From contig DAZV01000030.1 of the NCBI GenBank assembly GCA_002083825.1, positions 1 through 64,000 on the forward strand: DNA of 64,000 nt, given 5' to 3'. A model generated the notes under the pieces. The model had not been told where the DNA came from. It saw only the letters and a program-made list of their open reading frames with translations, and did no database searches. The position numbers and the translations under genes are program-made. Each line of letters opens with the position of its first letter. The stretch's first letter is position 1. The stretch is from Candidatus Sericytochromatia bacterium S15B-MN24 CBMW_12 (GTDB lineage Bacteria; Cyanobacteriota; Sericytochromatia; S15B-MN24; UBA4093). Shown here piece after piece: positions 1-64,000 of this stretch.

Positions 1-599
1 TCCTCGTGGATCAGGCGGCTCTTGATGTACTCCAGCCGCGAGATGACGGGCATCAGGGGTTTGACGATCCGGCGGTAGGCGATGATGTCGCGCCGCAGCA
101 CCGAGATCTCCTCGACCGTCTCGCGCCCGCCGTGCGTGAAGATCATGTCCTCGATGTCCTGAACGTTGCGCTCGATCTTGTAGACGACGGGGAAGAAGTT
201 GTCCACGAGATGGTCGATGACCCGGTACAGGAGGTAGCCCGAGCCCATGCTCATGTCGTCCTCGCGCATCGTCGCGGATCCCTCGCAGGCCTCGAAGTAG
301 CGGTCGAGCGGCCAGACGCGCCCCTTGTGGATGGTGATCAGGAAGTCCGGACCCACGAAGACGTCCACCTCGGACGGCGTGGTCACCCGGCGGCGCTTGT
401 CGAAGACCGGGAACTGCAGCACCAGGAAGAGGTAGTCGTCGTACTCGTCGAGTTTCGGGCGCTGCCAGCGGCTGGTCAGATCGTCGAAGTCGAGAGGATG
501 GAACGGAAAGCTCTCCTCGAGAACCTCCAGGTCCTCGGCGGAGGCCTGCGGGAGATCGAGCCAGCGCAGCCCGTTGAACCGGATCTCGCGAATCGCCAT
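1..599 (-). CDS. corA: CorA-family divalent metal transporter (N-terminal part, cut by window start)
   Basis: I translated the minus strand from the ATG at 599; the ORF track lists only a plus-strand shadow here. The visible 199 residues begin MAIREIRFNGLRWLDLP and carry the usual CorA cytoplasmic domain: a WQRPKLDEYDDYLFLVLQ stretch, DVFVGPDFLITIHKG, then the long helix with ERNVQDIEDMIF. These match the Mg2+/Co2+ channel family, which acts in the inner membrane. The C-terminal transmembrane helices and GMN signature lie outside the window, so ion selectivity cannot be judged. The gene starts 3 bases after the stop of the upstream permease gene, so it is probably the last gene of the peptide-transporter operon by read-through or coupling, although the functions look unrelated. 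Confidence 0.9.
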   Translation of the reverse strand, partial: MAIREIRFNGLRWLDLPQASAEDLEVLEESFPFHPLDFDDLTSRWQRPKLDEYDDYLFLVLQFPVFDKRRRVTTPSEVDVFVGPDFLITIHKGRVWPLDRYFEACEGSATMREDDMSMGSGYLLYRVIDHLVDNFFPVVYKIERNVQDIEDMIFTHGGRETVEEISVLRRDIIAYRRIVKPLMPVISRLEYIKSRLIHE

Positions 600-602
600 G
601 CG

Positions 603-1490
603 CTAGACCTGCCGCTTGGTCTTGGGATCCAGAAGATCCCGCAGACCGTCGCCGAGTAGATTGAATCCCAGGACGACCATCATGATGGCGAGGCCGGGGA
701 AGGTCACGATCCAGGGTGCCGAGCGGATGAAGGCGCGGGCGCTGTTGAGCATGGTTCCCCATTCCGGGGTCGGCGGTTGGGCTCCCAGCCCGAGGAAGGA
801 CAGGCCGGCGGTTTCCAGGATGGCCGTGGCGATGCCCAGGGTGGCCTGGACCATCAGGGGGGTGAGGCAATTGGGTAGGACGTGGCGGAAGATGATGGCC
901 CCGTGCGAGGCCCCCGACGCATGGGCGGCTTCCACGAACTCCTGAGACGTGACGCCCAGGACCGAGGCGCGAACCAGTCGGGCGTAGACCGGGACGTTCA
1001 CCAGCCCGATGGCTATCATGGCGTTGGTGAGACTCGGGCCCATGACGGCCACGATCAGGATGGCGAGCAGGATGCCGGGAAAGGCCATCATGAGGTCGAC
1101 TCCGCGCATGATCGCCTCGTCCGCCCACTTTCCGGCGTAGCCCGCGAGCGTGCCGAGCGCGGTGCCCAGAACCAGCGCGATGCCCACCGAGATCAGCCCC
1201 ACCTGCAGCGAAATCCAGGCCCCCGCGACGATCCTCAGCCCGATGTCCCGCCCCAGGTCGTCCGTCCCCAGGACATGGGTCATGCGGGGGGAAAGCAGCC
1301 GCTCTTCGAGGTTCTGGGAGGTCGGATCGTAGGGCATGATCTGCCCGATGACGGCGACGAGCAGGAAGACCAGCACGATGACAGCCCCCCAGACCGACGA
1401 GCGGTTCCGCAGGAAGCGACGGGCCCAGACCCGCCAATCGTCGGCGGGGGGCTCGGGTGATGGGGCTTGGGGCACGATCGTGATCGCCAT
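603..1490 (-). CDS. dppC: Oligopeptide/dipeptide ABC transporter permease, DppC/OppC type
   Basis: This 295-aa inner-membrane protein is one half of the channel of a peptide importer. It has the DppC layout: a cytoplasmic N-terminal tail, a first membrane helix near residues 33-52, the HVLGTDDLGRDI signature near residue 72, and five more helices. The EAA loop that docks on the ATPase is seen as EAAHASGASHGAIIFRHVLPN near residues 183-205. It lies 73 bases downstream of dppB with a hairpin in the gap. No ATP-binding subunit (DppD/DppF) is in the window, so the importer must borrow or encode one elsewhere. Substrate (dipeptide, oligopeptide or nickel) cannot be read from the sequence. Confidence 0.93.
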   Translation of the reverse strand: MAITIVPQAPSPEPPADDWRVWARRFLRNRSSVWGAVIVLVFLLVAVIGQIMPYDPTSQNLEERLLSPRMTHVLGTDDLGRDIGLRIVAGAWISLQVGLISVGIALVLGTALGTLAGYAGKWADEAIMRGVDLMMAFPGILLAILIVAVMGPSLTNAMIAIGLVNVPVYARLVRASVLGVTSQEFVEAAHASGASHGAIIFRHVLPNCLTPLMVQATLGIATAILETAGLSFLGLGAQPPTPEWGTMLNSARAFIRSAPWIVTFPGLAIMMVVLGFNLLGDGLRDLLDPKTKRQV

Positions 1491-1517
1491 GTTATTCCGT
1501 TCCGTAGGCGCCCCCCT

Positions 1518-1556
1518 CGCAAAGTCCTCGGGCTTCGCCCCTCCGAGGACTTTGCG
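1518..1556 (-). terminator. Strong hairpin between dppB and dppC
   Basis: Perfect 14-bp inverted repeat CGCAAAGTCCTCGG / CCGAGGACTTTGCG with an 11-base loop. It sits inside the operon, between the stop of dppB and the start of dppC, and has no U-tract. It may stabilise the upstream mRNA or attenuate the distal genes rather than end transcription. Confidence 0.6.
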
Positions 1557-1563
1557 GCGCCGA

Positions 1564-2562
1564 TCATCGCAGCCTCGGATCCAGGCGGGTGTACAGCATA
1601 TCGGTGGCGAGGTTCACCAGGACGAAGCAGGTGGCGAAGACGAGCACGCAGCCCTGGAGCACCGGGAAGTCGCGCGAGAATACTGATTGTACCGCCAATG
1701 AGCCGATTCCGGGCCAAGCAAAGAGGGTCTCGGTGATGACCGCGCCCGAGAGCAGGTAGCCGAGCTGGAGGCCGGCCACGGTGACGATGGGGATGGCGGC
1801 GTTTTGGAGGGCGTGCCGCCAGACGACCACCCGCTCGCCGAGGCCCTTGGCACGGGCGGTTCGAACGTAGTCGGCTCCGAGCACGTCGAGCATGGCGGCG
1901 CGGGTCATGCGGGCGATGATGGCCATCGGGACGGTGGCGAGGGTGAGGGCCGGCAGGATCAGATGGGTGACGGCTGACCGGAAGGCGACGAGGTCGGCGC
2001 GCAGGAGCGAGTCGACAAGATAGAAGCCCGTCAGCGGCGCGAGGTCGAGCGTGATGTCCAGTCGCCCCGACAGCGGCAGGATCCTCAACTGGGCCGAGAA
2101 GAGCAGCATCAGGACGAGACCCAGCCAGAAGATGGGCATCGAGACCCCCACGAGCGCAAGCGAGGTGCTGAGCAGGTCGATCCAGGAGTTCTTGCGGGCT
2201 GCGGCGAGGATTCCCAGGGGGATGCCGATGGCGAGGGCGATAGCCAGGGCCGCGACGCCGAGTTCGGCGGTGGCGGGGAAGCGCCGGCCGATCTCGTCCG
2301 TCACCGGAGCTCCCGAAGCGATCGAGCGACCGAGATCGCCCCGGGCCATGCGCCCGAGCGTGAGCGCGAGCTGAACGGGGACGGGCTGGTCGAGGCCGAG
2401 GTCGTGCCGGACCCGGGCGATCGCCTCGGGACTCGCCCGCTCTCCGAGCATGACCTGAGCCGGATCGCCCGGCACCAGCCTCACCGCGCCGAAGACGATC
2501 ACGGTCACCCCCAGGAGGACGGGAAGCAAAAGTAGCAGGCGGCGTAGCAGCATCGCCATCAT
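1564..2562 (-). CDS. dppB: Oligopeptide/dipeptide ABC transporter permease, DppB/OppB type
   Basis: This 332-aa protein is the second channel half of the peptide importer. It starts with a membrane helix (residues 5-27) followed by the DppB family motif VRLVPGDPAQVMLGERASPE, where residues that contact substrate-side partners usually lie. The EAA docking loop reads RTARAKGLGERVVVWRHALQN around residue 230, and the C-terminus LVNLATDMLYTRLDPRLR is the usual DppB ending. It is 27 bases from the binding-protein gene. Length and helix count are normal for the family. Confidence 0.94.
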   Translation of the reverse strand: MMAMLLRRLLLLLPVLLGVTVIVFGAVRLVPGDPAQVMLGERASPEAIARVRHDLGLDQPVPVQLALTLGRMARGDLGRSIASGAPVTDEIGRRFPATAELGVAALAIALAIGIPLGILAAARKNSWIDLLSTSLALVGVSMPIFWLGLVLMLLFSAQLRILPLSGRLDITLDLAPLTGFYLVDSLLRADLVAFRSAVTHLILPALTLATVPMAIIARMTRAAMLDVLGADYVRTARAKGLGERVVVWRHALQNAAIPIVTVAGLQLGYLLSGAVITETLFAWPGIGSLAVQSVFSRDFPVLQGCVLVFATCFVLVNLATDMLYTRLDPRLR

Positions 2563-2589
2563 GACGTGGGTTCCATCGGGAGCTCCTTG

Positions 2590-4227
2590 CTAGCGATCCG
2601 CCGGCGGGGCGATCCAGGTCCGGGCAAAATTCGCCTTGCCCGTGGGGTGAAGCTGGAAGCCATGGACGTTGGCCCGGACGGCCGCCATCTGCTTGGCATG
2701 GAAGAGCGGCACCCAGGGCGCGTCGCGGTGAATCGTCTCCTGCGCCGCATGGTAGAGCCGCGTTCTTTCGGCGGGATCCGAGACCTGGCGAGCCTTCACG
2801 AGCAAGCGATTGGTTTCCCGGCTCCGGTAGTAGGCGTAGTTGGAGGAGCCGCCCGCGCGGGCGTTATCGGCCGCCAGCAGGTTGTAGAGGAAGTTGTCGG
2901 GGTCGCCGTTGTCGCCTATCCAGCCGATCAGCGCGGCCTGGTGGTCGCCCTTTCCCAGCTTGTCGAGGTAGGTTCCCCATTCGAAGGTGGTGATCGTCAC
3001 CTTGACGCCGATCTTGGCGAGATCCGACTGGATGGCCTCGGCGACCCGTTGGCCCTGCGGCATGTAGGGCCGAACCACGGGCAGGGCCCAGAGTTCCATC
3101 TCGAAGCCGTCGGCATGGCCGGCTTCGCTCAGGAGTTGCCTGGCCTTCGCGGGATCGTAGGCGTAGTCCCGGATGGCCTCGTTGTAGCCCCAGAGGGTGG
3201 GGGGCATGGGGTTCTTGGCGGCCTCTCCGAGCCTTCCGTCGGCAAAGAAGGCCTTGATCAGGGCGGGCTTGTCGATGCCGTGGTTGATGGCCTGCCGGAC
3301 CTTGACCTGGTCGAAGGGCTTACGATCGTTGTTCATCGCGAGGTAGCCGATGTTCATTCCGGCTTCTTGCAGGAAACTCAGCTCGGGATTCGCCTGGACG
3401 CGCGCGACGTCGTCGGGGTTGATGCCGTTCATGGCGTGAATGGCCCCTACCTCCAGTTCGAGCAAGCGAACGGCGTTCTCGGGGACGGGCTTGAAGATCA
3501 GCTTGTCCAGGTAGGGGCGGCCCCCCCAGTAGCTTTCGTTGGCCGCCAGGACGATCTTCTGGTTGGGTTCCCACGCCACGAAGCGGAACGGGCCGGTGCC
3601 CACCGGATGCCGGGCGATGTCGGCGCCGTGACGCGCCAGGGCGGCGGGCGAGACGATGCCCATCGAGAACATCGCGAGGTTGCCGAGGAAGGTCGCGTCG
3701 TTTTGCGCCAGCGTGATCCTCACGGTATGCGAATCGACGACCGTGACCGCCGAAACCGCCTTTTCGAAGAAGCTCTGCCAGAACTCGAACTGCTGGCCCT
3801 CTAACGGCCGGCGCTGGCGTTCGAAGTTGATCTTGACGGCCTGAGCGTCGAAGGGCGTTCCGTCGTGAAACGCGACCCCTCGGCGCAGGTGGAAGGTGTA
3901 GGTTCTTCCGTCCGGGGCAATTTCCCAGGAGGTGGCCAGCCCCGCTTGGAGCGCCGTCGAGTCGTCCTGGAAGTGAAGGAGCTTGTCGAAGACGTTCTCC
4001 GTCACGATCGAGGATTCGCCGTCGGTGGTGTCGGCCGGATCGAGGCGGGTGGCATCCTTGCCCTTGCCGAAGATCAGCGTGCCGCCGTAGACGGGTTCGG
4101 CGTCCGAAACCGTCGCCGGCCGGCTGCGGGTGCGCTCGGGGTTTTGCTTGCTCGTCGAAGAGCAGGAAGCCGCCAGGACTGCCGCCAGCAAGGCGGCAGT
4201 GAGCGCGTGGAAGCGAGGCATGAGCAC
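2590..4227 (-). CDS. dppA: Periplasmic peptide-binding lipoprotein of ABC transporter (SBP family 5)
   Basis: The 545-aa product opens with a lipoprotein signal peptide (ALTAALLAAVLAASC; lipobox LAAS/C), so it would be lipid-anchored outside the inner membrane. The family-5 solute-binding fold is clear: GGTLIFGKGKDATRLDPA at the start of the mature domain, then TSWEIAPDGRTYTFHLRRGV, the classic signature loop, near residue 105, and VRQAINHGIDKPALIK near residue 315. It would capture oligopeptides or dipeptides and deliver them to DppB/DppC. It is the second gene of the operon, 6 bases after the PqqD-like gene. Binding-pocket chemistry cannot be judged. Confidence 0.93.
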   Translation of the reverse strand: MLMPRFHALTAALLAAVLAASCSSTSKQNPERTRSRPATVSDAEPVYGGTLIFGKGKDATRLDPADTTDGESSIVTENVFDKLLHFQDDSTALQAGLATSWEIAPDGRTYTFHLRRGVAFHDGTPFDAQAVKINFERQRRPLEGQQFEFWQSFFEKAVSAVTVVDSHTVRITLAQNDATFLGNLAMFSMGIVSPAALARHGADIARHPVGTGPFRFVAWEPNQKIVLAANESYWGGRPYLDKLIFKPVPENAVRLLELEVGAIHAMNGINPDDVARVQANPELSFLQEAGMNIGYLAMNNDRKPFDQVKVRQAINHGIDKPALIKAFFADGRLGEAAKNPMPPTLWGYNEAIRDYAYDPAKARQLLSEAGHADGFEMELWALPVVRPYMPQGQRVAEAIQSDLAKIGVKVTITTFEWGTYLDKLGKGDHQAALIGWIGDNGDPDNFLYNLLAADNARAGGSSNYAYYRSRETNRLLVKARQVSDPAERTRLYHAAQETIHRDAPWVPLFHAKQMAAVRANVHGFQLHPTGKANFARTWIAPPADR

Positions 4228-4233
4228 TCCGGT

Positions 4234-4584
4234 CTAGGTCATGAAGTCCAAGGCATGCAGCTGGCGAAGCCGCAGAACGACCGAAGCGGCATGGTCCTGG
4301 GCCGGTTCCACCCGATGGCCGAACTCGCCGAAGAGCGTCTTGCCGATTTCATGCACGCTCCGCGAACCGTCCGAAAGCTCCCAGACGCGGCCGCCGACAT
4401 CGTCCAGGCGATGACTGCGCGCTCCGAAGATCCGGCTGATCCCGGACGCGGCGATCGTGAGGGTGACGGAGCCGTCGTCATGACGCTCCCAGCCGGCATC
4501 GGCGCGGCGAATCGGCCGCTGCAAGAGCAGATTCTGATTGGCGTTCTGAAACAACGGCATGGTGCGCGCTCGGGTCATGGCCAC
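4234..4584 (-). CDS. PqqD-like (RRE fold) small protein heading the peptide-transporter operon
   Basis: The 116-aa protein contains a PqqD-like segment: a short beta-rich start, then VWELSDGSRSVHEIGKTLFGEFG (about residues 65-88), which is the family's W-x-L-x-DG-x-x-x-x-x-EI pattern. PqqD domains bind the leader of ribosomally made peptides (RRE function). About 35 N-terminal residues (MPLFQNANQNLLLQRPI) precede the domain. There is no radical-SAM or cyclase gene adjacent. The gene lies 6 bases upstream of the peptide-binding lipoprotein and is probably co-transcribed with the importer. The link to peptide recognition is an inference from family plus context; some PqqD-like proteins have unrelated roles. 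Confidence 0.6.
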   Translation of the reverse strand: MAMTRARTMPLFQNANQNLLLQRPIRRADAGWERHDDGSVTLTIAASGISRIFGARSHRLDDVGGRVWELSDGSRSVHEIGKTLFGEFGHRVEPAQDHAASVVLRLRQLHALDFMT

Positions 4585-4639
4585 CTCATCCTTCTAGCCT
4601 TCGTATTCTAGCACCCCCGCGAAATCGGAGACTACTCCC

Positions 4640-5362
4640 TTAGGGGGGCGCGAGGAGCCTCGCCGCCCCGGGGTCGAGCAGCATTTCCGCATCCGGATGC
4701 GCCTGCAAGAGCGATGCGGGCCAGCGGGGATCCAGCCAAGGCCCCGCAGCATGCGCCACCGCCTGGGCCTTCGATTCCCCGGTGGCCGCCAGGATCAGTT
4801 TCCGGGCCTGCATGATCGTTCCCACCCCCATGGTTAGCCCTTGCCGGACGCCTGAAAGCTGGGCCGGCAACGCGTCGCGGGTCATTTTCGAGAGCGTGGC
4901 GACGTGGATCCCCGAGACCAGGCGCTCGCTCGGTTCATTGAAGGCAATGTGGCCGTTTCGGCCAATGCCCAGGACGGCGAGATCCAGTCCCCCCGCCGCG
5001 ATCAACGAGGCGAAGCGGGACGCCTCCGCCGCGGCATCCTCGGCGTCGCCCCGCAGCGCATGGAAGGAGCCGGCGGGAAGGTCGATGCGCGACAGTAACG
5101 CCTCGGCGAAGAACCGCGCGAAGGAATCCGGATGATCCGGCCCCAGCCCGAGGTACTCGTCCAGGGCGAAGAGCGTGGTTCCGGCGAAGGATATCGTGCC
5201 CTCGGCGACCCAGTCACCGAGAAGGCCATACGCCTTTCTCGGCGTCTCGCCGCTGGGGAGCGCCAGGCGAGCTCCGGGTTTCAGGGCGAGCGCGATGCCC
5301 TGGGCCAGTTCGAGGCTCACGGCCTCGGCGGAGGGAAGACGTTTGATTCGCATGAGGGCCAT
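4640..5362 (-). CDS. nagB: Glucosamine-6-phosphate deaminase
   Basis: The 240-aa enzyme converts glucosamine-6-phosphate to fructose-6-phosphate and ammonia in the cytoplasm. The NagB active-site strings are present: LALPSGETPRKAYGLL (phosphate-binding loop), FALDEYLGL with the catalytic Asp, and LAVLGIGRNGHIAFNEP with the His of the catalytic dyad. It could in principle be a 6-phosphogluconolactonase, but LDEY and GRNGHIAFNEP favour NagB. No nagA, nagK or PTS gene is adjacent. An SD-like GGAG lies just before the first ATG; a second in-frame ATG (MRIKRL) is three codons later. Confidence 0.92.
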   Translation of the reverse strand: MALMRIKRLPSAEAVSLELAQGIALALKPGARLALPSGETPRKAYGLLGDWVAEGTISFAGTTLFALDEYLGLGPDHPDSFARFFAEALLSRIDLPAGSFHALRGDAEDAAAEASRFASLIAAGGLDLAVLGIGRNGHIAFNEPSERLVSGIHVATLSKMTRDALPAQLSGVRQGLTMGVGTIMQARKLILAATGESKAQAVAHAAGPWLDPRWPASLLQAHPDAEMLLDPGAARLLAPP

Positions 5363-5377
5363 TGTACTCCAGAAGGA

Positions 5378-6565
5378 TCAAGTCAGCGTGTCCTTGTCGG
5401 TCCAGGCGGGCAGGGAGAACGAGAACGTGCTGCCTTGGCCCAGCGTGCTTTCGGCCCAGACGCGGCCCCCATGAAGCTCCACCAGGCTCTTGACCAGGGA
5501 TAGCCCCAGCCCCATGCCGCCGAACTGGCGGGTGGCGGACGGATCGGCCTGATAGAAGGAGGTGAAGAGCATCTTGAGCTTGTCCGGGGCGAGTCCGATG
5601 CCGGTGTCGCGGATGTCCACGACCACGGCCTCGCTCTGCCCGGGATCCTTCAGCCATCCTTCACCGTATCTCGCGCAGGCGATGATCGTGATGCGACCGC
5701 CGGGGGGCGTGAACTTCACGGCGTTGGAGAGCAGGTTCGCGATGATCTGGTAGACGTGGTTGGGGTCTCCGCGAACCATCGGCAGGTCGGGGGCGACGTG
5801 CAGATCGATGGTCAGGGGCTTCGAGGTCGCGACGTCGAGTTGCTGCTCGCAGGCGGGCTGGAGGATCAAGCCGAGGTCGAGGGGCTGGATGTCCAGAGAG
5901 AGCTTGCCTGCCGTGAGCTGGTTCATGTCGATCATGGCGTTGATCAGCTCGCGAAGGCGGTAGCCGTTGGTGAGTAGCTGCTGCAGGAGATCGTGCTGGT
6001 CGGAGTTGAGGAGGCCCGTGAGTTCTTCTTCCAGGATCTCGCCGTAGCCCAGGATGCCGGAGAGGGGGGTGCGAAGCTCGTGGGTGACGTTGGAGAGCAG
6101 GTTGCGGCGGACCTGGTCCAGCTCCTTCAGTTGGCGGCTGGCGTCCTCGAGCTCTCGGGAGCGCGTTATCAGGCAGTTCCAGGTGTCGAGGGCGCGCTCT
6201 CGCACCAGCCCATGGATCAGTTCGTCGAGCAGCCAGACTCCCTCCTCCTCGCTCTGCACTCCGACCTCGGTGTAGGCGTCGCGAATTTGATGGGGCAGGC
6301 TGAAACAGAGGGTGACCATGTGGGGATAGTCGACGCCTTTTTGTTCCAGCGCATCGAGATGCCGACCGAGCTTCGCGAGGTCCTCGGGGAGCCTCTCGCC
6401 CTGCATGTGGCGGATCCAGGTTCCCAGCAGCTCGGAGAGGAAGGTCCGGGCGATCGCCTCGTAGGCGGTGTTCGTCAGGGGCTCGGGGAGCCCGATCCGG
6501 CCCAGGCAGCGCGTCACGACGTCCGGGGCGTGGGTGGCGTAGGTCTCGACCAGGGTGATCCTCAT
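5378..6565 (-). CDS. Orphan cytoplasmic sensor histidine kinase
   Basis: The 395-aa protein has no membrane helix. Residues 1-145 are a helical domain resembling RsbR/RsbU-type N-terminal sensor modules (inference). They are followed by a coiled linker (residues 135-160), HisKA with the phospho-acceptor His in NVTHELRTPLSGILGYGEIL (about 161-180), and HATPase_c with the N box (QIIANLLSNAVKFTPPGG), G1 (DIRDTGIGLA), F box and G2 (GGMGLGLSLVKSLVELHGG). All kinase motifs look intact. No response regulator is adjacent, so the partner is unknown. An SD (GAGGAAGG) precedes the ATG. It ends 15 bases before nagB begins and may be co-transcribed with it. Confidence 0.93.
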   Translation of the reverse strand: MRITLVETYATHAPDVVTRCLGRIGLPEPLTNTAYEAIARTFLSELLGTWIRHMQGERLPEDLAKLGRHLDALEQKGVDYPHMVTLCFSLPHQIRDAYTEVGVQSEEEGVWLLDELIHGLVRERALDTWNCLITRSRELEDASRQLKELDQVRRNLLSNVTHELRTPLSGILGYGEILEEELTGLLNSDQHDLLQQLLTNGYRLRELINAMIDMNQLTAGKLSLDIQPLDLGLILQPACEQQLDVATSKPLTIDLHVAPDLPMVRGDPNHVYQIIANLLSNAVKFTPPGGRITIIACARYGEGWLKDPGQSEAVVVDIRDTGIGLAPDKLKMLFTSFYQADPSATRQFGGMGLGLSLVKSLVELHGGRVWAESTLGQGSTFSFSLPAWTDKDTLT

Positions 6566-6683
6566 GATGCCTTCCTCAGTCGCGCCCCGGGCGCCGGAGA
6601 GCCTCTCGAAAGGGTCGTCAGGCCTAACTTCCAGCTCCCTGGCGACAGCGGAGGTTCCCCGACCGCGGCTACCCGGAGTCTAC

Positions 6684-6724
6684 CACGAGGCCCCTTCCCC
6701 CAGTAGGGGCGAAGGGGCCTCGTG
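6684..6724 (-). terminator. Stem-loop between nadC and the histidine-kinase gene
   Basis: Perfect 13-bp inverted repeat CACGAGGCCCCTT / AAGGGGCCTCGTG with a further CCCC/GGGG pair in the loop, just past the nadC stop. There is no U-tract, so termination strength is uncertain. Confidence 0.6.
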
Positions 6725-6741
6725 AAGAATTCGGCGCGGGA

Positions 6742-7623
6742 TCAGGCCGTGTGAAGGTCGAGGCTGATGTCCAGGCTGAGCGCGCTATGCGTCAGGGCCC
6801 CCACCGAGATGAAGTCCACGCCGGTCTCGGCGACGCGCCGGAGGGTCGCGAGCGTGATGCCCCCCGAGGCCTCCGTCGTCGCTCTTCCGTCGATCAACGA
6901 GATGGCCTCGCGCATGGTATCGGGATCCATGTTGTCGAGCATGATGATGTCGGCGCCCGCGTCCAGGGCCTCGCGGACCATCGCCAGGGACTCGGTCTCC
7001 ACTTCGATCCGGACCGTCATCGGAGCGCCCAGGCGTGCGCGCCTCACCGCTTCTGGGAGGGATCCCGCGATTTCGATGTGGTTGTCCTTGATCATGATGG
7101 CGTCCGCCAGGCCGAAGCGATGGTTTCGCCCGCCGCCGACCCGCACGGCGTACTTCTCGAGCAGCCGCAGGCCCGGAGTCGTCTTGCGGGTGTCGAGGAG
7201 CTGCGTACCGGTGCCCTCGATGGCGTCGGCGTAGGTTCGCGCCATGGTCGCGGTGGCCGACATGCGTTGCAGGAGGTTCAGGGCCACCCGTTCGGCCATC
7301 AGCAGGGAACGGGCGGAGCCCCGGATCTCGGCGGCGATCGCGCCCTTTTCGAGGCGATCGCCGTCCTTCGCGAGGCTCTTGAAATCGAGCTCGGAGTCCA
7401 CCAGCTGGAAAATTCGCTCGACCACCGGCAGCCCCGCGACCACTCCCGCCTGCTTGAAGAGCAGCTCGGCGCGGCCCATGGCGTCGGGAGGCACGATCAG
7501 GGTGCTGGTCAGATCCCCCCAGGCCCAGTCCTCGCGCAGGAAGTGCTCGAGAAGGGGATCGAGCGTCAGCGGGTGGAGGCCGGAGTGAGCGAGGAGCGGG
7601 CTTGAATGAAGTGTTTTAGGCAT
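6742..7623 (-). CDS. nadC: Nicotinate-nucleotide pyrophosphorylase (quinolinate phosphoribosyltransferase)
   Basis: The 293-aa protein condenses quinolinate with PRPP to give nicotinate mononucleotide, the third step of de novo NAD synthesis. I start it at MPKTLHSSPLL (7623), because the longer track ORF reads through the nadB gene in the wrong frame. Motifs: REDWAWGDLTS at the N-terminus, ERVALNLLQRMSATATMAR, LDTRKTTPGLRLLEKYAVRVGGG (PRPP/quinolinate Arg-rich loop), KDNHI, and DIIMLDNM at the C-terminal barrel. It overlaps the end of nadB by 58 bases, so the two are translationally coupled. nadA, needed for the step between them, is not in this window. Confidence 0.96.
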   Translation of the reverse strand: MPKTLHSSPLLAHSGLHPLTLDPLLEHFLREDWAWGDLTSTLIVPPDAMGRAELLFKQAGVVAGLPVVERIFQLVDSELDFKSLAKDGDRLEKGAIAAEIRGSARSLLMAERVALNLLQRMSATATMARTYADAIEGTGTQLLDTRKTTPGLRLLEKYAVRVGGGRNHRFGLADAIMIKDNHIEIAGSLPEAVRRARLGAPMTVRIEVETESLAMVREALDAGADIIMLDNMDPDTMREAISLIDGRATTEASGGITLATLRRVAETGVDFISVGALTHSALSLDISLDLHTA

Positions 7624-9149
7624 GAGTCGTCCATTTCGGGATGATCGGGGCGGGCATGAACGCCGCGGCTTTCCTTGCGCCAGATCGCGGCTTCGGTGAT
7701 GAGACGAGCAGAGGTCAAGAGGTTGCGAAGCTCCCAGAGATCGCGGGCTTGGCTGTCCTGGCAGGCCGCTTCGACCTGATCCTGCCACGTGGTGATCCGT
7801 GCGAGCGCCTCTTGCAGACCTTCTTCCAGGCGAAGCAGTCCCACGTGCCGCCACATCTCGGCCTGCAGCTCCGCGCGCAACGCGGCCACCGAAAAGGACG
7901 GCAAAGAATGCGGCGTCGGCGTCGGCGGCACCGACGAAATCCCCTCGTCCGGAACCGGTTGGCTGCCGGTGCTCTCCGCGCCGGCGATCGCCTCCGCCAC
8001 CCGACGGCCGAAGACCGCGGCCTCCAGCAGGGAATTGCTCGCCAGTCGGTTGGCCCCATGAAGCCCTGTCGCGGCGGCCTCTCCCGCGGCATAAAGCCCG
8101 GGAATCGAGGTCCTGCCCCGGAGATCGGTCCGGACGCCACCGATGAAGTAGTGAGCAGCGGGCGCCACCGGGATCATGTCCTGGGGCAAGTTGAAGCCAT
8201 GGTCCCGGCAGAAGGCCACGATGTTGGGGAAGCGCGAATGGACCAGCTCGGGGCTCAGATGGCGAAGATTCAGCCAGACGAAGTTCCGGCCGTCCTGGGC
8301 CATCTCGGCCGCGATGGCGCGTGAAACCACGTCGCGGGGCGCCAGTTCCCTGCGGGAGTCGTAGCGCTCCATGAACGCCTCGCCTCGCGCATTGCGCAAG
8401 AGGGCCCCTTCGCCCCTCACCGCCTCCGAGATCAGATGCGTCGGCACTCCGGGATGGCTCAGCGCCGTGGGATGGAACTGCATGAACTCCATGTCGGCGA
8501 GCTCCGCACCCGCCCGCCACGCCAGCCCCACCGCGTCGCCGGTGGCCGTCTCCGGGTTGGTCGTGTGACGGTAGACTTGCCCCACCCCGCCGGCTGCCAG
8601 CACGGTCGCATCGGCGGCAAGAAAACTCGCCTCGCCCTCTCCGTCCAGCACCATGGCGCCGCGACAGCGGCCGTCCACCACCAGGTCCAGCGCGAAGCAA
8701 TGCTCGCGAATGCTGATTCTTGGATGTCCGCTTACCTTTTCGGCAAGCGCCCGCTCGATTTCGAGGCCCGTGGCATCTCCCAGGGCATGCACCACCCGGC
8801 GCCGGGAATGGGCGGCCTCCAGCGTGACGGCCAGCTGTCCGTCACGCTCGCGATCGAACCGAACCCCGGCCTCGATCAAAGCGCGTAGTTGAGCGGGGCC
8901 TTCTTCGGTCAAGACCCTCACGGCGTCGAGGTCACAAAGTCCCGCTCCCGCCAGGATCGTATCCTGGGCGTGCAAGTCGGCGGAGTCGTCCGATGAGACG
9001 GCCACCGCGATACCGCCTTGGGCGTAACGGGTGTTGGAATCCATCAGATTCAGCTTGGTGACCAGGTTGACGTCCAGGCCGCGATCGGCTAGCGAAAGGG
9101 CTGTCCAGAGCCCGGTCAGGCCGCTACCGATGACGAGTACGGATCGCAA
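7566..9149 (-). CDS. nadB: L-aspartate oxidase
   Basis: The 527-aa flavoprotein oxidises L-aspartate to iminoaspartate, the first step of bacterial NAD synthesis. The N-terminal FAD dinucleotide-binding motif is VLVIGSGLTGLWTALSLADRG. The fumarate-reductase/NadB-type signatures follow: RYAQGGIAVA, AAGGVGQVYRHTTNPETATGDAVGLAWRAGA, and AAHYFIGGVRTDLRGRTSIPGLYAAGEAAATGLHGANRLASNSLLEA near residues 345-390. The start is a TTG at 9149 with SD GGAGGG about 7 bases before it. Upstream, a minus-strand extended -10 (TGCTATAAT) lies at 9210-9215. It is followed by nadC with a long overlap. Confidence 0.96.
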   Translation of the reverse strand: MRSVLVIGSGLTGLWTALSLADRGLDVNLVTKLNLMDSNTRYAQGGIAVAVSSDDSADLHAQDTILAGAGLCDLDAVRVLTEEGPAQLRALIEAGVRFDRERDGQLAVTLEAAHSRRRVVHALGDATGLEIERALAEKVSGHPRISIREHCFALDLVVDGRCRGAMVLDGEGEASFLAADATVLAAGGVGQVYRHTTNPETATGDAVGLAWRAGAELADMEFMQFHPTALSHPGVPTHLISEAVRGEGALLRNARGEAFMERYDSRRELAPRDVVSRAIAAEMAQDGRNFVWLNLRHLSPELVHSRFPNIVAFCRDHGFNLPQDMIPVAPAAHYFIGGVRTDLRGRTSIPGLYAAGEAAATGLHGANRLASNSLLEAAVFGRRVAEAIAGAESTGSQPVPDEGISSVPPTPTPHSLPSFSVAALRAELQAEMWRHVGLLRLEEGLQEALARITTWQDQVEAACQDSQARDLWELRNLLTSARLITEAAIWRKESRGVHARPDHPEMDDSCLKHFIQARSSLTPASTR

Positions 9150-9209
9150 GCGACCGCCCTCCTTCCATGAGTGCCGCTAGGCCCCTCTTAAGACCTAATT
9201 GAGGGTTGA

Positions 9210-9215
9210 ATTATA
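9210..9215 (-). promoter_or_regulatory. Extended -10 element for nadB-nadC
   Basis: On the minus strand the sequence reads TGCTATAAT, a consensus -10 hexamer with the TGn extension, about 60 bases before the nadB start codon. No good -35 is visible, which is normal for extended -10 promoters. Confidence 0.6.
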
Positions 9216-9268
9216 GCACGCCTTGGGTTACAAGAAAGAGAGGGGCCCGGAGGGGCGAAAGGGGAACC

Positions 9269-9475
9269 ATGACCACCGCGACGATGCCTGCGATCGCCTT
9301 CGAACCCATCGAGTGCGAGTACTTCGACAAGGAAAACCTCGGCTGGGCCAAGGCCTACGTCGCCAAGCACCAGAAAAGCCTCGAAGAAGGGGGCGACGAT
9401 CTGGCGCCCCAACTGCGAAGCTTCCTGGAAACCGAAATCGCCGCTCACCAGGAGCTGATCGCCCGCTTCTTATAA
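9269..9475 (+). CDS. Small acidic protein of unknown function
   Basis: I start this 68-aa protein at MTTATMPAIAF (9269) because a purine-rich SD (AAAGGGG) lies 4-9 bases upstream; the longer track ORF would begin inside the nadB promoter region. The product is acidic and predicted helical, with repeated Glu/Lys pairs (FDKENLGWAKAYVAKHQKSLEEG). It has no Cys, signal peptide or membrane segment. I do not recognise the family. It is divergent from nadB and followed by a repeat-rich spacer. Confidence 0.6.
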   Translation: MTTATMPAIAFEPIECEYFDKENLGWAKAYVAKHQKSLEEGGDDLAPQLRSFLETEIAAHQELIARFL

Positions 9476-9479
9476 TCTT

Positions 9480-9890
9480 CCGCTAGTCATCCCCCCTCGC
9501 TCAGGCGCAGCCTAACTGGGCCCGCAGGCCCAATGGGGGGATTATGGGGGGGGGGTCGCCGGCGTAGCCATGGCCTCTCATCTTCTGCTAATCCGCCCCC
9601 CTCGATGGGGGGCTACGGGGGGTGTTCGCCGGCGAAGCCATGGCGTTCCTTATTATTTCTGAGTCACCATGGGGAGAGATAAGGAACCAGGGATCAGCAA
9701 CCCCCCCCCCCGCCCCCCCCATCGAGGGGGGGGGATCTAGGGGAAGCTCCCCTTCGGGGATGAGATGGAACCAGGGATCAGCAACACCCCCCCGCCCCCC
9801 CATCGAGGGGGGGATTTAGGGGGCGAGCGCCCGCGGCTTGTGGCTATATGATGCGGCTATAGGCTATGAACGGCGAAGCCATGGCGTTCC
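9480..9890. repeat. Repeat-rich intergenic spacer with G/C tracts
   Basis: This 411-base gap holds no credible gene. It contains long C- and G-tracts that form back-to-back hairpins around ATCGA. GGAACCAGGGATCAGCAAC occurs at 9683-9701 and 9767-9785, each followed by a C-tract/G-tract hairpin. A 23-bp motif beginning CGGCGAAGCCATGGCGTTCC occurs at 9630-9652 and 9871-9893; its second copy runs over the ddl stop codon. A third, diverged copy begins near 9556. The first 40 bases are a copy of a repeat also found at 27221-27260. This looks like a cluster of intergenic repeats. Confidence 0.7.
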
Positions 9891-10907
9891 TTACGACGTG
9901 GGCAATCCCAGCTGACGCCGGTCCGCGTGTCGCGCGAGCGCGAAACTGATCAGGCGGTCGAAGAGTTCCGGCAGCATGATCCCCGCGGCCCTCGCCTCCT
10001 TGGGCAAGAGGCTACCCTCCGTGAGGCCCGGGATGGTGTTGGTTTCCAGCACGAGAATCTCGCCTTCGGGCGTGATGCGCATGTCCGTCCGGGACATGCC
10101 CCAGCATCCGAGTGCGCGGTGAGCTTTGAGGGCGAGATCTTGAACGTGTCGGGTCAGCTCGGGGCTGATCCGAGCCGGCACGATCTCCTCGGCGGCGCCG
10201 GGAGTGTACTTCGCCTCGTAGTCGAACCACTCGCCCGCGGGCACGATCTCGATCACCGGCAGGGCCTGGAGGTTCTGCCCGCCGATCACTCCGCAGCTGA
10301 CCTCGGTTCCCGGCACGAAGCGCTCGATCAAGATCTCCGGGCTGAAGCCCGAGGCTCCCTTCCAGGCTGCCTCGAACTCCGCGGAGTTTCTCACGATGTA
10401 GACCCCGAAGCTGGAGCCCTGGTTATCCGCCTTCAGGACGTGAGGAAATCCGAATCGGGCTTCCGCCTGCTGCGCGGCATCCTTCGGGTCGGGCATCGGA
10501 GCGTAGCGCAGATCGAAGGCGAGCGCGTCGGCGGTGGGAATTCCGTTGGCCTGATAGACCTGCTTGGTTCGCCACTTGTTCATGGCCAGGGAGCTGGCGT
10601 AGACCCCGGACCCCGTGTACGGCATGTCCAGCAGCTCGAGCGCGCCCTGAAGGGTGCCGTCCTCGCCTCCTTCACCGTGAAGGGCGATGAAGACCACGTC
10701 GTGGCGGGCCTTGATGTCGGCCCAGTCGAGGACGGCGGGCGGCAACAGGTCCTTGAGGTCGATCACCTCGGCGACGTAGCGCTCGGGATCCAGGTTGCGG
10801 CGGACCATCTCGCCGGAGCGCAGGCTCACGTCCCGCTCGGCGGAGAATCCTCCGGCGAAGATGGCGACTCTGAGCTTCGGAGGGATCACGCGCGGCGTTG
10901 TGGACAT
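9891..10907 (-). CDS. ddl: D-alanine--D-alanine ligase
   Basis: The cytoplasmic ATP-grasp enzyme joins two D-alanines for peptidoglycan precursors. I start at the third possible ATG (10907, MSTTPRVIPP) because SD GGAAGGG lies 6 bases upstream of it; this gives 338 aa. Motifs: VAIFAGGFSAERDVSLRSG at the N-terminus, LHGEGGEDGTLQGALE, VLKADNQGSSFGV (ATP-grasp), CWGMSRTDMRI and LETNTIPGLTEGSLLPKEA at the C-terminus. In the metal-ligand segment most Ddl proteins read LEVNTxPGMT; here Thr replaces Val. It stands alone rather than in a dcw cluster. The alanine racemase gene lies about 33 kb away in this window. Confidence 0.94.
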   Translation of the reverse strand: MSTTPRVIPPKLRVAIFAGGFSAERDVSLRSGEMVRRNLDPERYVAEVIDLKDLLPPAVLDWADIKARHDVVFIALHGEGGEDGTLQGALELLDMPYTGSGVYASSLAMNKWRTKQVYQANGIPTADALAFDLRYAPMPDPKDAAQQAEARFGFPHVLKADNQGSSFGVYIVRNSAEFEAAWKGASGFSPEILIERFVPGTEVSCGVIGGQNLQALPVIEIVPAGEWFDYEAKYTPGAAEEIVPARISPELTRHVQDLALKAHRALGCWGMSRTDMRITPEGEILVLETNTIPGLTEGSLLPKEARAAGIMLPELFDRLISFALARHADRRQLGLPTS

Positions 10908-11046
10908 GGGCATCCCTTCCATGGTGTAGGTGGCGCTCTCGAAGCGGCGCAAGGCGTGGAGGCGTTTAATTATCCTATGAGCAGCCGCGAGGAGACAAGG
11001 GCGAGGCGGGTGGGCTTTTCTTTTGTAGCTCTATAAATTATTTTAG

Positions 11047-11089
11047 TTGACTCCATTAATTAATGGGAATATATTAGAGCTGTCTCTAA
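11047..11089 (+). promoter_or_regulatory. Promoter with two palindromic operators before the TetR gene
   Basis: A near-consensus sigma70 promoter is present: -35 TTGACT (11047-11052), 17-base spacer, -10 TATATT (11070-11075). The spacer contains a perfect 14-bp palindrome, CCATTAATTAATGG (11053-11066). A second inverted repeat, TTAGAG-CTGT-CTCTAA (11074-11089), overlaps the -10 and the expected start of transcription. Both are well placed for repression, most simply autoregulation by the TetR-family product encoded 17 bases further on. Confidence 0.8.
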
Positions 11090-11105
11090 CTTTGAGGTGA
11101 ACGAT

Positions 11106-11780
11106 ATGGTTGCAGTCTCCGATCTCCCCCTCCGCCCCCGCAAGCTGGCTCAGACCAAGATTGCCCTCCTGCGGGCCGCCCTCGAGCGGCTAGACACCCG
11201 TACCCTGGAAGCCATCCCCATCAAGGAGTTATGCGAGGCCGTCAACATTTCGGAGGCGTCCTTCTTCAACTACTTCCCCAAGAAGGCCGACATCCTCATC
11301 TTCTTCGTCCAGTACTGGTCCCTGGATCTCGCCTGGCAGGTCCTGCGGGAGGCTCAGCCCGCCTCGGCCTACGAGGCCATCGAAACCATCTTCCGCTCGA
11401 CCGCCCGGGAGGTCCAAGCTCATCCGGGCGTCATGCAGGAAATCCTCGCTCACCAGGCACGGTCGCCGGAGCACGCCGACATCTCCGACATGTCGCTGGC
11501 CGAGCGCATCGTGGCCTTTCCCGACCGCCCCGGTATCGAGACCCTTCCGGCGGTCGGGCTCGACTCCCTCTTGCCGCCGATCATCGACCGCGCGGTCGAC
11601 AACGGCGAACTGCCCGCCGCATCGGACCGACTCGCGGTTTTCCTGGGCCTCGTCTCCATATTTTTCGGGGTCCCCCTCGTGCTCTGCCACATGGATCCCT
11701 CGGCTATCGAGCAGGCCTACCGACAGCAGCTGGTCATCTACTGGGCGGGGGTCCGAGCTACCGCGTCATCCGCCGGCTGA
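11106..11780 (+). CDS. TetR-family transcriptional regulator
   Basis: This 224-aa protein has an N-terminal TetR helix-turn-helix: KIALLRAALERLDTRTLEAIPIKELCEAVNISEASFFNYFPKKADIL (about residues 15-60), where SEASFFNYFPKK is the recognition-helix region. The rest is a helical ligand-binding domain that I cannot assign to a ligand. I chose the ATG at 11106 with SD GAGGTG 6 bases upstream; the track uses a GTG three codons earlier. It is encoded 49 bases ahead of the Lnt-like gene on the same strand, so it probably controls itself and that gene through the palindromes in its promoter. Confidence 0.9.
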   Translation: MVAVSDLPLRPRKLAQTKIALLRAALERLDTRTLEAIPIKELCEAVNISEASFFNYFPKKADILIFFVQYWSLDLAWQVLREAQPASAYEAIETIFRSTAREVQAHPGVMQEILAHQARSPEHADISDMSLAERIVAFPDRPGIETLPAVGLDSLLPPIIDRAVDNGELPAASDRLAVFLGLVSIFFGVPLVLCHMDPSAIEQAYRQQLVIYWAGVRATASSAG

Positions 11781-11829
11781 GCGGCTTCAATTCCTTTCAC
11801 CGCACCGCATTCACAGGAGGATTATTCCC

Positions 11830-13329
11830 ATGCAAACGACCGTTACGCCGACCGCCGAGGGCGATAGTGCGGTTAGCCGCGCCCTGGCCGATCATCTTCC
11901 CGTCTGGATATTACTTGTGTCGGGGTTCATTTTCACCGCGCTTACGGGCAACCGATGGGGGGTTGAGGCCTTCGCATGGGTGGCGCCCGTGCCCTTCCTG
12001 CTATACCTGCGGCGAGGACCCAACTGGCGCGGGCAGCTCTTGCTGCTGGGCATGATCCTCCTGGCGACCGGGCTTCAGGTGGCGAAGATCATCACGCCCC
12101 CCATTTCCTACGCCATGGTGCCCGCTTTCTCGTTGCCCGCGGCCGTCAGCATGTTCGTCGGACTCAACGGGGTCGAGCTGATTCGTCGTCGCGCGGGCGA
12201 GGTTTGGGCCGTTTTCGCTTTGGCCTCCTTGACGGCGGTGGGCGATTGGCTCACCTATTCGACTTCCTACATGGGAGCGTGGGGAACTACCGGGAACACC
12301 CAGTTGTCCGCACTCCCGTTGCTGCAACTCGCCTCTCTCTTCGGATTGGCCGGCATCGGCTTCCTCATGGCGTGGACGCAGGGAGCGCTGGCTCTCTACT
12401 TCGGAGTGGCGCGCCCGGGACACTACCGCCGATTGTTCGTCTCGGTGGGCGTGGCCCTGTCGGCCACGCTCATCTACGGATCGTATCGCGTTTTCGCCAC
12501 GCACGATCAGACGGTTACCGTCGCGGCGGTCGTCACCGATCTGGGGATGGGAAATAGCCTTCCTTCACCCGCGGAGCTGACGCGGAACACCGAGACCCTC
12601 TTCGCCCGGACCGAGCTGGCCGCGTCCCGTGGCGCGCGCCTGGTGGTCTGGAACGAGGCGGCGGCCTTGGTCGAGCCCGATCAGGAAGCGGCCCTGATCG
12701 CCCGCGCGAAGGGCGTCGCCCAGGCGCGCGATATCGACTTGGTTCTGGCTTACGGCGTCATCGCATCGCGTGCCCCGTTGATGTTCGATAACAAGTTCGT
12801 GTTCCTGTCGAATGAGGGGACGATCCTTCAAACGTATCGCAAGCACCATCCGGTGCCCGGCGAACCTTCCATGACGGGCGATGAGCCCCTGCTCGCTATC
12901 GAGCGGCCCTACGGGAAGGTATCCGGCGCCATCTGCTACGACTTCGACTTCCCCGCGCTCACCCGCGAACATGCCAAGCAAGGGACGGACCTCTTCGTCG
13001 TCCCCTCGTCGGACTGGTTGGGAATCGACCCTTACCACACGGAGATGGCCCGCGTCCGGGCGATCGAGGGCGGATTCTCGGTGCTGCGTTCGACCCGCTG
13101 GGGAGCCTCGGCCGGATTCGACGCCTACGGAAGAGTCCGTGGCTGGATGCCCGTCACGGAGAGCAATGAACGCGTCCTCCTCGCCTCCCTGCCGATGGAG
13201 CGGGTCCCGACCCTCTATACGATCATCGGAGATCTCATGGTCGTCTTTGCCGCGGCCTACCTCGCCTTGGCGCTCTTCTTGACGCTCCGCCGCAAAGCCC
13301 CGGATGCTCGGCCGCTCAGCGGCAGTTAG
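11830..13329 (+). CDS. Apolipoprotein N-acyltransferase-like membrane nitrilase
   Basis: The 499-aa protein has six to seven N-terminal membrane helices (residues 25-220), a carbon-nitrogen hydrolase domain (about 230-470) and a C-terminal helix (about 470-490), which is the Lnt architecture. The nitrilase catalytic residues are visible: Glu in VVWNEAAALVEP, Lys in YRKHHPVPGEPSM and Cys in GAICYDFDFP. Lnt adds the third acyl chain to lipoproteins in the periplasm-facing leaflet. The YDFDFP and SDWLGIDPYHTEMARVRAIEGGF strings fit Lnt-like proteins, but pairing with a dedicated TetR regulator suggests a conditional, perhaps second, acyltransferase. SD AGGAGG lies 9 bases upstream; a strong hairpin follows. 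Confidence 0.8.
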   Translation: MQTTVTPTAEGDSAVSRALADHLPVWILLVSGFIFTALTGNRWGVEAFAWVAPVPFLLYLRRGPNWRGQLLLLGMILLATGLQVAKIITPPISYAMVPAFSLPAAVSMFVGLNGVELIRRRAGEVWAVFALASLTAVGDWLTYSTSYMGAWGTTGNTQLSALPLLQLASLFGLAGIGFLMAWTQGALALYFGVARPGHYRRLFVSVGVALSATLIYGSYRVFATHDQTVTVAAVVTDLGMGNSLPSPAELTRNTETLFARTELAASRGARLVVWNEAAALVEPDQEAALIARAKGVAQARDIDLVLAYGVIASRAPLMFDNKFVFLSNEGTILQTYRKHHPVPGEPSMTGDEPLLAIERPYGKVSGAICYDFDFPALTREHAKQGTDLFVVPSSDWLGIDPYHTEMARVRAIEGGFSVLRSTRWGASAGFDAYGRVRGWMPVTESNERVLLASLPMERVPTLYTIIGDLMVVFAAAYLALALFLTLRRKAPDARPLSGS

Positions 13330-13394
13330 GCAATCCCATGGGGTGTCCCAGGTTGCGATCGCCCGGGTAGTCCCCCGCGCGCCTCATTTCCAGC

Positions 13395-13439
13395 AGAAGA
13401 GTCCCGCTCCCCTGGCTACCAGGCGAGCGGGACTCTTCT
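13395..13439 (+). terminator. Hairpin terminator after the Lnt-like gene
   Basis: Perfect 15-bp inverted repeat AGAAGAGTCCCGCTC / GAGCGGGACTCTTCT with a 15-base loop that contains a further CCTGG/CCAGG pair, 65 bases after the stop. Confidence 0.75.
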
Positions 13440-13509
13440 CGCTGGGATCTCCCGTATTCTCGTCGCCGGGTTAGCGATGCGGTCGCCGGGTTAGATGCGA
13501 ATGAAAAAA

Positions 13510-13541
13510 GGGGGGGCAGCGGCCATGACCGCTGCCCCCCC
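13510..13541 (-). terminator. Rho-independent terminator for the 70-aa peptide gene
   Basis: A 13-bp stem GGGGGGGCAGCGG / CCGCTGCCCCCCC with a 6-base loop. On the minus strand it is followed directly by six T residues, a textbook intrinsic terminator 20 bases after the small gene. Confidence 0.9.
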
Positions 13542-13561
13542 AACCTCAAAAAGGATTCCGA

Positions 13562-13774
13562 TTAGCAGTCGTCTGCGACGAAGCGAGCCTCGAGCTCCAT
13601 CGGGTTCACGTCCTTGATGAAACGCCAGCTGGCTTTCAAGGAAGCGGTTTCCCGCGCAGTGAGCGAGATGTCGTTGGTGGCAAGCGTTCCCTCGAAATCA
13701 GCTTCCAGATTTCCACGGAGCGATTCATCAACGGCAAGGCGATTGACGAACTCGATAACTTGCTTGTTGTTCAT
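13562..13774 (-). CDS. 70-aa peptide resembling leader-type RiPP precursors
   Basis: I start at MNNKQVIEFV (13774) with SD GGAG about 8 bases before; the track ORF runs 15 codons further up. The peptide is acidic and helical and reads like the LigA-like/Nif11-like leader fold: VIEFVNRLAVDESLRGNLEAD followed by ISLTARETASLKASW. It has a short tail ending FVADDC, with the only Cys as last residue. It has its own -10-like TATGAT (13820-13825) and a perfect terminator, so it is probably an independently and strongly expressed unit. No modification enzyme is adjacent. Function is unknown; the RiPP idea is inference from similarity of pattern only. Confidence 0.65.
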   Translation of the reverse strand: MNNKQVIEFVNRLAVDESLRGNLEADFEGTLATNDISLTARETASLKASWRFIKDVNPMELEARFVADDC

Positions 13775-13942
13775 TGCTAGGTCTCCTTCAGCGTATGAGG
13801 TGTGTTGTCTGCCAATCACATCATACCCAAAATTTTTGACTTACTAGCACAAAATATTACACTTAATCAATATTTCTTAGTGACGAGACGCCTGCATAAT
13901 GCGCGGGCAATGTTCCCGCCGGCTGTAGCCGGTTGCCGAGAC

Positions 13943-14314
13943 TTACGAGATCACTCCTCGGCTGTGGAGAGCTTCGACGAGTGCTTCAAGAAGTTCTTCC
14001 TGGCCATTGGGGCGTTTGATAATCAAGTCACAGCCTTTGGCATTCGGGTCATCCAGTTCGAGTTGGCTGGTCTGCGAAACAAAGCAGATAATGGTTGCCT
14101 CTGCCGAGCTAGGGTGCTCCCGCAGTTTTCGAATCAGGGCAATGTCCCTCGAAGGCAAGAACGCGGCATCAATGTGCTTCGCATTTCCCAGGCAGGTTTC
14201 GAGAGATTCCTGTTGCCTATCAAAATCTACGACTTGATACCCCTGACGGGAGAGCCGGGACTGCAAAAAGGCCCTCTCTTCAGCCCTGTTAGTGAGTACC
14301 AAGATTGTGAGCAT
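13943..14314 (-). CDS. Degenerate receiver-like (CheY-fold) protein
   Basis: The 123-aa protein has the length and strand-helix rhythm of a stand-alone receiver domain: MLTILVLTNRAEERAFLQSRL, a central HIDAAFLPSRDI and a late DLIIKRPNGQEELLEAL. The acidic pair expected after strand 1 is replaced by TNRAEE. The phospho-acceptor position (expected LxD) reads AFLPS, so there is no Asp. The conserved Lys is kept in IIKRP. It is therefore probably a non-phosphorylated pseudo-receiver. SD AGGAAG lies 8 bases upstream. Base composition around it is more AT-rich than its neighbours. Its start region is tandemly duplicated upstream, creating an overlapping upstream ORF. Confidence 0.7.
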   Translation of the reverse strand: MLTILVLTNRAEERAFLQSRLSRQGYQVVDFDRQQESLETCLGNAKHIDAAFLPSRDIALIRKLREHPSSAEATIICFVSQTSQLELDDPNAKGCDLIIKRPNGQEELLEALVEALHSRGVIS

Positions 14315-14375
14315 GAGCTAACTTCCTTTTTGGCGACGTACTGTACTTATTAGTGAGTATCCAGACTGTGAGCAT
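14289..14375 (-). other. Upstream ORF (28 codons) made by the duplication, overlapping the receiver gene start
   Basis: The duplicated copy has its own SD (AGGAAG) and ATG at 14375. Because the unit is 61 bases long, the frame is shifted: it reads MLTVWILTNKYSTSPKRK and stops at 14289, 26 bases inside the real gene. It could act as a coupled leader ORF or simply be a by-product of the duplication. Confidence 0.5.
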
Positions 14376-14409
14376 GAGCTAACTTCCTTTTGGTGACGTA
14401 CTGTACTTA
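14289..14409. repeat. 61-bp tandem duplication spanning a gene start
   Basis: Two near-identical units, 14289-14349 (61 bp) and 14350-14409 (60 bp), both beginning TTAGTGAGTA and ending CTGTACTTA. The first unit contains the SD, start codon and first codons of the receiver-like gene; the second is an upstream copy of the same translation-start segment. Confidence 0.9.
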
Positions 14410-14717
14410 TTGAAGCACATGGTTTGATGCAAAAACAATGCCTCAGTTATATGCCCGCGCTCCGATTTGACTCAACTCACCAAGGTCGGTGACGGATCAA
14501 CGGGGACGCGTCAATGACTTTTGAAGGGGCTGTTCGAGATTTCTCGGGTGATAGCTTCTTTTTGGAACTGAAGCCATGGGGTGGTGGCGCATGCGCCAAA
14601 GTCGCGCCACCGGCGGAATCGAAGCCACGTTGCCGGCAAGGGGCGAGGCAGGTGGCAGGGTGAGGCATGGCGGGGAACCAGGGTTCTCTATCGCATGGCA
14701 CGTAGGCTTAGCAAGCA
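14410..14717. other. Intergenic, no credible gene
   Basis: About 300 bases between the receiver gene and the pyrophosphorylase terminator. The ORFs on the track here (74 and 73 aa, minus) overlap each other in different frames, lack family features and are probably chance. The left end is AT-rich and may hold the promoter of the receiver gene. Confidence 0.5.
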
Positions 14718-14753
14718 TTTGGGCGTCCGATTCCAGTGAATCGGACGCCCAAA
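14718..14753 (-). terminator. Terminator of the sugar-nucleotide operon
   Basis: Perfect 16-bp stem TTTGGGCGTCCGATTC / GAATCGGACGCCCAAA with a CAGT loop, followed by A- or T-runs on either strand, so it could work in both directions. Confidence 0.88.
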
Positions 14754-14795
14754 AAATTGGATTTAAATGTTGACGTGAGGATCGGTGATGCGGGG

Positions 14796-15869
14796 TTACG
14801 CTCCGAGTCGACTGCCCTTCCCGATGATCGACTCGTCGGCGAGTACGACCTCTCCCGTGAGGCGACAGTGAGGGCCGATTTGGCTGCCGCGCCCCACGAT
14901 GCAGCGCTGAAGCTGAGCGTCCTCGCCCACGAGGGTGTCGGCGCCGACGATCGCATGCGCGACCATCGCCCGGTCGTCGACGATGACGTTGCTCTCGAGC
15001 ACCGCGTACTCGTTGATCATCGCCTTCTTGCGGATTTTCGATCCGGAACCGATGAACGCCGGCCCGCGAATCTCGGCCGAGTCGTCGATGTGGGTTCCCT
15101 CGGCGACCCAGAGGTTGGGTGCCAATTCGGTCGCGGGCATGTCCACCTTCACCCGGCCGCGCAGGACGTCCACGTGGGCTTCCATGTACTTGCCGGGGTT
15201 GCCGATGTCGATCCAGTACGCGCCGGAGACGTGCCCGCTCATGCGCGCGTCGATGTTGAGAAGATGCGGGAAGAGCCCGCGCTCGAACATGTGCGGCTCG
15301 TTCTTGGGAACGTACTGGAAGACGTCCGGATCCAGCACGTAGATGCCGGCGTTCACGGTATCGACCTTGAACATGGCGGCTTCCTCGGCGGTGGGTTTCT
15401 CATGGAAGCGCGTGATCCGCTTTTCGCCGTCCAGGAAGACCAGCCCGAACTGGGTGGGGTCCTGCACCTTGATGAGCGTCAGCGTGGCCTTGGCCTGGGT
15501 GCGCTTGTGGGTCTCGATCACCGCCGTGAGGTCGATGTCGGTCAGCACGTCCCCGTTGAAGACCAGCATCGGCTCGTCGTTGAAGAATTCCTCGGCGTTC
15601 TTGACCGCGCCGGCCGTGCCCAAGGGTTCGGACTCGTAAGAGTAGAAGAGCTTGACGCCGTACTTGGAACCGTCGCCGAGCACGTTCTTGATGGCATCCG
15701 AGAGATAATGGAGGTTGATGATGATCTCGGTGATCCCGTGCTTGCGCAAGAGCTCGATCTGGTAAAGCAGGAACGGCTTGCCGAAGAGCGGGACCATCGG
15801 CTTGGGGGTGTTGTAGGTGAGGGGACGCAGGCGAGTGCCCGACCCCCCCGCGATGATGACGGCGCGCAT
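14796..15869 (-). CDS. Mannose-1-phosphate guanylyltransferase-like nucleotidyltransferase with left-handed beta-helix
   Basis: The 357-aa protein makes an NDP-sugar, most likely GDP-mannose. Residues 1-235 are the nucleotidyltransferase domain with the signature AVIIAGGSGTRLRPLTYNTPKPMVPL, then FNGDVLTDID (metal-binding Asp) and FHEKPT. Residues 250-357 form hexapeptide-repeat turns (VAEGTHIDDSAEIRGPAFIG, NVIVDDRAMVAHAIVGADT), like the C-terminal domain of GDP-mannose pyrophosphorylases. The start codon overlaps the stop of the isomerase gene (TGATG), so the two are translationally coupled. A glucose-1-phosphate substrate cannot be excluded, but the isomerase partner favours mannose. No phosphomannomutase is in the window. 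Confidence 0.85.
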   Translation of the reverse strand: MRAVIIAGGSGTRLRPLTYNTPKPMVPLFGKPFLLYQIELLRKHGITEIIINLHYLSDAIKNVLGDGSKYGVKLFYSYESEPLGTAGAVKNAEEFFNDEPMLVFNGDVLTDIDLTAVIETHKRTQAKATLTLIKVQDPTQFGLVFLDGEKRITRFHEKPTAEEAAMFKVDTVNAGIYVLDPDVFQYVPKNEPHMFERGLFPHLLNIDARMSGHVSGAYWIDIGNPGKYMEAHVDVLRGRVKVDMPATELAPNLWVAEGTHIDDSAEIRGPAFIGSGSKIRKKAMINEYAVLESNVIVDDRAMVAHAIVGADTLVGEDAQLQRCIVGRGSQIGPHCRLTGEVVLADESIIGKGSRLGA

Positions 15870-16918
15870 CAGGCTTGGCCCGCCATGCGACGCTTGAGCA
15901 CCGAGATGGCCTCCACCGGGGTGGGGTCGACGCCTGCCATGGTGGCCAGGTACACCGACACGTAATCGCCCAGGTAAACCAGACTCATCTGGCGGGTGAG
16001 CTTGTCGGAACCCCCGCCCACGAGCTCATGGACGGCCGCCACCTGCGGGCGCAGAATGTCGCGGGCAATGTCGAGCTGGCGAGCCAAGAGCTCCGGATCC
16101 TCGGGATCGCGAAGGATCACCATGGCATGCTCGGGATGCGCCCGAGCCGCCAGGTTGACGATCTCGTTATGGGTCAGCTCGGGGAAGACGTTGGCGAGCA
16201 CCGTGACCTTGGAGTTCTCGTTGATCTGGCACTTCCAGCGGGTGGCGACCGCCTCGGTCGAAGGATACACCCCGAAAACCACGGGGGTTTTCCCGCCAAG
16301 CGCCTGAGCCAACTGCTTGGCGGGGTTCTTCTCGGTCGGAACCTCGGGCAGGTAGGTCTCGCGCTCCGCCCGCAGCTGCTTCACCACCGCGGCGGGATCG
16401 AGTCCCTCGACGCCGGGCAGCTGGCTAAGCAGCCCCAGAAGCGAGAAGTAGAGCTCGCCGAGGGCCGCGCGAGGCTGCCAGCCGGGCTCCACCGAGACGA
16501 ACGGCAGGCCATGCTCGCGCGCAAGCTCGCCGAATCGGCCGCCCGAGGTCACCAGGGCGACCGGGATCTTCCGGGCGATGGCCGCTTCGAGGCAACCGAG
16601 CGTCTCGGCGGTATTCCCCGAATACGAAAGCAGGATCACCAGATCGTCGGAGCCCAGGTACGCGGGGAGCTGCGAGTGACGGTTCACCGAGAGGGGAACC
16701 GCGCAGCGATCGAAGAGCAGGTTGCGCGCCAGATCCCCGCTGATGGCCGAGCCCCCCATCCCGCCGATCAGCACCTGGCGGGGTCGCGCGTTGGGCATGA
16801 CGACCGCCCGACCCCTGGCGAAGGCCGCCTCGGCCACCTCGGGCAACCGGAACAGGTAATCGAACATGCCGGCGGGATCCGTGGCCGTCATCCGGGCAGA
16901 GTCATTAAGTAACTGCAT
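15869..16918 (-). CDS. Bifunctional phosphoglucose/phosphomannose isomerase
   Basis: This 349-aa SIS-domain enzyme is of the compact type that interconverts fructose-6-phosphate with glucose-6- and mannose-6-phosphate. Evidence: VLIGGMGGSAISGDLARNLL and LVILLSYSGNTAETLGCLEAA (first SIS domain, phosphate loop), ATRWKCQINENSKV and FPELTHNEIVN (second domain, with the catalytic Glu and His region). The C-terminal AVHELVGGGSDKLTRQMSLVYLGDYVSVYLA is also typical. It is first of a two-gene operon feeding mannose-6-phosphate toward GDP-mannose for glycans or surface polysaccharide. Confidence 0.9.
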   Translation of the reverse strand: MQLLNDSARMTATDPAGMFDYLFRLPEVAEAAFARGRAVVMPNARPRQVLIGGMGGSAISGDLARNLLFDRCAVPLSVNRHSQLPAYLGSDDLVILLSYSGNTAETLGCLEAAIARKIPVALVTSGGRFGELAREHGLPFVSVEPGWQPRAALGELYFSLLGLLSQLPGVEGLDPAAVVKQLRAERETYLPEVPTEKNPAKQLAQALGGKTPVVFGVYPSTEAVATRWKCQINENSKVTVLANVFPELTHNEIVNLAARAHPEHAMVILRDPEDPELLARQLDIARDILRPQVAAVHELVGGGSDKLTRQMSLVYLGDYVSVYLATMAGVDPTPVEAISVLKRRMAGQA

Positions 16919-17045
16919 GGCATCCTCTTCAAATCGTAAGCCGCGGCGCGGGCGATGCGGGTCGGGCGAACCAACTCGCGCCCAGAGCTCCTACCGGTCG
17001 CGGATCTTCCAACGCCGCAGCGGAGATCATAGCATGCAAGCGCCA

Positions 17046-18023
17046 CTACTTCCAGACCTCCTCAAAGACGCGTGCCCAGTTGTTTCCGAGGATCTTCGCG
17101 ACCCGTGCTTCCGGGTAGCCCCGCTCGAGCATCATGGCGGTGAGCAAAGGCAGATCCTGGACCCCGCCGAGCCGCGTGGGCAGGGCCGTGATCCCGTCGA
17201 AGTCCGACCCCAGGGCGACGTGATCCTCCCCAATCAGCCGAACCATATAGTCGAGATGGGCGAAGACGTCCTCGAGATCCGCCCCCCCCCTCGCCAAGAA
17301 GCTGGGGACGAACGTGACGCCCACCAATCCGCCCCGTTCGGCGATCGCCTTCAACTGCTCGTCCTTCAAGTTGCGCGGATGATCGTGCAGCGCCCGCGCA
17401 TTGGCATGCGTCGCGACCAACGGTCCTCGCGAAACCTTCAAGGCGTCCCGGAACCCCGGTTCCGCGATGTGGGCCAGATCCAGCACGATCCCGAGCTCGT
17501 TCATCCGAGCGATCAGCTCGACCCCGAGATCCGTGAGCCCCGAAGGGCTGGCGCCCACCTTGAGCCCGTCGGCAAACGGATTTCGACCGTTCCAGGTCAG
17601 CGCGACCATCCGAACACCCAACCGGTGGAAGACTTCCAGCAGCGCGACGTCGCCCGCGAGCGGTTCGGCCCCCTCGAAGGCGAAGCAGAACCCGGGCCGG
17701 CTCGCATCGAGATCGCTCGCACGCATCACCTGCCGCAGATCGGCCCGCTTCCGCTGCATCTCGAGGACGGCGCCGATCATCGCGAGGGCGCGGGTCGTGG
17801 CGCGCTCGCCCTGGTAGTCGGGAGGCGTCCAGAGCGAGAAGACCTGGCAGTTCACCCCCGCTTCCAATAGACGGGGCAGGTCGATGTGAAAGTCCGGGGC
17901 GGGTTCCAGGAAGTCATGGCCCTCCTCGAGTACCCGCTCGAGCGTGTCGGCGTGCCCGTCAATCACCAAGAGCCGCCGATGCAGCTCCATCGCCCGCTCG
18001 TGGTAGGATATCGTCGTCGTCAT
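17046..18023 (-). CDS. Membrane-dipeptidase family (M19) zinc dipeptidase
   Basis: I start this 325-aa protein at MTTTISYHERA (18023), with SD GGGAAGAG upstream, rather than 13 codons earlier. The M19 metal site is visible: VIDGHADTL (His-x-Asp), FAFEGAEPL (bridging Glu), LDLAHIAEPGF (His), VATHANARAL (His) and ALGSDFDGI (Asp). These enzymes hydrolyse dipeptides, including ones with D-residues. No signal peptide is visible, so it is probably cytoplasmic. It is divergent, by only 33 bases, from a YkfC-like endopeptidase, which supports a role in breaking down imported murein peptides. Confidence 0.93.
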   Translation of the reverse strand: MTTTISYHERAMELHRRLLVIDGHADTLERVLEEGHDFLEPAPDFHIDLPRLLEAGVNCQVFSLWTPPDYQGERATTRALAMIGAVLEMQRKRADLRQVMRASDLDASRPGFCFAFEGAEPLAGDVALLEVFHRLGVRMVALTWNGRNPFADGLKVGASPSGLTDLGVELIARMNELGIVLDLAHIAEPGFRDALKVSRGPLVATHANARALHDHPRNLKDEQLKAIAERGGLVGVTFVPSFLARGGADLEDVFAHLDYMVRLIGEDHVALGSDFDGITALPTRLGGVQDLPLLTAMMLERGYPEARVAKILGNNWARVFEEVWK

Positions 18024-18056
18024 GGCTCTTCCCTTTCCCTGGATGAGAGGCCCGGT

Positions 18057-19124
18057 ATGCACGCGCCCGCCTTCAATTCCCTTTCATTAGACCTCAAGGA
18101 GCGACTCGCCGCCATGCTCGCGAAGGCTCGCCGCCCCTCGCTCGCACGAAAGTCCCGCGAGGCGGCAACCATGCAGGCCCTGGACGCCGCCCGCTACCGT
18201 TATCTTCCCGATGGACGCCTCGGCAAGTGGGATGTCCAGGTGCTCTGGCGGGACGGTTCCCTGCGCGTCGAGGGCGAAACCACCCTCCCCCGAGCATGTA
18301 TACCGGAACTCGACGCGGAGACGGCCGTCACGACCCTCCGCCCCGAACCCGCCCGCGTGACCGCCCCCGTCCTCAACCTCCGCCGCGAACCCCGCCACGC
18401 CGCCGAACTCGTCTCTCAAGCCCCCCTCGGAACCCCCCTCCACGTCCTGAAACGCCCCGCCGGCGAATGGTGGCTCGTCCAAACTCCCGACGGCTACGTC
18501 GCCTGGGCCCGCTCGGACAACCTCGCGATCGGCAAGGAACCCGACGGCACGAGCCTGCGAACCCTGCCGGCCGTCCTCGCAGCCCCCCGAATCGACACGA
18601 CCGGAACCCTGCCCCTGGCCGCCGGCTCGCAACTTCGACTCCGCGAACGAATTCCCAACGGCTGGCTGGCTGAAACTCCGGCGGGCATCGGGGTCGTGAT
18701 TGCGGAGAACGTGGCGATTGTACGCCCCTCTCCCCCCTCCCTCTGCCGCGAACAGCAGCCCCTGGGCGCCGTCGCTGTCTCCATCGCCCACCAATGGCTC
18801 GGAGTCCCCTATCTTTGGGGCGGGAAATCCGGCTGGGGCCTGGATTGTAGCGGCTTGACCCAGTTGGTTTACGAGATCCTCGGCGTGTCCCTGCCCCGCG
18901 ATGCCGATCAACAGGCCAAGGTGCTTCCCGCGGTCGCGCACTGGGATGACCTCGCGGCGGGGGACCTGCTGTTTTACCCGGGACACGTGGCCCTCTGGGC
19001 CGGAAATGGGGACGTGATCCATGCGGCCTCCGCGCGAGGAGCGGTCGTTCGCGAGCCGGTCTCCGAGACGCCCTGGCTCCGCGAGCGCTGCATCGGGATG
19101 GGCCGCCCCGTTCACCCGCTCTGA
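18057..19124 (+). CDS. NlpC/P60 endopeptidase with SH3b domains, YkfC-like
   Basis: The 355-aa protein starts at MHAPAFNSLSL (18057). Two SH3b-like domains are recognisable (about residues 100-160, NLRREPRHAAELVSQAPLGTPL, and 175-230). They are followed by the NlpC/P60 domain with catalytic Cys in YLWGGKSGWGLDCSGLTQLV (about 265-290), catalytic His in PGHVALWAGNGDVIHA, and a second His. The YLWGG...DCSG string and two-SH3b layout match cytoplasmic gamma-D-glutamyl-diamino-acid peptidases (YkfC, AvPCP) that trim murein tripeptides. No signal peptide or membrane anchor is seen. The divergent M19 dipeptidase would finish the degradation. Confidence 0.88.
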   Translation: MHAPAFNSLSLDLKERLAAMLAKARRPSLARKSREAATMQALDAARYRYLPDGRLGKWDVQVLWRDGSLRVEGETTLPRACIPELDAETAVTTLRPEPARVTAPVLNLRREPRHAAELVSQAPLGTPLHVLKRPAGEWWLVQTPDGYVAWARSDNLAIGKEPDGTSLRTLPAVLAAPRIDTTGTLPLAAGSQLRLRERIPNGWLAETPAGIGVVIAENVAIVRPSPPSLCREQQPLGAVAVSIAHQWLGVPYLWGGKSGWGLDCSGLTQLVYEILGVSLPRDADQQAKVLPAVAHWDDLAAGDLLFYPGHVALWAGNGDVIHAASARGAVVREPVSETPWLRERCIGMGRPVHPL

Positions 19125-19223
19125 CGGGGCTCGGGCCTCTCAGCCGCCGCGCCAGCGGCCGAGCCGTCGCCCTCGGACCGAAGAAGAGGACGTTGTGAAC
19201 CGATTTCCGGTCATGCTACCTTC

Positions 19224-19241
19224 TTCGTGAATCTTCACGAA
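19224..19241 (+). promoter_or_regulatory. Palindromic operator-like site before the outer-membrane protein gene
   Basis: TTCGTGAA-TC-TTCACGAA is a perfect 8-2-8 inverted repeat about 34 bases before the start codon. It lies just past a plausible promoter (-35 TTGTGA, 18-base spacer, -10 TACCTT), where a repressor would block elongation or initiation. Confidence 0.6.
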
Positions 19242-19274
19242 ATCAGTGAGGAGATCGGGTGAAGGAGGTTTGGC

Positions 19275-20147
19275 ATGCGAGCGAAAAAGTGGCTTGCGTT
19301 AGGCTTGTCCGGTACCCTGGGAGTCGCCCTGGCGCTTCCCGCGAATGCGCAGATGCGCACGTCCGAGAGCGCGCTTCGGATCCCGGTCGTTACGGGGCTG
19401 GTGATGCCGGGGCCGACCCGGGTTTTTACCGTGCCCCAAGGCAACGTCCTGGGTCTGGGTAACAACATCATCAGCACGTCGGTATTCCTGGGAGCCACGG
19501 CCGCGGCGCCGCTCGGTGGACAGCCCGCAGTGGGGCTCGGCATCTCCGGCAACGCCCTGAATCTACGCGCTCAGATGGGGATATCCGATAACTTCGAACT
19601 GGGGACCGGCATCGGCTACATCGCCGGCACCCCATGGCAAGGCCAACTCGACATGGTCGGTAAATGGGCCTTCATGAACGAAGGCGCCGGCATGGGCATC
19701 GCCTCCGTCGCCGGACTCGCCGGCGGACTCCTGTCCGTCGACGCCAACGGCAACCCCGCCCTCGGCATCCAACTCGGACTCCCCATCTCCAAGATGTTCG
19801 CCTTCAACGACGTCAACTTCCTCAACCTCACCGTCTACCCCAACTACAACCTGGGCATCCTGCAGCCGACCACCCTTCTGCCAGGCGGAGCGCAGCCCGC
19901 CCCGCTGAATTTCCTGGCGCTCGGTATCGGCGGTTCCGTCGGCATGACCGACCGACTCCAGCTCCTCGCCGACACCAACCTGGGCATGCCGGTCACGGGA
20001 ATCAACACCCAGTCGAATATCGGCGTTCGCTACGCCTTCACCCCGGACTTCGTGGGGGATGCCTTCGTCGGCTTCAGCCCCGGCCCCAACCTCGGCTTCG
20101 GCCAGACCCCCGGATCGTTCGGACTCGGAGCGCACTGGGGATTCTAA
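19275..20147 (+). CDS. Putative outer-membrane beta-barrel protein
   Basis: The 290-aa product has a cleavable signal peptide (WLALGLSGTLGVALALPANA / QMRT). The mature part is Gly-, Asn- and Leu-rich with alternating hydrophobic strands and short turns (NFELGTGIGYIAGTP, LQLLADTNLGMPV, NIGVRYAFTPDFVGDAFVGF). It ends in Phe (GSFGLGAHWGF), as outer-membrane barrels usually do. I predict about 10-12 strands. I do not recognise a named family. SD AAGGAGGT lies 6 bases upstream. It is monocistronic: its own promoter and operator lie upstream and a 14-bp terminator hairpin downstream. Its presence supports a diderm host. Confidence 0.75.
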   Translation: MRAKKWLALGLSGTLGVALALPANAQMRTSESALRIPVVTGLVMPGPTRVFTVPQGNVLGLGNNIISTSVFLGATAAAPLGGQPAVGLGISGNALNLRAQMGISDNFELGTGIGYIAGTPWQGQLDMVGKWAFMNEGAGMGIASVAGLAGGLLSVDANGNPALGIQLGLPISKMFAFNDVNFLNLTVYPNYNLGILQPTTLLPGGAQPAPLNFLALGIGGSVGMTDRLQLLADTNLGMPVTGINTQSNIGVRYAFTPDFVGDAFVGFSPGPNLGFGQTPGSFGLGAHWGF

Positions 20148-20177
20148 CCCGCGTCACCACCACCCCAACACCCACTC

Positions 20178-20205
20178 GCTTCGCCCAGCAGCTGCTGGGC
20201 GAAGC
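20178..20205 (+). terminator. Terminator of the outer-membrane protein gene
   Basis: A 28-base perfect palindrome, half-site GCTTCGCCCAGCAG, flanked by an extra CCCAC/GTGGG pairing. It lies 30 bases after the stop and ahead of the SAM riboswitch. Confidence 0.75.
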
Positions 20206-20261
20206 ACTTGTGGGCGCATTGACGCTGCATGACGGCCATGGTAGAGTTTCTAGCGATAATC

Positions 20262-20363
20262 GCTTATCCAGAGCTGGCTGAGGGACAGGCCCGATGAAGC
20301 CCGGCAACCGACCATTCGGCGCGGTGCCAATTCCTGCGGCGAACCGATCGTCGGCAGATAGGC
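20262..20363 (+). ncRNA. SAM-I (S-box) riboswitch aptamer upstream of metK
   Basis: The S-box consensus is clear. P1 pairs GCTTATC (20262-20268) with GATAGGC (20357-20363). Then come CCAGAG, the GGCTGAGGGACAGGCCC stretch, GATGAAGCCCGGCAACC, and GGTGCCAATTCCTGC. This aptamer binds S-adenosylmethionine. It lies about 100 bases before metK, so it should shut off SAM synthetase when SAM is plentiful. Downstream at 20434-20442 is a run of nine T residues preceded by a weak stem (ACCTT/AAGGGT), a likely transcription-termination switch. Confidence 0.95.
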
Positions 20364-20413
20364 GGAGCAAGACCCTCGCGGCGCTCCGGCTCCAAGCTCA
20401 GGCTCTAAGCACT

Positions 20414-20442
20414 GACCTTGAATGCTAAGGGTGTTTTTTTTT
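20414..20442 (+). terminator. Probable riboswitch expression-platform terminator
   Basis: ACCTT-GAATGCT-AAGGGT followed by GT and nine T residues, between the S-box aptamer and the metK SD. The stem as drawn is weak and would be extended by upstream pairing; the U-tract is unambiguous. Confidence 0.6.
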
Positions 20443-20466
20443 GGTTGTTTCGAAGAGGAGCTGCTC

Positions 20467-21687
<1,221 letters not shown>

Positions 21688-21690
21688 TTT

Positions 21691-22908
21691 ATGCATGCTC
21701 GGCGCCGCTCAACGGCCCTAATACTCGCCCTCATCGCCTCCATGTTGGCGGTCGGGGCAAGCCCGACCCCCGTTAGGGCCGAAGAGCAGGTCGCCGTTTC
21801 CCTGGAACTCTCCACCCTCGCACCGGCGACTATCGTCCAGGCCCTGCAGGAGGGCGCCACCGATGATTGGCTCGGCTCCCTCCTGCCCTCTTTCAGCGAC
21901 GAAGACCGCGATCTAATCCACATGATGGCCGTCGAACGCACGCCCCGCGGCGTTCGCGTCCGTATCGACCTCAAGGAGGACGTTGACGCGACCGCTACCT
22001 ACCGCGCGCCGGTGGAAGCAGCCCTCGCGCAACTGGCCCAGACCCTGCCGCGCCCCTATTCGTACACGATGAAGGAAGCCAAGCCGCCCCGAGAGGAGTC
22101 GCGCGTCCCCTGGCCCTGGCTCCTCGGAATCATGGGCCTAGGGGGCCTGCTGCTCATCCTGAGACGCCGGCCCGCATTCCTCTCGCAACCCTATTTCCGC
22201 GGCCTTCCAATGGCGGGATTCCTGCCGGCAGGCGTCGGAATGGGAGGGAAGTTTCTCGAACTGCAATCGGCGCCCTGTCAGTCGATGGGAGCCATGGTCC
22301 GGAAGATGGCCCTTCATTCCCTCGAGGAGGACGCGGAGGCTTCCGATGGGGAAAACCGCATGCTGGCGATCGCCTCCACCGGCGATCCCGCCGCAACGGC
22401 CGTCGTCACCGCAGCCTTGGGGATCTCCCTGGTCCGCGACGGCCATCGCGTGCTGGTGGTCGATTTCCTGGGAGCTGATTCCGTCCTCTCCGACGTTCTG
22501 GAGGAGTCCGACGACGACGATTCCCTCGCGGAAACCGGAGATCACGCGGCCCTTCGCCACACGGGTATCCCCGACTTGGATCTCATGACCGCCCAGTCGC
22601 TCTCGGGAACCCGCGGAATCCAAAAAGGTGAGCCGCTGCTTCCCCGCTCGTTGACCGATCACTTCGGCTGGACGCTGTTGGTTCTGCCTCAGGGCTCGTT
22701 CGTCCCTATCCTCCCCACGTTTCCGGTCTTCAGTAGTCCGACCTCCCAGCTGGCGGTATGGCGCACGCGGCTGCTGGCATGGCGCCAGAAGGCCCGCATT
22801 CGTGGCGCCATCCTGGTGGGCTTGCCACTCTCGAACGACGTTCGCGAGCGCATGCTCGCGCGCTCGTACTATGAACGGATTCGCAGCCTGAGCGGAGAAG
22901 CCTCATGA
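21691..22908 (+). CDS. Membrane protein with degenerate BY-kinase/MinD-like P-loop domain
   Basis: The 405-aa protein has a signal or anchor segment at residues 8-30, an extracytoplasmic domain (about 30-145), a membrane helix (VPWPWLLGIMGLGGLLLIL, about 148-166) and a cytoplasmic domain. That last part recalls the Wzc/CpsD tyrosine-kinase or MinD fold: MLAIASTGDPAATAVVTAALGISLVRDGHRVLVVDFLGAD. But the Walker A lacks GK[ST] (it reads STGDPAATAV) and the Walker A' is VLVVDFL. So nucleotide hydrolysis is doubtful. Its gene starts 3 bases after metK and overlaps the lipase by 4 bases (ATGA). Role unknown; a polysaccharide-export or scaffold role is possible. Confidence 0.6.
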   Translation: MHARRRSTALILALIASMLAVGASPTPVRAEEQVAVSLELSTLAPATIVQALQEGATDDWLGSLLPSFSDEDRDLIHMMAVERTPRGVRVRIDLKEDVDATATYRAPVEAALAQLAQTLPRPYSYTMKEAKPPREESRVPWPWLLGIMGLGGLLLILRRRPAFLSQPYFRGLPMAGFLPAGVGMGGKFLELQSAPCQSMGAMVRKMALHSLEEDAEASDGENRMLAIASTGDPAATAVVTAALGISLVRDGHRVLVVDFLGADSVLSDVLEESDDDDSLAETGDHAALRHTGIPDLDLMTAQSLSGTRGIQKGEPLLPRSLTDHFGWTLLVLPQGSFVPILPTFPVFSSPTSQLAVWRTRLLAWRQKARIRGAILVGLPLSNDVRERMLARSYYERIRSLSGEAS

Positions 22909-23630
22909 AGAATACCTGGCCGACGAAGTCAACGCGAAGCCTCGAGCCGCGAAAAAGCCGATCCCCGAGAATGGGACTCGCCGGCGCGCTCGTCGCAACC
23001 TTTCTGGCCAGCACCACCTGCTTCATTCCCGCGGCCACCGCAGCCGAACGAAACCCCGTACTCCTGATTCACGGGATCGACGATACCCACGCCGCCATGG
23101 CGCCGCTGGGGCGATACCTAGAAGCCCGCGGGTGGCGCCCCTTCGCCTTTGATATGGTTCCAAACGACGGACAAGTGGGCTTTGAGGCGCTGGCGAAGCA
23201 AGTCAAGGCACAAGTCGCGACCGTTCGGGCGCAAACCGGCGCCGCCAAGGTCGACCTTGTGGGCTTCAGCCTGGGTGGCATGGTGGCGAGGGTCTACCTG
23301 CAAGAACTCGGAGGAGCTGCCGAAGTCGAGCGTCTGATCACCATTTCGAGTCCTCACAATGGCTCGATGACGGCTTACTTCCGCTGGAACGTCCTCGGCG
23401 AGGAACTGAGGCCGGGAAGCAAGGTGTATCAGCGCTTGAACGCGGATCTTTCCGCGCTCTCGGGTTTGCGCCACACGGTCATCTGGACCCCGCTCGATCT
23501 GATGATCGTTCCCGCCTGGAGTTCGCAGTTGCCTGGAGCGCGCGAGGTGCGGATTCCGGTCGCCCTTCACCCCTTGATGGTGCAAGACGTGCGCTGTCAC
23601 CAAGCCGTCGAAGCCGCCCTCGCGGACTGA
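22905..23630 (+). CDS. Secreted alpha/beta-hydrolase, triacylglycerol-lipase-like
   Basis: The 241-aa product has a long charged N-terminus then a signal sequence (MGLAGALVATFLASTTCFIPAATAA, about residues 23-47). The lipase fold starts with PVLLIHGIDDTHAAM (oxyanion HG). The nucleophile is Ser in DLVGFSLGGMVARVYLQ (GxSxG), the acid is probably Asp in WTPLDLMIVP and the base His in ALHPLMVQD. PHNGS after the elbow is common in class I/lipase A-like enzymes. It overlaps the preceding membrane-protein gene by 4 bases, indicating coupling. Substrate unknown; a lipase or esterase is likely. Confidence 0.85.
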   Translation: MKNTWPTKSTRSLEPRKSRSPRMGLAGALVATFLASTTCFIPAATAAERNPVLLIHGIDDTHAAMAPLGRYLEARGWRPFAFDMVPNDGQVGFEALAKQVKAQVATVRAQTGAAKVDLVGFSLGGMVARVYLQELGGAAEVERLITISSPHNGSMTAYFRWNVLGEELRPGSKVYQRLNADLSALSGLRHTVIWTPLDLMIVPAWSSQLPGAREVRIPVALHPLMVQDVRCHQAVEAALAD

Positions 23631-23631
23631 G

Positions 23632-24081
23632 CTAAAGCTCCTCGTCGTCATCCTCGGCAAAGACTTCCGAGACCCCATCGCCGAACCAACGATCGAGGAC
23701 CGCGGAAGCGGTCGCCGGCCGTTGTCCCAGGCTGGTCGGCGCATCGAACGCTTCCCACGGCAAGGGGATGAGGCGTAGCACGCGGTCCGCCTCGACAAGG
23801 TCGATGCAACTGGCGCCGTCCGGGTCCTTCCCGATCCGCGCATAGTCGAAGGTGTTGAGGTTGAGGTAGATCCGCTCGTTGAAGACGATGGTCGCGCTCG
23901 ACTGGCTCGCAAAAAGGCTGACAATCTGCCCTTCGCCGCTGGCCGAAATCTCCCCCGCGGAAAGATCGACGTACCTGACCCGGACCAGATCCCTCAGGAC
24001 CCGGGCCATGTCGCGACGATGATAGAGGACCCCCGCATCCACGATGCAAGGCTGACGGCTCTGCGGCTCACGACGGTCCAT
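23632..24081 (-). CDS. Hypothetical protein
   Basis: The 149-aa protein is not recognised. It is soluble, with an N-terminal basic stretch and a beta-rich middle (VRYVDLSAGEISASGEGQIVSL, then ATIVFNERIYLNLNTFDYARIG) that could be a small barrel, and a strongly acidic tail (EVFAEDDDEEL). It is convergent with the lipase gene, with only one base between stops. The third-codon GC bias supports real coding. A shorter start (MARVLRDLVRV) is possible. Confidence 0.6.
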   Translation of the reverse strand: MDRREPQSRQPCIVDAGVLYHRRDMARVLRDLVRVRYVDLSAGEISASGEGQIVSLFASQSSATIVFNERIYLNLNTFDYARIGKDPDGASCIDLVEADRVLRLIPLPWEAFDAPTSLGQRPATASAVLDRWFGDGVSEVFAEDDDEEL

Positions 24082-24192
24082 GCGCCCTCCTCTTCGAACA
24101 GGGAGATGCTCGATTGTAACACGCGGGGAGGGCTTCTTGGCACTCCTGACGTCGTGACGCTCGCTTGTTCGCTCGGACCCACCAGTCTCCGC

Positions 24193-24230
24193 ATTTGACT
24201 AAAAAAATATCTTGCTTATTTAAGTCAAAT
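24193..24230 (+). promoter_or_regulatory. Promoter flanked by an inverted repeat
   Basis: -35 TTGACT (24195-24200), 16-base spacer, -10 TATTTA (24217-24222). An 8-bp inverted repeat, ATTTGACT (24193-24200) and AGTCAAAT (24223-24230), brackets the promoter, so a dimeric regulator or looped repressor could act here. It lies 17 bases before the likely start codon. Confidence 0.6.
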
Positions 24231-24246
24231 ACGCTTGAATGCTCCC

Positions 24247-24900
24247 ATGATTAGCATTCAGGAGTTGTTGCCCCATATCGAACTCTTGGAATCGGACGAG
24301 CGTCTCGCCGTCGGATCTCCAACACGCCCCTTCTCCGTCGTGGCGGTGGGGGCCTTCCTGCGCGAGGAGGACGCCCGCTGCATCCCCTTTGCGCGCCTCT
24401 TCCGGGTGGCCTGGATCTCCATGACATGCGCTGAGCGCACCCAGGCCGTTTTCGGCAGCGAAACCATCATCGTCGGCCCCGGCGAAGACCTCCAGACCGC
24501 CCAGGTCGCCTTCAGCCTGGCGCGCGCTGGGGAACTGGTCGAGGCCCATCCACCCGGTACGCTCGCCCTGATCGCCGGACCGCTCACGCCCCTGGATGCC
24601 GCGTCGGACGAGTTCGCCAACGTCCTCCTCGAAGCCCTGGGACGCGCCCGATCGGCAGGTTCCACCCTGCTCGGCTACTTCCCGCACCCCAGCCCCGCCC
24701 TCTTCGAAGGCTGGCTGAACCAAGGCGAGCGATCCCCATGGAGCCGCTCCGGGGGCTTGTTCTGGTGCTACGTCAACGTCGGGGACGCGATCATCCGTCT
24801 GGAGGCCTACGAGATAGCCCCCGGACAGCACGACCGGGTCGCGGCCATCGCCGTCGCTCACCTCCAGAAAGCCTTCCCCCATCCCCCCCGACCGACCTGA
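24247..24900 (+). CDS. Hypothetical soluble protein
   Basis: I prefer the ATG at 24247 (MISIQELLPHIELL), giving 217 aa; the track starts at a TTG four codons earlier. The sequence has a hydrophobic beta-strand core (FSVVAVGAFLREE, GTLALIAGPLTPLD, STLLGYFPHPSPALFEGW) but no signature I recognise and no signal peptide or membrane helix. No good SD precedes it; with the promoter at 24195-24222 the leader would be very short. Neighbours give no hint of function. Confidence 0.65.
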   Translation: MISIQELLPHIELLESDERLAVGSPTRPFSVVAVGAFLREEDARCIPFARLFRVAWISMTCAERTQAVFGSETIIVGPGEDLQTAQVAFSLARAGELVEAHPPGTLALIAGPLTPLDAASDEFANVLLEALGRARSAGSTLLGYFPHPSPALFEGWLNQGERSPWSRSGGLFWCYVNVGDAIIRLEAYEIAPGQHDRVAAIAVAHLQKAFPHPPRPT

Positions 24901-24992
24901 CCGACGCCCATGACACCGGCGCGAGCGGATGCGCAATAGGAATCCCTACAGTAGGGCGCCTACTGCCCACCCCCCGCACCGTTCAATCGGGA

Positions 24993-25787
24993 TTAGAGCT
25001 TGCTGACGATCTTGTTCTGCCACTCTTCCTTCCACGCGATCAGCGTCTGCCGCTGGGACTGATCCAGGCTCGCCATGAAGCTAATCATCGCGTCGCTCGG
25101 GATGGTCTCGCTCAGCCTCGCGAACTCCTGGTGCAGTTCTTGCTCGTTTCCGTCCTCCATGTGCTTGGCCATCGCCGTCATGTAGGCCTCCCGGTTCGTC
25201 GTCCAGAACCCCATAAAGGCACTCTTCAGCTGAGTGAAGGCCTCCCGCTGGGTCGCGGTCATCGTGACCTGCGCCCCCGCCTTGTCCATCAGCTTCTCGA
25301 AGATCTTCATGTGCGGGTCGTCCTCGCTCGTCGCCATCTCCTTCAGCTTGTCAGCGAGCAGCTTCCGCTGCGTGGGAGTCAGAATCTCCCGGACCGCTTC
25401 CATGGTCTGGGCATCCTGAGCCGCGTCCGCCTGCATGGCGACCTTGATCGCGGCGCTCAGCGCGGTGCGATCGATTTCGGGACCGGTGACCAGCGGTTTC
25501 AGTGCCGCCTGGATCGGCTTCATTTTCTCGAAGGCCGCCTTGATGACCCCCTTGAGCTCCGTCTTCTGCGCCTCGCTCAGCGCAAGTTTGGCCAGGAACT
25601 CGGATGCCATCTTCGAGTGTTTCGTGTCGTCGACCAGCAACTCGAATGCGGGGCCGCTCAACTCGGCGACCGGAGCGGGAGCTATCGCCTTGGGGGCGGT
25701 CGATGGCGAGCTCACTGTGCAACCAACCAGGACGCCTGCCGCCACGACGGCAGCCGCCAGTTTCTTGACGGGCGAACGAGTCTTCAT
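24993..25787 (-). CDS. Spy/CpxP-like lipoprotein with LTxxQ motifs
   Basis: The 264-aa protein starts at MKTRSPVKKLAAAV (25787) with SD AGGAGG 8 bases upstream. Its signal peptide ends in a lipobox (AGVLVGC), so it is membrane-anchored outside the cytoplasm. The mature part is all-helical with repeated LTxxQ-like motifs (LALSEAQKTEL, ILTPTQRKLL, VTMTATQREAF, LDQSQRQTL). This is the hallmark of Spy/CpxP chaperone-like proteins, here apparently in two or more copies. A linker rich in Pro/Ala/Ser follows the lipid anchor. It may buffer envelope folding stress; no two-component partner is adjacent. Confidence 0.75.
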   Translation of the reverse strand: MKTRSPVKKLAAAVVAAGVLVGCTVSSPSTAPKAIAPAPVAELSGPAFELLVDDTKHSKMASEFLAKLALSEAQKTELKGVIKAAFEKMKPIQAALKPLVTGPEIDRTALSAAIKVAMQADAAQDAQTMEAVREILTPTQRKLLADKLKEMATSEDDPHMKIFEKLMDKAGAQVTMTATQREAFTQLKSAFMGFWTTNREAYMTAMAKHMEDGNEQELHQEFARLSETIPSDAMISFMASLDQSQRQTLIAWKEEWQNKIVSKL

Positions 25788-26320
25788 GGCAAATCTCCTC
25801 CTGAGGCTATCTGGGGAAAGCCTGTTCATCATCGCCTTCGCCTCGCCATGTCACAATGAGCGCCCGATCGCCGCTGAGCCCATCGACGACCCGATCATGC
25901 CCCGAAAAGCCCCCCCTTCCAGAGGCCGCTCTTGGATAGCATCCCCTCGGGAACCAACTTTGCCCGGATCGTTGATATTATTGGTTCATTTAGCCCGGCT
26001 GGACGGACTGAGTCCGGGTGACCAAGTGGTTAGGATTACTCGCAAGTTGCGCCCTTTTTTTCCGGATTACGTCCCAGTCGATGCTGATCTCGCCATCCGG
26101 TCCCAGGGCGACCCATGTCAATCGGATGTTCGTCGCTTCAACTCAGGCATCTCCCCTCGCTATCATGCGCCGCCAAGGGGGGAAGCTCCGCCTGGCGGCG
26201 GGTTTTGGCTTATAATGGAGGCTTCTGGCTGACGGGATCTCGGGGAGATGCGAGAGCGTCGGGCCTGATGCCATCCGGTTCAGTTCCTGTTTTGAACCAT
26301 GTTTTGAACAAGGAGTCGTT
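25788..26320. other. Intergenic region with a promoter, a hairpin and perhaps a gene remnant
   Basis: No convincing gene. The plus-strand ORFs of the track here are shadows. On the minus strand around 26000-26140 a short frame reads TWVALGPDGEISIDWD and ends after SSRAK, with coding-like codon use but no good start (a TGA lies just upstream), so it could be a decayed gene. An 8-bp stem CGCCGCCA/TGGCGGCG (26168-26200) precedes a consensus -10 TATAAT at 26211-26216, the likely thioesterase promoter. Confidence 0.5.
26211..26216 (+). promoter_or_regulatory. -10 element TATAAT for the thioesterase gene
   Basis: GGCTTATAATGG, a consensus -10, about 105 bases before the start codon. The -35 is weak. 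Similar GGCTATAATG sites precede the acyl-CoA ligase (27322) and the 31379 membrane-protein gene (31320). Confidence 0.5.
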
Positions 26321-26818
26321 ATGCGCTCACCCCTGGGACCTGCGATCGAGCCGATCGGGGATGGTCCGCCGCCGGCTCCCGCTCCGTCCTCCGAGTGGAT
26401 CATGTTGGAGAAGCATGGGCCTTGTTTCGTTTGTCAGCCGGATAACCCGGGTGGCTTGCGGGCAGACCTTTACCGGGTGGGGGATGCGATACGCTGCCGC
26501 TACGTCTATCCCATGGCGCTGGAGGGGCCTCCGGGCCATGCGCATGGGGGGGCGACAGCGGCACTTCTCGACGAGGTCATGGGGGCTGCCGCCTGGAATC
26601 GCCGCCACAACCTGCTGGCGGTGCATCTGGAATACGACCTTCGTCGTCCGATTCCCCTGGGGCAGGAGGTTCTGGTTTCGGGGTGGGTCAGGGCGGATGG
26701 AAACCGCTCGGTGAGAGTCGCCGCCGAAATTCGCCTGGCAGATGGGACGCTGGCCGTTCAATCGACCGGCATCTTCGCGGTGGCTCCGGAGATGTTCCAG
26801 AAGCCGTTCTTCGGCTGA
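26321..26818 (+). CDS. Hotdog-fold thioesterase (PaaI-like)
   Basis: The 165-aa protein has one 4HBT domain. The active-site helix motif is GPPGHAHGGATAALLDEVMGAAAW, the PaaI-type HGG...D/E pattern. Upstream is CFVCQPDNPGGL, a Cys-rich start common in this subgroup, and LEYDLRRPIPLGQEVLVSGWV gives the hotdog strands. It would hydrolyse an acyl-CoA or aryl-CoA. It precedes, on the same strand about 565 bases away, a long-chain acyl-CoA ligase, which fits acyl-CoA turnover, but they have separate promoters. SD AAGGAG lies 5 bases before the ATG. Confidence 0.85.
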   Translation: MRSPLGPAIEPIGDGPPPAPAPSSEWIMLEKHGPCFVCQPDNPGGLRADLYRVGDAIRCRYVYPMALEGPPGHAHGGATAALLDEVMGAAAWNRRHNLLAVHLEYDLRRPIPLGQEVLVSGWVRADGNRSVRVAAEIRLADGTLAVQSTGIFAVAPEMFQKPFFG

Positions 26819-26833
26819 GCGCTCGAAGCACGC

Positions 26834-26880
26834 TTATCTGTCGAATCAGGCGCCTGAATCGCAGGTCACCTGCCAGATAA
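26834..26880 (+). other. Three-way-junction RNA/DNA fold after the thioesterase gene
   Basis: An outer stem TTATCTG/CAGATAA encloses two inner hairpins: the perfect palindrome TCAGGCGCCTGA (26846-26857) and GCAGGT-C-ACCTGC (26861-26873). It begins 15 bases after the stop codon and has no U-tract. It could cap the 3' end of the mRNA or be a protein-binding site. Confidence 0.55.
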
Positions 26881-26924
26881 TCAAGATCAAATGATGATTT
26901 CACATGAACCGCACGCTTGCTTGC

Positions 26925-26952
26925 TTGTCGCTTAACGCTTGGTTGCTAAGAT
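26925..26952 (+). promoter_or_regulatory. Promoter of the candidate structured RNA
   Basis: -35 TTGTCG (26925-26930), 16-base spacer and -10 TAAGAT (26947-26952). Transcription would start near 26959. Confidence 0.5.
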
Positions 26953-26958
26953 GAAAAG

Positions 26959-27201
26959 CGTGGAAGGAAACGGTCCAGGACGGGCCGGGAACCGGAAGCC
27001 CAGTGTTCGACGCGGATCCATCGGCCCTAAAGGCGGTTCGACCGTCGGGGAGTTTACTCGGATCCAAGGGGAATGCTGGTGTGCCCACTCGTCTGCCTTC
27101 CGTCAGGACGAGATGACCGCTAGGGACCCGTGGGTCCTGGTCTAGGCACCGAGCGCAATGCGCACGCCGGGGGCCCCCGTTTCGGGGGTCCCCGTGCTTT
27201 T
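26959..27201 (+). ncRNA. Candidate structured non-coding RNA
   Basis: About 240 bases between a plausible promoter and an intrinsic terminator with no credible reading frame. It is rich in local hairpins: GGGC(CCGG-GAA-CCGG)AAGCCC, CGGT-TCG-ACCG, GAG-TTTA-CTC, TCGTCTG...CAGGACGA, GGACCC-GT-GGGTCC and GCGC-AAT-GCGC. CCAGGAC near the 5' end can pair with GTCCTGG near the 3' end to close the whole fold. Size and end-to-end pairing recall 6S-type RNA, but I could not match a conserved 6S, SRP, tmRNA or riboswitch core, so the family is open. Confidence 0.5.
27168..27201 (+). terminator. Terminator of the candidate RNA
   Basis: Stem CGGGGGCCCCCG / CGGGGGTCCCCG with a 3-base loop (one G-U pair), followed by TGCTTTT. 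Confidence 0.8.
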
Positions 27202-27220
27202 CCATTCCGATCTCATCTCC

Positions 27221-27260
27221 CGCTAACCCGCCCCCCTTGCTCAGGCGTAGCCTAGCTGGG
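27221..27260. repeat. Second copy of the dispersed intergenic repeat
   Basis: CGCTA, a C-tract, then TTGCTCAGGCGTAGCCTAGC and TGGG, matching 9481-9520 with only a few differences (C/T at the eighth base after CAGG, A/G in CTARC). Both copies are intergenic. Confidence 0.7.
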
Positions 27261-27383
27261 CGCACCGGGTCGCGCCACCCTCCGAACGGGTTCCGGCTGG
27301 CCACTTCACGCCACTTGAGGCTATAATGTAAAGCAATGGCCACCCCAGAGAGTTGCTTTGTCAACCCGATTAGAGGAGACCTC

Positions 27384-29174
27384 ATGCTCGAGACGATCAT
27401 CGACATCTACGCCCAGACCATCGAGCGCCATGGCAGTCGCCAGGCGCAATCAGCCAAGATCAACGGCCAATGGAAAACCTGGACGTGGACTCAGGTCGAC
27501 AAGAGCGTCAGGGCCCTTTCCTCGGCGTTGCTCGACCTCGGCGTCCAGCCGGGCGATCGGGTCGCCATCCTCAGCGAAAACCGTCCCGAATGGGTCTGGG
27601 CGGATCTGGCCATCCTCGCCATCGGTGCGGTCAACGTCCCCATCTATCCGACCCTCACTCCGCAGCAGATCGCCTACATGCTCAACGACTGCCAGGCCAA
27701 GGTGGCTTTCGCCTCCACGCCCGCCCAGCTCGCCAAGCTCAAACTAGCCTCCGCCGAGGTTCCTAGCCTCGAGGTCCTGATTCACTTCGATGATATCCAG
27801 AGCGAGGGCTCTCGGGCGCTCGACGAACTGCTCCTGCTCGGCGAAGAGCACCTCGCTTCCCACGAAAACGAGCTGAAAATTCGTCGTGACGCCATCCGTC
27901 CCGAAACCCTCTGCTCCATCATCTACACCTCCGGGACCACGGGAAACCCCAAGGGCGTCATGCTCAGCCACGGCAACTTCGCCTCCAACGCCGTCTCCGT
28001 GACGGAGCTGGTGGGCATCAAGACGGATGACTCCTGCCTTTCCTTCTTGCCTCTCTCCCACGTGCTCGAACGGGTCGCCTACTACGTCTTCCTCTACTGC
28101 GGCGGCAAGATCAGCTACGCCGAGAGCATCGACACGGTGGCCCAGAACCTCACCGAGGTCAGCCCCACCTTCATCGTCTCGGTTCCCAGGCTCTTCGAAA
28201 AGATTCGCGCTCGCGTGATCGACACGATGGCCGATGCCGGCGGTATCAAAAAGGGACTCTTCGACTGGGGCCTGCGGGTCGGCGGTGAGTACCACGGCTT
28301 GAAAGCTCAGGGCCAGGAGCCCGGCCCCATGCTGAGCCTGGAGTACAAGCTCGCTGACAAGCTGGTTTTCTCGAAGGTTCGCGCCCGAACCGGCGGCCGC
28401 CTGCAGTTCTGCGTCTCGGGAGGCGCCCCGCTCTCCAAGGAAGTCGGTTACTTCTTCCAGATCGTCGGTCTCGCCATCCTCGAAGGCTACGGCCTCACCG
28501 AGAGCTCCCCGGTCATCGCCTGCAACCGCCCGAACGCCAACAAGATCGGCACGGTCGGCCAGCCCATCACGAACGTCGAAGTCAAGATCGCCGAAGACGG
28601 CGAGATCCTCGCCCGCGGTCCCAACATCATGCTGGGCTACTTCAACAACCCCGACGCCACCCGGGAAGCCATCGACGCCGACGGCTGGCTCCGCACCGGC
28701 GACATCGGAAAGTTCGACGCCGACGGTTTCCTGGCCATCACCGACCGCAAGAAGGAAATCCTGGTCATGTCCAACGGCAAGAACGTGGCCCCCGCCCCCA
28801 TCGAGAACTCCCTCATCACCAGCCCCTTCATCGCCCAGGCCGTCATGATCGGCGATAACCGCAACTACGTGACCGCGCTCATCGCCCCCAACTTCGACAG
28901 CCTCGCGCGCTGGACCAAGGAGAACGGGATCCAGGGCAATCCCAGCGACTGGATCGCCAGCCCCCAGGTCAAGGAGCTGTTCCGCAAGGAAATCGACAAG
29001 GCGACCGTGAACTTCGCCCGTTTCGAGCAGATCAAGGAATTCGTCCTGCTTCGGGAGGAGTTCAGCCAGGACCGGGACGAACTGACCCCCACCCTCAAGT
29101 ACAAGCGCCGGGTGATCCTCGCGAACTACTCCAAGGAGATCGAAAGCCTCTACGGCACGCCCGTCAAAGCCTGA
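27384..29174 (+). CDS. Long-chain acyl-CoA synthetase (AMP-forming), FadD/FAA-type
   Basis: The 596-aa protein starts at MLETIIDIYAQ (27384) with SD AGAGGAG; the track start is 16 codons upstream. It activates fatty acids to acyl-CoA through an acyl-adenylate. Motifs: IIYTSGTTGNPKGVMLSHGNF (P-loop, about residues 190-210), SFLPLSHVLERV, EGYGLTESSPV (A5), DGWLRTGDIGKFDADGFLAITDRKKEILVMSNGKNVAP (A7-A9, hinge). It fits the FAA1-like long-chain subfamily, which has an extended insert (GGIKKGLFDWGLRVG). A consensus -10, TATAAT, lies at 27322-27327, and a strong terminator follows the stop. Confidence 0.93.
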   Translation: MLETIIDIYAQTIERHGSRQAQSAKINGQWKTWTWTQVDKSVRALSSALLDLGVQPGDRVAILSENRPEWVWADLAILAIGAVNVPIYPTLTPQQIAYMLNDCQAKVAFASTPAQLAKLKLASAEVPSLEVLIHFDDIQSEGSRALDELLLLGEEHLASHENELKIRRDAIRPETLCSIIYTSGTTGNPKGVMLSHGNFASNAVSVTELVGIKTDDSCLSFLPLSHVLERVAYYVFLYCGGKISYAESIDTVAQNLTEVSPTFIVSVPRLFEKIRARVIDTMADAGGIKKGLFDWGLRVGGEYHGLKAQGQEPGPMLSLEYKLADKLVFSKVRARTGGRLQFCVSGGAPLSKEVGYFFQIVGLAILEGYGLTESSPVIACNRPNANKIGTVGQPITNVEVKIAEDGEILARGPNIMLGYFNNPDATREAIDADGWLRTGDIGKFDADGFLAITDRKKEILVMSNGKNVAPAPIENSLITSPFIAQAVMIGDNRNYVTALIAPNFDSLARWTKENGIQGNPSDWIASPQVKELFRKEIDKATVNFARFEQIKEFVLLREEFSQDRDELTPTLKYKRRVILANYSKEIESLYGTPVKA

Positions 29175-29195
29175 TCAGGCCCTCTGAAACGACTG

Positions 29196-29219
29196 ACCGC
29201 CCCCCGATCGGGGGGCGGT
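29196..29219 (+). terminator. Terminator of the acyl-CoA synthetase gene
   Basis: Perfect stem ACCGCCCCCC / GGGGGGCGGT around GATC, followed by TTCTCC. Confidence 0.85.
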
Positions 29220-29327
29220 TTCTCCATGGGTTCCGGCGGAACCTTCCAGGCGAGAGGCCCGAGCCGTCGATTTCCCCCCGTGGGTCGGCGCGCCACCGAG
29301 GGCAAGCAACTGTGATAAACTGGTCCA

Positions 29328-30272
29328 ATGGAACTATCGGTGCACTTTCTCGGAACTGCCGGCTCCGTGCCAACCCCCCATCGCGCCCTTTCAGCCACGC
29401 TCGTCCAGCGAGGCGGCGATCGCTTCTTGGTCGATTGCGGCGAGGGGACCCAGCGCCAGCTCATTCGCATCGGCATCGGCATCAACCAGATCTCCCACAT
29501 CCTCCTCACCCACCTCCACGCCGATCACTACCTCGGCGTGCCCGGCATGATGAAGACCTGGCAGCTCTGGGGAAGACAGGCCCCCGTCGCGATCTACGGC
29601 CCCAAGGGACTCCTCGACTTCCTGGACGTCCTCAAGCGCCTCATCGGCAAGGTCGACTACCCCGTCACCTGGCACGAACTCGCCCCCTCCGGCGAAATCC
29701 CCTTCGACGACTTCCAAATCGTCGGCGTCCATACTCAGCACAAGATCAGCAGCCTGGGTTACATGCTCGTCGAGGACGTTCGTCCCGGCCGATTCGATCC
29801 CGCAAAGGCCACCCAACTGGGCGTCACGCCGGGTCCGGACTTCGGAAAGCTGCAACACGGCGAAAGCATCCCCGTCGGAGATCGGATCGTGCGCCCCGAG
29901 GACGTCATGGGACCCACGCGCGGCAGCCGGAAGCTCGTCTTCACCGGGGACACCCGCCCATGCGCCAGCGTGATCGAGGCCTCCCGGGATGCCGACCTCC
30001 TGGTCCACGACGCCACCTTCACCGGAGAGGCGCAGCAGCGGGCCGAGCAGACCATGCATTCCACGGGCGCCGAGGCGGCCGGCGTGGGCAAGGCCGCCGA
30101 CGTGAAAGTGCTGGCCCTTACCCATTCCAGCTTCCGCCACCATCCCCGCGAAATTCTGGCCGAGGCTCGGACCGTCTTCGAGCGCGTCATCCTTCCCAAC
30201 GATTTCGACCGGCTGGTCATTCCGCTGCCTGAAAAGGGCGAGGCCTACCTCGTGAAATCCGAGTTTAATTGA
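29328..30272 (+). CDS. rnz: Ribonuclease Z (tRNA 3'-endonuclease)
   Basis: The 314-aa metallo-beta-lactamase-fold enzyme trims the 3' end of tRNA precursors. It has the RNase Z pattern: MELSVHFLGTAGSVPTP, LVDCGEGTQRQL, the zinc motif ILLTHLHADHYLGVPG (HxHxDH), KLVFTGDTRPC with metal-binding Asp, DLLVHDATFT and ALTHSSFRHH. Length is typical of the short bacterial form. The sequence TAAACT ends 7 bases before the ATG and there is no SD, so the mRNA may be leaderless. Confidence 0.95.
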   Translation: MELSVHFLGTAGSVPTPHRALSATLVQRGGDRFLVDCGEGTQRQLIRIGIGINQISHILLTHLHADHYLGVPGMMKTWQLWGRQAPVAIYGPKGLLDFLDVLKRLIGKVDYPVTWHELAPSGEIPFDDFQIVGVHTQHKISSLGYMLVEDVRPGRFDPAKATQLGVTPGPDFGKLQHGESIPVGDRIVRPEDVMGPTRGSRKLVFTGDTRPCASVIEASRDADLLVHDATFTGEAQQRAEQTMHSTGAEAAGVGKAADVKVLALTHSSFRHHPREILAEARTVFERVILPNDFDRLVIPLPEKGEAYLVKSEFN

Positions 30273-30287
30273 ACGATCACTCGGCGC

Positions 30288-30316
30288 TTGCAACCGCTCC
30301 GCGCACGAGTTAGCAT
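30288..30316 (+). promoter_or_regulatory. Promoter placing +1 at the trpS start codon
   Basis: -35 TTGCAA (30288-30293), 17-base spacer, -10 TAGCAT (30311-30316). The ATG of trpS is 7 bases after the -10, the usual distance to the transcription start, and no SD lies between them. Confidence 0.7.
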
Positions 30317-30322
30317 CTGGGC

Positions 30323-31324
30323 ATGCGCGAACGCGTGATGACGGGCGATCGCCCGACAGGTAAACTGCACCTCGGCCACTTCGTTGGCTCCCTGAAGCGC
30401 AGGCTCGAGCTCCAGGAATCTCACCCCATGACCCTCCTGGTCGCCGACCTGCAAGCCTTCACCACCCACGCCGAACGCCCCGAGGAAGTCCGCATGGCCA
30501 TTCGGGACGTCATGCTCGATTACCTCGCCGTGGGCATCGACCCCGCGCGCACCACCATCGCCCTTCAATCCCTCCTCCCCGAACTGGCCGAACTCGCCGC
30601 CATCTTCGGCCTGCTCGTCACCGTGGGGCACCTTCACCGCAACCCCACCATCAAGGCCGAACGCGCCAGCCTGGGCATCGACGAAGAACAGCTCACCTAC
30701 GGCTTTCTGGGGTACCCGGTGAGCCAAGCGGCCGACATCGTGGGCCTCGGCGGCGTGCTCGTCCCCGTGGGCGCCGACCAGATCCCTCACATCGAGGAAG
30801 CTCGAAGGATCGTCCGCCGCTTCAACTCCCTCTACGGCGAAGTCCTCGCCGAACCCCGCGCCCTGGTCGGCCATTTCCCGCGCCTCTCGGGAGTCTACGG
30901 GCGGGACAAGATGAGCAAGTCCCTCGGCAACGCCATCTTCCTCGCGGATCCCGCCGACGTCCTGCGCAAGAAAGTCCGCCAGATCTACACGGACCCCACC
31001 CGCCTGCGCGTCACGGATCCCGGACACCTCGAAGGTAACGTGGTCTTCGAGTATCTGGACGCTTTCGACCCCGACCCAGAGGGGTTGGCCGCCCTCAAGG
31101 AACGCTACCAGGCTGGGGGAATCGGCGACGTGGCGGTAAAGGAACGACTCGTCGAGATTCTCGACGCGCTCCTGGCTCCGATCCGGGAACGGCGGACGCT
31201 CTGGGAGCAAGAACCCACGGCGGTCGAGCGCTTGCTTCAGGAGGGATCGGAGCGCGCCAGGGCGATCGCCCGAGACGTGCTCTCTCAAGTTCGAAGCGCC
31301 ATGGGCCTGCCCCTGAGGCTATAA
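30323..31324 (+). CDS. trpS: Tryptophanyl-tRNA synthetase
   Basis: The 333-aa class I synthetase charges tRNA-Trp. The HIGH equivalent is GDRPTGKLHLGHFVGSL at the very N-terminus, and the KMSKS loop is GRDKMSKSLGNAI near residue 200. The tryptophan-binding region has GFLGYPVSQAADIV and PVGADQIPHIEEAR. Length matches the usual bacterial enzyme. No SD precedes the ATG; together with the promoter at 30288-30316 this suggests leaderless translation. Confidence 0.95.
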   Translation: MRERVMTGDRPTGKLHLGHFVGSLKRRLELQESHPMTLLVADLQAFTTHAERPEEVRMAIRDVMLDYLAVGIDPARTTIALQSLLPELAELAAIFGLLVTVGHLHRNPTIKAERASLGIDEEQLTYGFLGYPVSQAADIVGLGGVLVPVGADQIPHIEEARRIVRRFNSLYGEVLAEPRALVGHFPRLSGVYGRDKMSKSLGNAIFLADPADVLRKKVRQIYTDPTRLRVTDPGHLEGNVVFEYLDAFDPDPEGLAALKERYQAGGIGDVAVKERLVEILDALLAPIRERRTLWEQEPTAVERLLQEGSERARAIARDVLSQVRSAMGLPLRL

Positions 31325-31325
31325 T
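31320..31325 (+). promoter_or_regulatory. -10 element TATAAT after trpS
   Basis: GAGGCTATAATGG overlaps the trpS stop codon and lies about 55 bases before the next gene. The same GGCTATAATG string precedes the acyl-CoA synthetase gene. Confidence 0.5.
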
Positions 31326-31378
31326 GGGAGGATTGGGCCTAGCGCCTGACTCTTCCACGAATAAGGAGCCTACTACTC

Positions 31379-31759
31379 ATGGACATCGTCTTGAAACTTC
31401 ACCAGATCTTTGGCGAACGCATCCTCACGCTCGTGATCGTGCTCGGCATCATCTACCTGGCGGCCACCTGGAAGGCCGATAACGAACGCCCGGTCATCGG
31501 CCGTATCCTCGCGGTGCTGGTCGATCTTCAGGTCGCGCTCGGCTTGATCGTCTACGGTCTCTCCTTCAGTCTTCCTCGCGTCAGTCCCGGCATGATCCTC
31601 GTTCATGCGGCAATGGGCGTGCTCGCCGCCGGCGTCGCCCACATGGCCGCCAAGAACCCGCCCTTCCTCGCCAAGATGGGCCGTTTCAGCCCCGTCGCGG
31701 GCTTCGGACTCGCTCTAATCCTCATCCTCGCCGCCGTCCTGCTGGGCCGCGGCCTGTAA
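31379..31759 (+). CDS. Small polytopic membrane protein, unknown
   Basis: The 126-aa protein has about four membrane helices (residues 14-31, 43-64, 71-91, 103-124) separated by short loops such as WKADNERPVIG and KNPPFLAKMG. Single His residues at the membrane edges (LHQIF, VHAAMG, VAHMA) loosely recall heme-binding quinol proteins, but no clear ligand pattern is seen. SD AAGGAG lies 10 bases before the ATG. It is followed by a 21-bp tandem repeat and a bidirectional terminator. Confidence 0.75.
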   Translation: MDIVLKLHQIFGERILTLVIVLGIIYLAATWKADNERPVIGRILAVLVDLQVALGLIVYGLSFSLPRVSPGMILVHAAMGVLAAGVAHMAAKNPPFLAKMGRFSPVAGFGLALILILAAVLLGRGL

Positions 31760-31770
31760 CCCAGCGCCTG

Positions 31771-31869
31771 AGGCTAAGCTAAATTCAAGTGCGGCTAAGC
31801 TAAATTCAAGTGCGGCTAAGCTAAACTCAAGTGCGGCTAAGCTAAACTCAAGTGCGGCTAAGCTAAACT
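31771..31869. repeat. 21-bp tandem repeat, 4.7 copies
   Basis: Unit GGCTAAGCTAAATTCAAGTG plus C, beginning at 31771, 31792, 31813, 31834 and 31855 (last copy partial). The first two copies have AATTC and the others AACTC, so the array grew from both variants. It lies between a stop codon and a terminator. Confidence 0.95.
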
Positions 31870-31875
31870 CTAGAG

Positions 31876-31923
31876 ATTTTGGCCCGGTCCGCCCCTCTCA
31901 ATGAGGGTGCGGACCGGGCCAAA
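31876..31923. terminator. Bidirectional terminator between convergent genes
   Basis: Perfect 16-bp stem TTTTGGCCCGGTCCGC / GCGGACCGGGCCAAAA with an inner CCCT/AGGG pair. T-runs occur on both strands; it serves the 31379 gene (plus) and the PucR gene (minus). Confidence 0.92.
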
Positions 31924-31945
31924 AGACTGACGCGGGGCGAACGGC

Positions 31946-33730
31946 CTACTTCAAGGTGGCGATGATCTGGTTCATCTTGAGGCCCAGGTGCAGCATGAGG
32001 CGGTTCTCCGAATCGTCGAGGTCGATCTGGGTGATGTCCCGGATCCGCTCCAGCCGGTACTTCAGGGTGTTTCGGTGGATGAAGAGCCGATCGGAGGTCT
32101 CGGTCAGGTTCCCGTTACACTCCAGGAAGGCGCGCAGGGTTTTCACCAGCTCCTTGTCGGCCTGCTGGTCATACTCGAGCAGCCTTTCGAGGGCTTCGCA
32201 GAAGAACTCGTTGGGGTTGCGACTCTCGGCGAATTGCAGGAGCATCCGGTAGATGCCCAGCTCCGAGAAGGTGGTGATGGAGTGGGTGCCGCCGAGCGCT
32301 CGGCCGATCTTGACCGCGTGTTGCGCCTGCCGATAGGCCCGGGGAATCGAGAGCAGATCGGGATAGAGCATGCCGACCCCGATGGAAACGGTCCAGCTGT
32401 CGGTCGTTCCCGAGACCTTTTGCCGGATGGTCTCCGCCAGGTGTTGCACCTTCTCGAGATTCGGTTGGCCTTCCTTGACCGGGTAGAGGATGGTGGCTCC
32501 TTGGGTTTGGGTGATTACCAGGGCCTGCCGGAAGCTCAGCAGGGAATTAAGGGTGCTCGCAAGCTTCTTCACCTCGTCGGGAAGCAGCTCCTCGTTGGGG
32601 ACGGCGTCGTACTCGACGACGAGCACCCAGTAGGAGGTGGAGAGCTGGTAACCGAGGTAGGTGGCGCGGCGATTCAGGGTTTCGGGCGAGATATTTCCAT
32701 TGGAGAAGAGGAGGTCGCGGAAGAAGTCGCGCCGCATCTTTTGCTCGGTCTCGGCGATGCCTTTTTGTTTGAGCAACTCGATGGCTATGGCATGCGTGGC
32801 ATGCATGAGGATGCTCGAGCCCTCGGAGCCCAGGGGTCGATCCGTCTCGACGTGCGAGAGGAACCCGCAGATCTCGCCGCTCACCACCACCGGAAAGATA
32901 TGGCGCGCCTCGGCATGGCCGTCGCCCGCCGGCAGCATCACGGGGCTCTTGTCGTTACGCAACAGTCGCAGCGTCCCGTCGTCTTCCATGACCTTGAGCA
33001 AAGCCATCGGAGTTCCGTTGGAGCCCAGGATCAGATCGTAGGTCTCGGACTGAATGCCGAGCGGATTGGCGGCCACCAAGAGGTTGAACTGCCGGTCCTC
33101 TACCATGATCGGCCCCTCGAGGCGGTTGGCGAGAACCCGGACGATTTCTTCGAGTCCTGCGCCATCGAGGGCGATCTGGGTCAACTGATGTGAAAGGAGC
33201 AGGCCGGCCGTCCCCCCCTCGGCACTGACGAGTTGCTGCAGGCCTTGAAGCAACTCGCCGGGAGCCTTGGGCAGCGGAGCATAGAGAATTGGGAACTGAG
33301 CGGCCTCCGCCAGGGCGATCAATTCTTGTGGAACGCTGTTGCCTCCTGCGAGACTGCTGGCGTTTGGAATGACGCCGGCATCTGCTAAGCTGTTAGTGTC
33401 GGTGAAGCTGGGATCAGTGCTGGCGCTGGCGGCGCCGAGCATGATCAAGCCCGCGGCTTCCGAGCGGATCAAGGCTTTGATGGCTTCGGGGGTCCAATCG
33501 CAACGGGAGCTGACGACCAGGTCGCCGCTACGGGTATAGGGCGCTACCTCGCGAAGATCGAGCGAAAGCACTCCGGTTACGCGGCGGGTCATTCCGGGAG
33601 CGCCCGCCACGATTTGGGCGTCGCGCAGCGCATCCAGCACCAGGACGGAGGCCACCGTCGCGCCAAGGACGCTTGAGGTCGTAGGATTCCGCTGAGTCGT
33701 CGTCTCGGGGACGTAGAAGCTCACGTGCAT
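31946..33730 (-). CDS. PucR-family transcriptional regulator
   Basis: The 594-aa protein starts at MHVSFYVPETT (33730) with SD GGGAGGG. The N-terminal domain has the PucR pattern DLREVAPYTRSGDLVVSS (about residues 60-80). The middle is a GAF/GGDEF-like region (FFRDLLFSNGNIS, WTVSIGVGMLYPDLLSIPRAYRQAQHAVKIGRALGG). The C-terminus carries the helix-turn-helix FLECNGNLTETSDRLFIHRNTLKYRLERI (about 535-565). Such proteins activate purine or amino-acid catabolic genes, but no target of that kind is nearby. It is divergent from clpB; an inverted repeat TGTTAAG...CTTAACA (33817-33841) lies between them. Confidence 0.9.
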   Translation of the reverse strand: MHVSFYVPETTTQRNPTTSSVLGATVASVLVLDALRDAQIVAGAPGMTRRVTGVLSLDLREVAPYTRSGDLVVSSRCDWTPEAIKALIRSEAAGLIMLGAASASTDPSFTDTNSLADAGVIPNASSLAGGNSVPQELIALAEAAQFPILYAPLPKAPGELLQGLQQLVSAEGGTAGLLLSHQLTQIALDGAGLEEIVRVLANRLEGPIMVEDRQFNLLVAANPLGIQSETYDLILGSNGTPMALLKVMEDDGTLRLLRNDKSPVMLPAGDGHAEARHIFPVVVSGEICGFLSHVETDRPLGSEGSSILMHATHAIAIELLKQKGIAETEQKMRRDFFRDLLFSNGNISPETLNRRATYLGYQLSTSYWVLVVEYDAVPNEELLPDEVKKLASTLNSLLSFRQALVITQTQGATILYPVKEGQPNLEKVQHLAETIRQKVSGTTDSWTVSIGVGMLYPDLLSIPRAYRQAQHAVKIGRALGGTHSITTFSELGIYRMLLQFAESRNPNEFFCEALERLLEYDQQADKELVKTLRAFLECNGNLTETSDRLFIHRNTLKYRLERIRDITQIDLDDSENRLMLHLGLKMNQIIATLK

Positions 33731-33816
33731 ACTCTGTTCCCTCCCTGGTTGCACTAGGTGGCGCACTCCTCGGCTGACGAGCCGAGGGGCCGGAACGGCG
33801 AGTGAAAAGCCTAGAT

Positions 33817-33841
33817 TGTTAAGTTCTGTTGCACCTTAACA
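33817..33841. promoter_or_regulatory. Inverted repeat in the pucR-clpB divergent region
   Basis: TGTTAAG (33817-33823) and CTTAACA (33835-33841) with an 11-base spacer, 86 bases before the PucR start codon. It is a candidate site for PucR autoregulation. Confidence 0.4.
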
Positions 33842-33929
33842 CATCTTTACAAAGCTGGCAAGCGATCTTGACCCGCCCGGGCCGGACTCCCTTCCCTGCG
33901 CGCCTCTTGGCGGATCGAAGGCCCTTCAC

Positions 33930-33958
33930 TTGACAGGAAGAGACTAACGTTATATAGC
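33930..33958 (+). promoter_or_regulatory. Promoter of clpB
   Basis: Consensus -35 TTGACA (33930-33935), 17-base spacer, -10 TATAGC (33953-33958). I see no CIRCE or sigma32-type heat-shock element. Confidence 0.65.
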
Positions 33959-34016
33959 TCTCATGCCGATCAGATCGATCGCCGTCGCCCGCCTTTTGCC
34001 GTCGAAGGAGGCCCCC

Positions 34017-36608
34017 ATGCGTTTCGACCGTTTCACCCTGAAAGCCCAAGAAGCGATACAGGAGGCGCAGAACCTCGCAGAAGAGCGCCAGCATCCCTCG
34101 TTGGACCCTCTCCACTTGCTGGCGGCCCTGCTCGACCAGGAGGACGGCATCGTCGTTCCCCTGCTGCAACGGCTCGAGCTTCCCGCCGACACCTTGAAGC
34201 AAACCCTCGAAACCGAGTTCAATCGCCTTCCAAGGGTCCAGGGCGCGCAGCTCAGCGTCACCCCCGCCTTTCAGACCTTGCTATCCAAGGCTTCCGAAGA
34301 AGCCTCCAATCTCAAGGACTCTTACGTCTCGACCGAGCACCTGCTCTTGGCGGTTTCCCTGGGACCCGATCCGGCGGGAAGCCTGCTCCGCGAGCGCGGG
34401 GCCTCTCGCGACCGACTCCTCCAGGCCCTCGCCAAGATCCGGGGATCCCACCGCGCCGATAGTCCCACCCCCGAAGCCAAGTACCAATCCCTCGATCGCT
34501 TCGGGCGCGACCTCACGGAACTCGCCCGCCGCGGCAAGCTCGACCCGGTGATCGGTCGCGACGAGGAAATTCGCCGCGTCGTTCAGGTCCTCTCTCGTCG
34601 AACCAAGAACAACCCCGTTCTCATCGGCGAGCCGGGCGTCGGCAAGACCGCCATCATAGAAGGGCTTGCCCAGAGGATCATAAGCGGCGATATCCCCGAG
34701 AGTCTGAAGGACAAGCGCGTCATAGCCCTCGACATGGGCGCTCTCATTGCCGGCGCTAAGTTTCGCGGCGAGTTCGAGGATCGCCTGAAAGCCGTCCTCA
34801 AGGAGGTGGCAGATTCCCAGGGTGCCGTGATCCTCTTCATCGACGAGTTGCACACCATCGTCGGAGCCGGTGCCGCCGAAGGAGCGGTCGATGCCGGCAA
34901 CCTCCTGAAGCCGGCGCTCGCCCGCGGCGAGATCCGCTGCGTGGGGGCCACCACCCTCGACGAGTACCGCAAGCACATCGAGAAGGACGCCGCCCTCGAG
35001 CGCCGCTTCCAGCCCGTGCTCGCCAAGGAGCCCTCGGTGGCCGACACCGTCTCCATCCTGCGCGGCCTCAAGGAGCGCTACGAGGTCCACCACGGCGTCA
35101 AGATCACCGACAGCGCCCTGGTTGCCGCCGCCGTCCTCTCCAACCGCTATATCGCCGATCGCTTCCTTCCCGACAAGGCCATCGACCTGATCGACGAAGC
35201 GGCGAGCCGTCTTCGGATCGAGATAGACTCCATGCCCGCCGAGCTCGACGAGCTCGAACGCCGGATCCGCCGCCTCTCCATCGAGCGCCAGGCCCTCAAG
35301 AAGGAGTCCGACGCCGTCGCGGGCGATCGCCTCGCTGCCATCGATCGCGAGATCACCGACCTCTCGTTCGAGCGCGATTCCCTTCGCACGCAGTGGCAAG
35401 AGGAAAAAGACCTCATCGCCGCCACCCGGACCGCCAAGGAGCAAATCGAGCGCGCGCGCATCCAGGAGCAGCAGGCCGAACGCGAGGGTGACCTCGCCCG
35501 GGCTGCCGAGCTCCGCTACGGTACCCTTCCCAAGCTGCAAGGCCAACTCGACGAGGCCGCCTTCAAGCTCGAAGTCCTGCAGAAAAGTCACTCCCTTCTC
35601 AGGGAAGTCGTCGGCGAGGAGGAAGTCGCCGAGGTGGTCGCCAAGTGGACCGGCATCCCGATCTCCAAGATGCTCGAAACCGAGGTCCAGAAGCTCGTCA
35701 CCATGGAAAGTCACCTGCAAGAGCGCGTGATCGGCCAGGTGGAAGCCATCGACGCGGTTTCAAACGCCGTGAGGCGCGCCCGGGCCGGCATCCAGGATCC
35801 CAACCGCCCCATCGGCTCCTTCATCTTCCTGGGCCCTACCGGCGTGGGCAAGACCGAGCTCGCCCGCGCGCTCGCCGAGTTCCTCTTCGACGACGAGCAC
35901 GCCATGATCCGGATCGACATGAGCGAGTACATGGAAAAACATGCCGTCGCGCGCCTGATAGGCGCTCCTCCCGGCTACGTCGGCTTCGAGCAGGGCGGGC
36001 AGCTCACCGAGGCCGTTCGCCGCCGTCCCTACTCGGTCGTCCTCTTCGACGAGATCGAGAAGGCTCATCCCGACGTCTTCAACATCCTGCTGCAAGTGCT
36101 CGATGACGGGAGGCTCACCGACAGCCATGGCCGGACGGTCGACTTCAAGAATACCGTGGTCATCATGACCTCCAACGTCGGCTCGCCCATCATCCAGGAG
36201 ATGAGCGGCCAGAGCGAGGATGCCGTTCGCCCTCGGGTGCTCGCGGAGCTTCGGGAGTCCTTCCGCCCCGAGTTTCTCAACCGCATCGACGATATCATTC
36301 TCTTCCACCCCCTGACCCTGGAGCAGATCGCTCAGGTGGTTGCCATCCAACTCGCGCAGCTCCAGAAGCGTCTGCTCGAGCGCAAGATTTCATTGGATCT
36401 CAGCGAGGCCGCCAGGGAGGTTCTCGCCAAGGAGGGGTTCGATCCGACCTACGGGGCGCGACCGCTCAAGCGCGCGATTCAATCGCGTCTTCTCAACCCC
36501 CTGTCGATGAAGTTGCTCGCCGGCGAGTTCCGCGATGGGGACGCGATCACCGTCGACGCGTCGCTAGGGGTATTGACCTTCGAGAAGCGGGTGGCTCAGC
36601 GAGTCTAG
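34017..36608 (+). CDS. clpB: ClpB disaggregase (AAA+ chaperone)
   Basis: The 863-aa protein starts at [11 protein letters not shown] (34017) with SD AAGGAGG. With DnaK it dissolves protein aggregates. Domains: Clp N-domain (1-145); AAA-1 with Walker [11 protein letters not shown] and Walker [11 protein letters not shown] (about 180-380); the coiled-coil middle domain (about 400-530, [20 protein letters not shown]); AAA-2 with [19 protein letters not shown] and [20 protein letters not shown]; and the C-terminal D2-small domain ([16 protein letters not shown]). The pore loops are present. The full coiled-coil separates it from ClpA/ClpC. No ClpP-binding loop is seen. Confidence 0.95.
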
Positions 36609-36619
36609 GTCGAGGCAGG

Positions 36620-36649
36620 ACCGCCGCTAGCCGCGCAGGCAGCGGCGGT
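36620..36649. terminator. Hairpin between convergent clpB and mutL
   Basis: Perfect 9-bp stem ACCGCCGCT / AGCGGCGGT with a 12-base loop, overlapping the mutL stop codon. It may end both transcripts. Confidence 0.45.
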
Positions 36650-38501
36650 TCAGCTCGTTCATGGGCATCAGGAAGCCCGTCGGGCGGCCGTGGGGACAGG
36701 TAAAGGGCTGTTCGCACTTGCGCCAGAGGTTGAGGATGCGCTGCATTTGCGCCTCGTCGAGGCGATCGCCCGCTCGCGTGGCCGAGTGACATGCGATCGA
36801 GATGCGCCAGGCGTCATCCTTGTTCTTGGGGGATACGAAGCGCGACTCGCAGCCTCGCCCCAGCATGTCTCGGATCACGTCCTCGGCCTCGGTGATCGGC
36901 AAGATGCTCGGAACGGCGCGGACGGCCCAGGTGGATTCGCCGAAGGGTTCGATGCGGAAGCCGAGGGCTTCGAGCTTGGGGACGTTCTCCTCCAGCACGG
37001 CGTGCTCCGCATGGCTCAGCGAGAGGGGCACGGGCAGCAGCAGCTCCTGGCTGATGGCTTCGGCAGGGAGCAATTGCTCGTAGAGGTAGCGCTCGTGGGA
37101 ATTATGCTGGTCGAGCAGATAGAGGCCCTCGGGGTGCTCGAGCACGATGTAGGTATCCTGGAGCTGCCCGATGATGCGCAGGGAGTCCCAGGGGAAATCG
37201 ACGTCCCGGTTCTGGGCGATCACGTCGGGAAACGCCGATTGATACGGCGTGGGCCGGAGGGGCATGAGCGGGCGGTAGGCATCCATCGCGGCGTCCGTCG
37301 CCTCGGGACCATGGGGTTCGATCCTGCCTGGATGCGGCCCGTCGGACCATGGGGATGCTGGCCGCAAGACCGATCCCGGCGGGCCGAAAACCGGCGGACC
37401 GGAGACCGGCGGACCTGAAAAGTGCGACGGGTGGGCAGGCGCGCTCGACTTCGAGGCCTCGAAGTCCGAGGCTCGGAACCCCGGGTTTTCTTGGGAATCC
37501 TCGGCTGCGGCGAGCGGGTTGCGGCGCAAGGCTCGGGCCACCGCCTCGCGGATCAGGAAGAAGAAGCTCTGGGCGTCGGCCAGGCGGACTTCCTTCTTGG
37601 TCGGGTGGACGTTCACGTCGACCCGTTCGGGATCGACCGTCAGGGAGAGGATGTAGAGGGGGTGGCGGCCCGAGGGGATATGCCCGAGAAAGGCTTCCTC
37701 GACGGCCCGTGCGAGGGTGGGATGGCGCACGGGGCGGCCATTGAGGTAGAACCACTGCTTGTCCCTGCCTGAGCGGATGAGTTCCGGGGGGCTGACCAGC
37801 CCCTTCAGGGTGCCGTGAGGACTTTCGCCTTCGACGGGGATCATGGCTTGGGCCATGTCGAGGCCGAGCACGTAGGCGGCGGTGTCTGCGAGGTTGGTGG
37901 CGCCCGAGGTGTTGAAGACCTCTCGTCCGTTGGAGGTGAGGACCATCTGGATCTCGGGATTGGCGAGCGCGAGCGAGGTCACGGTTTCGACGACGTGGCC
38001 CATCTCGGTATTGACCGAGCGTAAGAATTTGAGTCGTGCGGGCGTGTTGAAGAAGAGCTCCTCGACCAGGATCTGGGTGCCCTCCGGGCAGCCTGCTGGG
38101 GTGACCACCGGATCGGAGCCGCCGTGGATGACGATCTGAGTGCCGCTTTGCTCGCCGCGGGCCCGCGTCGTCAGGGTGACCTTGGCCACCGAGGCGATGG
38201 ACGCGAGGGCCTCGCCGCGGAACCCGTTGGAGGTGAGGCGGAAGAGATCCTCGGCGGACTGGATCTTGGAGGTGGCGAAACGCTCGAAGGCCAGGAGGGC
38301 GTCCTCGTGGGACATGCCCTCGCCGTCGTCGACGACCCGGATGGTCCGTCCGCCCTCGGTGGCGAAGACCTGGATGCGCGGAGATCCGGCATCGATCGAA
38401 TTCTCGACCAGCTCCTTGACGACGGAGCTGGGGCGTTCGATGACCTCGCCGGCGGCGATCTGGTTGGCGATATGAAGCGAAAGGCGTTGGATTTTGGCCA
38501 T
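36627..38501 (-). CDS. mutL: DNA mismatch repair protein MutL (endonuclease-type)
   Basis: I start this 624-aa protein at MAKIQRLSLHIANQIAAGEV (38501); the track ORF extends 88 codons into non-coding sequence. The N-terminal GHKL ATPase has IAAGEVIERPSSVVKELVENS, VDDGEGMSHED, and TNGFRGEALASI. A Pro-rich linker (SGPPVSGPPVFGPP, about residues 395-440) is followed by the C-terminal dimerisation/endonuclease domain. The metal motif reads LLDQHNSHERYLYE (consensus DQHAxxExxxxE, with Asn for Ala), plus IACHSATRAGDRL and CPHGRPTGF. These support nicking activity. mutS is not in the window. Confidence 0.95.
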   Translation of the reverse strand: MAKIQRLSLHIANQIAAGEVIERPSSVVKELVENSIDAGSPRIQVFATEGGRTIRVVDDGEGMSHEDALLAFERFATSKIQSAEDLFRLTSNGFRGEALASIASVAKVTLTTRARGEQSGTQIVIHGGSDPVVTPAGCPEGTQILVEELFFNTPARLKFLRSVNTEMGHVVETVTSLALANPEIQMVLTSNGREVFNTSGATNLADTAAYVLGLDMAQAMIPVEGESPHGTLKGLVSPPELIRSGRDKQWFYLNGRPVRHPTLARAVEEAFLGHIPSGRHPLYILSLTVDPERVDVNVHPTKKEVRLADAQSFFFLIREAVARALRRNPLAAAEDSQENPGFRASDFEASKSSAPAHPSHFSGPPVSGPPVFGPPGSVLRPASPWSDGPHPGRIEPHGPEATDAAMDAYRPLMPLRPTPYQSAFPDVIAQNRDVDFPWDSLRIIGQLQDTYIVLEHPEGLYLLDQHNSHERYLYEQLLPAEAISQELLLPVPLSLSHAEHAVLEENVPKLEALGFRIEPFGESTWAVRAVPSILPITEAEDVIRDMLGRGCESRFVSPKNKDDAWRISIACHSATRAGDRLDEAQMQRILNLWRKCEQPFTCPHGRPTGFLMPMNELNRRCLRG

Positions 38502-38791
38502 GAGTACCCTTGAGTGGCCGGGCGGTACGGCCGTAAGATCGCAGCAGCGAGGCCATTGTAACACTGCCGATGGCCCGGGGTAAAACCGCCCGGCGCGCGA
38601 AAGGCGAGGTGCCCTGCTGGCGGTTTGAATTCCAGATGCGCGGGGGGTGAGCGCGAGATCGAGCGAGATGCCGAGGGGGAGCGCCGTCGGTGGTTCGGGG
38701 ATCGGGCATCGGAGCGAGTAATGACGAGGATCGGGGTACATGAAGGAGGCAGGAGACGAGGGCAAGGATTGTAGATCCGGGAGGTGCTGTC

Positions 38792-39499
38792 ATGAATACT
38801 CCGGAGGAAAGCGGGATCTGGCGCCCGTCGGGTGAGGAGGAGCTCGATCTCACCAACCCGATGCAGCTATCCTTTGCGATCTTGAACATCGCGCTCTTGG
38901 GCGAAGCGGAGCGGGTTCGGGTGGTCAGCCACCTGGCGGATGTGGGGCAGTACTACCAGGCGGCGCGCTGCCTCGAGATCGTCGCGCAGCATCGCTTGGG
39001 CCTGGACTTCACCGGCGCGGAGCTCATCGATTATCAGATTCCCGGGTTCGGGAGCTTCCATGCCATGATCTACGAGCTGCTGCGCTCGGGCTCGCTCTAC
39101 CACCGGGCCAAGCGGCCCGGAACGGCCTTGGCTGCCTACCGTCGCGCCCTGCTCTTCGTCGAGGAGGCGCTCCGCAGCATGAAGCGCTACCCTCAGAACG
39201 ACCAGGATGCCGTCTGGGGGATCGGGTTGGCGTTCGAGCTGGCGGGCCACTGCTGTGCAGCGATGGACGATTCGAGCGGTCTGGAGTATTATCAAGCGGC
39301 AGAGAGTTACTGGGGCAAAGCGGTCAGGTTGCGTCCGGAAGAGATCATTCACTGGACCTACCACCCGGTGACGAAGACCGTCATCAACTGTTTGAAGCCC
39401 GTCGTAGAGGCGCGTTCGCTCAGCGACGACTACCGTGAACAACTGTTGACGAGCGACTACCAGACCCGCCTGGAGTCCGCCAAGAGCCTGTTACGATAG
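38792..39499 (+). CDS. Hypothetical helical-repeat protein
   Basis: The 235-aa protein is predicted all-helical with TPR-like pairs (ADVGQYYQAARCLEIVAQH, LYHRAKRPGTALAAYRRALLFVEEAL, YYQAAESYWGKAVRLRP). No enzyme motif or signal peptide is seen. SD GGGAGGTG is 6 bases before the ATG. It is 69 bases upstream of the J-domain/TPR gene on the same strand, so a joint scaffold or chaperone-adaptor role is possible. Confidence 0.65.
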   Translation: MNTPEESGIWRPSGEEELDLTNPMQLSFAILNIALLGEAERVRVVSHLADVGQYYQAARCLEIVAQHRLGLDFTGAELIDYQIPGFGSFHAMIYELLRSGSLYHRAKRPGTALAAYRRALLFVEEALRSMKRYPQNDQDAVWGIGLAFELAGHCCAAMDDSSGLEYYQAAESYWGKAVRLRPEEIIHWTYHPVTKTVINCLKPVVEARSLSDDYREQLLTSDYQTRLESAKSLLR

Positions 39500-39568
39500 G
39501 ACTCCGCGACACCCCCGGCGTTGCGTGAGCGCATGGTTGCTGGCGGCGCGCATTAACGGAGAAGACGA

Positions 39569-40285
39569 TTGGAACTAGTGGAAGAGGATCTCTACGTCGT
39601 ACTCGGCGTCGACCCACAAGCCACGGATGCCCAGATCCGCAAAGCCTACAAAGCCCTTGCCATCGAGTTGCATCCCGACCGCTTCGTCGGCCGGCCTGAC
39701 GAGCAGGAAGATGCCCAGAAGCGCTTCGCCAAGGTCTCCCACGCCTACGTCGTCCTGAAGAACACCGAGCAGCGCAACGAATACGACTTCCTTCGCCGCC
39801 TGAAGTCCGAGCCCGAAGAGGCGCCCCCCCCACCCCCCGACGACGAAGCTCAACAGCAACGTCGCGAACGCGGCGAACGCCACTTCAAGCGGGGCATGGC
39901 CCGACAGATGGATCGCGACTTCAAGGGAGCCATCGACTCCTTCAAAGAAGCCATCCAGCACGACCCCTCCGTCTCCCAGTGGCATAGCATGCTCGCCGTC
40001 TGCTACCAGAAGCAGGGTTGGGGTTCCTATGCCAAGGCCGAAGTCGCCGCCGCCCTCAAACTCGACCCCCGCGATGCCCTCGCCCTCAAGCTCCGTACCG
40101 CTTTGCGACAGCAGGAACTCGAAGCCAAGGAACTCGAAGCCAAGGAATCAAAAAAGGGGAAAAAGAAAAAAGGCGCCCCCCCAAAACCCAAGCGCGCCGC
40201 TGCCGGAACTGTCGCCTTCAAGAAGAAGCGCACCAGCTTCCTCCAAAACCTTCTCGGCATCTTCCGACGCAAATCTACGGACTAG
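39569..40285 (+). CDS. J-domain protein with C-terminal TPR
   Basis: The 238-aa protein has an N-terminal J domain (residues 7-75): LYVVLGVDPQATDAQIRKAYKALAIELHPDRF, with the HPD tripeptide needed to stimulate DnaK. Then come a Pro-rich hinge (EEAPPPPPDDE) and TPR units (RHFKRGMARQMDRDFKGAIDSFKEAI, WHSMLAVCYQKQGWG). The tail is very basic (KESKKGKKKKGAPPKPKRAA). It is a co-chaperone that probably recruits DnaK to a specific partner. The start is a TTG at 39569; a GTG three codons on is an alternative. Confidence 0.85.
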   Translation: MELVEEDLYVVLGVDPQATDAQIRKAYKALAIELHPDRFVGRPDEQEDAQKRFAKVSHAYVVLKNTEQRNEYDFLRRLKSEPEEAPPPPPDDEAQQQRRERGERHFKRGMARQMDRDFKGAIDSFKEAIQHDPSVSQWHSMLAVCYQKQGWGSYAKAEVAAALKLDPRDALALKLRTALRQQELEAKELEAKESKKGKKKKGAPPKPKRAAAGTVAFKKKRTSFLQNLLGIFRRKSTD

Positions 40286-40378
40286 CTACTCGTCATCGCG
40301 CGGAGGTCGCGCAGGCAAGTAGTACGCCAAGAGCAACGACGCGATCCCGAGCCCAATCACCCACCAGTCATTGGCCAT
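40286..40378 (-). CDS. 30-aa single-pass membrane microprotein (not in the ORF track)
   Basis: A minus-strand frame reads MANDWWVIGLGIASLLLAYY then LPARPPRDDE. It has one hydrophobic helix (residues 4-21), an aromatic start and a charged Pro/Arg/Asp/Glu tail, typical of small membrane subunits or regulators. A purine-rich SD-like AGAGAGGGCGGG lies 5 bases before the ATG. Its stop abuts the stop of the J-domain gene (convergent). Target complex unknown. Confidence 0.5.
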   Translation of the reverse strand: MANDWWVIGLGIASLLLAYYLPARPPRDDE

Positions 40379-40633
40379 CAAACCCGCCCTCTCTCATCCC
40401 GCTCGCATGTCGGCCGTATTCCCACCTCCCCGGGGTTCACAAAAGTTTACGTTTCCCGATTGTACTGCCCCCACCCCCCCGGAGCAAGATCACCCGCAGT
40501 GATGGGTCTCGTTTTTTTCGTCCCGTCACCAAGCCCCTTCCTGGTAGCTTGCCCACCGATCCGGGGTACAAGACTCCTGGAAGCCTGTGCCTTTCCGGCG
40601 TCAGGTCGCCTCGATCTTCAGGAGTCTCGCGGC
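40379..40633 (+). other. Leader region of fliJ with a possible attenuator
   Basis: No gene is seen. At 40492-40518 the pairing ACCC/GGGT (extended imperfectly to AGA/TCT) is followed by seven T residues, like a weak intrinsic terminator about 115 bases before fliJ. It may attenuate or insulate the flagellar pair. Confidence 0.35.
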
Positions 40634-41248
40634 ATGGCTGGAAAGTTCAAGTACCGACTTCAAAAAGTCCTCGACATGCGCGCCAAACGCGAGGATGCCG
40701 TCAAGCTCGAAGTGGCCGCCCATAAGCGCGATCGCGACTCCGAACGCGCCGTCCTCGACGACCTCAAGGAACGCCAGCAAAACTCCCAGCGCCAGATGAA
40801 CGACCAACTCGCCGCCGGACGAACCGCTGATGTCCAGATGTCAAACGACTATCTCGGCGCCCTTTCAGACAAGCTCAAAGCCCAAGAAGCCAAGCTCAAG
40901 CTCGCCGAGGCCCGCCTCCTGGAGTCGGAAGCCGAGTTCAAAAAAGTCCAGCGCGAACATGAAACCGTCAAGAAACATAAGGAGAAAAACCGCGAACGCT
41001 GGGCCATCGAAGAAAAACGTCTCGAAGGCCTGCGTCTCGAAGAAATGGTCGGCAACATGAATGCCCTGAAGAAGCGAAAGGCGCTCGAAGACCAAGCCCA
41101 AGACGACGAATACGACGAGCGCCGAGCCCAGGCCGAATCCCTCGCGGAAACCATGATGGCCGAATCCGCGTGGGCCCAAGGGTTTCTCCAGACCGCCCAG
41201 CAGGAGGCGGACCGCCTCAACGCCATTCGACTCAAGCGCAAAGCCTGA
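40634..41248 (+). CDS. fliJ: Flagellar export chaperone FliJ-like coiled-coil protein
   Basis: I start at MAGKFKYRLQKVLDMRAKRE (40634) with SD AGGAG; the track ORF is 58 codons too long. The 204-aa product begins with the FliJ signature (F-x-Y-x-LQ-x-VL-x-x-R) and is a continuous charged coiled coil with Glu/Lys/Arg-rich heptads. FliJ couples the FliI ATPase to the export gate. It is longer than the usual 145-150 aa. The only other flagellar gene in the window is the fliK-like gene 67 bases downstream. Confidence 0.75.
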   Translation: MAGKFKYRLQKVLDMRAKREDAVKLEVAAHKRDRDSERAVLDDLKERQQNSQRQMNDQLAAGRTADVQMSNDYLGALSDKLKAQEAKLKLAEARLLESEAEFKKVQREHETVKKHKEKNRERWAIEEKRLEGLRLEEMVGNMNALKKRKALEDQAQDDEYDERRAQAESLAETMMAESAWAQGFLQTAQQEADRLNAIRLKRKA

Positions 41249-41315
41249 AATCGCCCCTGTCAGCCTTCGGGGGCCTTCCCCCAGAAACGAGCCTCGTGCG
41301 CTCCAAGGAGGTGAG

Positions 41316-42128
41316 ATGTTTCCAATCGATCCCCCCATCCGAGTCCCCCTCGAACGTCTGGGCATTCCTCCGGCTGCTGACGAGACCACCCGCCAGGAAG
41401 AGGCCGAGGAGGCCCGCCGCAATGACGACGCCAAGCGCTCTCAGTCCCGCCGCTCGACTTTCGACGAGCATCTCAATACCCTGCTCCCCCCCGGCTGGGC
41501 ACCCCTGACCGAAGTCGAGGCACTCGCCCTCCCCGAACTCCGCCTCACGGACCTCGGCATCACGCCAGGAGTCCAAGGCTACGTCCGCTCCGAGTGGCAA
41601 CTCCGACTTGCCGATCCCTTGCGGGCCTCCGAACTTCAAGACGCCACGTCCATGCCGGTCCTCATCCCGTTGGCCCCGCAGCCCACTCAAGTCGATCCCC
41701 AGGCCCTCCTCGAAGCCGTGAGCGCCGGACAAGCCGTCGATGTGAGCTTCCTGCCCAACGTCCTGATGGCTCAGCTCACCCAGCTCAAACAAGCAGGTCA
41801 GCCCGTCACCCAGCTCGCCCTGCGGCTCAACCCCGAACATCTCGGTCCCCTCAACATGACCGTCGTGGCCGAAGGCGGAAAGGTCTCGGTCCAACTGGCT
41901 GCCGAGAGCGAGTCCACCCGCCAGGTCCTCCAGCGGCAGCTCGAAGATATCAAGGGAATCCTGGTCGCCCATCAGCTGGCACCCGGCGAGCTCAAGGTCG
42001 TCGCCACTCCCAAGGGGCAATCCAGTGGCGGTCGCTCCACCAAGGACGAAGAGGCTTATCCCACCCCGAATCGCTGGGTCGCCAAGCGCCCCAGCAAACC
42101 GGACGAACCCATGAACGTCGCCGTCTGA
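41316..42128 (+). CDS. fliK: FliK-like flagellar hook-length control protein
   Basis: The 270-aa protein has a C-terminal Flg_hook domain (about residues 165-235): LALRLNPEHLGPLNMTVVAEGGKVSVQL then STRQVLQRQLEDIKGILVAHQLAPGELKVV. This matches the FliK pattern of LxPExLGxLxVxI followed by an alpha-helical half. The N-terminal region (1-160) is Pro/Ala/Leu-rich and poorly structured, shorter than in enteric FliK. FliK measures hook length and switches export specificity. SD AAGGAGG precedes the ATG. It forms a two-gene unit with fliJ closed by a 22-bp terminator hairpin. Confidence 0.75.
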   Translation: MFPIDPPIRVPLERLGIPPAADETTRQEEAEEARRNDDAKRSQSRRSTFDEHLNTLLPPGWAPLTEVEALALPELRLTDLGITPGVQGYVRSEWQLRLADPLRASELQDATSMPVLIPLAPQPTQVDPQALLEAVSAGQAVDVSFLPNVLMAQLTQLKQAGQPVTQLALRLNPEHLGPLNMTVVAEGGKVSVQLAAESESTRQVLQRQLEDIKGILVAHQLAPGELKVVATPKGQSSGGRSTKDEEAYPTPNRWVAKRPSKPDEPMNVAV

Positions 42129-42130
42129 CC

Positions 42131-42176
42131 CCAAAAGGATGAAGGCCGCCCCACGGGGCGGCCTTCATCCTTTTGG
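42131..42176 (+). terminator. Very strong terminator of the fliJ-fliK unit
   Basis: A perfect 22-bp inverted repeat beginning CCAAAAGGATGAAGGCC with only two unpaired loop bases, followed on the plus strand by TCCC. The TTTTGG arm supplies the U-rich part. Confidence 0.9.
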
Positions 42177-42183
42177 TCCCTTA

Positions 42184-42283
42184 GAGCAAACGTCGTTTCT
42201 CCAGGCCAGCGAGGGCTACGACTCTATCGCATCGGGGCAACGTCACGGCTATCCCTCGCTGCCTTACGAAACAGCCGCGGGCG
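42184..42283. repeat. Intergenic repeat related to the 63.3-kb repeat
   Basis: Contains AGCAAACGTCGTTTCTCC and, at the right end, CTCGCTGCCTTACGAAACAGCCGCGGGCGCTAG split over the gene end; the same order (AGCAAA ... CTCGCTG ... GACGAAA ... GCCGCAGGCGCTA) occurs at 63344-63399. Two diverged copies of one element. Confidence 0.5.
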
Positions 42284-43417
42284 CTAGTTTCGAATGGTGA
42301 TGGGGATTTCCTGGGAGGAAATGATCGAGCCGTCGATTTCCATGGCGAGGATCTGAAGGGTGTGATCGCCATTCGAGAACCCCTTGGTATCCAGCGGAAC
42401 TTCGAGTTGCTCCGAGATCTGGGGGACCGCCTTGATGGGCTTCCCGTCGAGTGCGAGGTTCAAGAGGGCCAGCTTGGCGGGGTTCGAGATTCGAACCCGA
42501 ATCAACGGGGTTGAACGAACGATGTTGCCGGCATGGGGGAAATCCAGATCCAGCTTGGCGGGACCTTCGGGCAGCGGAACCGCAGCGGGCTCGACGGGAG
42601 CCGAGAACTTCTGGCGCGACGCGATCGGGTAGCTCACGGCCTTCGGCAGCACCGAAGCTGCCGGGCGTGCTGGACTCGCGGCCGCAGGCGCTGCAACCGG
42701 CATGCCTGCCCGCGGGGTCGACGCGAGCGATCGGCCCTGGCGCACCGGAACGTGGATGTAAACGGGTTTGTACTGGATCGATACCGGCCTATCGACCGAG
42801 ATTGCCTCGGCGAGATCCTGCTCCTGAACATGGACGATCGGAGTCTCGGCGGACGGGACGGTTGCCGAGACCGAGCCTTGGCGGGCGAAGAACGTGCCGA
42901 GGCTGAAGGCCACCAGCATCAACACGGCCATACGGCTGATGGGGGAACGGGAAACATGGATCAGGGGTGCAACCGACGGCATGAGGAAGCCGTAGGACAT
43001 GGCGCGGCGCGTCTTGGCCGGAGCCGATTTCTTCGTGCCCTTGCGCTTAGATCCTGCGCGCGCTTCGGTATCGATATACCCTTCAGGAGGCCGCGAGGCG
43101 TTTCCTGCTCGGTTTTTCGTCGTCGCAGACGCACTCGACTTGCGGGTGGCATGGGGACGGTGAGAGGGGTTGTCCTCGGCGAAAACCTGCTGCTGCATGC
43201 GTTCGATCATGAGTTCCATGGTGACCGAGCGCTTGGGAGCGGGCGCTTCGACGAGTTGCGGTGGACGGGCTCCCGAGTAGCCGCGCGCCATGAAGCGCTT
43301 CAGCTTGATGCATTCGGGACAGAGGTCCTCCTCGACGCAATGGAAGCAGATCGTCATCTTGCAGCTCTGGCAAGTGCTGACGGCTTCGATTTTCGGATGG
43401 TAGAAACAACACTGCAT
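42284..43417 (-). CDS. B-box-type zinc-finger membrane protein with Ig-like C-terminal domain
   Basis: I start this 377-aa protein at MQCCFYHPKIEAVSTCQSC (43417) with SD AAGGAGGT. Residues 2-38 are a Cys/His-rich zinc finger (CCFYHP, CQSC, CFHC, CPEC) of B-box/anti-sigma-like type. A basic, low-complexity region follows, then one membrane helix (MAVLMLVAFSLGTFFA, about 163-178). An Ala/Pro-rich extracytoplasmic stretch leads to a C-terminal Ig-like beta domain (TPLIRVRISNPAKLALLNLALDGKPI ... DGSIISSQEIPITIRN). The topology fits a sensor or tether linking cytoplasm and envelope. The family is not known to me. Confidence 0.7.
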   Translation of the reverse strand: MQCCFYHPKIEAVSTCQSCKMTICFHCVEEDLCPECIKLKRFMARGYSGARPPQLVEAPAPKRSVTMELMIERMQQQVFAEDNPSHRPHATRKSSASATTKNRAGNASRPPEGYIDTEARAGSKRKGTKKSAPAKTRRAMSYGFLMPSVAPLIHVSRSPISRMAVLMLVAFSLGTFFARQGSVSATVPSAETPIVHVQEQDLAEAISVDRPVSIQYKPVYIHVPVRQGRSLASTPRAGMPVAAPAAASPARPAASVLPKAVSYPIASRQKFSAPVEPAAVPLPEGPAKLDLDFPHAGNIVRSTPLIRVRISNPAKLALLNLALDGKPIKAVPQISEQLEVPLDTKGFSNGDHTLQILAMEIDGSIISSQEIPITIRN

Positions 43418-43564
43418 CGCGACCTCCTTGTACTGCATCTGTTGTCGCGCTTGGGGACCGATCCTTTCTTAAGCCAGGACTAAGCTTGATCGAAGGAGTG
43501 ATTAATACGTGTTTTTTCGTTGATTTCGGTTTTCAAAGGGGGTTCAGAAGCTGCGGGGGCGTGC

Positions 43565-43593
43565 TTGTTCCTGGATCCGGCGAGTGCTATGAT
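43565..43593 (+). promoter_or_regulatory. Promoter placing +1 at the alr start codon
   Basis: -35 TTGTTC (43565-43570), 17-base spacer, -10 TATGAT (43588-43593). The GTG of alr is 9 bases from the end of the -10, so transcription would begin at or next to it; no SD is present. Confidence 0.75.
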
Positions 43594-43601
43594 CACGGTC
43601 T

Positions 43602-44768
43602 GTGAACACGATCGAGAGTAAGCTTCAGCAGTTGATCATCCCCGACGGCACCGCCTTGACCGCCACGCGCGGCGCATGGATGGGGGTCGATCTTCGCGCG
43701 ATCGCCCGGAACGTCTCCACGCTCCGAGATTGGCTACCCCCCCAGACCCACCTGATGGCAGTGGTCAAGGCCGACGGTTACGGCCATGGCGCCTTGGCTG
43801 TCGCCCAGACCGCACTGCTCGCGGGGGCCGACTGGCTAGGAGTCGCCACGGTGGCCGAGGGCCTGAGGCTTCGCGGCCTGGGTTTCAACCAGCCGATGCT
43901 TCTCTTGGGGTTGCTGACCCCGCCGGCCTATCCGGCGGCCATCGAAGCAAACCTCGACGTGACCGTGGGATCCGCCGCGGCCTTGATCCTGCTGGCGCGG
44001 ACCGCCAGCCAGATGGGCCGGGTCGCTCGGGTTCATCTCAAGCTCGATACCGGCATGACCCGGGTGGGCGAGCCGATCGAAATCGCGGGGGAGCTGGTGG
44101 CGATTGCCCTCGCCTCGCCTCACCTCGAACTCGTCGGCATCGAGAGCCACCTCTCCAGCGCGGATGCCCTGGATACCCGCTATGCCCAGTCGCAACTCGA
44201 CCGCTTCGCTGCGGCGACCTCCGGCCTCGATCTTCCCGCTTCCGTGATCCGCCACGTGGCGAACTCCGCCGCGACCGTCTTCTTCCCCGAAGCCCACTGG
44301 GACATGGTCCGCCCCGGCCTCCTGCTCTACGGCATTCCGCCGCGACCCGAAGCCTCGGTTCCCTTCCCCCTCCATCGGGCCATGAGTATCAACGCCCGCA
44401 TCACCCAGATCCGCGAGGTCGGCCCCGGAGTCCCGGTCGGCTACGACGGGACCTTCGTGACCCGGGAGAATACCAAGCTGGCCCTGCTCCCGGTCGGCTA
44501 TGCCGATGGCTTGCCCCGTGCCCTTTCCAAGCGCCAGAAGGTCCTGGTGAACGGAATTCGCTGCCCCTTCGCCGGGAACATCTCCATGGATCAATGCGCG
44601 GTCGACGTGACCGCGGCGAATCCGGGGCTCGGGGACGAGGTCGTCTTTCTCGGACGGCAGGGCGACGATGAGATCCGGGTGGAAGAATGGGCCGAGGCAG
44701 CCGGAACCATCCCCTACGAGATCATTTGCGGTTTGGGGCGGCGCTTGCCGCGCCTCTATCACGCCTAA
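43602..44768 (+). CDS. alr: Alanine racemase
   Basis: The 388-aa PLP enzyme makes D-alanine for peptidoglycan, feeding Ddl. PLP lysine is in LMAVVKADGYGHGAL (about residue 50). Other markers: HLKLDTGMTRVG, GIESHLSSAD, MVRPGLLLYG and the second catalytic Tyr in VGYDGTFVTRENTKLALLPVGYADG (about 280). NGIRCPFAGNISMDQCAVDVT is the C-terminal domain signature. About 25 residues at the N-terminus precede the usual start. The mRNA is probably leaderless, starting at GTG. Confidence 0.95.
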   Translation: MNTIESKLQQLIIPDGTALTATRGAWMGVDLRAIARNVSTLRDWLPPQTHLMAVVKADGYGHGALAVAQTALLAGADWLGVATVAEGLRLRGLGFNQPMLLLGLLTPPAYPAAIEANLDVTVGSAAALILLARTASQMGRVARVHLKLDTGMTRVGEPIEIAGELVAIALASPHLELVGIESHLSSADALDTRYAQSQLDRFAAATSGLDLPASVIRHVANSAATVFFPEAHWDMVRPGLLLYGIPPRPEASVPFPLHRAMSINARITQIREVGPGVPVGYDGTFVTRENTKLALLPVGYADGLPRALSKRQKVLVNGIRCPFAGNISMDQCAVDVTAANPGLGDEVVFLGRQGDDEIRVEEWAEAAGTIPYEIICGLGRRLPRLYHA

Positions 44769-44790
44769 AGCGAACCGATGGAAAACGACG

Positions 44791-44829
44791 CGAGGCTAAA
44801 AGCAGCATGGGTTGCCGCTCTTAGCCTCG
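44791..44829. terminator. Hairpin between convergent alr and TPR gene
   Basis: 9-bp stem CGAGGCTAA / TTAGCCTCG with a 21-base loop; GGGTTGCCGCTC occurs in the loop and again just outside the right arm. Confidence 0.5.
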
Positions 44830-44848
44830 TCTCGACTCGGGTTGCCGC

Positions 44849-45532
44849 TCAGGCCAGCATGACCCGCTGCAACTCGGGATCTTCCCGGAAAACCAGCTCG
44901 TAGAAGCGGCGGACGTTCTCAGCCGAGGTCGGATCCCCCTGGTACTGGTAGCGGGGGGCGAGCGCCACGCGCACCGAAGGCGGGGTCTCGGGGCCGAAGG
45001 CCATCTTGAGGAAGGGAATCTCGGCCTGCAGGCGGCCTGCGCGCTCCAGGGCGGCCATGAGCCACTGATAGGCTTCCGGGGTGAACCGTAGCGGCTTGAG
45101 CGCCGCCTTGAACGACTTGGCGGCTCCCGCGAAGTCCCCGCTCAGGTAATGGCAAATTCCCTTGTAGTAGTGAACTTCGCCGAGGAGGGCATCCAACTCC
45201 GCGCGCTCCGGGATCTGGCCCTCGAAGGCCACTTGCAAGGCGCCCTGGTAGGAGTTGATCGCTTCTTCGTAGATGCGGTTTCCGAAGCAAAGGTGCCCTT
45301 CGCGCAGGGTTCGCAGAAAACGCTCCCCGTCAGGGGTCGAATGCTGGAAGCGCGGTGCCTGGTAAGACTTGGCGGGGACGGGCTTGGCCTCGTCGAGCGA
45401 CCCCTTGCACTTGCCGCAGGCAGGCCGCGGCTGGTTGAAGGCCAGCCGATTCTTGACCTGGCAACCCGGACAGACGACGATCTGGCGGAAAAGTTTGAAG
45501 TCCCAGACCCCGGTTTCGGTAAGGCTTGACAT
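44849..45532 (-). CDS. Zinc-ribbon TPR protein
   Basis: The 227-aa protein begins with a zinc ribbon (VVCPGCQVKNRL ... PACGKCKGSL, residues 20-45), then a linker and two to three TPR-like units (REGHLCFGNRIYEEAINSYQGALQ, VHYYKGICHYLSGDFAGAAKSFKAAL, AYQWLMAALERAGRLQAEI). No catalytic motif is seen. SD AGGAGG is 5 bases from the ATG. It would be a cytoplasmic adaptor. It resembles the helical-repeat genes at 38792 and 39569 in style. Confidence 0.75.
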   Translation of the reverse strand: MSSLTETGVWDFKLFRQIVVCPGCQVKNRLAFNQPRPACGKCKGSLDEAKPVPAKSYQAPRFQHSTPDGERFLRTLREGHLCFGNRIYEEAINSYQGALQVAFEGQIPERAELDALLGEVHYYKGICHYLSGDFAGAAKSFKAALKPLRFTPEAYQWLMAALERAGRLQAEIPFLKMAFGPETPPSVRVALAPRYQYQGDPTSAENVRRFYELVFREDPELQRVMLA

Positions 45533-45580
45533 GCATCCTCCTGGAGTTCAAAGAGTGCAGTTAAGCATCATACCACAAGC

Positions 45581-45817
45581 CTATTCGTTCGCTCCAGCCG
45601 CGTCCGGGTGTTCCGGCGGCAGGGCGGGGATGACGATGCCGAAGCCCGTCATGACCAGGAAGAGGGTGGAGAAGAGGATCGCCAGGAGGCGCTTGGACTG
45701 CGATTTTTCGAGGGGGCTGGCAAAGCGGATCTCCGTGGTGCGTGGCTCTGCGTCCCCGATGAAAACGTAGAGCGGCCAGTGGGGTTGCTTGCGGGGTGTG
45801 GGGGGCGGCTTCGTCAA
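45581..45817 (-). CDS. Small single-pass membrane protein
   Basis: The 78-aa frame has a Pro-rich N-terminus, a basic stop-transfer (SQSKR) and one membrane helix (LLAILFSTLFLVMTGFGIVI, about residues 43-63). Codon use is like its neighbours, which supports coding. The start is a TTG without SD, so the exact start is uncertain. It is divergent from the cytochrome oxidase operon and could be a small oxidase-associated protein, but this is only context. Confidence 0.45.
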   Translation of the reverse strand: MTKPPPTPRKQPHWPLYVFIGDAEPRTTEIRFASPLEKSQSKRLLAILFSTLFLVMTGFGIVIPALPPEHPDAAGANE

Positions 45818-45837
45818 TGAGGCGAACTACTGATCTT

Positions 45838-45867
45838 TTGCCATGAACCCTAACTTATGTGTATTAT
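45838..45867 (+). promoter_or_regulatory. Promoter of the cytochrome oxidase operon
   Basis: -35 TTGCCA (45838-45843), 18-base spacer, -10 TATTAT (45862-45867), about 70 bases before coxC. Confidence 0.55.
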
Positions 45868-45935
45868 GCATGTTAAGTATCGTGAACGACAAGCAGATTC
45901 AGTAGAAGAGCAATACCGCCTGCAGGAGATACCGC

Positions 45936-46763
45936 TTGAAGCAATCCGCACGTGATCCGCATGGCCACTCCGCCGCGCATGACGCTCACGAGACGAACAG
46001 TCCCTGGCCTCCGGTAGCATCGATCGGCGCGATGGTGATGTTCTTCAGCTTCGTGGCATTCTTCGCGGGGAAGACTACCCTCGGCTGGCCCTTGCTCACC
46101 GTGGGGGCCGTCGTCACGTTGGCCGGCTCTATCGGCTGGTGGGTGTCCCTGGTAAAGGAACAGCTTCCCGGCCCGCCGCCCGTTGGAATGCCGGGACAGC
46201 CCAGCGACTTCAAGTTGGGCTGGATCCTCTTCATCGCCTCGGAGATCATGTTCTTCGCGGCCTTCTTCGGCTTCCTCTTCTACTCCCGATTCCGGGCCGC
46301 CACCTGGCCGCCCGAGGGAGTGCCCCTCCCTATCCATGACATGACCCTGCCCGCCGTCATGACGGTTTTACTGGTCACCAGCGGTTTGACCTATACCTTC
46401 GCCGAGTGGTCGCTGCTCGCCAAGAAGCGCGGGGGAATGATCGTCGGTTTGACGCTCACCGTCATCCTGGGCTGCGCCTTCCTCGCCATCCAGTACTACG
46501 AATGGGCCCACTCCGCCCTCAAGATCACCGACGGCCTCCTGGGCTCGGCCTTTTTCATACTGACCGGCTTCCACGGGGTTCACGTCATCGTCGGAGTGAT
46601 CTTCATTCTGGTGAACCTGATTCGCTCCCTGCTGGGGCATTTCACCCCGCGGCGCCACTTCGGACTGCAGGCTGCCGGTTGGTACTGGCACTTCGTCGAC
46701 GTGGTCTGGATCTTCCTGGTCATCGTGCTGTACCTACCCCTGCTTTCCGGTGGCGGACACTGA
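45936..46763 (+). CDS. coxC: Cytochrome c oxidase subunit III
   Basis: The 275-aa membrane protein has seven helices. The subunit III features are the WILFIASEIMFFAAFFGFLFYSRF helix with the conserved Glu, ITDGLLGSAFFILTGFHGVHVIVGV and AAGWYWHFVDVVWIFLVIVLYL at the C-terminus. The start is a TTG at 45936 with SD AGGAGAT. It heads the oxidase operon, ahead of subunits II and I; usually subunit III follows subunit I. Confidence 0.94.
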   Translation: MKQSARDPHGHSAAHDAHETNSPWPPVASIGAMVMFFSFVAFFAGKTTLGWPLLTVGAVVTLAGSIGWWVSLVKEQLPGPPPVGMPGQPSDFKLGWILFIASEIMFFAAFFGFLFYSRFRAATWPPEGVPLPIHDMTLPAVMTVLLVTSGLTYTFAEWSLLAKKRGGMIVGLTLTVILGCAFLAIQYYEWAHSALKITDGLLGSAFFILTGFHGVHVIVGVIFILVNLIRSLLGHFTPRRHFGLQAAGWYWHFVDVVWIFLVIVLYLPLLSGGGH

Positions 46764-46820
46764 CGCCGGCTCCTGGTTCGCTTGCGACATCGAATTCGAT
46801 CCGAGTTTTGGAGGACAGAA

Positions 46821-47897
46821 GTGGCAGATCGATGGCGGGACGCCTTCGGAAAACTCGAAGGCAAAGCACTGCTCGGTATGCTCGCGTGGGGGATCCTGGC
46901 CCCTGTCGCTGGAGCGAACCCCATGGAAGCGGGTATCACGCCGATCGCTTCGGAGGTCAACGGGATCTACAACTTGATCATGGGGATCACGGGAGCCCTC
47001 TTCGTGGGGATCTGGGGGGTCCTGGGCTATGCGCTCTGGAAGTTCCGCTTCCGCAAGGACCGCAAGGTCAACGACTTTCACGGCAATATCCCGCTCGAGG
47101 TGATCTGGACCGTCATCCCGGTGATCTTGCTGATCATCATCTCGGTGCCCGCCTTCCGGGTGCTCCAGTTCACCGAGTACGCCCCCCAGGACATCTCCGA
47201 GACCGTCGAGGTCATCGGGCATCAGTTCTTCTGGGAGTACCGTTACCCCGACTCGGCGATCACCATCGCCAACCAGCCCATGCGGCTACCGGTGGGTCAG
47301 AACATCCGCCTGCTCGTCACCTCGGACGACGTCATCCATTCCTTCTCGATCCCCTCCTTCGGCTTCAAGCAGGACGCCATCCCGGGGCGGGTAAACGAGC
47401 GCTGGGTTCGCGCAGACAAGGTCGGGACCTACGACGGTTACTGCGCCCAGCTCTGCGGCACGCTGCATGCCAACATGCTCTTCAAGGTCGAGGTCATGGA
47501 GCCCGAGGCTTACGCTGCCTGGAAGGCTACGCAATCGACGGCCGCGGCCGCTCCCGCCAAGCCCGTCACCCAGGTCGACCTCATGGCCGCCGGCGAGAAG
47601 CTCTACGCCTCGAACTGCGCCTCTTGCCACCAGGTCAACGGTCAGGGCCTCCCCGGAGTCTTCCCGCCCATCGCGGGATCCGATTGGATGCAGGACAAGA
47701 ATGCGCACCTCGACGCCATGCTCAACGGCCTGCGCGGAGAGATTACCGTCAACGGCCAGAAGTACAACGGCGTCATGCCCGCTTTCGGTCACCTGAAGGA
47801 CGTCGATCTCGCCGCCATCGCCACCTACGAGCGTAACGCGTGGGGCAACAACCACGGTCCGGTCATGCCTGACGAGGTCAAGGCGCTCAGAAAGTAG
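46821..47897 (+). CDS. coxB: Cytochrome c oxidase subunit II fused to cytochrome c (caa3 type)
   Basis: I start at the GTG at 46821 (VADRWRDAFGKLEG) with SD GGAGG 7 bases away; 358 aa. Two membrane helices (about residues 57-80 and 95-118) hold the cupredoxin domain. The CuA site is seen as VIHSFSIPSF (His) and YCAQLCGTLHANMLF (Cys, Cys, His, Met). An Ala/Pro linker leads to a C-terminal class I cytochrome c: YASNCASCHQVNG (heme), with the Met ligand probably in YNGVMPAFGHL. It accepts electrons on the outer face and passes them to subunit I. Confidence 0.95.
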   Translation: MADRWRDAFGKLEGKALLGMLAWGILAPVAGANPMEAGITPIASEVNGIYNLIMGITGALFVGIWGVLGYALWKFRFRKDRKVNDFHGNIPLEVIWTVIPVILLIIISVPAFRVLQFTEYAPQDISETVEVIGHQFFWEYRYPDSAITIANQPMRLPVGQNIRLLVTSDDVIHSFSIPSFGFKQDAIPGRVNERWVRADKVGTYDGYCAQLCGTLHANMLFKVEVMEPEAYAAWKATQSTAAAAPAKPVTQVDLMAAGEKLYASNCASCHQVNGQGLPGVFPPIAGSDWMQDKNAHLDAMLNGLRGEITVNGQKYNGVMPAFGHLKDVDLAAIATYERNAWGNNHGPVMPDEVKALRK

Positions 47898-47980
47898 GAC
47901 TCCTGGCGCGGCCAAGCCCTCGCGATGCCGAATCGCACCAAGGCTGGGCCGCATCAGATCCCCTGATACGGAGAATAACG

Positions 47981-49561
47981 ATGTCTACCGCAGCACACGC
48001 CCCCGAGGGTCATGCCAATCCGCTCGAGACCAACCTCTGGGACTGGATCACGTCGACCGACCACAAGAAGATCGGGATCATGTACCTGATCCTCGCCTTC
48101 TCCAGCTTCTTCGTCGGCGGAACCTTCGCCCTCCTCGTGCGCCTCCAACTCTGGAAGCCCGACGCCGGCATCCTCGCGCCCGACGTCTACAACCAGATGC
48201 TCACCATGCACGCCACGGTCATGATCTTCCTCGCCGTCATTCCCCTGCTCACCGGCTTCGGCAACTATGCCGTCCCCCTGATGCTGGGGGCCAAGGACAT
48301 GGCCTTCCCTCGCCTCAACAACGTCGCCCTCTGGCTCGCCGTCGCCGGCGGCGTCGTCATCATGTCCTCCTTCGCCATGGGCGGCGCCGCCGCCGCCGGC
48401 TGGACCAGCTACCCCCCGCTCACCGGCGGCATCTTCAGCCCCGGCCGCGGCGTCGACCTCTGGATCCTGGGGATTCACCTCGCGGGTATCAGCTCGATCC
48501 TCGGCGGCGTGAACTTCATCGTCACCATCATCAACATGCGCGCACCCGGCATGTCCATCCACAAGATGCCCCTCTTCTGCTGGACCTGGCTCGTCACCGC
48601 CTGGCTCCAGGTCATCGCCACCCCGGTCCTTGCCGGCGTCCTCACGATGCTGCTCTTCGACCGGAACCTCGGCACCTCTTTCTTCCGCCCCGAAGCCGGC
48701 GGGGACCCGATCCTCTGGCAACACCTCTTCTGGTTCTACTCCCACCCCGCCGTCTACATCATGATCGTCTCGGGCTTCGGCATCATCTCCGAGATCCTTC
48801 CCGTCTTCAGCAAGAAGCACATCTTCGGCTACCTCGCCATCGCCTACTCGTCGGTCGCCATCGGCGTCCTCGGCTTCTTCGTGTGGGTCCACCACATGTT
48901 CGCCACCGGCATCGACGTCCGTGCCCGGACCGTCTTCTCGATCATCACCATGTTGATTGCCGTTCCCACCGGCATCAAGATCTTCAGCTGGGTCGCCACC
49001 CTCTGGGGCGGAAACATCCGCCTCATGACCCCCATGCTCTTCGCCATCGGCTTCGTCGCCTTCTTCTTGATCGGCGGCCTCGACGGCATCTTCCTCGCCA
49101 TCATCCCGGTCGACATCCAGCTCACCCACACCTACTGGGTCGTCGCCCACATCCACTACGTCCTCTTCGCCGGCTCCATCATGGCCATCATGGCCGCCAG
49201 CTACTACTGGTTCCCCAAGATGTTCGGACGCCTGATGAACGAGGCACTCGGCAAATGGCACTTCTGGCTGACGGTCATCGGTATGAACGTCACGTTCTTC
49301 CCGATGCACTTCCTCGGAGTCCAGGGCATGCCCCGCCGGTACTACACCTACCCCGAGCAGTTCGCCTTCTGGAACACCACGGAGACCCTCGCGGCCTTCG
49401 TCATGGGCTTCGCCCAGCTGATCTTCGTCTACAACGTCATTCACTCGCTGCGCAAAGGCGAGATCGCAGGAGACGACCCCTGGGAAGGCCGGACCCTCGA
49501 ATGGACCGTCTCATCGCCCCCACCCTCCCACAACTTCGACACCTTGCCGGTCATCAAGTAA
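47981..49561 (+). CDS. coxA: Cytochrome c oxidase subunit I, A2-type
   Basis: The 526-aa protein holds heme a, heme a3 and CuB. Ligand His residues are visible in MLTMHATVMIF, FWFYSHPAVYIMIVSGFG (CuB His cross-linked to Tyr), WVHHMFATG (two CuB His) and TYWVVAHIHYVLF (a3 and a). The motif YSHPAVY in place of GHPEVY marks the A2 subfamily, which uses Tyr-Ser instead of the D-channel Glu. This is the form found in caa3 oxidases such as those of Thermus and Rhodothermus. It reduces O2 and pumps protons. Confidence 0.95.
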   Translation: MSTAAHAPEGHANPLETNLWDWITSTDHKKIGIMYLILAFSSFFVGGTFALLVRLQLWKPDAGILAPDVYNQMLTMHATVMIFLAVIPLLTGFGNYAVPLMLGAKDMAFPRLNNVALWLAVAGGVVIMSSFAMGGAAAAGWTSYPPLTGGIFSPGRGVDLWILGIHLAGISSILGGVNFIVTIINMRAPGMSIHKMPLFCWTWLVTAWLQVIATPVLAGVLTMLLFDRNLGTSFFRPEAGGDPILWQHLFWFYSHPAVYIMIVSGFGIISEILPVFSKKHIFGYLAIAYSSVAIGVLGFFVWVHHMFATGIDVRARTVFSIITMLIAVPTGIKIFSWVATLWGGNIRLMTPMLFAIGFVAFFLIGGLDGIFLAIIPVDIQLTHTYWVVAHIHYVLFAGSIMAIMAASYYWFPKMFGRLMNEALGKWHFWLTVIGMNVTFFPMHFLGVQGMPRRYYTYPEQFAFWNTTETLAAFVMGFAQLIFVYNVIHSLRKGEIAGDDPWEGRTLEWTVSSPPPSHNFDTLPVIK

Positions 49562-49585
49562 ACCCACAAAAAAAGGACTTCGCCC

Positions 49586-50188
49586 ATGTCGACCTCGGCT
49601 GCATCCGCCCAGGACGCGCTCCACGAGCGCAACCAACGCCTCGCCAAGCGCGTAGGCCTCGTGATCCTGGGCATGTCCCTCTTCGGCTGGGCCCTCGTTC
49701 CCCTGTACCGCTGGGTTTGCACCGAGTATGGCGTGGGGCCCGTCCAGCAGAAACCCGATAGCAAGAACCTCCCCTCCGCGCTCGGCGATCGCGACATCCA
49801 GGTGCGCTTCGTCGGCCTCGTCGACGTCCTCGCCCCCGCCAAGATCGAACCCCGCCAGCCCGGACTCGTCGTCAAGGTCGGAGAGCAACGCGAAGTCACC
49901 TACCGCTTCACCAACCTCTCCGACCAACCCCTTCACTTCCAGGCCGTTCACAGCATCGCGCCCGCCCTCGCCGATCCCATGTTCCACAAGGTCGAATGCT
50001 TCTGCTTCACCAGCCAGAAGCTCGAACCCCACGAGGTCAAGGAACTGCCCGTCGTCTTCTGGGTCGACCCCAAGTTCCCCGCCGAATACCACACCGTCAC
50101 CCTGCAGTACACCCTCTACAACATGAACCCCGATCCGTCGCTCCTCAAGAAGCGACTGGAAGAGAGTGCCCGCAACGCGGGCGGATAA
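49586..50188 (+). CDS. ctaG: Cytochrome c oxidase assembly protein CtaG/Cox11
   Basis: The 200-aa copper chaperone delivers Cu to the CuB site. It has one N-terminal membrane helix (VGLVILGMSLFGWALVPLYRWVC, residues 23-45) and the Cox11 domain with the copper motif VECFCFTSQKLEPHE (CFCF) near residue 140, and VFWVDPKFP. It follows coxA by 25 bases. Confidence 0.94.
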   Translation: MSTSAASAQDALHERNQRLAKRVGLVILGMSLFGWALVPLYRWVCTEYGVGPVQQKPDSKNLPSALGDRDIQVRFVGLVDVLAPAKIEPRQPGLVVKVGEQREVTYRFTNLSDQPLHFQAVHSIAPALADPMFHKVECFCFTSQKLEPHEVKELPVVFWVDPKFPAEYHTVTLQYTLYNMNPDPSLLKKRLEESARNAGG

Positions 50189-50198
50189 GGAGCATGTC

Positions 50199-50357
50199 AT
50201 GAGCCTTTCAAGCGTCATTGCCGAACCGGAGCGCGATCGCCTCATCTCCCGGAATAACCGGAAACTCGGCCTGATCCTCGCCCTCGTCATCGGCGCGGGC
50301 CTACTCGTCGCCTATCTCTCGCGCTTCGTTCTCTGGCACATGGTCTTCGCGAAGTAA
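50199..50357 (+). CDS. 52-aa single-pass membrane protein in the oxidase operon
   Basis: I start at MSLSSVIAEPERDR (50199), with SD AAGGAG 7 bases before; the track ORF begins 11 codons earlier, inside ctaG. The protein has a charged N-terminus (ISRNNRKLG) and one helix (LILALVIGAGLLVAYLSRFVL, residues 24-44). Its place between ctaG and ctaA suggests an oxidase-assembly or small structural subunit. I do not recognise a named family. Confidence 0.7.
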   Translation: MSLSSVIAEPERDRLISRNNRKLGLILALVIGAGLLVAYLSRFVLWHMVFAK

Positions 50358-50371
50358 CGGGTGCCGGCGCC

Positions 50372-51307
50372 ATGACTCAGACCACTCCCAAGATCTTCCG
50401 CCCGTTCAGCCGCTTCGCGCTGGTCCTCAGTATCCTGACCCTCGTCCTGATCGTGCTCGGAGCCACCGTCCGCGCCATGGGCGCGGGGCTCGCATGCCCG
50501 GACTGGCCCCTCTGCCACGGTCAGTTCGTTCCCCCGATGGACCCCGAGATCTTCATCGAGTGGTTCCACCGCCTGGTCGCCGCCCTGGTCAGCACCCTCT
50601 TCCTGGGCTTGACCCTCTGGGTCGCCGCGGTCAAGGAGCTTCGCGACAAGTTTCTGCCCCTGGTCCTCTTCTCGGTCGGCCTGCTGATCGTTCAGATCGT
50701 CCTCGGGGCCCTCACCGTCTTGCATCTCCTCGCCTTCGAGACGGTGACCATGCACCTCGGCGCCGGAACCCTCTTCCTCTCGAGCCTCGTGCTCCTCACC
50801 GTCATGGCCTGGAAGGAAGCCGGCGATCACCCCGCCCTTGCCATCCAGCCGAGCATCGTCCGCCCCCTCGCCCTCGCCGCCATGGTGGCCACCTACGGCC
50901 AGATCCTCCTGGGCGGGCTCGTCTCCTCCAAGTATGCGGCCCTCGCCTGTCCGGATTTCCCCGCCTGCCACGGCATGCTCTTCCCCCCGATGATTGGAGC
51001 CGTCGCCACCCACATGATCCATCGCTACGGCGCCTATACCCTGGCCGTGCTCGTCACCGCCCTCATGGTCGCCGCCCGCAAGAGCCCGGACGCCCTCGTC
51101 CGCCGCGGCACCCTCCTCGCCTTCGCCTTTCTCGGCATCCAGGTCGCTCTCGGCATCGCCAACGTCCTCATGCGAGTCCCGGTTCCCCTATCCGCCTCGC
51201 ACCTGGGCGTGGCCGAGCTCCTCCTCGTCACCCTCCTGGTCGTCAATATCGGCATGCTCGGAGATCGGAAGATCGCGTCCGCGGCACGACCCGCGCTCGC
51301 CCAGTAA
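50372..51307 (+). CDS. ctaA: Heme A synthase
   Basis: The 311-aa protein has eight membrane helices in two homologous halves. Each half has a Cys pair in an external loop (LACPDWPLCHGQF and LACPDFPACHGML). The heme-ligand His residues lie in WFHRLVAAL, TMHLGAGTL, MIHRYGAYTL and ASHLGVAEL. It oxidises heme O to heme A for subunit I. It follows the small membrane protein by 14 bases and precedes ctaB by 9, so the whole set is one operon. Confidence 0.94.
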   Translation: MTQTTPKIFRPFSRFALVLSILTLVLIVLGATVRAMGAGLACPDWPLCHGQFVPPMDPEIFIEWFHRLVAALVSTLFLGLTLWVAAVKELRDKFLPLVLFSVGLLIVQIVLGALTVLHLLAFETVTMHLGAGTLFLSSLVLLTVMAWKEAGDHPALAIQPSIVRPLALAAMVATYGQILLGGLVSSKYAALACPDFPACHGMLFPPMIGAVATHMIHRYGAYTLAVLVTALMVAARKSPDALVRRGTLLAFAFLGIQVALGIANVLMRVPVPLSASHLGVAELLLVTLLVVNIGMLGDRKIASAARPALAQ

Positions 51308-51316
51308 GGAGCTTTC

Positions 51317-52234
51317 ATGTCGATTGCGGCAAAAATCGAAGGAGAAACGAGCTTCCTGGGAGTCGTTCGTGACTACTACCAGCTCACCAAGCCGACGATC
51401 GTCATGCTCATGCTCGTCACCGCCTTGCCCGCCTTGCTCATGACGGGCAAGGCGCCCGAGCCGTCCACCGGCTTCATCGCCCTGGCCGGAACCTGGCTCG
51501 CGGCCTCGTCGGCCAGCGCCATCAACCACTACATCGATCGCCACGTCGACGTCGTCATGGAGCGCACCCGCAGCCGCCCCATCCCGCGCGCCAGGGTCAC
51601 CCCGGCGCGCGCTCTCGCCTTCGGCATCCTCCTCGGCATCCTTTCGGTGCTGCTGCTCGGTCTCATGGCCAACTGGGCAGCGGCTGGGGTCGCGCTCGCC
51701 AGCATCCTGTTCTACACCCTGGTCTACACCTGGTGGCTGAAGCCTCGCACTCCCCAGAACATCGTCATCGGCGGCGCCGCCGGCGCAACCGCGCCCTTGA
51801 TCGTCTGGGCTGCCCTCACCGGCGAGCTCGGTCTCGCCGCCTGGCTGATGTTCGCGGTCATCTTCATCTGGACCCCCCCTCACTTCTGGGCCCTCGCCCT
51901 CTTCCGCAAGGAGGACTACGCCAAGGCCAAGATCCCCATGATGCCCGTGGTCGCAGGCGAAGACTCCACCCGTTTCCAGATGCTGGTTTACACCCTCCTC
52001 TTGATCCCGACTTCTCTCAGTCTCTTCTGGGTCGGTGCCAACGGCTTGCTTTACCTCGCCGGCGCCCTCGCCCTAAACGGCCTCTTCGCCCGGCACGCCT
52101 GGACGGTCTTTCGACGGAAGGACGTCGCCGATGCCAAGCGGATGTTCATCTTCTCCAACTACTACCTGATGATCCTCTTCGCCATGCTCTTCCTGGACGC
52201 CGCGCTGACGCTGATTCTCGAGTCTGTCGCCTAG
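51317..52234 (+). CDS. ctaB: Protoheme IX farnesyltransferase (heme O synthase)
   Basis: The 305-aa UbiA-family membrane prenyltransferase converts heme B to heme O. The first Asp/Asn-rich motif is INHYIDRHVDVVMERTRSRP (about residues 71-90), with the second region FIWTPPHFWALALFRKEDYAKAKIPMMPVV (about 190-220). Nine helices are predicted. Its product feeds CtaA. Confidence 0.95.
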   Translation: MSIAAKIEGETSFLGVVRDYYQLTKPTIVMLMLVTALPALLMTGKAPEPSTGFIALAGTWLAASSASAINHYIDRHVDVVMERTRSRPIPRARVTPARALAFGILLGILSVLLLGLMANWAAAGVALASILFYTLVYTWWLKPRTPQNIVIGGAAGATAPLIVWAALTGELGLAAWLMFAVIFIWTPPHFWALALFRKEDYAKAKIPMMPVVAGEDSTRFQMLVYTLLLIPTSLSLFWVGANGLLYLAGALALNGLFARHAWTVFRRKDVADAKRMFIFSNYYLMILFAMLFLDAALTLILESVA

Positions 52235-52268
52235 CCGGCCCCACCCTCTCGTATCAAAGGAACCAACG

Positions 52269-52763
52269 ATGAGCCAGAATTCGACGACAAGCAAGCGCGG
52301 AATCCCTCTCGGCAAGGTGATCGTGCTCGGCATCCTCGCCGCCGGCTTGGGAGCCGGCCTCATGGTGCGCCAGGTCGGCATGCAGCAATGGGAGCTCAGC
52401 AAGCAGTTTTACCGCGAGCATACGACCGTCCTCCGCGCGATCGACGCGCTGCAGGGCGAGATCCGCCAGGGACTCCCCCCCGCGGCGGCCCTGGTCAAGG
52501 TCTCGGAGATCGCGCCGGGCCTGAGGAACGCGATCAACGGCCGCACCTACTACACCCTCTCGCGCGAGCAGGATTACCTCGACACCGTGAGCCGCTGGGC
52601 CAATAGCGAAGCCCCTCTCCGGGATGTGGAGGGGGCCTTCGGGGTGCTGGTGGGCCGGATCGCGCTCGAGTCGGAGAGCCTCCAGGATGCTCCCTTCCGG
52701 TTCGCCACCGTGCCCGAGCCGGGAACCGTTCCGGTCATCGAGCGCAGGCGCCGGATGATCTAG
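52269..52763 (+). CDS. Hypothetical membrane-anchored protein
   Basis: The 164-aa protein has one N-terminal helix (VIVLGILAAGLGAGLMV, residues 17-33) and an extracytoplasmic helical domain. No heme, copper or iron-sulfur motif is seen. It is the last gene of the oxidase operon by position (34 bases after ctaB), so an assembly or regulatory role is possible. It converges with the next gene with a 4-base overlap. Confidence 0.7.
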   Translation: MSQNSTTSKRGIPLGKVIVLGILAAGLGAGLMVRQVGMQQWELSKQFYREHTTVLRAIDALQGEIRQGLPPAAALVKVSEIAPGLRNAINGRTYYTLSREQDYLDTVSRWANSEAPLRDVEGAFGVLVGRIALESESLQDAPFRFATVPEPGTVPVIERRRRMI

Positions 52764-52975
52764 GGGCGATCCTCTTGAGAATCGGGCCGTTCGGCGCGTC
52801 GCTGGTCGGGAGCCTCGGGCTCCGAGGCTGCGAACTCGTACTCGATTCCGCCGGGGCGGTTTCGGGCCCGGAGCGACGCCGAGATCCCGATGGCTGCCAG
52901 GGCGAACGCCACGAGCAGGAAGCCTATCAGGGGAACGTAGAACCAGAGTTCAGCTACCAGGTCCCCGAACTGCAT
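52760..52975 (-). CDS. 71-aa single-pass membrane protein
   Basis: The product starts MQFGDLVAELWFYVPLIG and has one helix (VPLIGFLLVAFALAAIGISA, residues 14-34), followed by a charged tail rich in Arg/Glu/Pro. A near-perfect SD, AAGGAGG, is 5 bases before the ATG. It lies 11 bases after the upstream SHOCT membrane-protein gene on the same strand, forming a two-gene operon. Unknown function; a small cofactor of a membrane complex is possible. Confidence 0.7.
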   Translation of the reverse strand: MQFGDLVAELWFYVPLIGFLLVAFALAAIGISASLRARNRPGGIEYEFAASEPEAPDQRRAERPDSQEDRP

Positions 52976-52986
52976 GGCGGCCTCCT

Positions 52987-53724
52987 TTACGGCTCACCGA
53001 CCCACTGACGGCGCAGGGTCTGGTATTCCTCCCAGCTGATTTCCCCCTGGTCGAAGCGGGCTCTCAGCTTGCGGCGCTCGGCTTCGCGATCGGTGGTCGA
53101 CTCCTCGGGCATTTCCGCCGTGAACACTCCCGCTTCCGCGGGGCCGGGGAGCGCGAAGACGTAGGCCGCCATCAGAGCGAACGAGGCCAAAAGGGCGACG
53201 ATCAGGTTGCGGCCGCCGTCGTCGGGCGCCCCGCCTTGAACCGTCTGGGTGGTGGTGGCCACCGCGAAGTAGGCGAAAGCCACGACCGTTCCGAAGATCA
53301 GGTGCCCCGCCATCTGCATGAGGGCTTCCTGGGGCCCCAGCTTGATTCCCCAGGTTCCCGGATCCTCCACCTCGCCCTCCTGGATATGCGGGTTGAAGCG
53401 CCGCGCCACGTCGATGAGAAACATCGACAAGACCCAGTGGTAGAGGCCGAACATCATCCCCACGAAAGGAGCCCATGCACCGGGCCAGAGCCCCACGAGG
53501 TCGAAGATCCAGGCGTAGACCAGCGCGAAGACGACGCCGAAGCTGAAGTGAAGCAGGAGCCCCACCGCTCTGCCCGCCTGGTTCAGAGGCATCAGGATGC
53601 CCCCCAGGAGCTTGGCGAAGTCCAGGTGAACCCAGCCCAGCGCCAGGCCCATCATCAGGAAGGCCGTCAGCGCGAAGGTTCCCCAGAGGCCCGCCACGAC
53701 CGCATCGTAAAGATTGAAAGGCAT
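52987..53724 (-). CDS. Membrane protein with C-terminal SHOCT-like motif
   Basis: The 245-aa protein has six predicted helices (about residues 8-30, 36-55, 56-76, 84-104, 138-160 and 173-193). After them, the tail LRARFDQGEISWEEYQTLRRQ matches a SHOCT short helical domain, an oligomerisation module. SD GGGAGGA precedes the ATG. It is divergent from the monoheme cytochrome c gene. Its role is unknown; the context is respiratory. Confidence 0.75.
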   Translation of the reverse strand: MPFNLYDAVVAGLWGTFALTAFLMMGLALGWVHLDFAKLLGGILMPLNQAGRAVGLLLHFSFGVVFALVYAWIFDLVGLWPGAWAPFVGMMFGLYHWVLSMFLIDVARRFNPHIQEGEVEDPGTWGIKLGPQEALMQMAGHLIFGTVVAFAYFAVATTTQTVQGGAPDDGGRNLIVALLASFALMAAYVFALPGPAEAGVFTAEMPEESTTDREAERRKLRARFDQGEISWEEYQTLRRQWVGEP

Positions 53725-53890
53725 CGCAATCCTCCCCTCGTGGCACCGGACTGGAGCTTAATCCATCGTTACGTCGCGTGACAAGCCGCGTATGATCGCT
53801 TTCGAGGGGCTTGGAAACGCGCGCTTCCGGGTAAACTACGGATTGTTCGCTTTTCACGGCTCACGTAGGTTATAGGGAGGAGGATTCGGC

Positions 53891-54229
53891 ATGTCACGCG
53901 CCCTCACGCTGCTGCTGAGCGCGGCGATCAGTATCGCCGTCTTGCCGAGCGCAAAGGCTGCGCCCTCGGGCGCGGAGCTGTTCACCCGCAAGGGCTGCAT
54001 CGGCTGCCACGTGCTCAAGGGCCACGAGGGAGCCGTGGGAACGATGGGCCCCGATCTCTCGAAGATCGGAGCCACGCGCGATCGGGCCTTCCTTCTGGCC
54101 TGGATTCGCGACCCCCAGGCCATGGCGCCCGGCTCTCGCATGCCGACGCTCGGTCTGACCCAAGTCGAGGCCGAGTTATTGGCCGATTACCTACTCTCCG
54201 AGCGTCCGCGCAAGGGGAAGCGACGCTAA
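53891..54229 (+). CDS. Small periplasmic monoheme cytochrome c
   Basis: The 112-aa product has a signal peptide (ALTLLLSAAISIAVLPSAKA, residues 4-23) and one heme motif, RKGCIGCHVLKG, with the Met ligand in SRMPTLGL. The mature part (about 88 aa) is a class I cytochrome c likely to shuttle electrons between the bc complex and the oxidase. It is strikingly similar, along its whole length, to the last domain of the pentaheme cytochrome at 58095. SD GGAGGA is 9 bases upstream. Confidence 0.92.
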   Translation: MSRALTLLLSAAISIAVLPSAKAAPSGAELFTRKGCIGCHVLKGHEGAVGTMGPDLSKIGATRDRAFLLAWIRDPQAMAPGSRMPTLGLTQVEAELLADYLLSERPRKGKRR

Positions 54230-54280
54230 AACGACGGTGACGCTGGGAACCCCGCAGGATGCGGGTCCGAGAGGGCCTGG

Positions 54281-54303
54281 CCGCGGGAAAATATTTCCCG
54301 CGG
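54281..54303. promoter_or_regulatory. Perfect palindrome upstream of the bc-complex operon
   Basis: CCGCGGGAAA-ATA-TTTCCCGCGG, a 10-3-10 inverted repeat 73 bases before the next start codon. No T-run follows, so it is either a weak terminator for the cytochrome c gene or an operator. An imperfect hairpin (GGAACCCCGC/GCGGGTCC) lies just before it. Confidence 0.5.
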
Positions 54304-54375
54304 CATGCCACCGAGCCCCTTAAAATGTGGTTTAATTGGTATTGATTCGCCGTATATCCTCTGAGGAAGGGGCTC

Positions 54376-56205
54376 ATGAGCAACAAAGACTATTCGCTCA
54401 AGGTCACGGACCTCGACTGGATCCGTGAAAACATCAAGTGCATGGCAGGCTGCCCGGTTAATACCTATGCCGGCGGCCATTTTGGCTATATTGGCTTGAT
54501 CGTCCAGGGGCGCTACGAAGAAGCTTACAAGATCGCGCACTACCCCAATCCGTTCCCGGTCGCCTGCGGTTACACCTGCGGCGCCCCCTGTCAGACCACA
54601 TGTCGTCGCAACGACTTCGACACGACGGTCCAGATTCGCGATCTCAAGCGCTTCCTGGTGGATACCCACTTCGATCGCTTCGGGCACTTCGAGGTTGACC
54701 GTCCCGTCGTGGCCAAGCACCAGGGTAAGAAGGTCGCCGTCATCGGCGCCGGACCTGGTGGGCTCACCGCCGCCCTGGATCTGGCCGAAAAGGGCTACGA
54801 GGTCGTCGTCTTCGACGCCCTTCCCGAAGGTGGCGGCATGATGCGCTATGGCGTGCCGTCCTATCGCTATCCCCGCGAGATGCTGAAGCTCGAGATCGAG
54901 GCCATCGCGAAGCGCGGCGTCGAGATCCGCTACAATACCCGGATCGGCCGCGACGTCATGCTCGGCGATCTTCGTCGCGAGTACGACGCGGTGGTTCTCG
55001 CCATCGGCTTCAACGACTCGCGCAATCTGCCCATTCCCGGCCATGAGGCCCAGAACATCCATGGTGCCGTGACCATCCTGAAGGAACAGTTCCTCGGGAA
55101 CGATCAGGGTGCCATGATCCGGGGCAAGAAGGTGGTCGTCATCGGGGGCGGTAACGTCGCCTTCGACGCCGCCCGCGTCTCGGTTCGTCTCGGCGCCGCC
55201 GCGGTGACGCTGACGGCGATGGAGACCTACGACAAGATGCCTGCCGACCTTGAAGAAAAGGAAGAGGGCGCCGAGGAGGGGGTCACCATCGTCAACCAGC
55301 ACGGACCCCAGCGGTTCGAGGTGGGCGAGAACGGTGCGGTCAAGGGTCTCTGGGCCAAGCAGGTCGATTCGATCTTCGACAAGGAAGGTCGCTTCAATCC
55401 CAGCTTCGTCGAGGGGTCGGACAAGCTTTTCGAGGCCGATGTCATCATGGTGGCTATCGGTCAGGCGGCTAACCTCGATCTGATCAAGGATTGCCCGGAT
55501 CTCGAGCTCGGGCCTCGCGGGACGCCGAGTTGCGATCTCAACACCCAGATGACGACCGCCGAAGGAGTCTTCCTCGCGGGCGACATCGAGACGGGTCCGC
55601 GGCTGATCATCACGGCGATCGCCTCCGGCCACCGTTGTGCCGATCAGATCGACCGTTGGTTGCATGACGGCAAGGCCTCCGTGGATCCCACGACCTTCAA
55701 GTTCAACCTTGCCACCTTGGAGAATTACCAGTTCCCCGCAGCGGACTACGAGGTGCGGCCTTTCGTGCCCATCCCCTTGGCTCCGCTGGAGGTTCGCAAG
55801 GTCAGCATGGTGGATCAGGCTCACACGGGCTACACCGAGGAGATGGCCATCAAGGAAGCCGAGCGCTGCCTTTGGTGCGACGTCAACACTCCGATCGACG
55901 ATTCGGAGTGCATCCTCTGCAACGGCTGCGTGGACGTCTGTCCCTACAACACCCTTCACATGGTCGATCTGGAGATGGTTGAGCCCGATACCGAAGCCGC
56001 GCGGGCGGTCGAGCAGAAGCTCGGAATGCCGCTCAACGAGGCCAAGGCCGCGCTTGCCGCTCAGGGATATGATTTTGACGGCACCTTGATGATCAAGGAC
56101 GAGCGACTCTGCGTCCGCTGTGGTCTCTGCGCGATGCGCTGCCCCACGGGCGCTATCCGGATGGAACACCTGCTTCAGGAGGATACGCCACAGTATGCAT
56201 ACTAA
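54376..56205 (+). CDS. GltD-like NAD(P)/FAD oxidoreductase with two ferredoxin-type clusters
   Basis: The 609-aa protein has an N-terminal Fe-S region like the glutamate synthase small subunit (CMAGCPVNTYAGG, CGYTCGAPCQTTCRR, residues 22-80), an FAD site (VAVIGAGPGGLTAALDLAEKG, about 116-136), an NAD(P) site (VVVIGGGNVAFDAARVSVRLG, about 255) and a second FAD contact (GVFLAGDIETG). Its C-terminus adds two [4Fe-4S] motifs (CILCNGCVDVCP and CVRCGLCAMRCP, about 515-600). It overlaps the Rieske gene by 11 bases, so it is part of the bc operon, presumably feeding electrons from NAD(P)H or ferredoxin into the complex. GltB is absent, so it is not a glutamate synthase. Confidence 0.85.
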   Translation: MSNKDYSLKVTDLDWIRENIKCMAGCPVNTYAGGHFGYIGLIVQGRYEEAYKIAHYPNPFPVACGYTCGAPCQTTCRRNDFDTTVQIRDLKRFLVDTHFDRFGHFEVDRPVVAKHQGKKVAVIGAGPGGLTAALDLAEKGYEVVVFDALPEGGGMMRYGVPSYRYPREMLKLEIEAIAKRGVEIRYNTRIGRDVMLGDLRREYDAVVLAIGFNDSRNLPIPGHEAQNIHGAVTILKEQFLGNDQGAMIRGKKVVVIGGGNVAFDAARVSVRLGAAAVTLTAMETYDKMPADLEEKEEGAEEGVTIVNQHGPQRFEVGENGAVKGLWAKQVDSIFDKEGRFNPSFVEGSDKLFEADVIMVAIGQAANLDLIKDCPDLELGPRGTPSCDLNTQMTTAEGVFLAGDIETGPRLIITAIASGHRCADQIDRWLHDGKASVDPTTFKFNLATLENYQFPAADYEVRPFVPIPLAPLEVRKVSMVDQAHTGYTEEMAIKEAERCLWCDVNTPIDDSECILCNGCVDVCPYNTLHMVDLEMVEPDTEAARAVEQKLGMPLNEAKAALAAQGYDFDGTLMIKDERLCVRCGLCAMRCPTGAIRMEHLLQEDTPQYAY

Positions 56206-56740
56206 TCCGAACGGGGCGAACGCGCCGGAAATCGAATCGGGAGACGATCGCGTCACGCGTCGCCGCTTCCTGCAGGCCGGCTCGGCTGCCGCAGCCCTGG
56301 CTCTGGGCGGCACCGCGGTGGGCGGCCTTCGTTACATCTTCCCCAACGTGCTCTACGAGCCCTCCAACAAGCTCAAGGCGGGAAATCCCACGGAATTCGC
56401 CGATGGCACCGTGACCTACTACGCCGAGAAGAACGTCTTCATCCGGAAAAGCACCGAGGGCTTCATGGCCATCTCCAGCGTCTGCGCCCACCTGGGTTGC
56501 TCGGTGACCTGGCATGGCGACAAGGACCTCGGCGAAGGCCAGGCCAAGCTTGACGGAGAAAAACTCAAGGGCGAGTTCCATTGCCCTTGTCATGGCTCGG
56601 TCTACACCCCCAAGGGTGAGATCCTGGCCGGCCCCGCACCCCGTGGGCTGGACATCTTTCAGGTGTCCATTGCCAAGGACGGCCAGTTGATGGTTGACCT
56701 GGGCTCGCTTGCCACTCAGCGCAATCCCATCCAGGTCTAG
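56195..56740 (+). CDS. Tat-exported Rieske iron-sulfur protein
   Basis: I start at MHTNPNGANAPEIESG (56195); 181 aa. A twin-arginine signal-anchor (VTRRRFLQAGSAAAALALGG) sends the folded protein across the membrane. The [2Fe-2S] ligands are in VCAHLGCSVTW (Cys, His) and HCPCHGSVYTPKGEILAGPAPR (Cys, His, with the disulfide Cys). It takes electrons from quinol bound to cytochrome b and passes them to cytochrome c. It is between the flavoprotein and cytochrome b genes. Confidence 0.95.
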   Translation: MHTNPNGANAPEIESGDDRVTRRRFLQAGSAAAALALGGTAVGGLRYIFPNVLYEPSNKLKAGNPTEFADGTVTYYAEKNVFIRKSTEGFMAISSVCAHLGCSVTWHGDKDLGEGQAKLDGEKLKGEFHCPCHGSVYTPKGEILAGPAPRGLDIFQVSIAKDGQLMVDLGSLATQRNPIQV

Positions 56741-56757
56741 GCTAGGAGAGCAGATCG

Positions 56758-57507
56758 GTGTCCAACAATCTGGTGAACAAGCTTTATCAATCGAAGCTCT
56801 GGAAGTCCGTCTTCCGCCACGGGCTTCCCAACACCCCCAAGAATCAATCCCTCGTCACTTTCACCAACGTCTTCCTTCACCTGCACGCGGTGAAGGTGAA
56901 GACCCGGTCGCTCCGGTTCGACGCCACCTACTGGCTCGGCGGCATCTCGCTGGTGCTGTTCGGGTTGCTGACCTTCACCGGCGTCGTCTTGATGTTCTAC
57001 TACGTGCCCAGCACCAGTCTGGCCTACGAGAACATGAAGGATCTCGCCTTCGCGGTCAGCTTCGGTGACATCTTCCGTAACGCTCACCGCTGGAGTGCCC
57101 ACCTGATGGTGCTCTCGGTCTTCCTGCACATGTGCCGGGTCTTCTGGTCGGGTGCCTACAAGGCCCCCCGGGAGTTCAACTGGGTCATCGGAGTCTTTCT
57201 CTTCCTTTTCACCCTGTTGCTCTCGTTCTCGGGCTACCTCCTGCCCTGGGACCAGCTGGCCATCTGGGCCATCACCGTCGGTACCAACATGGCCAAGTAC
57301 GCTCCCTTCATCGGACCGGACATCAAGTTCGCGCTCCTGGGCGGCAACCTGGTCGGACAGAACGCCCTCATCCGCTTCTACGTCCTCCACTGCGTGGTTT
57401 TCCCCCTCGTCGTGGCGGTGCTGCTGGCGGTCCACTTCTGGCGCATCCGCAAGGATGGCGGGCTTGCCGATCCCGGTGATCCCACTTCCGCCAACGTCCT
57501 GATGTAG
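56758..57507 (+). CDS. Cytochrome b, N-terminal half (b6-type)
   Basis: The 249-aa protein has four membrane helices and the four heme-ligand His residues: [22 protein letters not shown] (first pair, about residues 117-138) and [27 protein letters not shown] (second pair, about 205-232). The quinol-site loop has [13 protein letters not shown]. The start is GTG at 56758 with SD AGGAGA. Splitting from the C-terminal half is as in b6f and Gram-positive bc complexes rather than in proteobacterial bc1. Confidence 0.95.
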
Positions 57508-57519
57508 GAGGAGACTACA

Positions 57520-58062
57520 GTGGCCAATACCGTCAAGGGTCGCAACCCCAAGGATCTCCAGGAGATCAACGAAGGCGTCGGCTTGTACGCCGTCGTCCGG
57601 GGCGTGCGCGGATACAACAAGGAACGCGAGAACCGCGAGCTGGTCTTCACCTGGCCGCATCTCTTCATGCGCGAAGTCGTCATGACGTTCGCGGTCACCG
57701 TGGTCATCGTGCTCATGGCGATCCTGTTCCAGGCTCCGCTCGAAGAGATAGCCAACCCCTCGATTTCCCCCAACCCTGCCAAGGCTCCCTGGTACTTCCT
57801 GAGCCTCCAGGAGATTCTCCACTACTTCCCGCCCAACTGGGCCGGAGTCTTCCTCCCTGGCCTCATCCTGGTGGGCTTGATGGCGATTCCTTACATCGAC
57901 ACCAATCCCTCGCTGAGGGTCGAAGACCGGCCCTTCGCGATCAGCCTCTGGAACTTCTTCTGTTCGCTGATGGCGGTGCTCACCTACATCGGGACCTTCT
58001 TCCGGGGTCCGGGTTGGGAGTGGGCCTGGCCCTGGCGTGACGGCATCTTCACCGTCTTCTAG
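57520..58062 (+). CDS. Cytochrome b, C-terminal half (subunit IV-type)
   Basis: The 180-aa protein has three helices (about residues 51-71, 104-124 and 138-156). The quinol-oxidation motif, PEWY in bc1 and b6f, is replaced by NPAKAPWYFLSLQEILHYF, so the catalytic Glu is Ala-Pro here, as in some non-proteobacterial complexes. It starts at GTG 57520, 12 bases after the N-terminal half. Confidence 0.92.
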   Translation: MANTVKGRNPKDLQEINEGVGLYAVVRGVRGYNKERENRELVFTWPHLFMREVVMTFAVTVVIVLMAILFQAPLEEIANPSISPNPAKAPWYFLSLQEILHYFPPNWAGVFLPGLILVGLMAIPYIDTNPSLRVEDRPFAISLWNFFCSLMAVLTYIGTFFRGPGWEWAWPWRDGIFTVF

Positions 58063-58094
58063 GCCAGCAATCGAAAGATAGGATTGAGATACTC

Positions 58095-59366
58095 ATGAAG
58101 TTCACCAAGAAGCTCGACCTCAGCGTCCTCGGCTGGTTCGCGCTCCTCGCATGCGTCCTCGTGGTCCTCCTCGGCTTCATCGCCTTCAAGGAGGAGAACC
58201 GCGAGTGGAAGAACGTGCAGAAGCAATACTTCGCCACGGAGCAAAAGGTCGCCGCGGCGCAGGGCCGTGAAGTCACCCCCTCCGCGCTCGCCCTCAAGCA
58301 GGTCATGATCAAGGACCTCGGCCGGGTCGATCGCTGCATCACCTGCCACGTCGGTATCGATGACCCCAACATGACCAAGCAAGCGGTCACCGACGCTGGC
58401 GCGGACTTCAAGGTCTTCGCCCAGCACCCCGACTTCGAAACCCTCATGGGCAAGCACCCCGTCGACACCTTCGCCTGCACCACCTGCCACCAGGGCCAAG
58501 GCCTCGCGACCACCGCAGCCGACGCCCACGGCTTCGTCCACAAGTGGGACTTCCCCATGCTGGGGAACAACCACAAGGACGAGATGACCAAGTATGCGCA
58601 GGCTTCCTGCGCCACCTGCCACACGAACCCCACCGACTGGGAGAAGATTGGCGCGAACAAGCTCGCCATGGGCCGCGAGATCGTCAACGACAACGGTTGC
58701 GTCTCCTGCCACAAGATCGAGGGTAAGGGCGGCATCGTCGGTCCCGACCTGACCTACATCGGCGACAAGCTGCCCAGCCAGCTCCACGCGGCCTTGGCCT
58801 TCGAACCCATCAAGGAAGCCATCCGGGAAGGCAAGTTCGAGGGCGTCGCCAAGGATCATCATATCCACGACGACGTCGCGACCTGGCATGACATGCACTT
58901 CATGAACCCCGCAGCCGTCTCTCCGGGTTCCGCGATGCCGGCTTACGGCTTCACCGAGGAGGAGCGCGAGGCTCTGATCACCTGGATCTTCGCCCAGAAG
59001 AAGCGCAATGTTCCGGCTTCCTACCTCAAGAGCGGAGCGAGTGCCCCGGTTGCGGCTGCGGTCGCGCAGCCCGAGGCCAAGCAGGCCGAGCCTGCGAAGG
59101 TCGCCGCGGTGAACGCCGGCTCCAAGGGGCTCGAACTCTTCGGTGCCAAGAGCTGCGGCGCTTGCCACGCCATGACCGGCGTCCCCGGCGCGGTCGGTGC
59201 GGTAGGCCCCAAGCTGGACGGCATCGGCAAGACCCGCGACGCCGCCTGGCTCGCCAAGTGGCTCAAGGACCCCGCGGCCGTCAAGCCCGGCACCACGATG
59301 CCCACCCTGGGCCTCTCGGATGACGAGTCCAAGGCGATCGCCGAGTTCCTGGTGTCCAAGAAGTAG
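58095..59366 (+). CDS. Membrane-anchored pentaheme cytochrome c of the bc operon
   Basis: The 423-aa protein has one N-terminal helix (LGWFALLACVLVVLLGFIAF, residues 12-31) and five heme motifs: CITCH, CTTCH, CATCH, CVSCH and CGACH, at about residues 81, 127, 175, 204 and 354. Further His residues (HHIHDD, HDMHF) and Met in SAMPAYGF and TTMPTLGL can be sixth ligands. An Ala/Pro/Glu hinge (about 315-345) separates the first four hemes from a C-terminal class I domain. It would replace cytochrome c1 and carry electrons away from the Rieske protein. It ends the operon; a 17-bp terminator follows. Confidence 0.93.
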   Translation: MKFTKKLDLSVLGWFALLACVLVVLLGFIAFKEENREWKNVQKQYFATEQKVAAAQGREVTPSALALKQVMIKDLGRVDRCITCHVGIDDPNMTKQAVTDAGADFKVFAQHPDFETLMGKHPVDTFACTTCHQGQGLATTAADAHGFVHKWDFPMLGNNHKDEMTKYAQASCATCHTNPTDWEKIGANKLAMGREIVNDNGCVSCHKIEGKGGIVGPDLTYIGDKLPSQLHAALAFEPIKEAIREGKFEGVAKDHHIHDDVATWHDMHFMNPAAVSPGSAMPAYGFTEEEREALITWIFAQKKRNVPASYLKSGASAPVAAAVAQPEAKQAEPAKVAAVNAGSKGLELFGAKSCGACHAMTGVPGAVGAVGPKLDGIGKTRDAAWLAKWLKDPAAVKPGTTMPTLGLSDDESKAIAEFLVSKK

Positions 59367-59402
59367 AACCATCGGTCTCGGCTCAACCCGAGTCCCAAAA
59401 AT

Positions 59403-59441
59403 CCAGAGGCCGGATCCCCCCTGCGGGGATCCGGCCTCTGG
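59403..59441 (+). terminator. Terminator of the bc-complex operon
   Basis: Perfect 17-bp stem CCAGAGGCCGGATCCCC / GGGGATCCGGCCTCTGG with a 5-base loop, followed by CCTTT. Confidence 0.88.
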
Positions 59442-59456
59442 CCTTTGGGGCGGATC

Positions 59457-60296
59457 TTACCGCTCCAGGTCTCTCCCGTAGCCGACCTCGTGGCGCTTTT
59501 TCCCGGCCGGTTGAGCGCGACTTGCGAGCATGTCTTCACGCAGGTTCCGCTCGTAGCTCGACAGCGAGATCCCGCCGGCGATGGGATTTCGCGTCACCTC
59601 GTTCACGTGAGCCCGCATCCCCAGCCAGGTTCCAAGGACGGCGACGGCATGGATCAGCAGGACGCCCAAGCTGAACCATGCGACGTTCCCGCCCAGGAGC
59701 TGGATGGTCGCGGCGTCGAGGCCGAGGCCCGTCGGCAAGTTCAATCCGGGCGTGCCCGGCTGAATGGCGGCCTGGCCCGCGGCGACCCCTGACGCCACCG
59801 CGGAGCCCAGGCTCAGCGTGAAGACGGCGAGGAGAACGGGCAAGGTCGAGATGAGCGCTCCGAGCACGAAGCCGTTGAGGATCGAGCCCCAATTGGAGCG
59901 AAGATTGGCGGTCCAACCGGTGATGAGCGCCCCGACGAACGTGGCGAGAAGCAGGATGAGTCCGGTCACCACTCCGGCGGTGCCCGGCGTAATGCCCGTG
60001 GTGGGACCTGCGGGGGCCGGCGTTACCGTCGCCGCCCCGATAGCCACGGCCAGCGCGCCGAGAACCAAGGTCAGCGCGAAGTAGGCGAAGAACCCGCCCC
60101 AGATGGATCCCCAGCGCATTTCATCGCCGGCCAGCGGCGAGATCTGCTCGTTGCGAACGAAGGGCAGGTCGACGTCCATCGTCTCCAACCCTCTCCCCAT
60201 GATCATGCTGCGTCGGATGTCGGGCTCGGTCCCGACGTCCACGCTCTTCGCCTCGACGTTGCTGCGAGGCAAGTTGACGTCGCGGTCGCGATCCAT
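59457..60296 (-). CDS. Hypothetical polytopic membrane protein
   Basis: The 279-aa protein has an acidic cytoplasmic N-terminus (about 60 residues) and four predicted helices (about residues 67-90, 108-130, 140-165 and 205-228). The C-terminal 40 residues are basic. It has Gly/Ala/Thr-rich loops (TPAPAGPTTGITPGTAG) and no cofactor motif. SD AAGGAGG is 8 bases before the ATG. It is convergent with the bc operon. Confidence 0.75.
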   Translation of the reverse strand: MDRDRDVNLPRSNVEAKSVDVGTEPDIRRSMIMGRGLETMDVDLPFVRNEQISPLAGDEMRWGSIWGGFFAYFALTLVLGALAVAIGAATVTPAPAGPTTGITPGTAGVVTGLILLLATFVGALITGWTANLRSNWGSILNGFVLGALISTLPVLLAVFTLSLGSAVASGVAAGQAAIQPGTPGLNLPTGLGLDAATIQLLGGNVAWFSLGVLLIHAVAVLGTWLGMRAHVNEVTRNPIAGGISLSSYERNLREDMLASRAQPAGKKRHEVGYGRDLER

Positions 60297-60494
60297 AACG
60301 TGAGCCTCCTTTCACCCAGGGTGACACGATGAAATCGTAGCGCGAGCTTAATGTATCTTCACGGTATTGACAACCCGCGCCTCTTTTCCGAAGCGGGTTT
60401 GCGGGATCCCAGCCGCTGAAACCCCCAGGCGACGGCGAATCTGGTATTCTGAGTTGGAAGTTGAGGGCCATGTTTCGAGGGGCGAAAGGGAGCG

Positions 60495-60860
60495 ATGGGC
60501 GAAACCCGGATGAGCCGCCAGGAATTCCTGCGCCACGGTTTGAGCCGCTTTCTCCAGGGTTTCTGGGCAGAGGCTTCGGATCCGGGTGCCGGCGAGGCTA
60601 AGTCGGCAGCGCGGGCTGTGGGCTGGCTTCGGCCACCGGGAGCGCTTGGCGAGGCCGAGTTCGTCGCAGCCTGCACGCGCTGCGATCGCTGCGTCATGGT
60701 CTGCCCCCACTGGGCCATCAAGATTGCCACCCGCACGGATGCCCCGCCGCCCGGAACTCCCTTCCTTCACGATCCCGACGCGGGAGCCTGCGCGCGCTGC
60801 CCCGACATGCCCTGCATCACGGCCTGTCCGACCGGCGCTTTGCTCCCGCTTCAAAGCTAA
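60495..60860 (+). CDS. NapF/MauM-like 2[4Fe-4S] ferredoxin protein
   Basis: The 121-aa protein has cluster motifs CTRCDRCVMVCPHWAIKI (about residues 61-78) and CARCPDMPCITACPTGAL (about 98-115), the irregular spacing common in NapF/NapG-type proteins. The N-terminus (MSRQEFLRHGLSRFL) is basic and amphipathic. It could pass electrons to or from the nearby GltD-like protein. SD AGGGAG sits only 2-3 bases from the first ATG; a second ATG is five codons on. Confidence 0.8.
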   Translation: MGETRMSRQEFLRHGLSRFLQGFWAEASDPGAGEAKSAARAVGWLRPPGALGEAEFVAACTRCDRCVMVCPHWAIKIATRTDAPPPGTPFLHDPDAGACARCPDMPCITACPTGALLPLQS

Positions 60861-61025
60861 GTAGTTTCCCACGAATAGCTCGCTGGGCGGCTCATATGGT
60901 AGAATAGAGCCGAATTCCCCGTTCAGGATCCTGGTGAAAGCCATGCTGCGGGGACTGCCGACTCTTGGGGCCAACGCCCCCCGCCCCACCGCTCGAATCA
61001 ATGGCTGTAAGGAGAACGTTACCTC

Positions 61026-61436
61026 ATGATGACCGCGCTCGCCTCCGGAACCAAAGTCGTCGCAGGGTACTGGTACCCCGATGCTCTGGCGCAGATCCTC
61101 TTGCTGTTCGGATTCACCATCTTCTTCACGTTCCTCGGCAACTTCTGGTTCGCGCTCGCCAACAAGCGCCGCCCCATGAAGAGCTGGATGGTTTCGGCCT
61201 TCAAGGCCTCGATCGCCTGGATGGGCTTCATCTTCGCTGCGGTCGTCTTCCCCATCGCGGTCTACAACCAGGGCGTCTCCCTCATGCAGAACAAGGTCGT
61301 GGGCGGAGTGCTCATCACGCCCTTCCTGGCCGAGAGCCTGGTGGGAGCCGGCGCCTTCGGCCTCTGCATCGCGGTCTTCATCGGCTACGTGGCGCTCTTC
61401 TACACCAAGAGCTTCCGCTGGTTCCTCAAGGCCTAA
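61026..61436 (+). CDS. Hypothetical four-helix membrane protein
   Basis: The 136-aa protein has four predicted helices (about residues 20-45, 58-82, 90-110, 111-130) with a short basic cytoplasmic loop (NKRRPMKSW). There is no cofactor motif. The alternative start is the second ATG. It stands alone with a UUCG-capped terminator after it. Similar length and layout to the 31379 protein, but sequences do not align by eye. Confidence 0.75.
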   Translation: MMTALASGTKVVAGYWYPDALAQILLLFGFTIFFTFLGNFWFALANKRRPMKSWMVSAFKASIAWMGFIFAAVVFPIAVYNQGVSLMQNKVVGGVLITPFLAESLVGAGAFGLCIAVFIGYVALFYTKSFRWFLKA

Positions 61437-61450
61437 CCTTCCCATTTCGA

Positions 61451-61476
61451 CGAGGCCGCCCTTCGGGGCGGCCTCG
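61451..61476 (+). terminator. UUCG-tetraloop terminator
   Basis: Stem CGAGGCCGCCC / GGGCGGCCTCG closed by TTCG, followed by CTGCCTTTTC. Confidence 0.9.
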
Positions 61477-61562
61477 CTGCCTTTTCAGCCCGCGCAACGA
61501 CCGGGGCGAGGAGGTATACTGGCATCTCGGCACCCCCCAACCCCATGCAACGGAGACTCCTG

Positions 61563-61958
61563 ATGGAAGGCATTACGCAACTCGGTCGCCCCACCGTCGT
61601 CCCCAACTCCCCCGAAGAGGCGAAATTGGAGGCGTTCCCCAATCCCAGTCCGGCGCGCGACTACACGATCGCCTTCACCTGCCCGGAGTTCACCGCCTAT
61701 TGCCCAATCACCCACCAGCCGGACTTCGCCGAGATCCGCATCTCCTACGTCCCGGACGAACGCTGCGTCGAACTCAAGAGCCTCAAGCTCTATCTGGCCT
61801 CCTTCCGCAACCAGGGGATCTTCCACGAAGCCGTCACCAACCGCATCCTCGATGACCTGGTCGCCGTGCTCGCCCCCCGCCAGATGACCGTCGTCGGCGA
61901 CTTCACCGTGCGCGGCGGTATCAAGACCATCGTCACGGCCTCTCATCGCAAGCCTTAG
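61563..61958 (+). CDS. queF: NADPH-dependent 7-cyano-7-deazaguanine reductase
   Basis: I start at MEGITQLGRPTV (61563) with SD GGAG 6 bases before; 131 aa, the short unimodular QueF. It reduces preQ0 to preQ1 for queuosine in tRNA. The catalytic Cys is in FTCPEFTAYCPITHQPDF, the family motif (usually E[SL]KS[FL]K) reads VELKSLKLYL, and the His/Glu are in FRNQGIFHEAVTNRI. A -10-like TATACT is about 45 bases upstream. No other queuosine gene is nearby. Confidence 0.95.
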   Translation: MEGITQLGRPTVVPNSPEEAKLEAFPNPSPARDYTIAFTCPEFTAYCPITHQPDFAEIRISYVPDERCVELKSLKLYLASFRNQGIFHEAVTNRILDDLVAVLAPRQMTVVGDFTVRGGIKTIVTASHRKP

Positions 61959-62070
61959 CGCGATCTTCTCGCGCTAAAGTCCAGCATCGACCCCGTTTGC
62001 ACCGAACGTTTTCCTCGCCAGCTGGGTACAATAACCTGGCAAGCAACGGCGCTGGCGAGGAGGTCGTTCC

Positions 62071-63312
62071 ATGGGGAAAATCGGATTGGTCCTTTGCGGC
62101 GGGGTCGCCAAGGGGGCCTATGAAGCGGGGGTCCTCAAGGCCCTCGCGGAGCGAAAGATCTACCCCGACGTCATCGTCGGCATCTCCGCGGGAGCCATCA
62201 ACGGCGCCTTTGCCGCCCAGATGCTCGCCACCGGCCAGTTCACCGCCAACGAGGTCGAGCGCGAGCTCATCTATCACTGGCGCGAAACCGCCAACGCCGA
62301 CCACCTCTACCACGGCTTCGATCGCAAGGACTCGCGCCCGCTCGAGCAAAAGAGCCTCAAGTCGCTCTTCAAACGTCTCGGCATCGATCCGCTCCGCCGT
62401 CAGTATCGCCCGCGCATCGGCTTCGACTCGCTCTTCGCTTTCGAGCAACTGGTGCGGGGGGACTTCCTCTCGATCATCAACCACGACTTCATCCGGGGAA
62501 TGCTCGAGTCCTACCTGCACTTCCCCTCGGTGATCAAGCGCGACGTCACCCTCTCCGTCGTCACTTCCGATCTCAAGGGCTGTACCACCCTCACGCCGGA
62601 GAATAAGCTCAGCACCGAGTACTCGACCTTCGACGAGTTTCGCTGGAAGGCCGGCCTGCACGAAGATCACTGGGACGAGATGAACCCGCGCATGCAGGAC
62701 GCCGTCCTCGCCTCGAGTTCTTTCCCCTTCATCTTTCCTCCCGTCGAGCGTCCCACCAAGAACGGAACCGACACGGGCTTCTTCGTCGACGGCGGCTTGA
62801 TGGACTCCGCGCCCATCGGCCGCGCCATCAGTCTCGACCCGGAGATCGACACCATCCTCGTGGTCTCCGCCGTCACCGTCATCGACGCTCCCGAATCGGA
62901 TCTCCAGACCCTACCCCAGGTGCTGGGTCGCGTCTTCTCCCTGCTGGCAGGACGCTTCTTGATCCAGAACTACCACAAGGTGCTCCATTGTAACGATCGG
63001 ATCAGCCGCCTCGACGCTCTGGTCAAGCGAGGAAAGAACGGCAACGTCCTTCGCAACGCTTATAACGAGGATCTCGCTCTGCTGGCCGGCTTCAAGGGTC
63101 TCGACGACTACCAGAGCCGCCGCGTGGTCCAGCTCGTCCCGATCTTCCCTTCGTCCGGGTTGCCGGGGGACGTCTTCGAAGGCTTCTTCCGGCCCGAGCT
63201 GCGGGCCCAGTACATCGATCAGGGCTACAACGACGCCCACGCCGCCCTCGGTCGCGACGCCCGGATTACCGCCAGCGGGCTCGTCGAACCTTCGCTCCAA
63301 ACCAGCCTCTGA
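62071..63312 (+). CDS. Patatin-like phospholipase
   Basis: The 413-aa protein is a Ser-Asp lipid acyl hydrolase of the patatin family. The oxyanion loop is LVLCGGVAKGAYEAGVLKAL, the nucleophile Ser is in VGISAGAING (GxSxG) and the Asp in FVDGGLMDSAPIG (DGG). A long middle region (residues 80-150) and a C-terminal 120-residue domain are specific to this subgroup. It has no signal peptide, so it is probably cytoplasmic. It may turn over membrane lipids. Confidence 0.9.
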   Translation: MGKIGLVLCGGVAKGAYEAGVLKALAERKIYPDVIVGISAGAINGAFAAQMLATGQFTANEVERELIYHWRETANADHLYHGFDRKDSRPLEQKSLKSLFKRLGIDPLRRQYRPRIGFDSLFAFEQLVRGDFLSIINHDFIRGMLESYLHFPSVIKRDVTLSVVTSDLKGCTTLTPENKLSTEYSTFDEFRWKAGLHEDHWDEMNPRMQDAVLASSSFPFIFPPVERPTKNGTDTGFFVDGGLMDSAPIGRAISLDPEIDTILVVSAVTVIDAPESDLQTLPQVLGRVFSLLAGRFLIQNYHKVLHCNDRISRLDALVKRGKNGNVLRNAYNEDLALLAGFKGLDDYQSRRVVQLVPIFPSSGLPGDVFEGFFRPELRAQYIDQGYNDAHAALGRDARITASGLVEPSLQTSL

Positions 63313-63320
63313 TCGCTCCT

Positions 63321-63420
63321 TAATCAACAGCCGCTGGCGCTAGAGCAAAGCTCGTTACGGCGTTCTCTCGCTGTCTGACGAAAAAAGCCGCAGGCGCTAA
63401 TCAACAGCCGCTGGCGCTAG
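63321..63420. repeat. Direct repeats between phospholipase and AIM24 genes
   Basis: A 23-bp sequence beginning TAATCAACAGCCGCTGGCGC occurs at 63321-63343 and 63398-63420. The bases between include AGCAAAGCTCG and CTCGCTGTCTGACGAAA, which also occur, diverged, at 42184-42283. Confidence 0.75.
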
Positions 63421-63438
63421 CTCCCGAAAGGATTTCTC

Positions 63439-64000
63439 TTGAAGCATTCCATCCAGTTTCAACCCGCCTACTCCCTGGCCGTCATCCAACTCGAGAACGG
63501 TGAGCGCGTCCGGGCCGAGGCCGGCGCCATGGTCTCGATGTCCGGAAACATCGAACTCGAGGCCAAGTTCAACACGGGCGGCAAGGGCCTGATGGGTATG
63601 CTCAAGCGCACCGTCCTGGGCGGCGAGAGCCTCTTTCTTTCGACGCTCACCGCCAAGGCGGGACCCGGCGAGGTCACGCTCGCTCCTTCCATGCCGGGTG
63701 ACATCCTGGCGCTCGAACTTGCCGGCGAGACGCTCCTGGCCGAGCGGGGTGCCTTTCTCGCGGCGGCCGACGGCGTCGAGATGGATGCCAAGTTCGCCGG
63801 TCTTCGTGGCCTCATGGGCGGCGAGGGCCTCTCTTACTTGCGCTTCAACGGGCAAGGCATGCTGCTGCTGGCCGCCTTTGGCGGGATTTTCGCTCGGGAA
63901 CTAGCTTCGGGCGAGCGCTACATCGTCGACTCCAGCCACCTGGTTGCCTTCGAGGAGCGCGTGAGCTACCAGATCCGCAAGGCGGCTTCCGGTTGGATTT
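63439..64000 (+). CDS. AIM24/TIGR00266-family protein (cut by window end)
   Basis: The frame starts at a TTG (63439) with SD GAAAGGAT and reads LKHSIQFQPAYSLAVIQL, then GERVRAEAGAMVSMSGNIEL, GGKGLMGMLKRTVLGGESLF, and LAPSMPGDILALEL, the hallmark of AIM24-like beta-prism proteins. The visible 187 residues reach the third of three repeats and the gene runs past the window. The function of the family is not settled. It is not on the ORF track because it is open-ended. Confidence 0.88.
   Translation, partial: MKHSIQFQPAYSLAVIQLENGERVRAEAGAMVSMSGNIELEAKFNTGGKGLMGMLKRTVLGGESLFLSTLTAKAGPGEVTLAPSMPGDILALELAGETLLAERGAFLAAADGVEMDAKFAGLRGLMGGEGLSYLRFNGQGMLLLAAFGGIFARELASGERYIVDSSHLVAFEERVSYQIRKAASGWI

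Follow-up and report, generated by a model that had tools for sequence, protein, structure and literature searches.

Duplicated trans-acting sRNA paralogues are known in bacteria, Qrr and OmrA/OmrB among them, and the sRNAs of the CsrB/RsmZ family carry many GGA motifs in hairpin loops. The locus described here lies in the window, by which we mean the whole stretch of 64,000 nucleotides that was analysed (Candidatus Sericytochromatia bacterium S15B-MN24 CBMW_12, contig DAZV01000030.1, positions 1 to 64,000). A first-pass annotation had proposed that positions 26925-27201 hold a new structured RNA with its own promoter and terminator. Our analysis moderately favors a lineage-specific non-coding RNA gene of ~245 nt, present in two copies, with its own promoter and terminator and probably encoding a trans-acting sRNA. 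The features of the locus are the following.

26321-26818, + strand: upstream gene, 4HBT-family acyl-CoA thioesterase (Pfam PF03061, E=2.3e-12)
26788-27261, + strand: copied block (blastn), 95% identical to G000:C32 (L003:4962-5436, minus strand)
26925-26952, + strand: promoter-like site TTGTCG-16-TAAGAT (sequence and paralogue alignment)
26958-27203, + strand: candidate RNA, ~245 nt, the inferred transcript from ~26958 to the T tract
26976-27140, + strand: proposed long-range pairing of CCAGGAC (26976-26982) with GTCCTGG (27134-27140), unchanged in copy 2
26998-27088, + strand: long irregular hairpin, predicted in both copies (MFE and constrained folds)
27088-27111, + strand: predicted CTCGTC...GACGAG hairpin (folds and alignment)
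27168-27203, + strand: intrinsic terminator hairpin and tail (terminator scan), without any difference between the copies
27224-27261, + strand: left half of a dispersed REP-like palindromic repeat, at the right edge of the copied block
27384-29174, + strand: downstream gene, AMP-binding acyl-CoA ligase (Pfam PF00501, E=6.8e-87)

The placement of the interval between two acyl-CoA genes was borne out, with the thioesterase gene on the 5' side and the acyl-CoA ligase gene on the 3' side. A second copy, 97% identical, is found on another contig of the genome (C32:15522-15798), where it precedes rplU (PF00829) and not an acyl-CoA ligase gene. The copied block starts at the 3' end of the thioesterase gene, of which it includes the last 30 bases or so, and reaches into the dispersed REP-like palindromic repeat. 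The assembly has just one rplU, so C32 is probably part of the same genome; a contaminant contig as the source of copy 2 is also unlikely as the dispersed repeat is common to C32 and many other contigs. Of the two, the window copy is the probable parent, since the thioesterase gene is intact there and C32 has only its tail. The two copies would have arisen by a recent segmental duplication beside the dispersed repeat. The repeat pattern GCTCAGGCGNAGCCTANCTGGGC matched 26 times in the genome, against 0 matches for a reversed control pattern. The palindrome itself is ~50 bp long (CCCCCCTCGCTCAGGCGCAGCCTAACTGGGCCCGCAGGCCCAATGGGGGG) and occurs in the window at 27224-27261 and 9489-9545 as well as at L015-L039, and its outer flanks are often common among its genomic matches. 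Other repeats were seen in the window: short tandem or palindromic ones at 31769-31870, 14289-14411 and 9671-9822, inverted ones near 13390-13445 and 42131-42176, and at 63340-63419 81 bases, 90% identical to L003:37-115 on C32, that may be a further dispersed repeat.

Comparison of the copies showed that, within the copied block, they differ least between promoter and terminator, with 5 changes in 243 bases versus 19 in 231 in the flanks (Fisher p=0.0027). Set against the 170 bases upstream alone, the promoter region included, the contrast was 5/243 versus 10/170 (p=0.059), so the lower divergence of the putative RNA unit is suggestive but not strong.

The unit is bounded by promoter-like and terminator-like sequences in both copies. 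The sigma70-like promoter of the first-pass annotation is present as TTGTCG-16-TAAGAT; however, it matches the consensus at only 8/12 positions and was missed by our promoter scan, which has a limit of 9/12. The corresponding site in copy 2, TTGCCA-16-TATGAT, is nearer consensus (10/12). In the 36-base promoter region (26922-26957) the copies differ at three positions, each of them inside a hexamer. The strong intrinsic terminator that had been proposed was confirmed as a GC-rich hairpin (27168-27194) followed by TGCTTTT, unchanged in copy 2. The terminator scan found 1 such site where 0.8 would be expected by chance.

The Infernal/Rfam check agreed with the earlier failure to match the RNA to a known core. 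A cmscan of 26820-27340 at E<=10 gave no relevant match for the candidate RNA, only one chance hit on the other strand, and copy 2 gave nothing at E<=10 but a chance snoRNA hit (E=1). The annotation had also suggested a trans-acting or housekeeping (6S-like) RNA. An independent, possibly trans-acting gene fits best, but the housekeeping or 6S-like part is rejected because of the blank scan and because the genome has its 6S RNA (RF00013, C54:234715-234898, 93.9 bits), RNase P RNA (C42), tmRNA (C21) and SRP RNA (C54) elsewhere, all four above their cut-offs. No tRNA or tmRNA was found in the window by ARAGORN, and blastn gave no match pointing to a phage or plasmid origin. The window does hold a SAM riboswitch (RF00162, 82 bits) at 20261-20364, just 5' of an ORF (20422-21687) that reads as methionine adenosyltransferase, metK, which is an ordinary arrangement.

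Folding gave a less favorable picture. Folded together with its terminator, the 251-nt sequence had z = -1.78 against shuffles (range -1.2 to -1.8 with the terminator included), but removal of the terminator brought the value to +0.3 in copy 1 and 0.0 in copy 2. The many stable hairpins claimed for the interval thus fold, in the core, no better than shuffled sequence, and the energy of the long irregular hairpin is not better than that of shuffles either (z=-0.5). Both words of the long-range CCAGGAC/GTCCTGG pairing are indeed present, and the pairing belongs to a near-optimal fold of copy 2; however, it competes with local hairpins, and a 7-bp pairing at this distance was seen in 19% of shuffles. 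Among the five changes between the RNA copies, three fall at predicted unpaired sites and the other two are A-to-G changes in stems, one of them A27108 in the CTCGTC...GACGAG hairpin, which is G in copy 2 with a G-U pair possible. A-to-G accounts for three of the five changes; it turns an A-U pair into G-U and never breaks it. The two stem changes prove nothing as a G-U pair always remains possible, and their reading as compensatory was rejected; a random set of five substitutions of matching types disturbed the fold to the same degree. The description as a new structured RNA is unproven, since the fold does not exceed chance expectation and the genomes searched gave no relatives with which covariation could be tested.

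The two copies were the only matches in every genome set searched, each including the genome itself: 59 genomes by blastn, and the 18 genomes of the class and 292 of the phylum by a covariance model that, being built from two near-identical copies, reaches fairly close relatives only and could miss a diverged homologue. A DNA pattern search in viral contigs found no homologue. The evidence for conservation therefore rests on one recent duplicate. A thioesterase scan of genome contigs returned only a distant Spirochaetales match. In a genome of the same family (G001), another sequence stands 3' of the thioesterase gene, and its similarity to the interval is not significant (p=0.42). The orthologous thioesterase gene there is followed (L006 2060-2205) by a different element, rich in GC and carrying a strong hairpin and a CATAAT box, without an Rfam match above the gathering score. 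Photosystem reaction-centre genes (PF00124) occur in other members of Cyanobacteriota and in 0 of the 18 genomes of the host's class, which points to a non-photosynthetic class of that phylum, consistent with Sericytochromatia.

The main rival to an sRNA gene is that the interval is intergenic DNA without a function, which recombination at the dispersed repeat has copied; the terminator would then serve the thioesterase transcript and the remainder would be spacer, rich in GC and folding no differently from other sequence of that kind. We regard this as possible, though on the doubtful side. The core fold at z about 0, the chance level of the long-range pairing, the failure to find a homologue in any genome searched and the end of the copied block within the repeat all agree with it, and the reading of the unit as an sRNA gene is weakened by the fold energy, the 8/12 promoter, the terminator count, the missing homologues and the p of 0.06 against the upstream flank. 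Against a functionless spacer stand the divergence minimum, which coincides precisely with the stretch from promoter to terminator, and the promoter-like pair, which is retained and stands nearer consensus in copy 2. Together with the unchanged terminator, these same observations support an sRNA gene. The interval could instead be a cis-acting leader or attenuator of the acyl-CoA ligase gene, since it shares that gene's strand, precedes it by ~180 bases and, in the manner of a riboswitch expression platform, has a terminator at its end. This is improbable: a riboswitch or leader would precede one kind of gene, but here the downstream genes are an acyl-CoA ligase gene and the unrelated rplU, both copies end in a terminator of their own, the ligase gene has a separate promoter-like site past the terminator (27298-27327, 10/12 in the promoter scan), and no riboswitch family was matched. 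Since each copy is terminated and precedes a different gene, an RNA from this unit would most likely act in trans.

Nor is the interval free of ORFs, as had been stated, and a short coding gene has to be weighed. A 64-aa ATG ORF (26951-27145, + strand), a 16-aa ORF (27073-27123) and, on the minus strand, a 168-aa ORF overlap the unit and are open in both copies, and the 16-aa ORF has one change only, a synonymous one. But all five changes between the RNA copies are nonsynonymous in the 64-aa ORF, whose ATG overlaps the -10 box, those in the minus-strand ORF are mostly nonsynonymous, and neither of these two ORFs has a Pfam match. A coding role for the 64-aa and 168-aa ORFs is not supported by this comparison, and we consider a short coding gene very improbable; the changes in the 64-aa ORF and the lack of a protein family match favor a non-coding RNA. 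Least credible of all is a protein-sequestering sRNA of the CsrB/RsmZ kind, whose repeated GGA motifs would bind a CsrA-like protein. Copy 1 has 11 GGA where shuffles have a mean of 7.0 (p=0.025), but copy 2 is down two (9 remain) and several GGA lie in stems, not loops.

If the unit is an sRNA gene, as we favor, it would be transcribed from its own sigma70-type promoter and stop at the intrinsic terminator, and each copy may act in trans, whether through base pairing or by binding a protein, rather than as the leader of its neighbor; transcription, trans function and a target are what we infer from the arrangement. A brief literature search found no paper on small RNAs of this bacterial class. 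More tentatively still, and with more doubt than belief, the two paralogues with their diverged promoters could form a new regulatory RNA class of one genus of non-photosynthetic Cyanobacteriota and be expressed differently. If transcribed, the unit would give a basal cyanobacterial lineage that lacks photosynthesis an unassigned sRNA gene, and it would be a clear example of sRNA gene duplication at a dispersed repeat, in which the transcript was retained and the promoter altered.

Among known systems, the candidate resembles 6S RNA (RF00013) in being stand-alone, of similar size and with a proposed pairing of its ends, but it gave no match at E<=10 and the 6S gene of this genome is on C54. 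With CsrB/RsmZ it shares repeated GGA motifs; these are, however, not consistently in loops, two are gone in copy 2, and there is no Rfam match. The likeness to Qrr or OmrA/OmrB, which concerns general features, is that of near-identical small RNA genes at separate sites in one genome, each with its own promoter and terminator, here putative ones.
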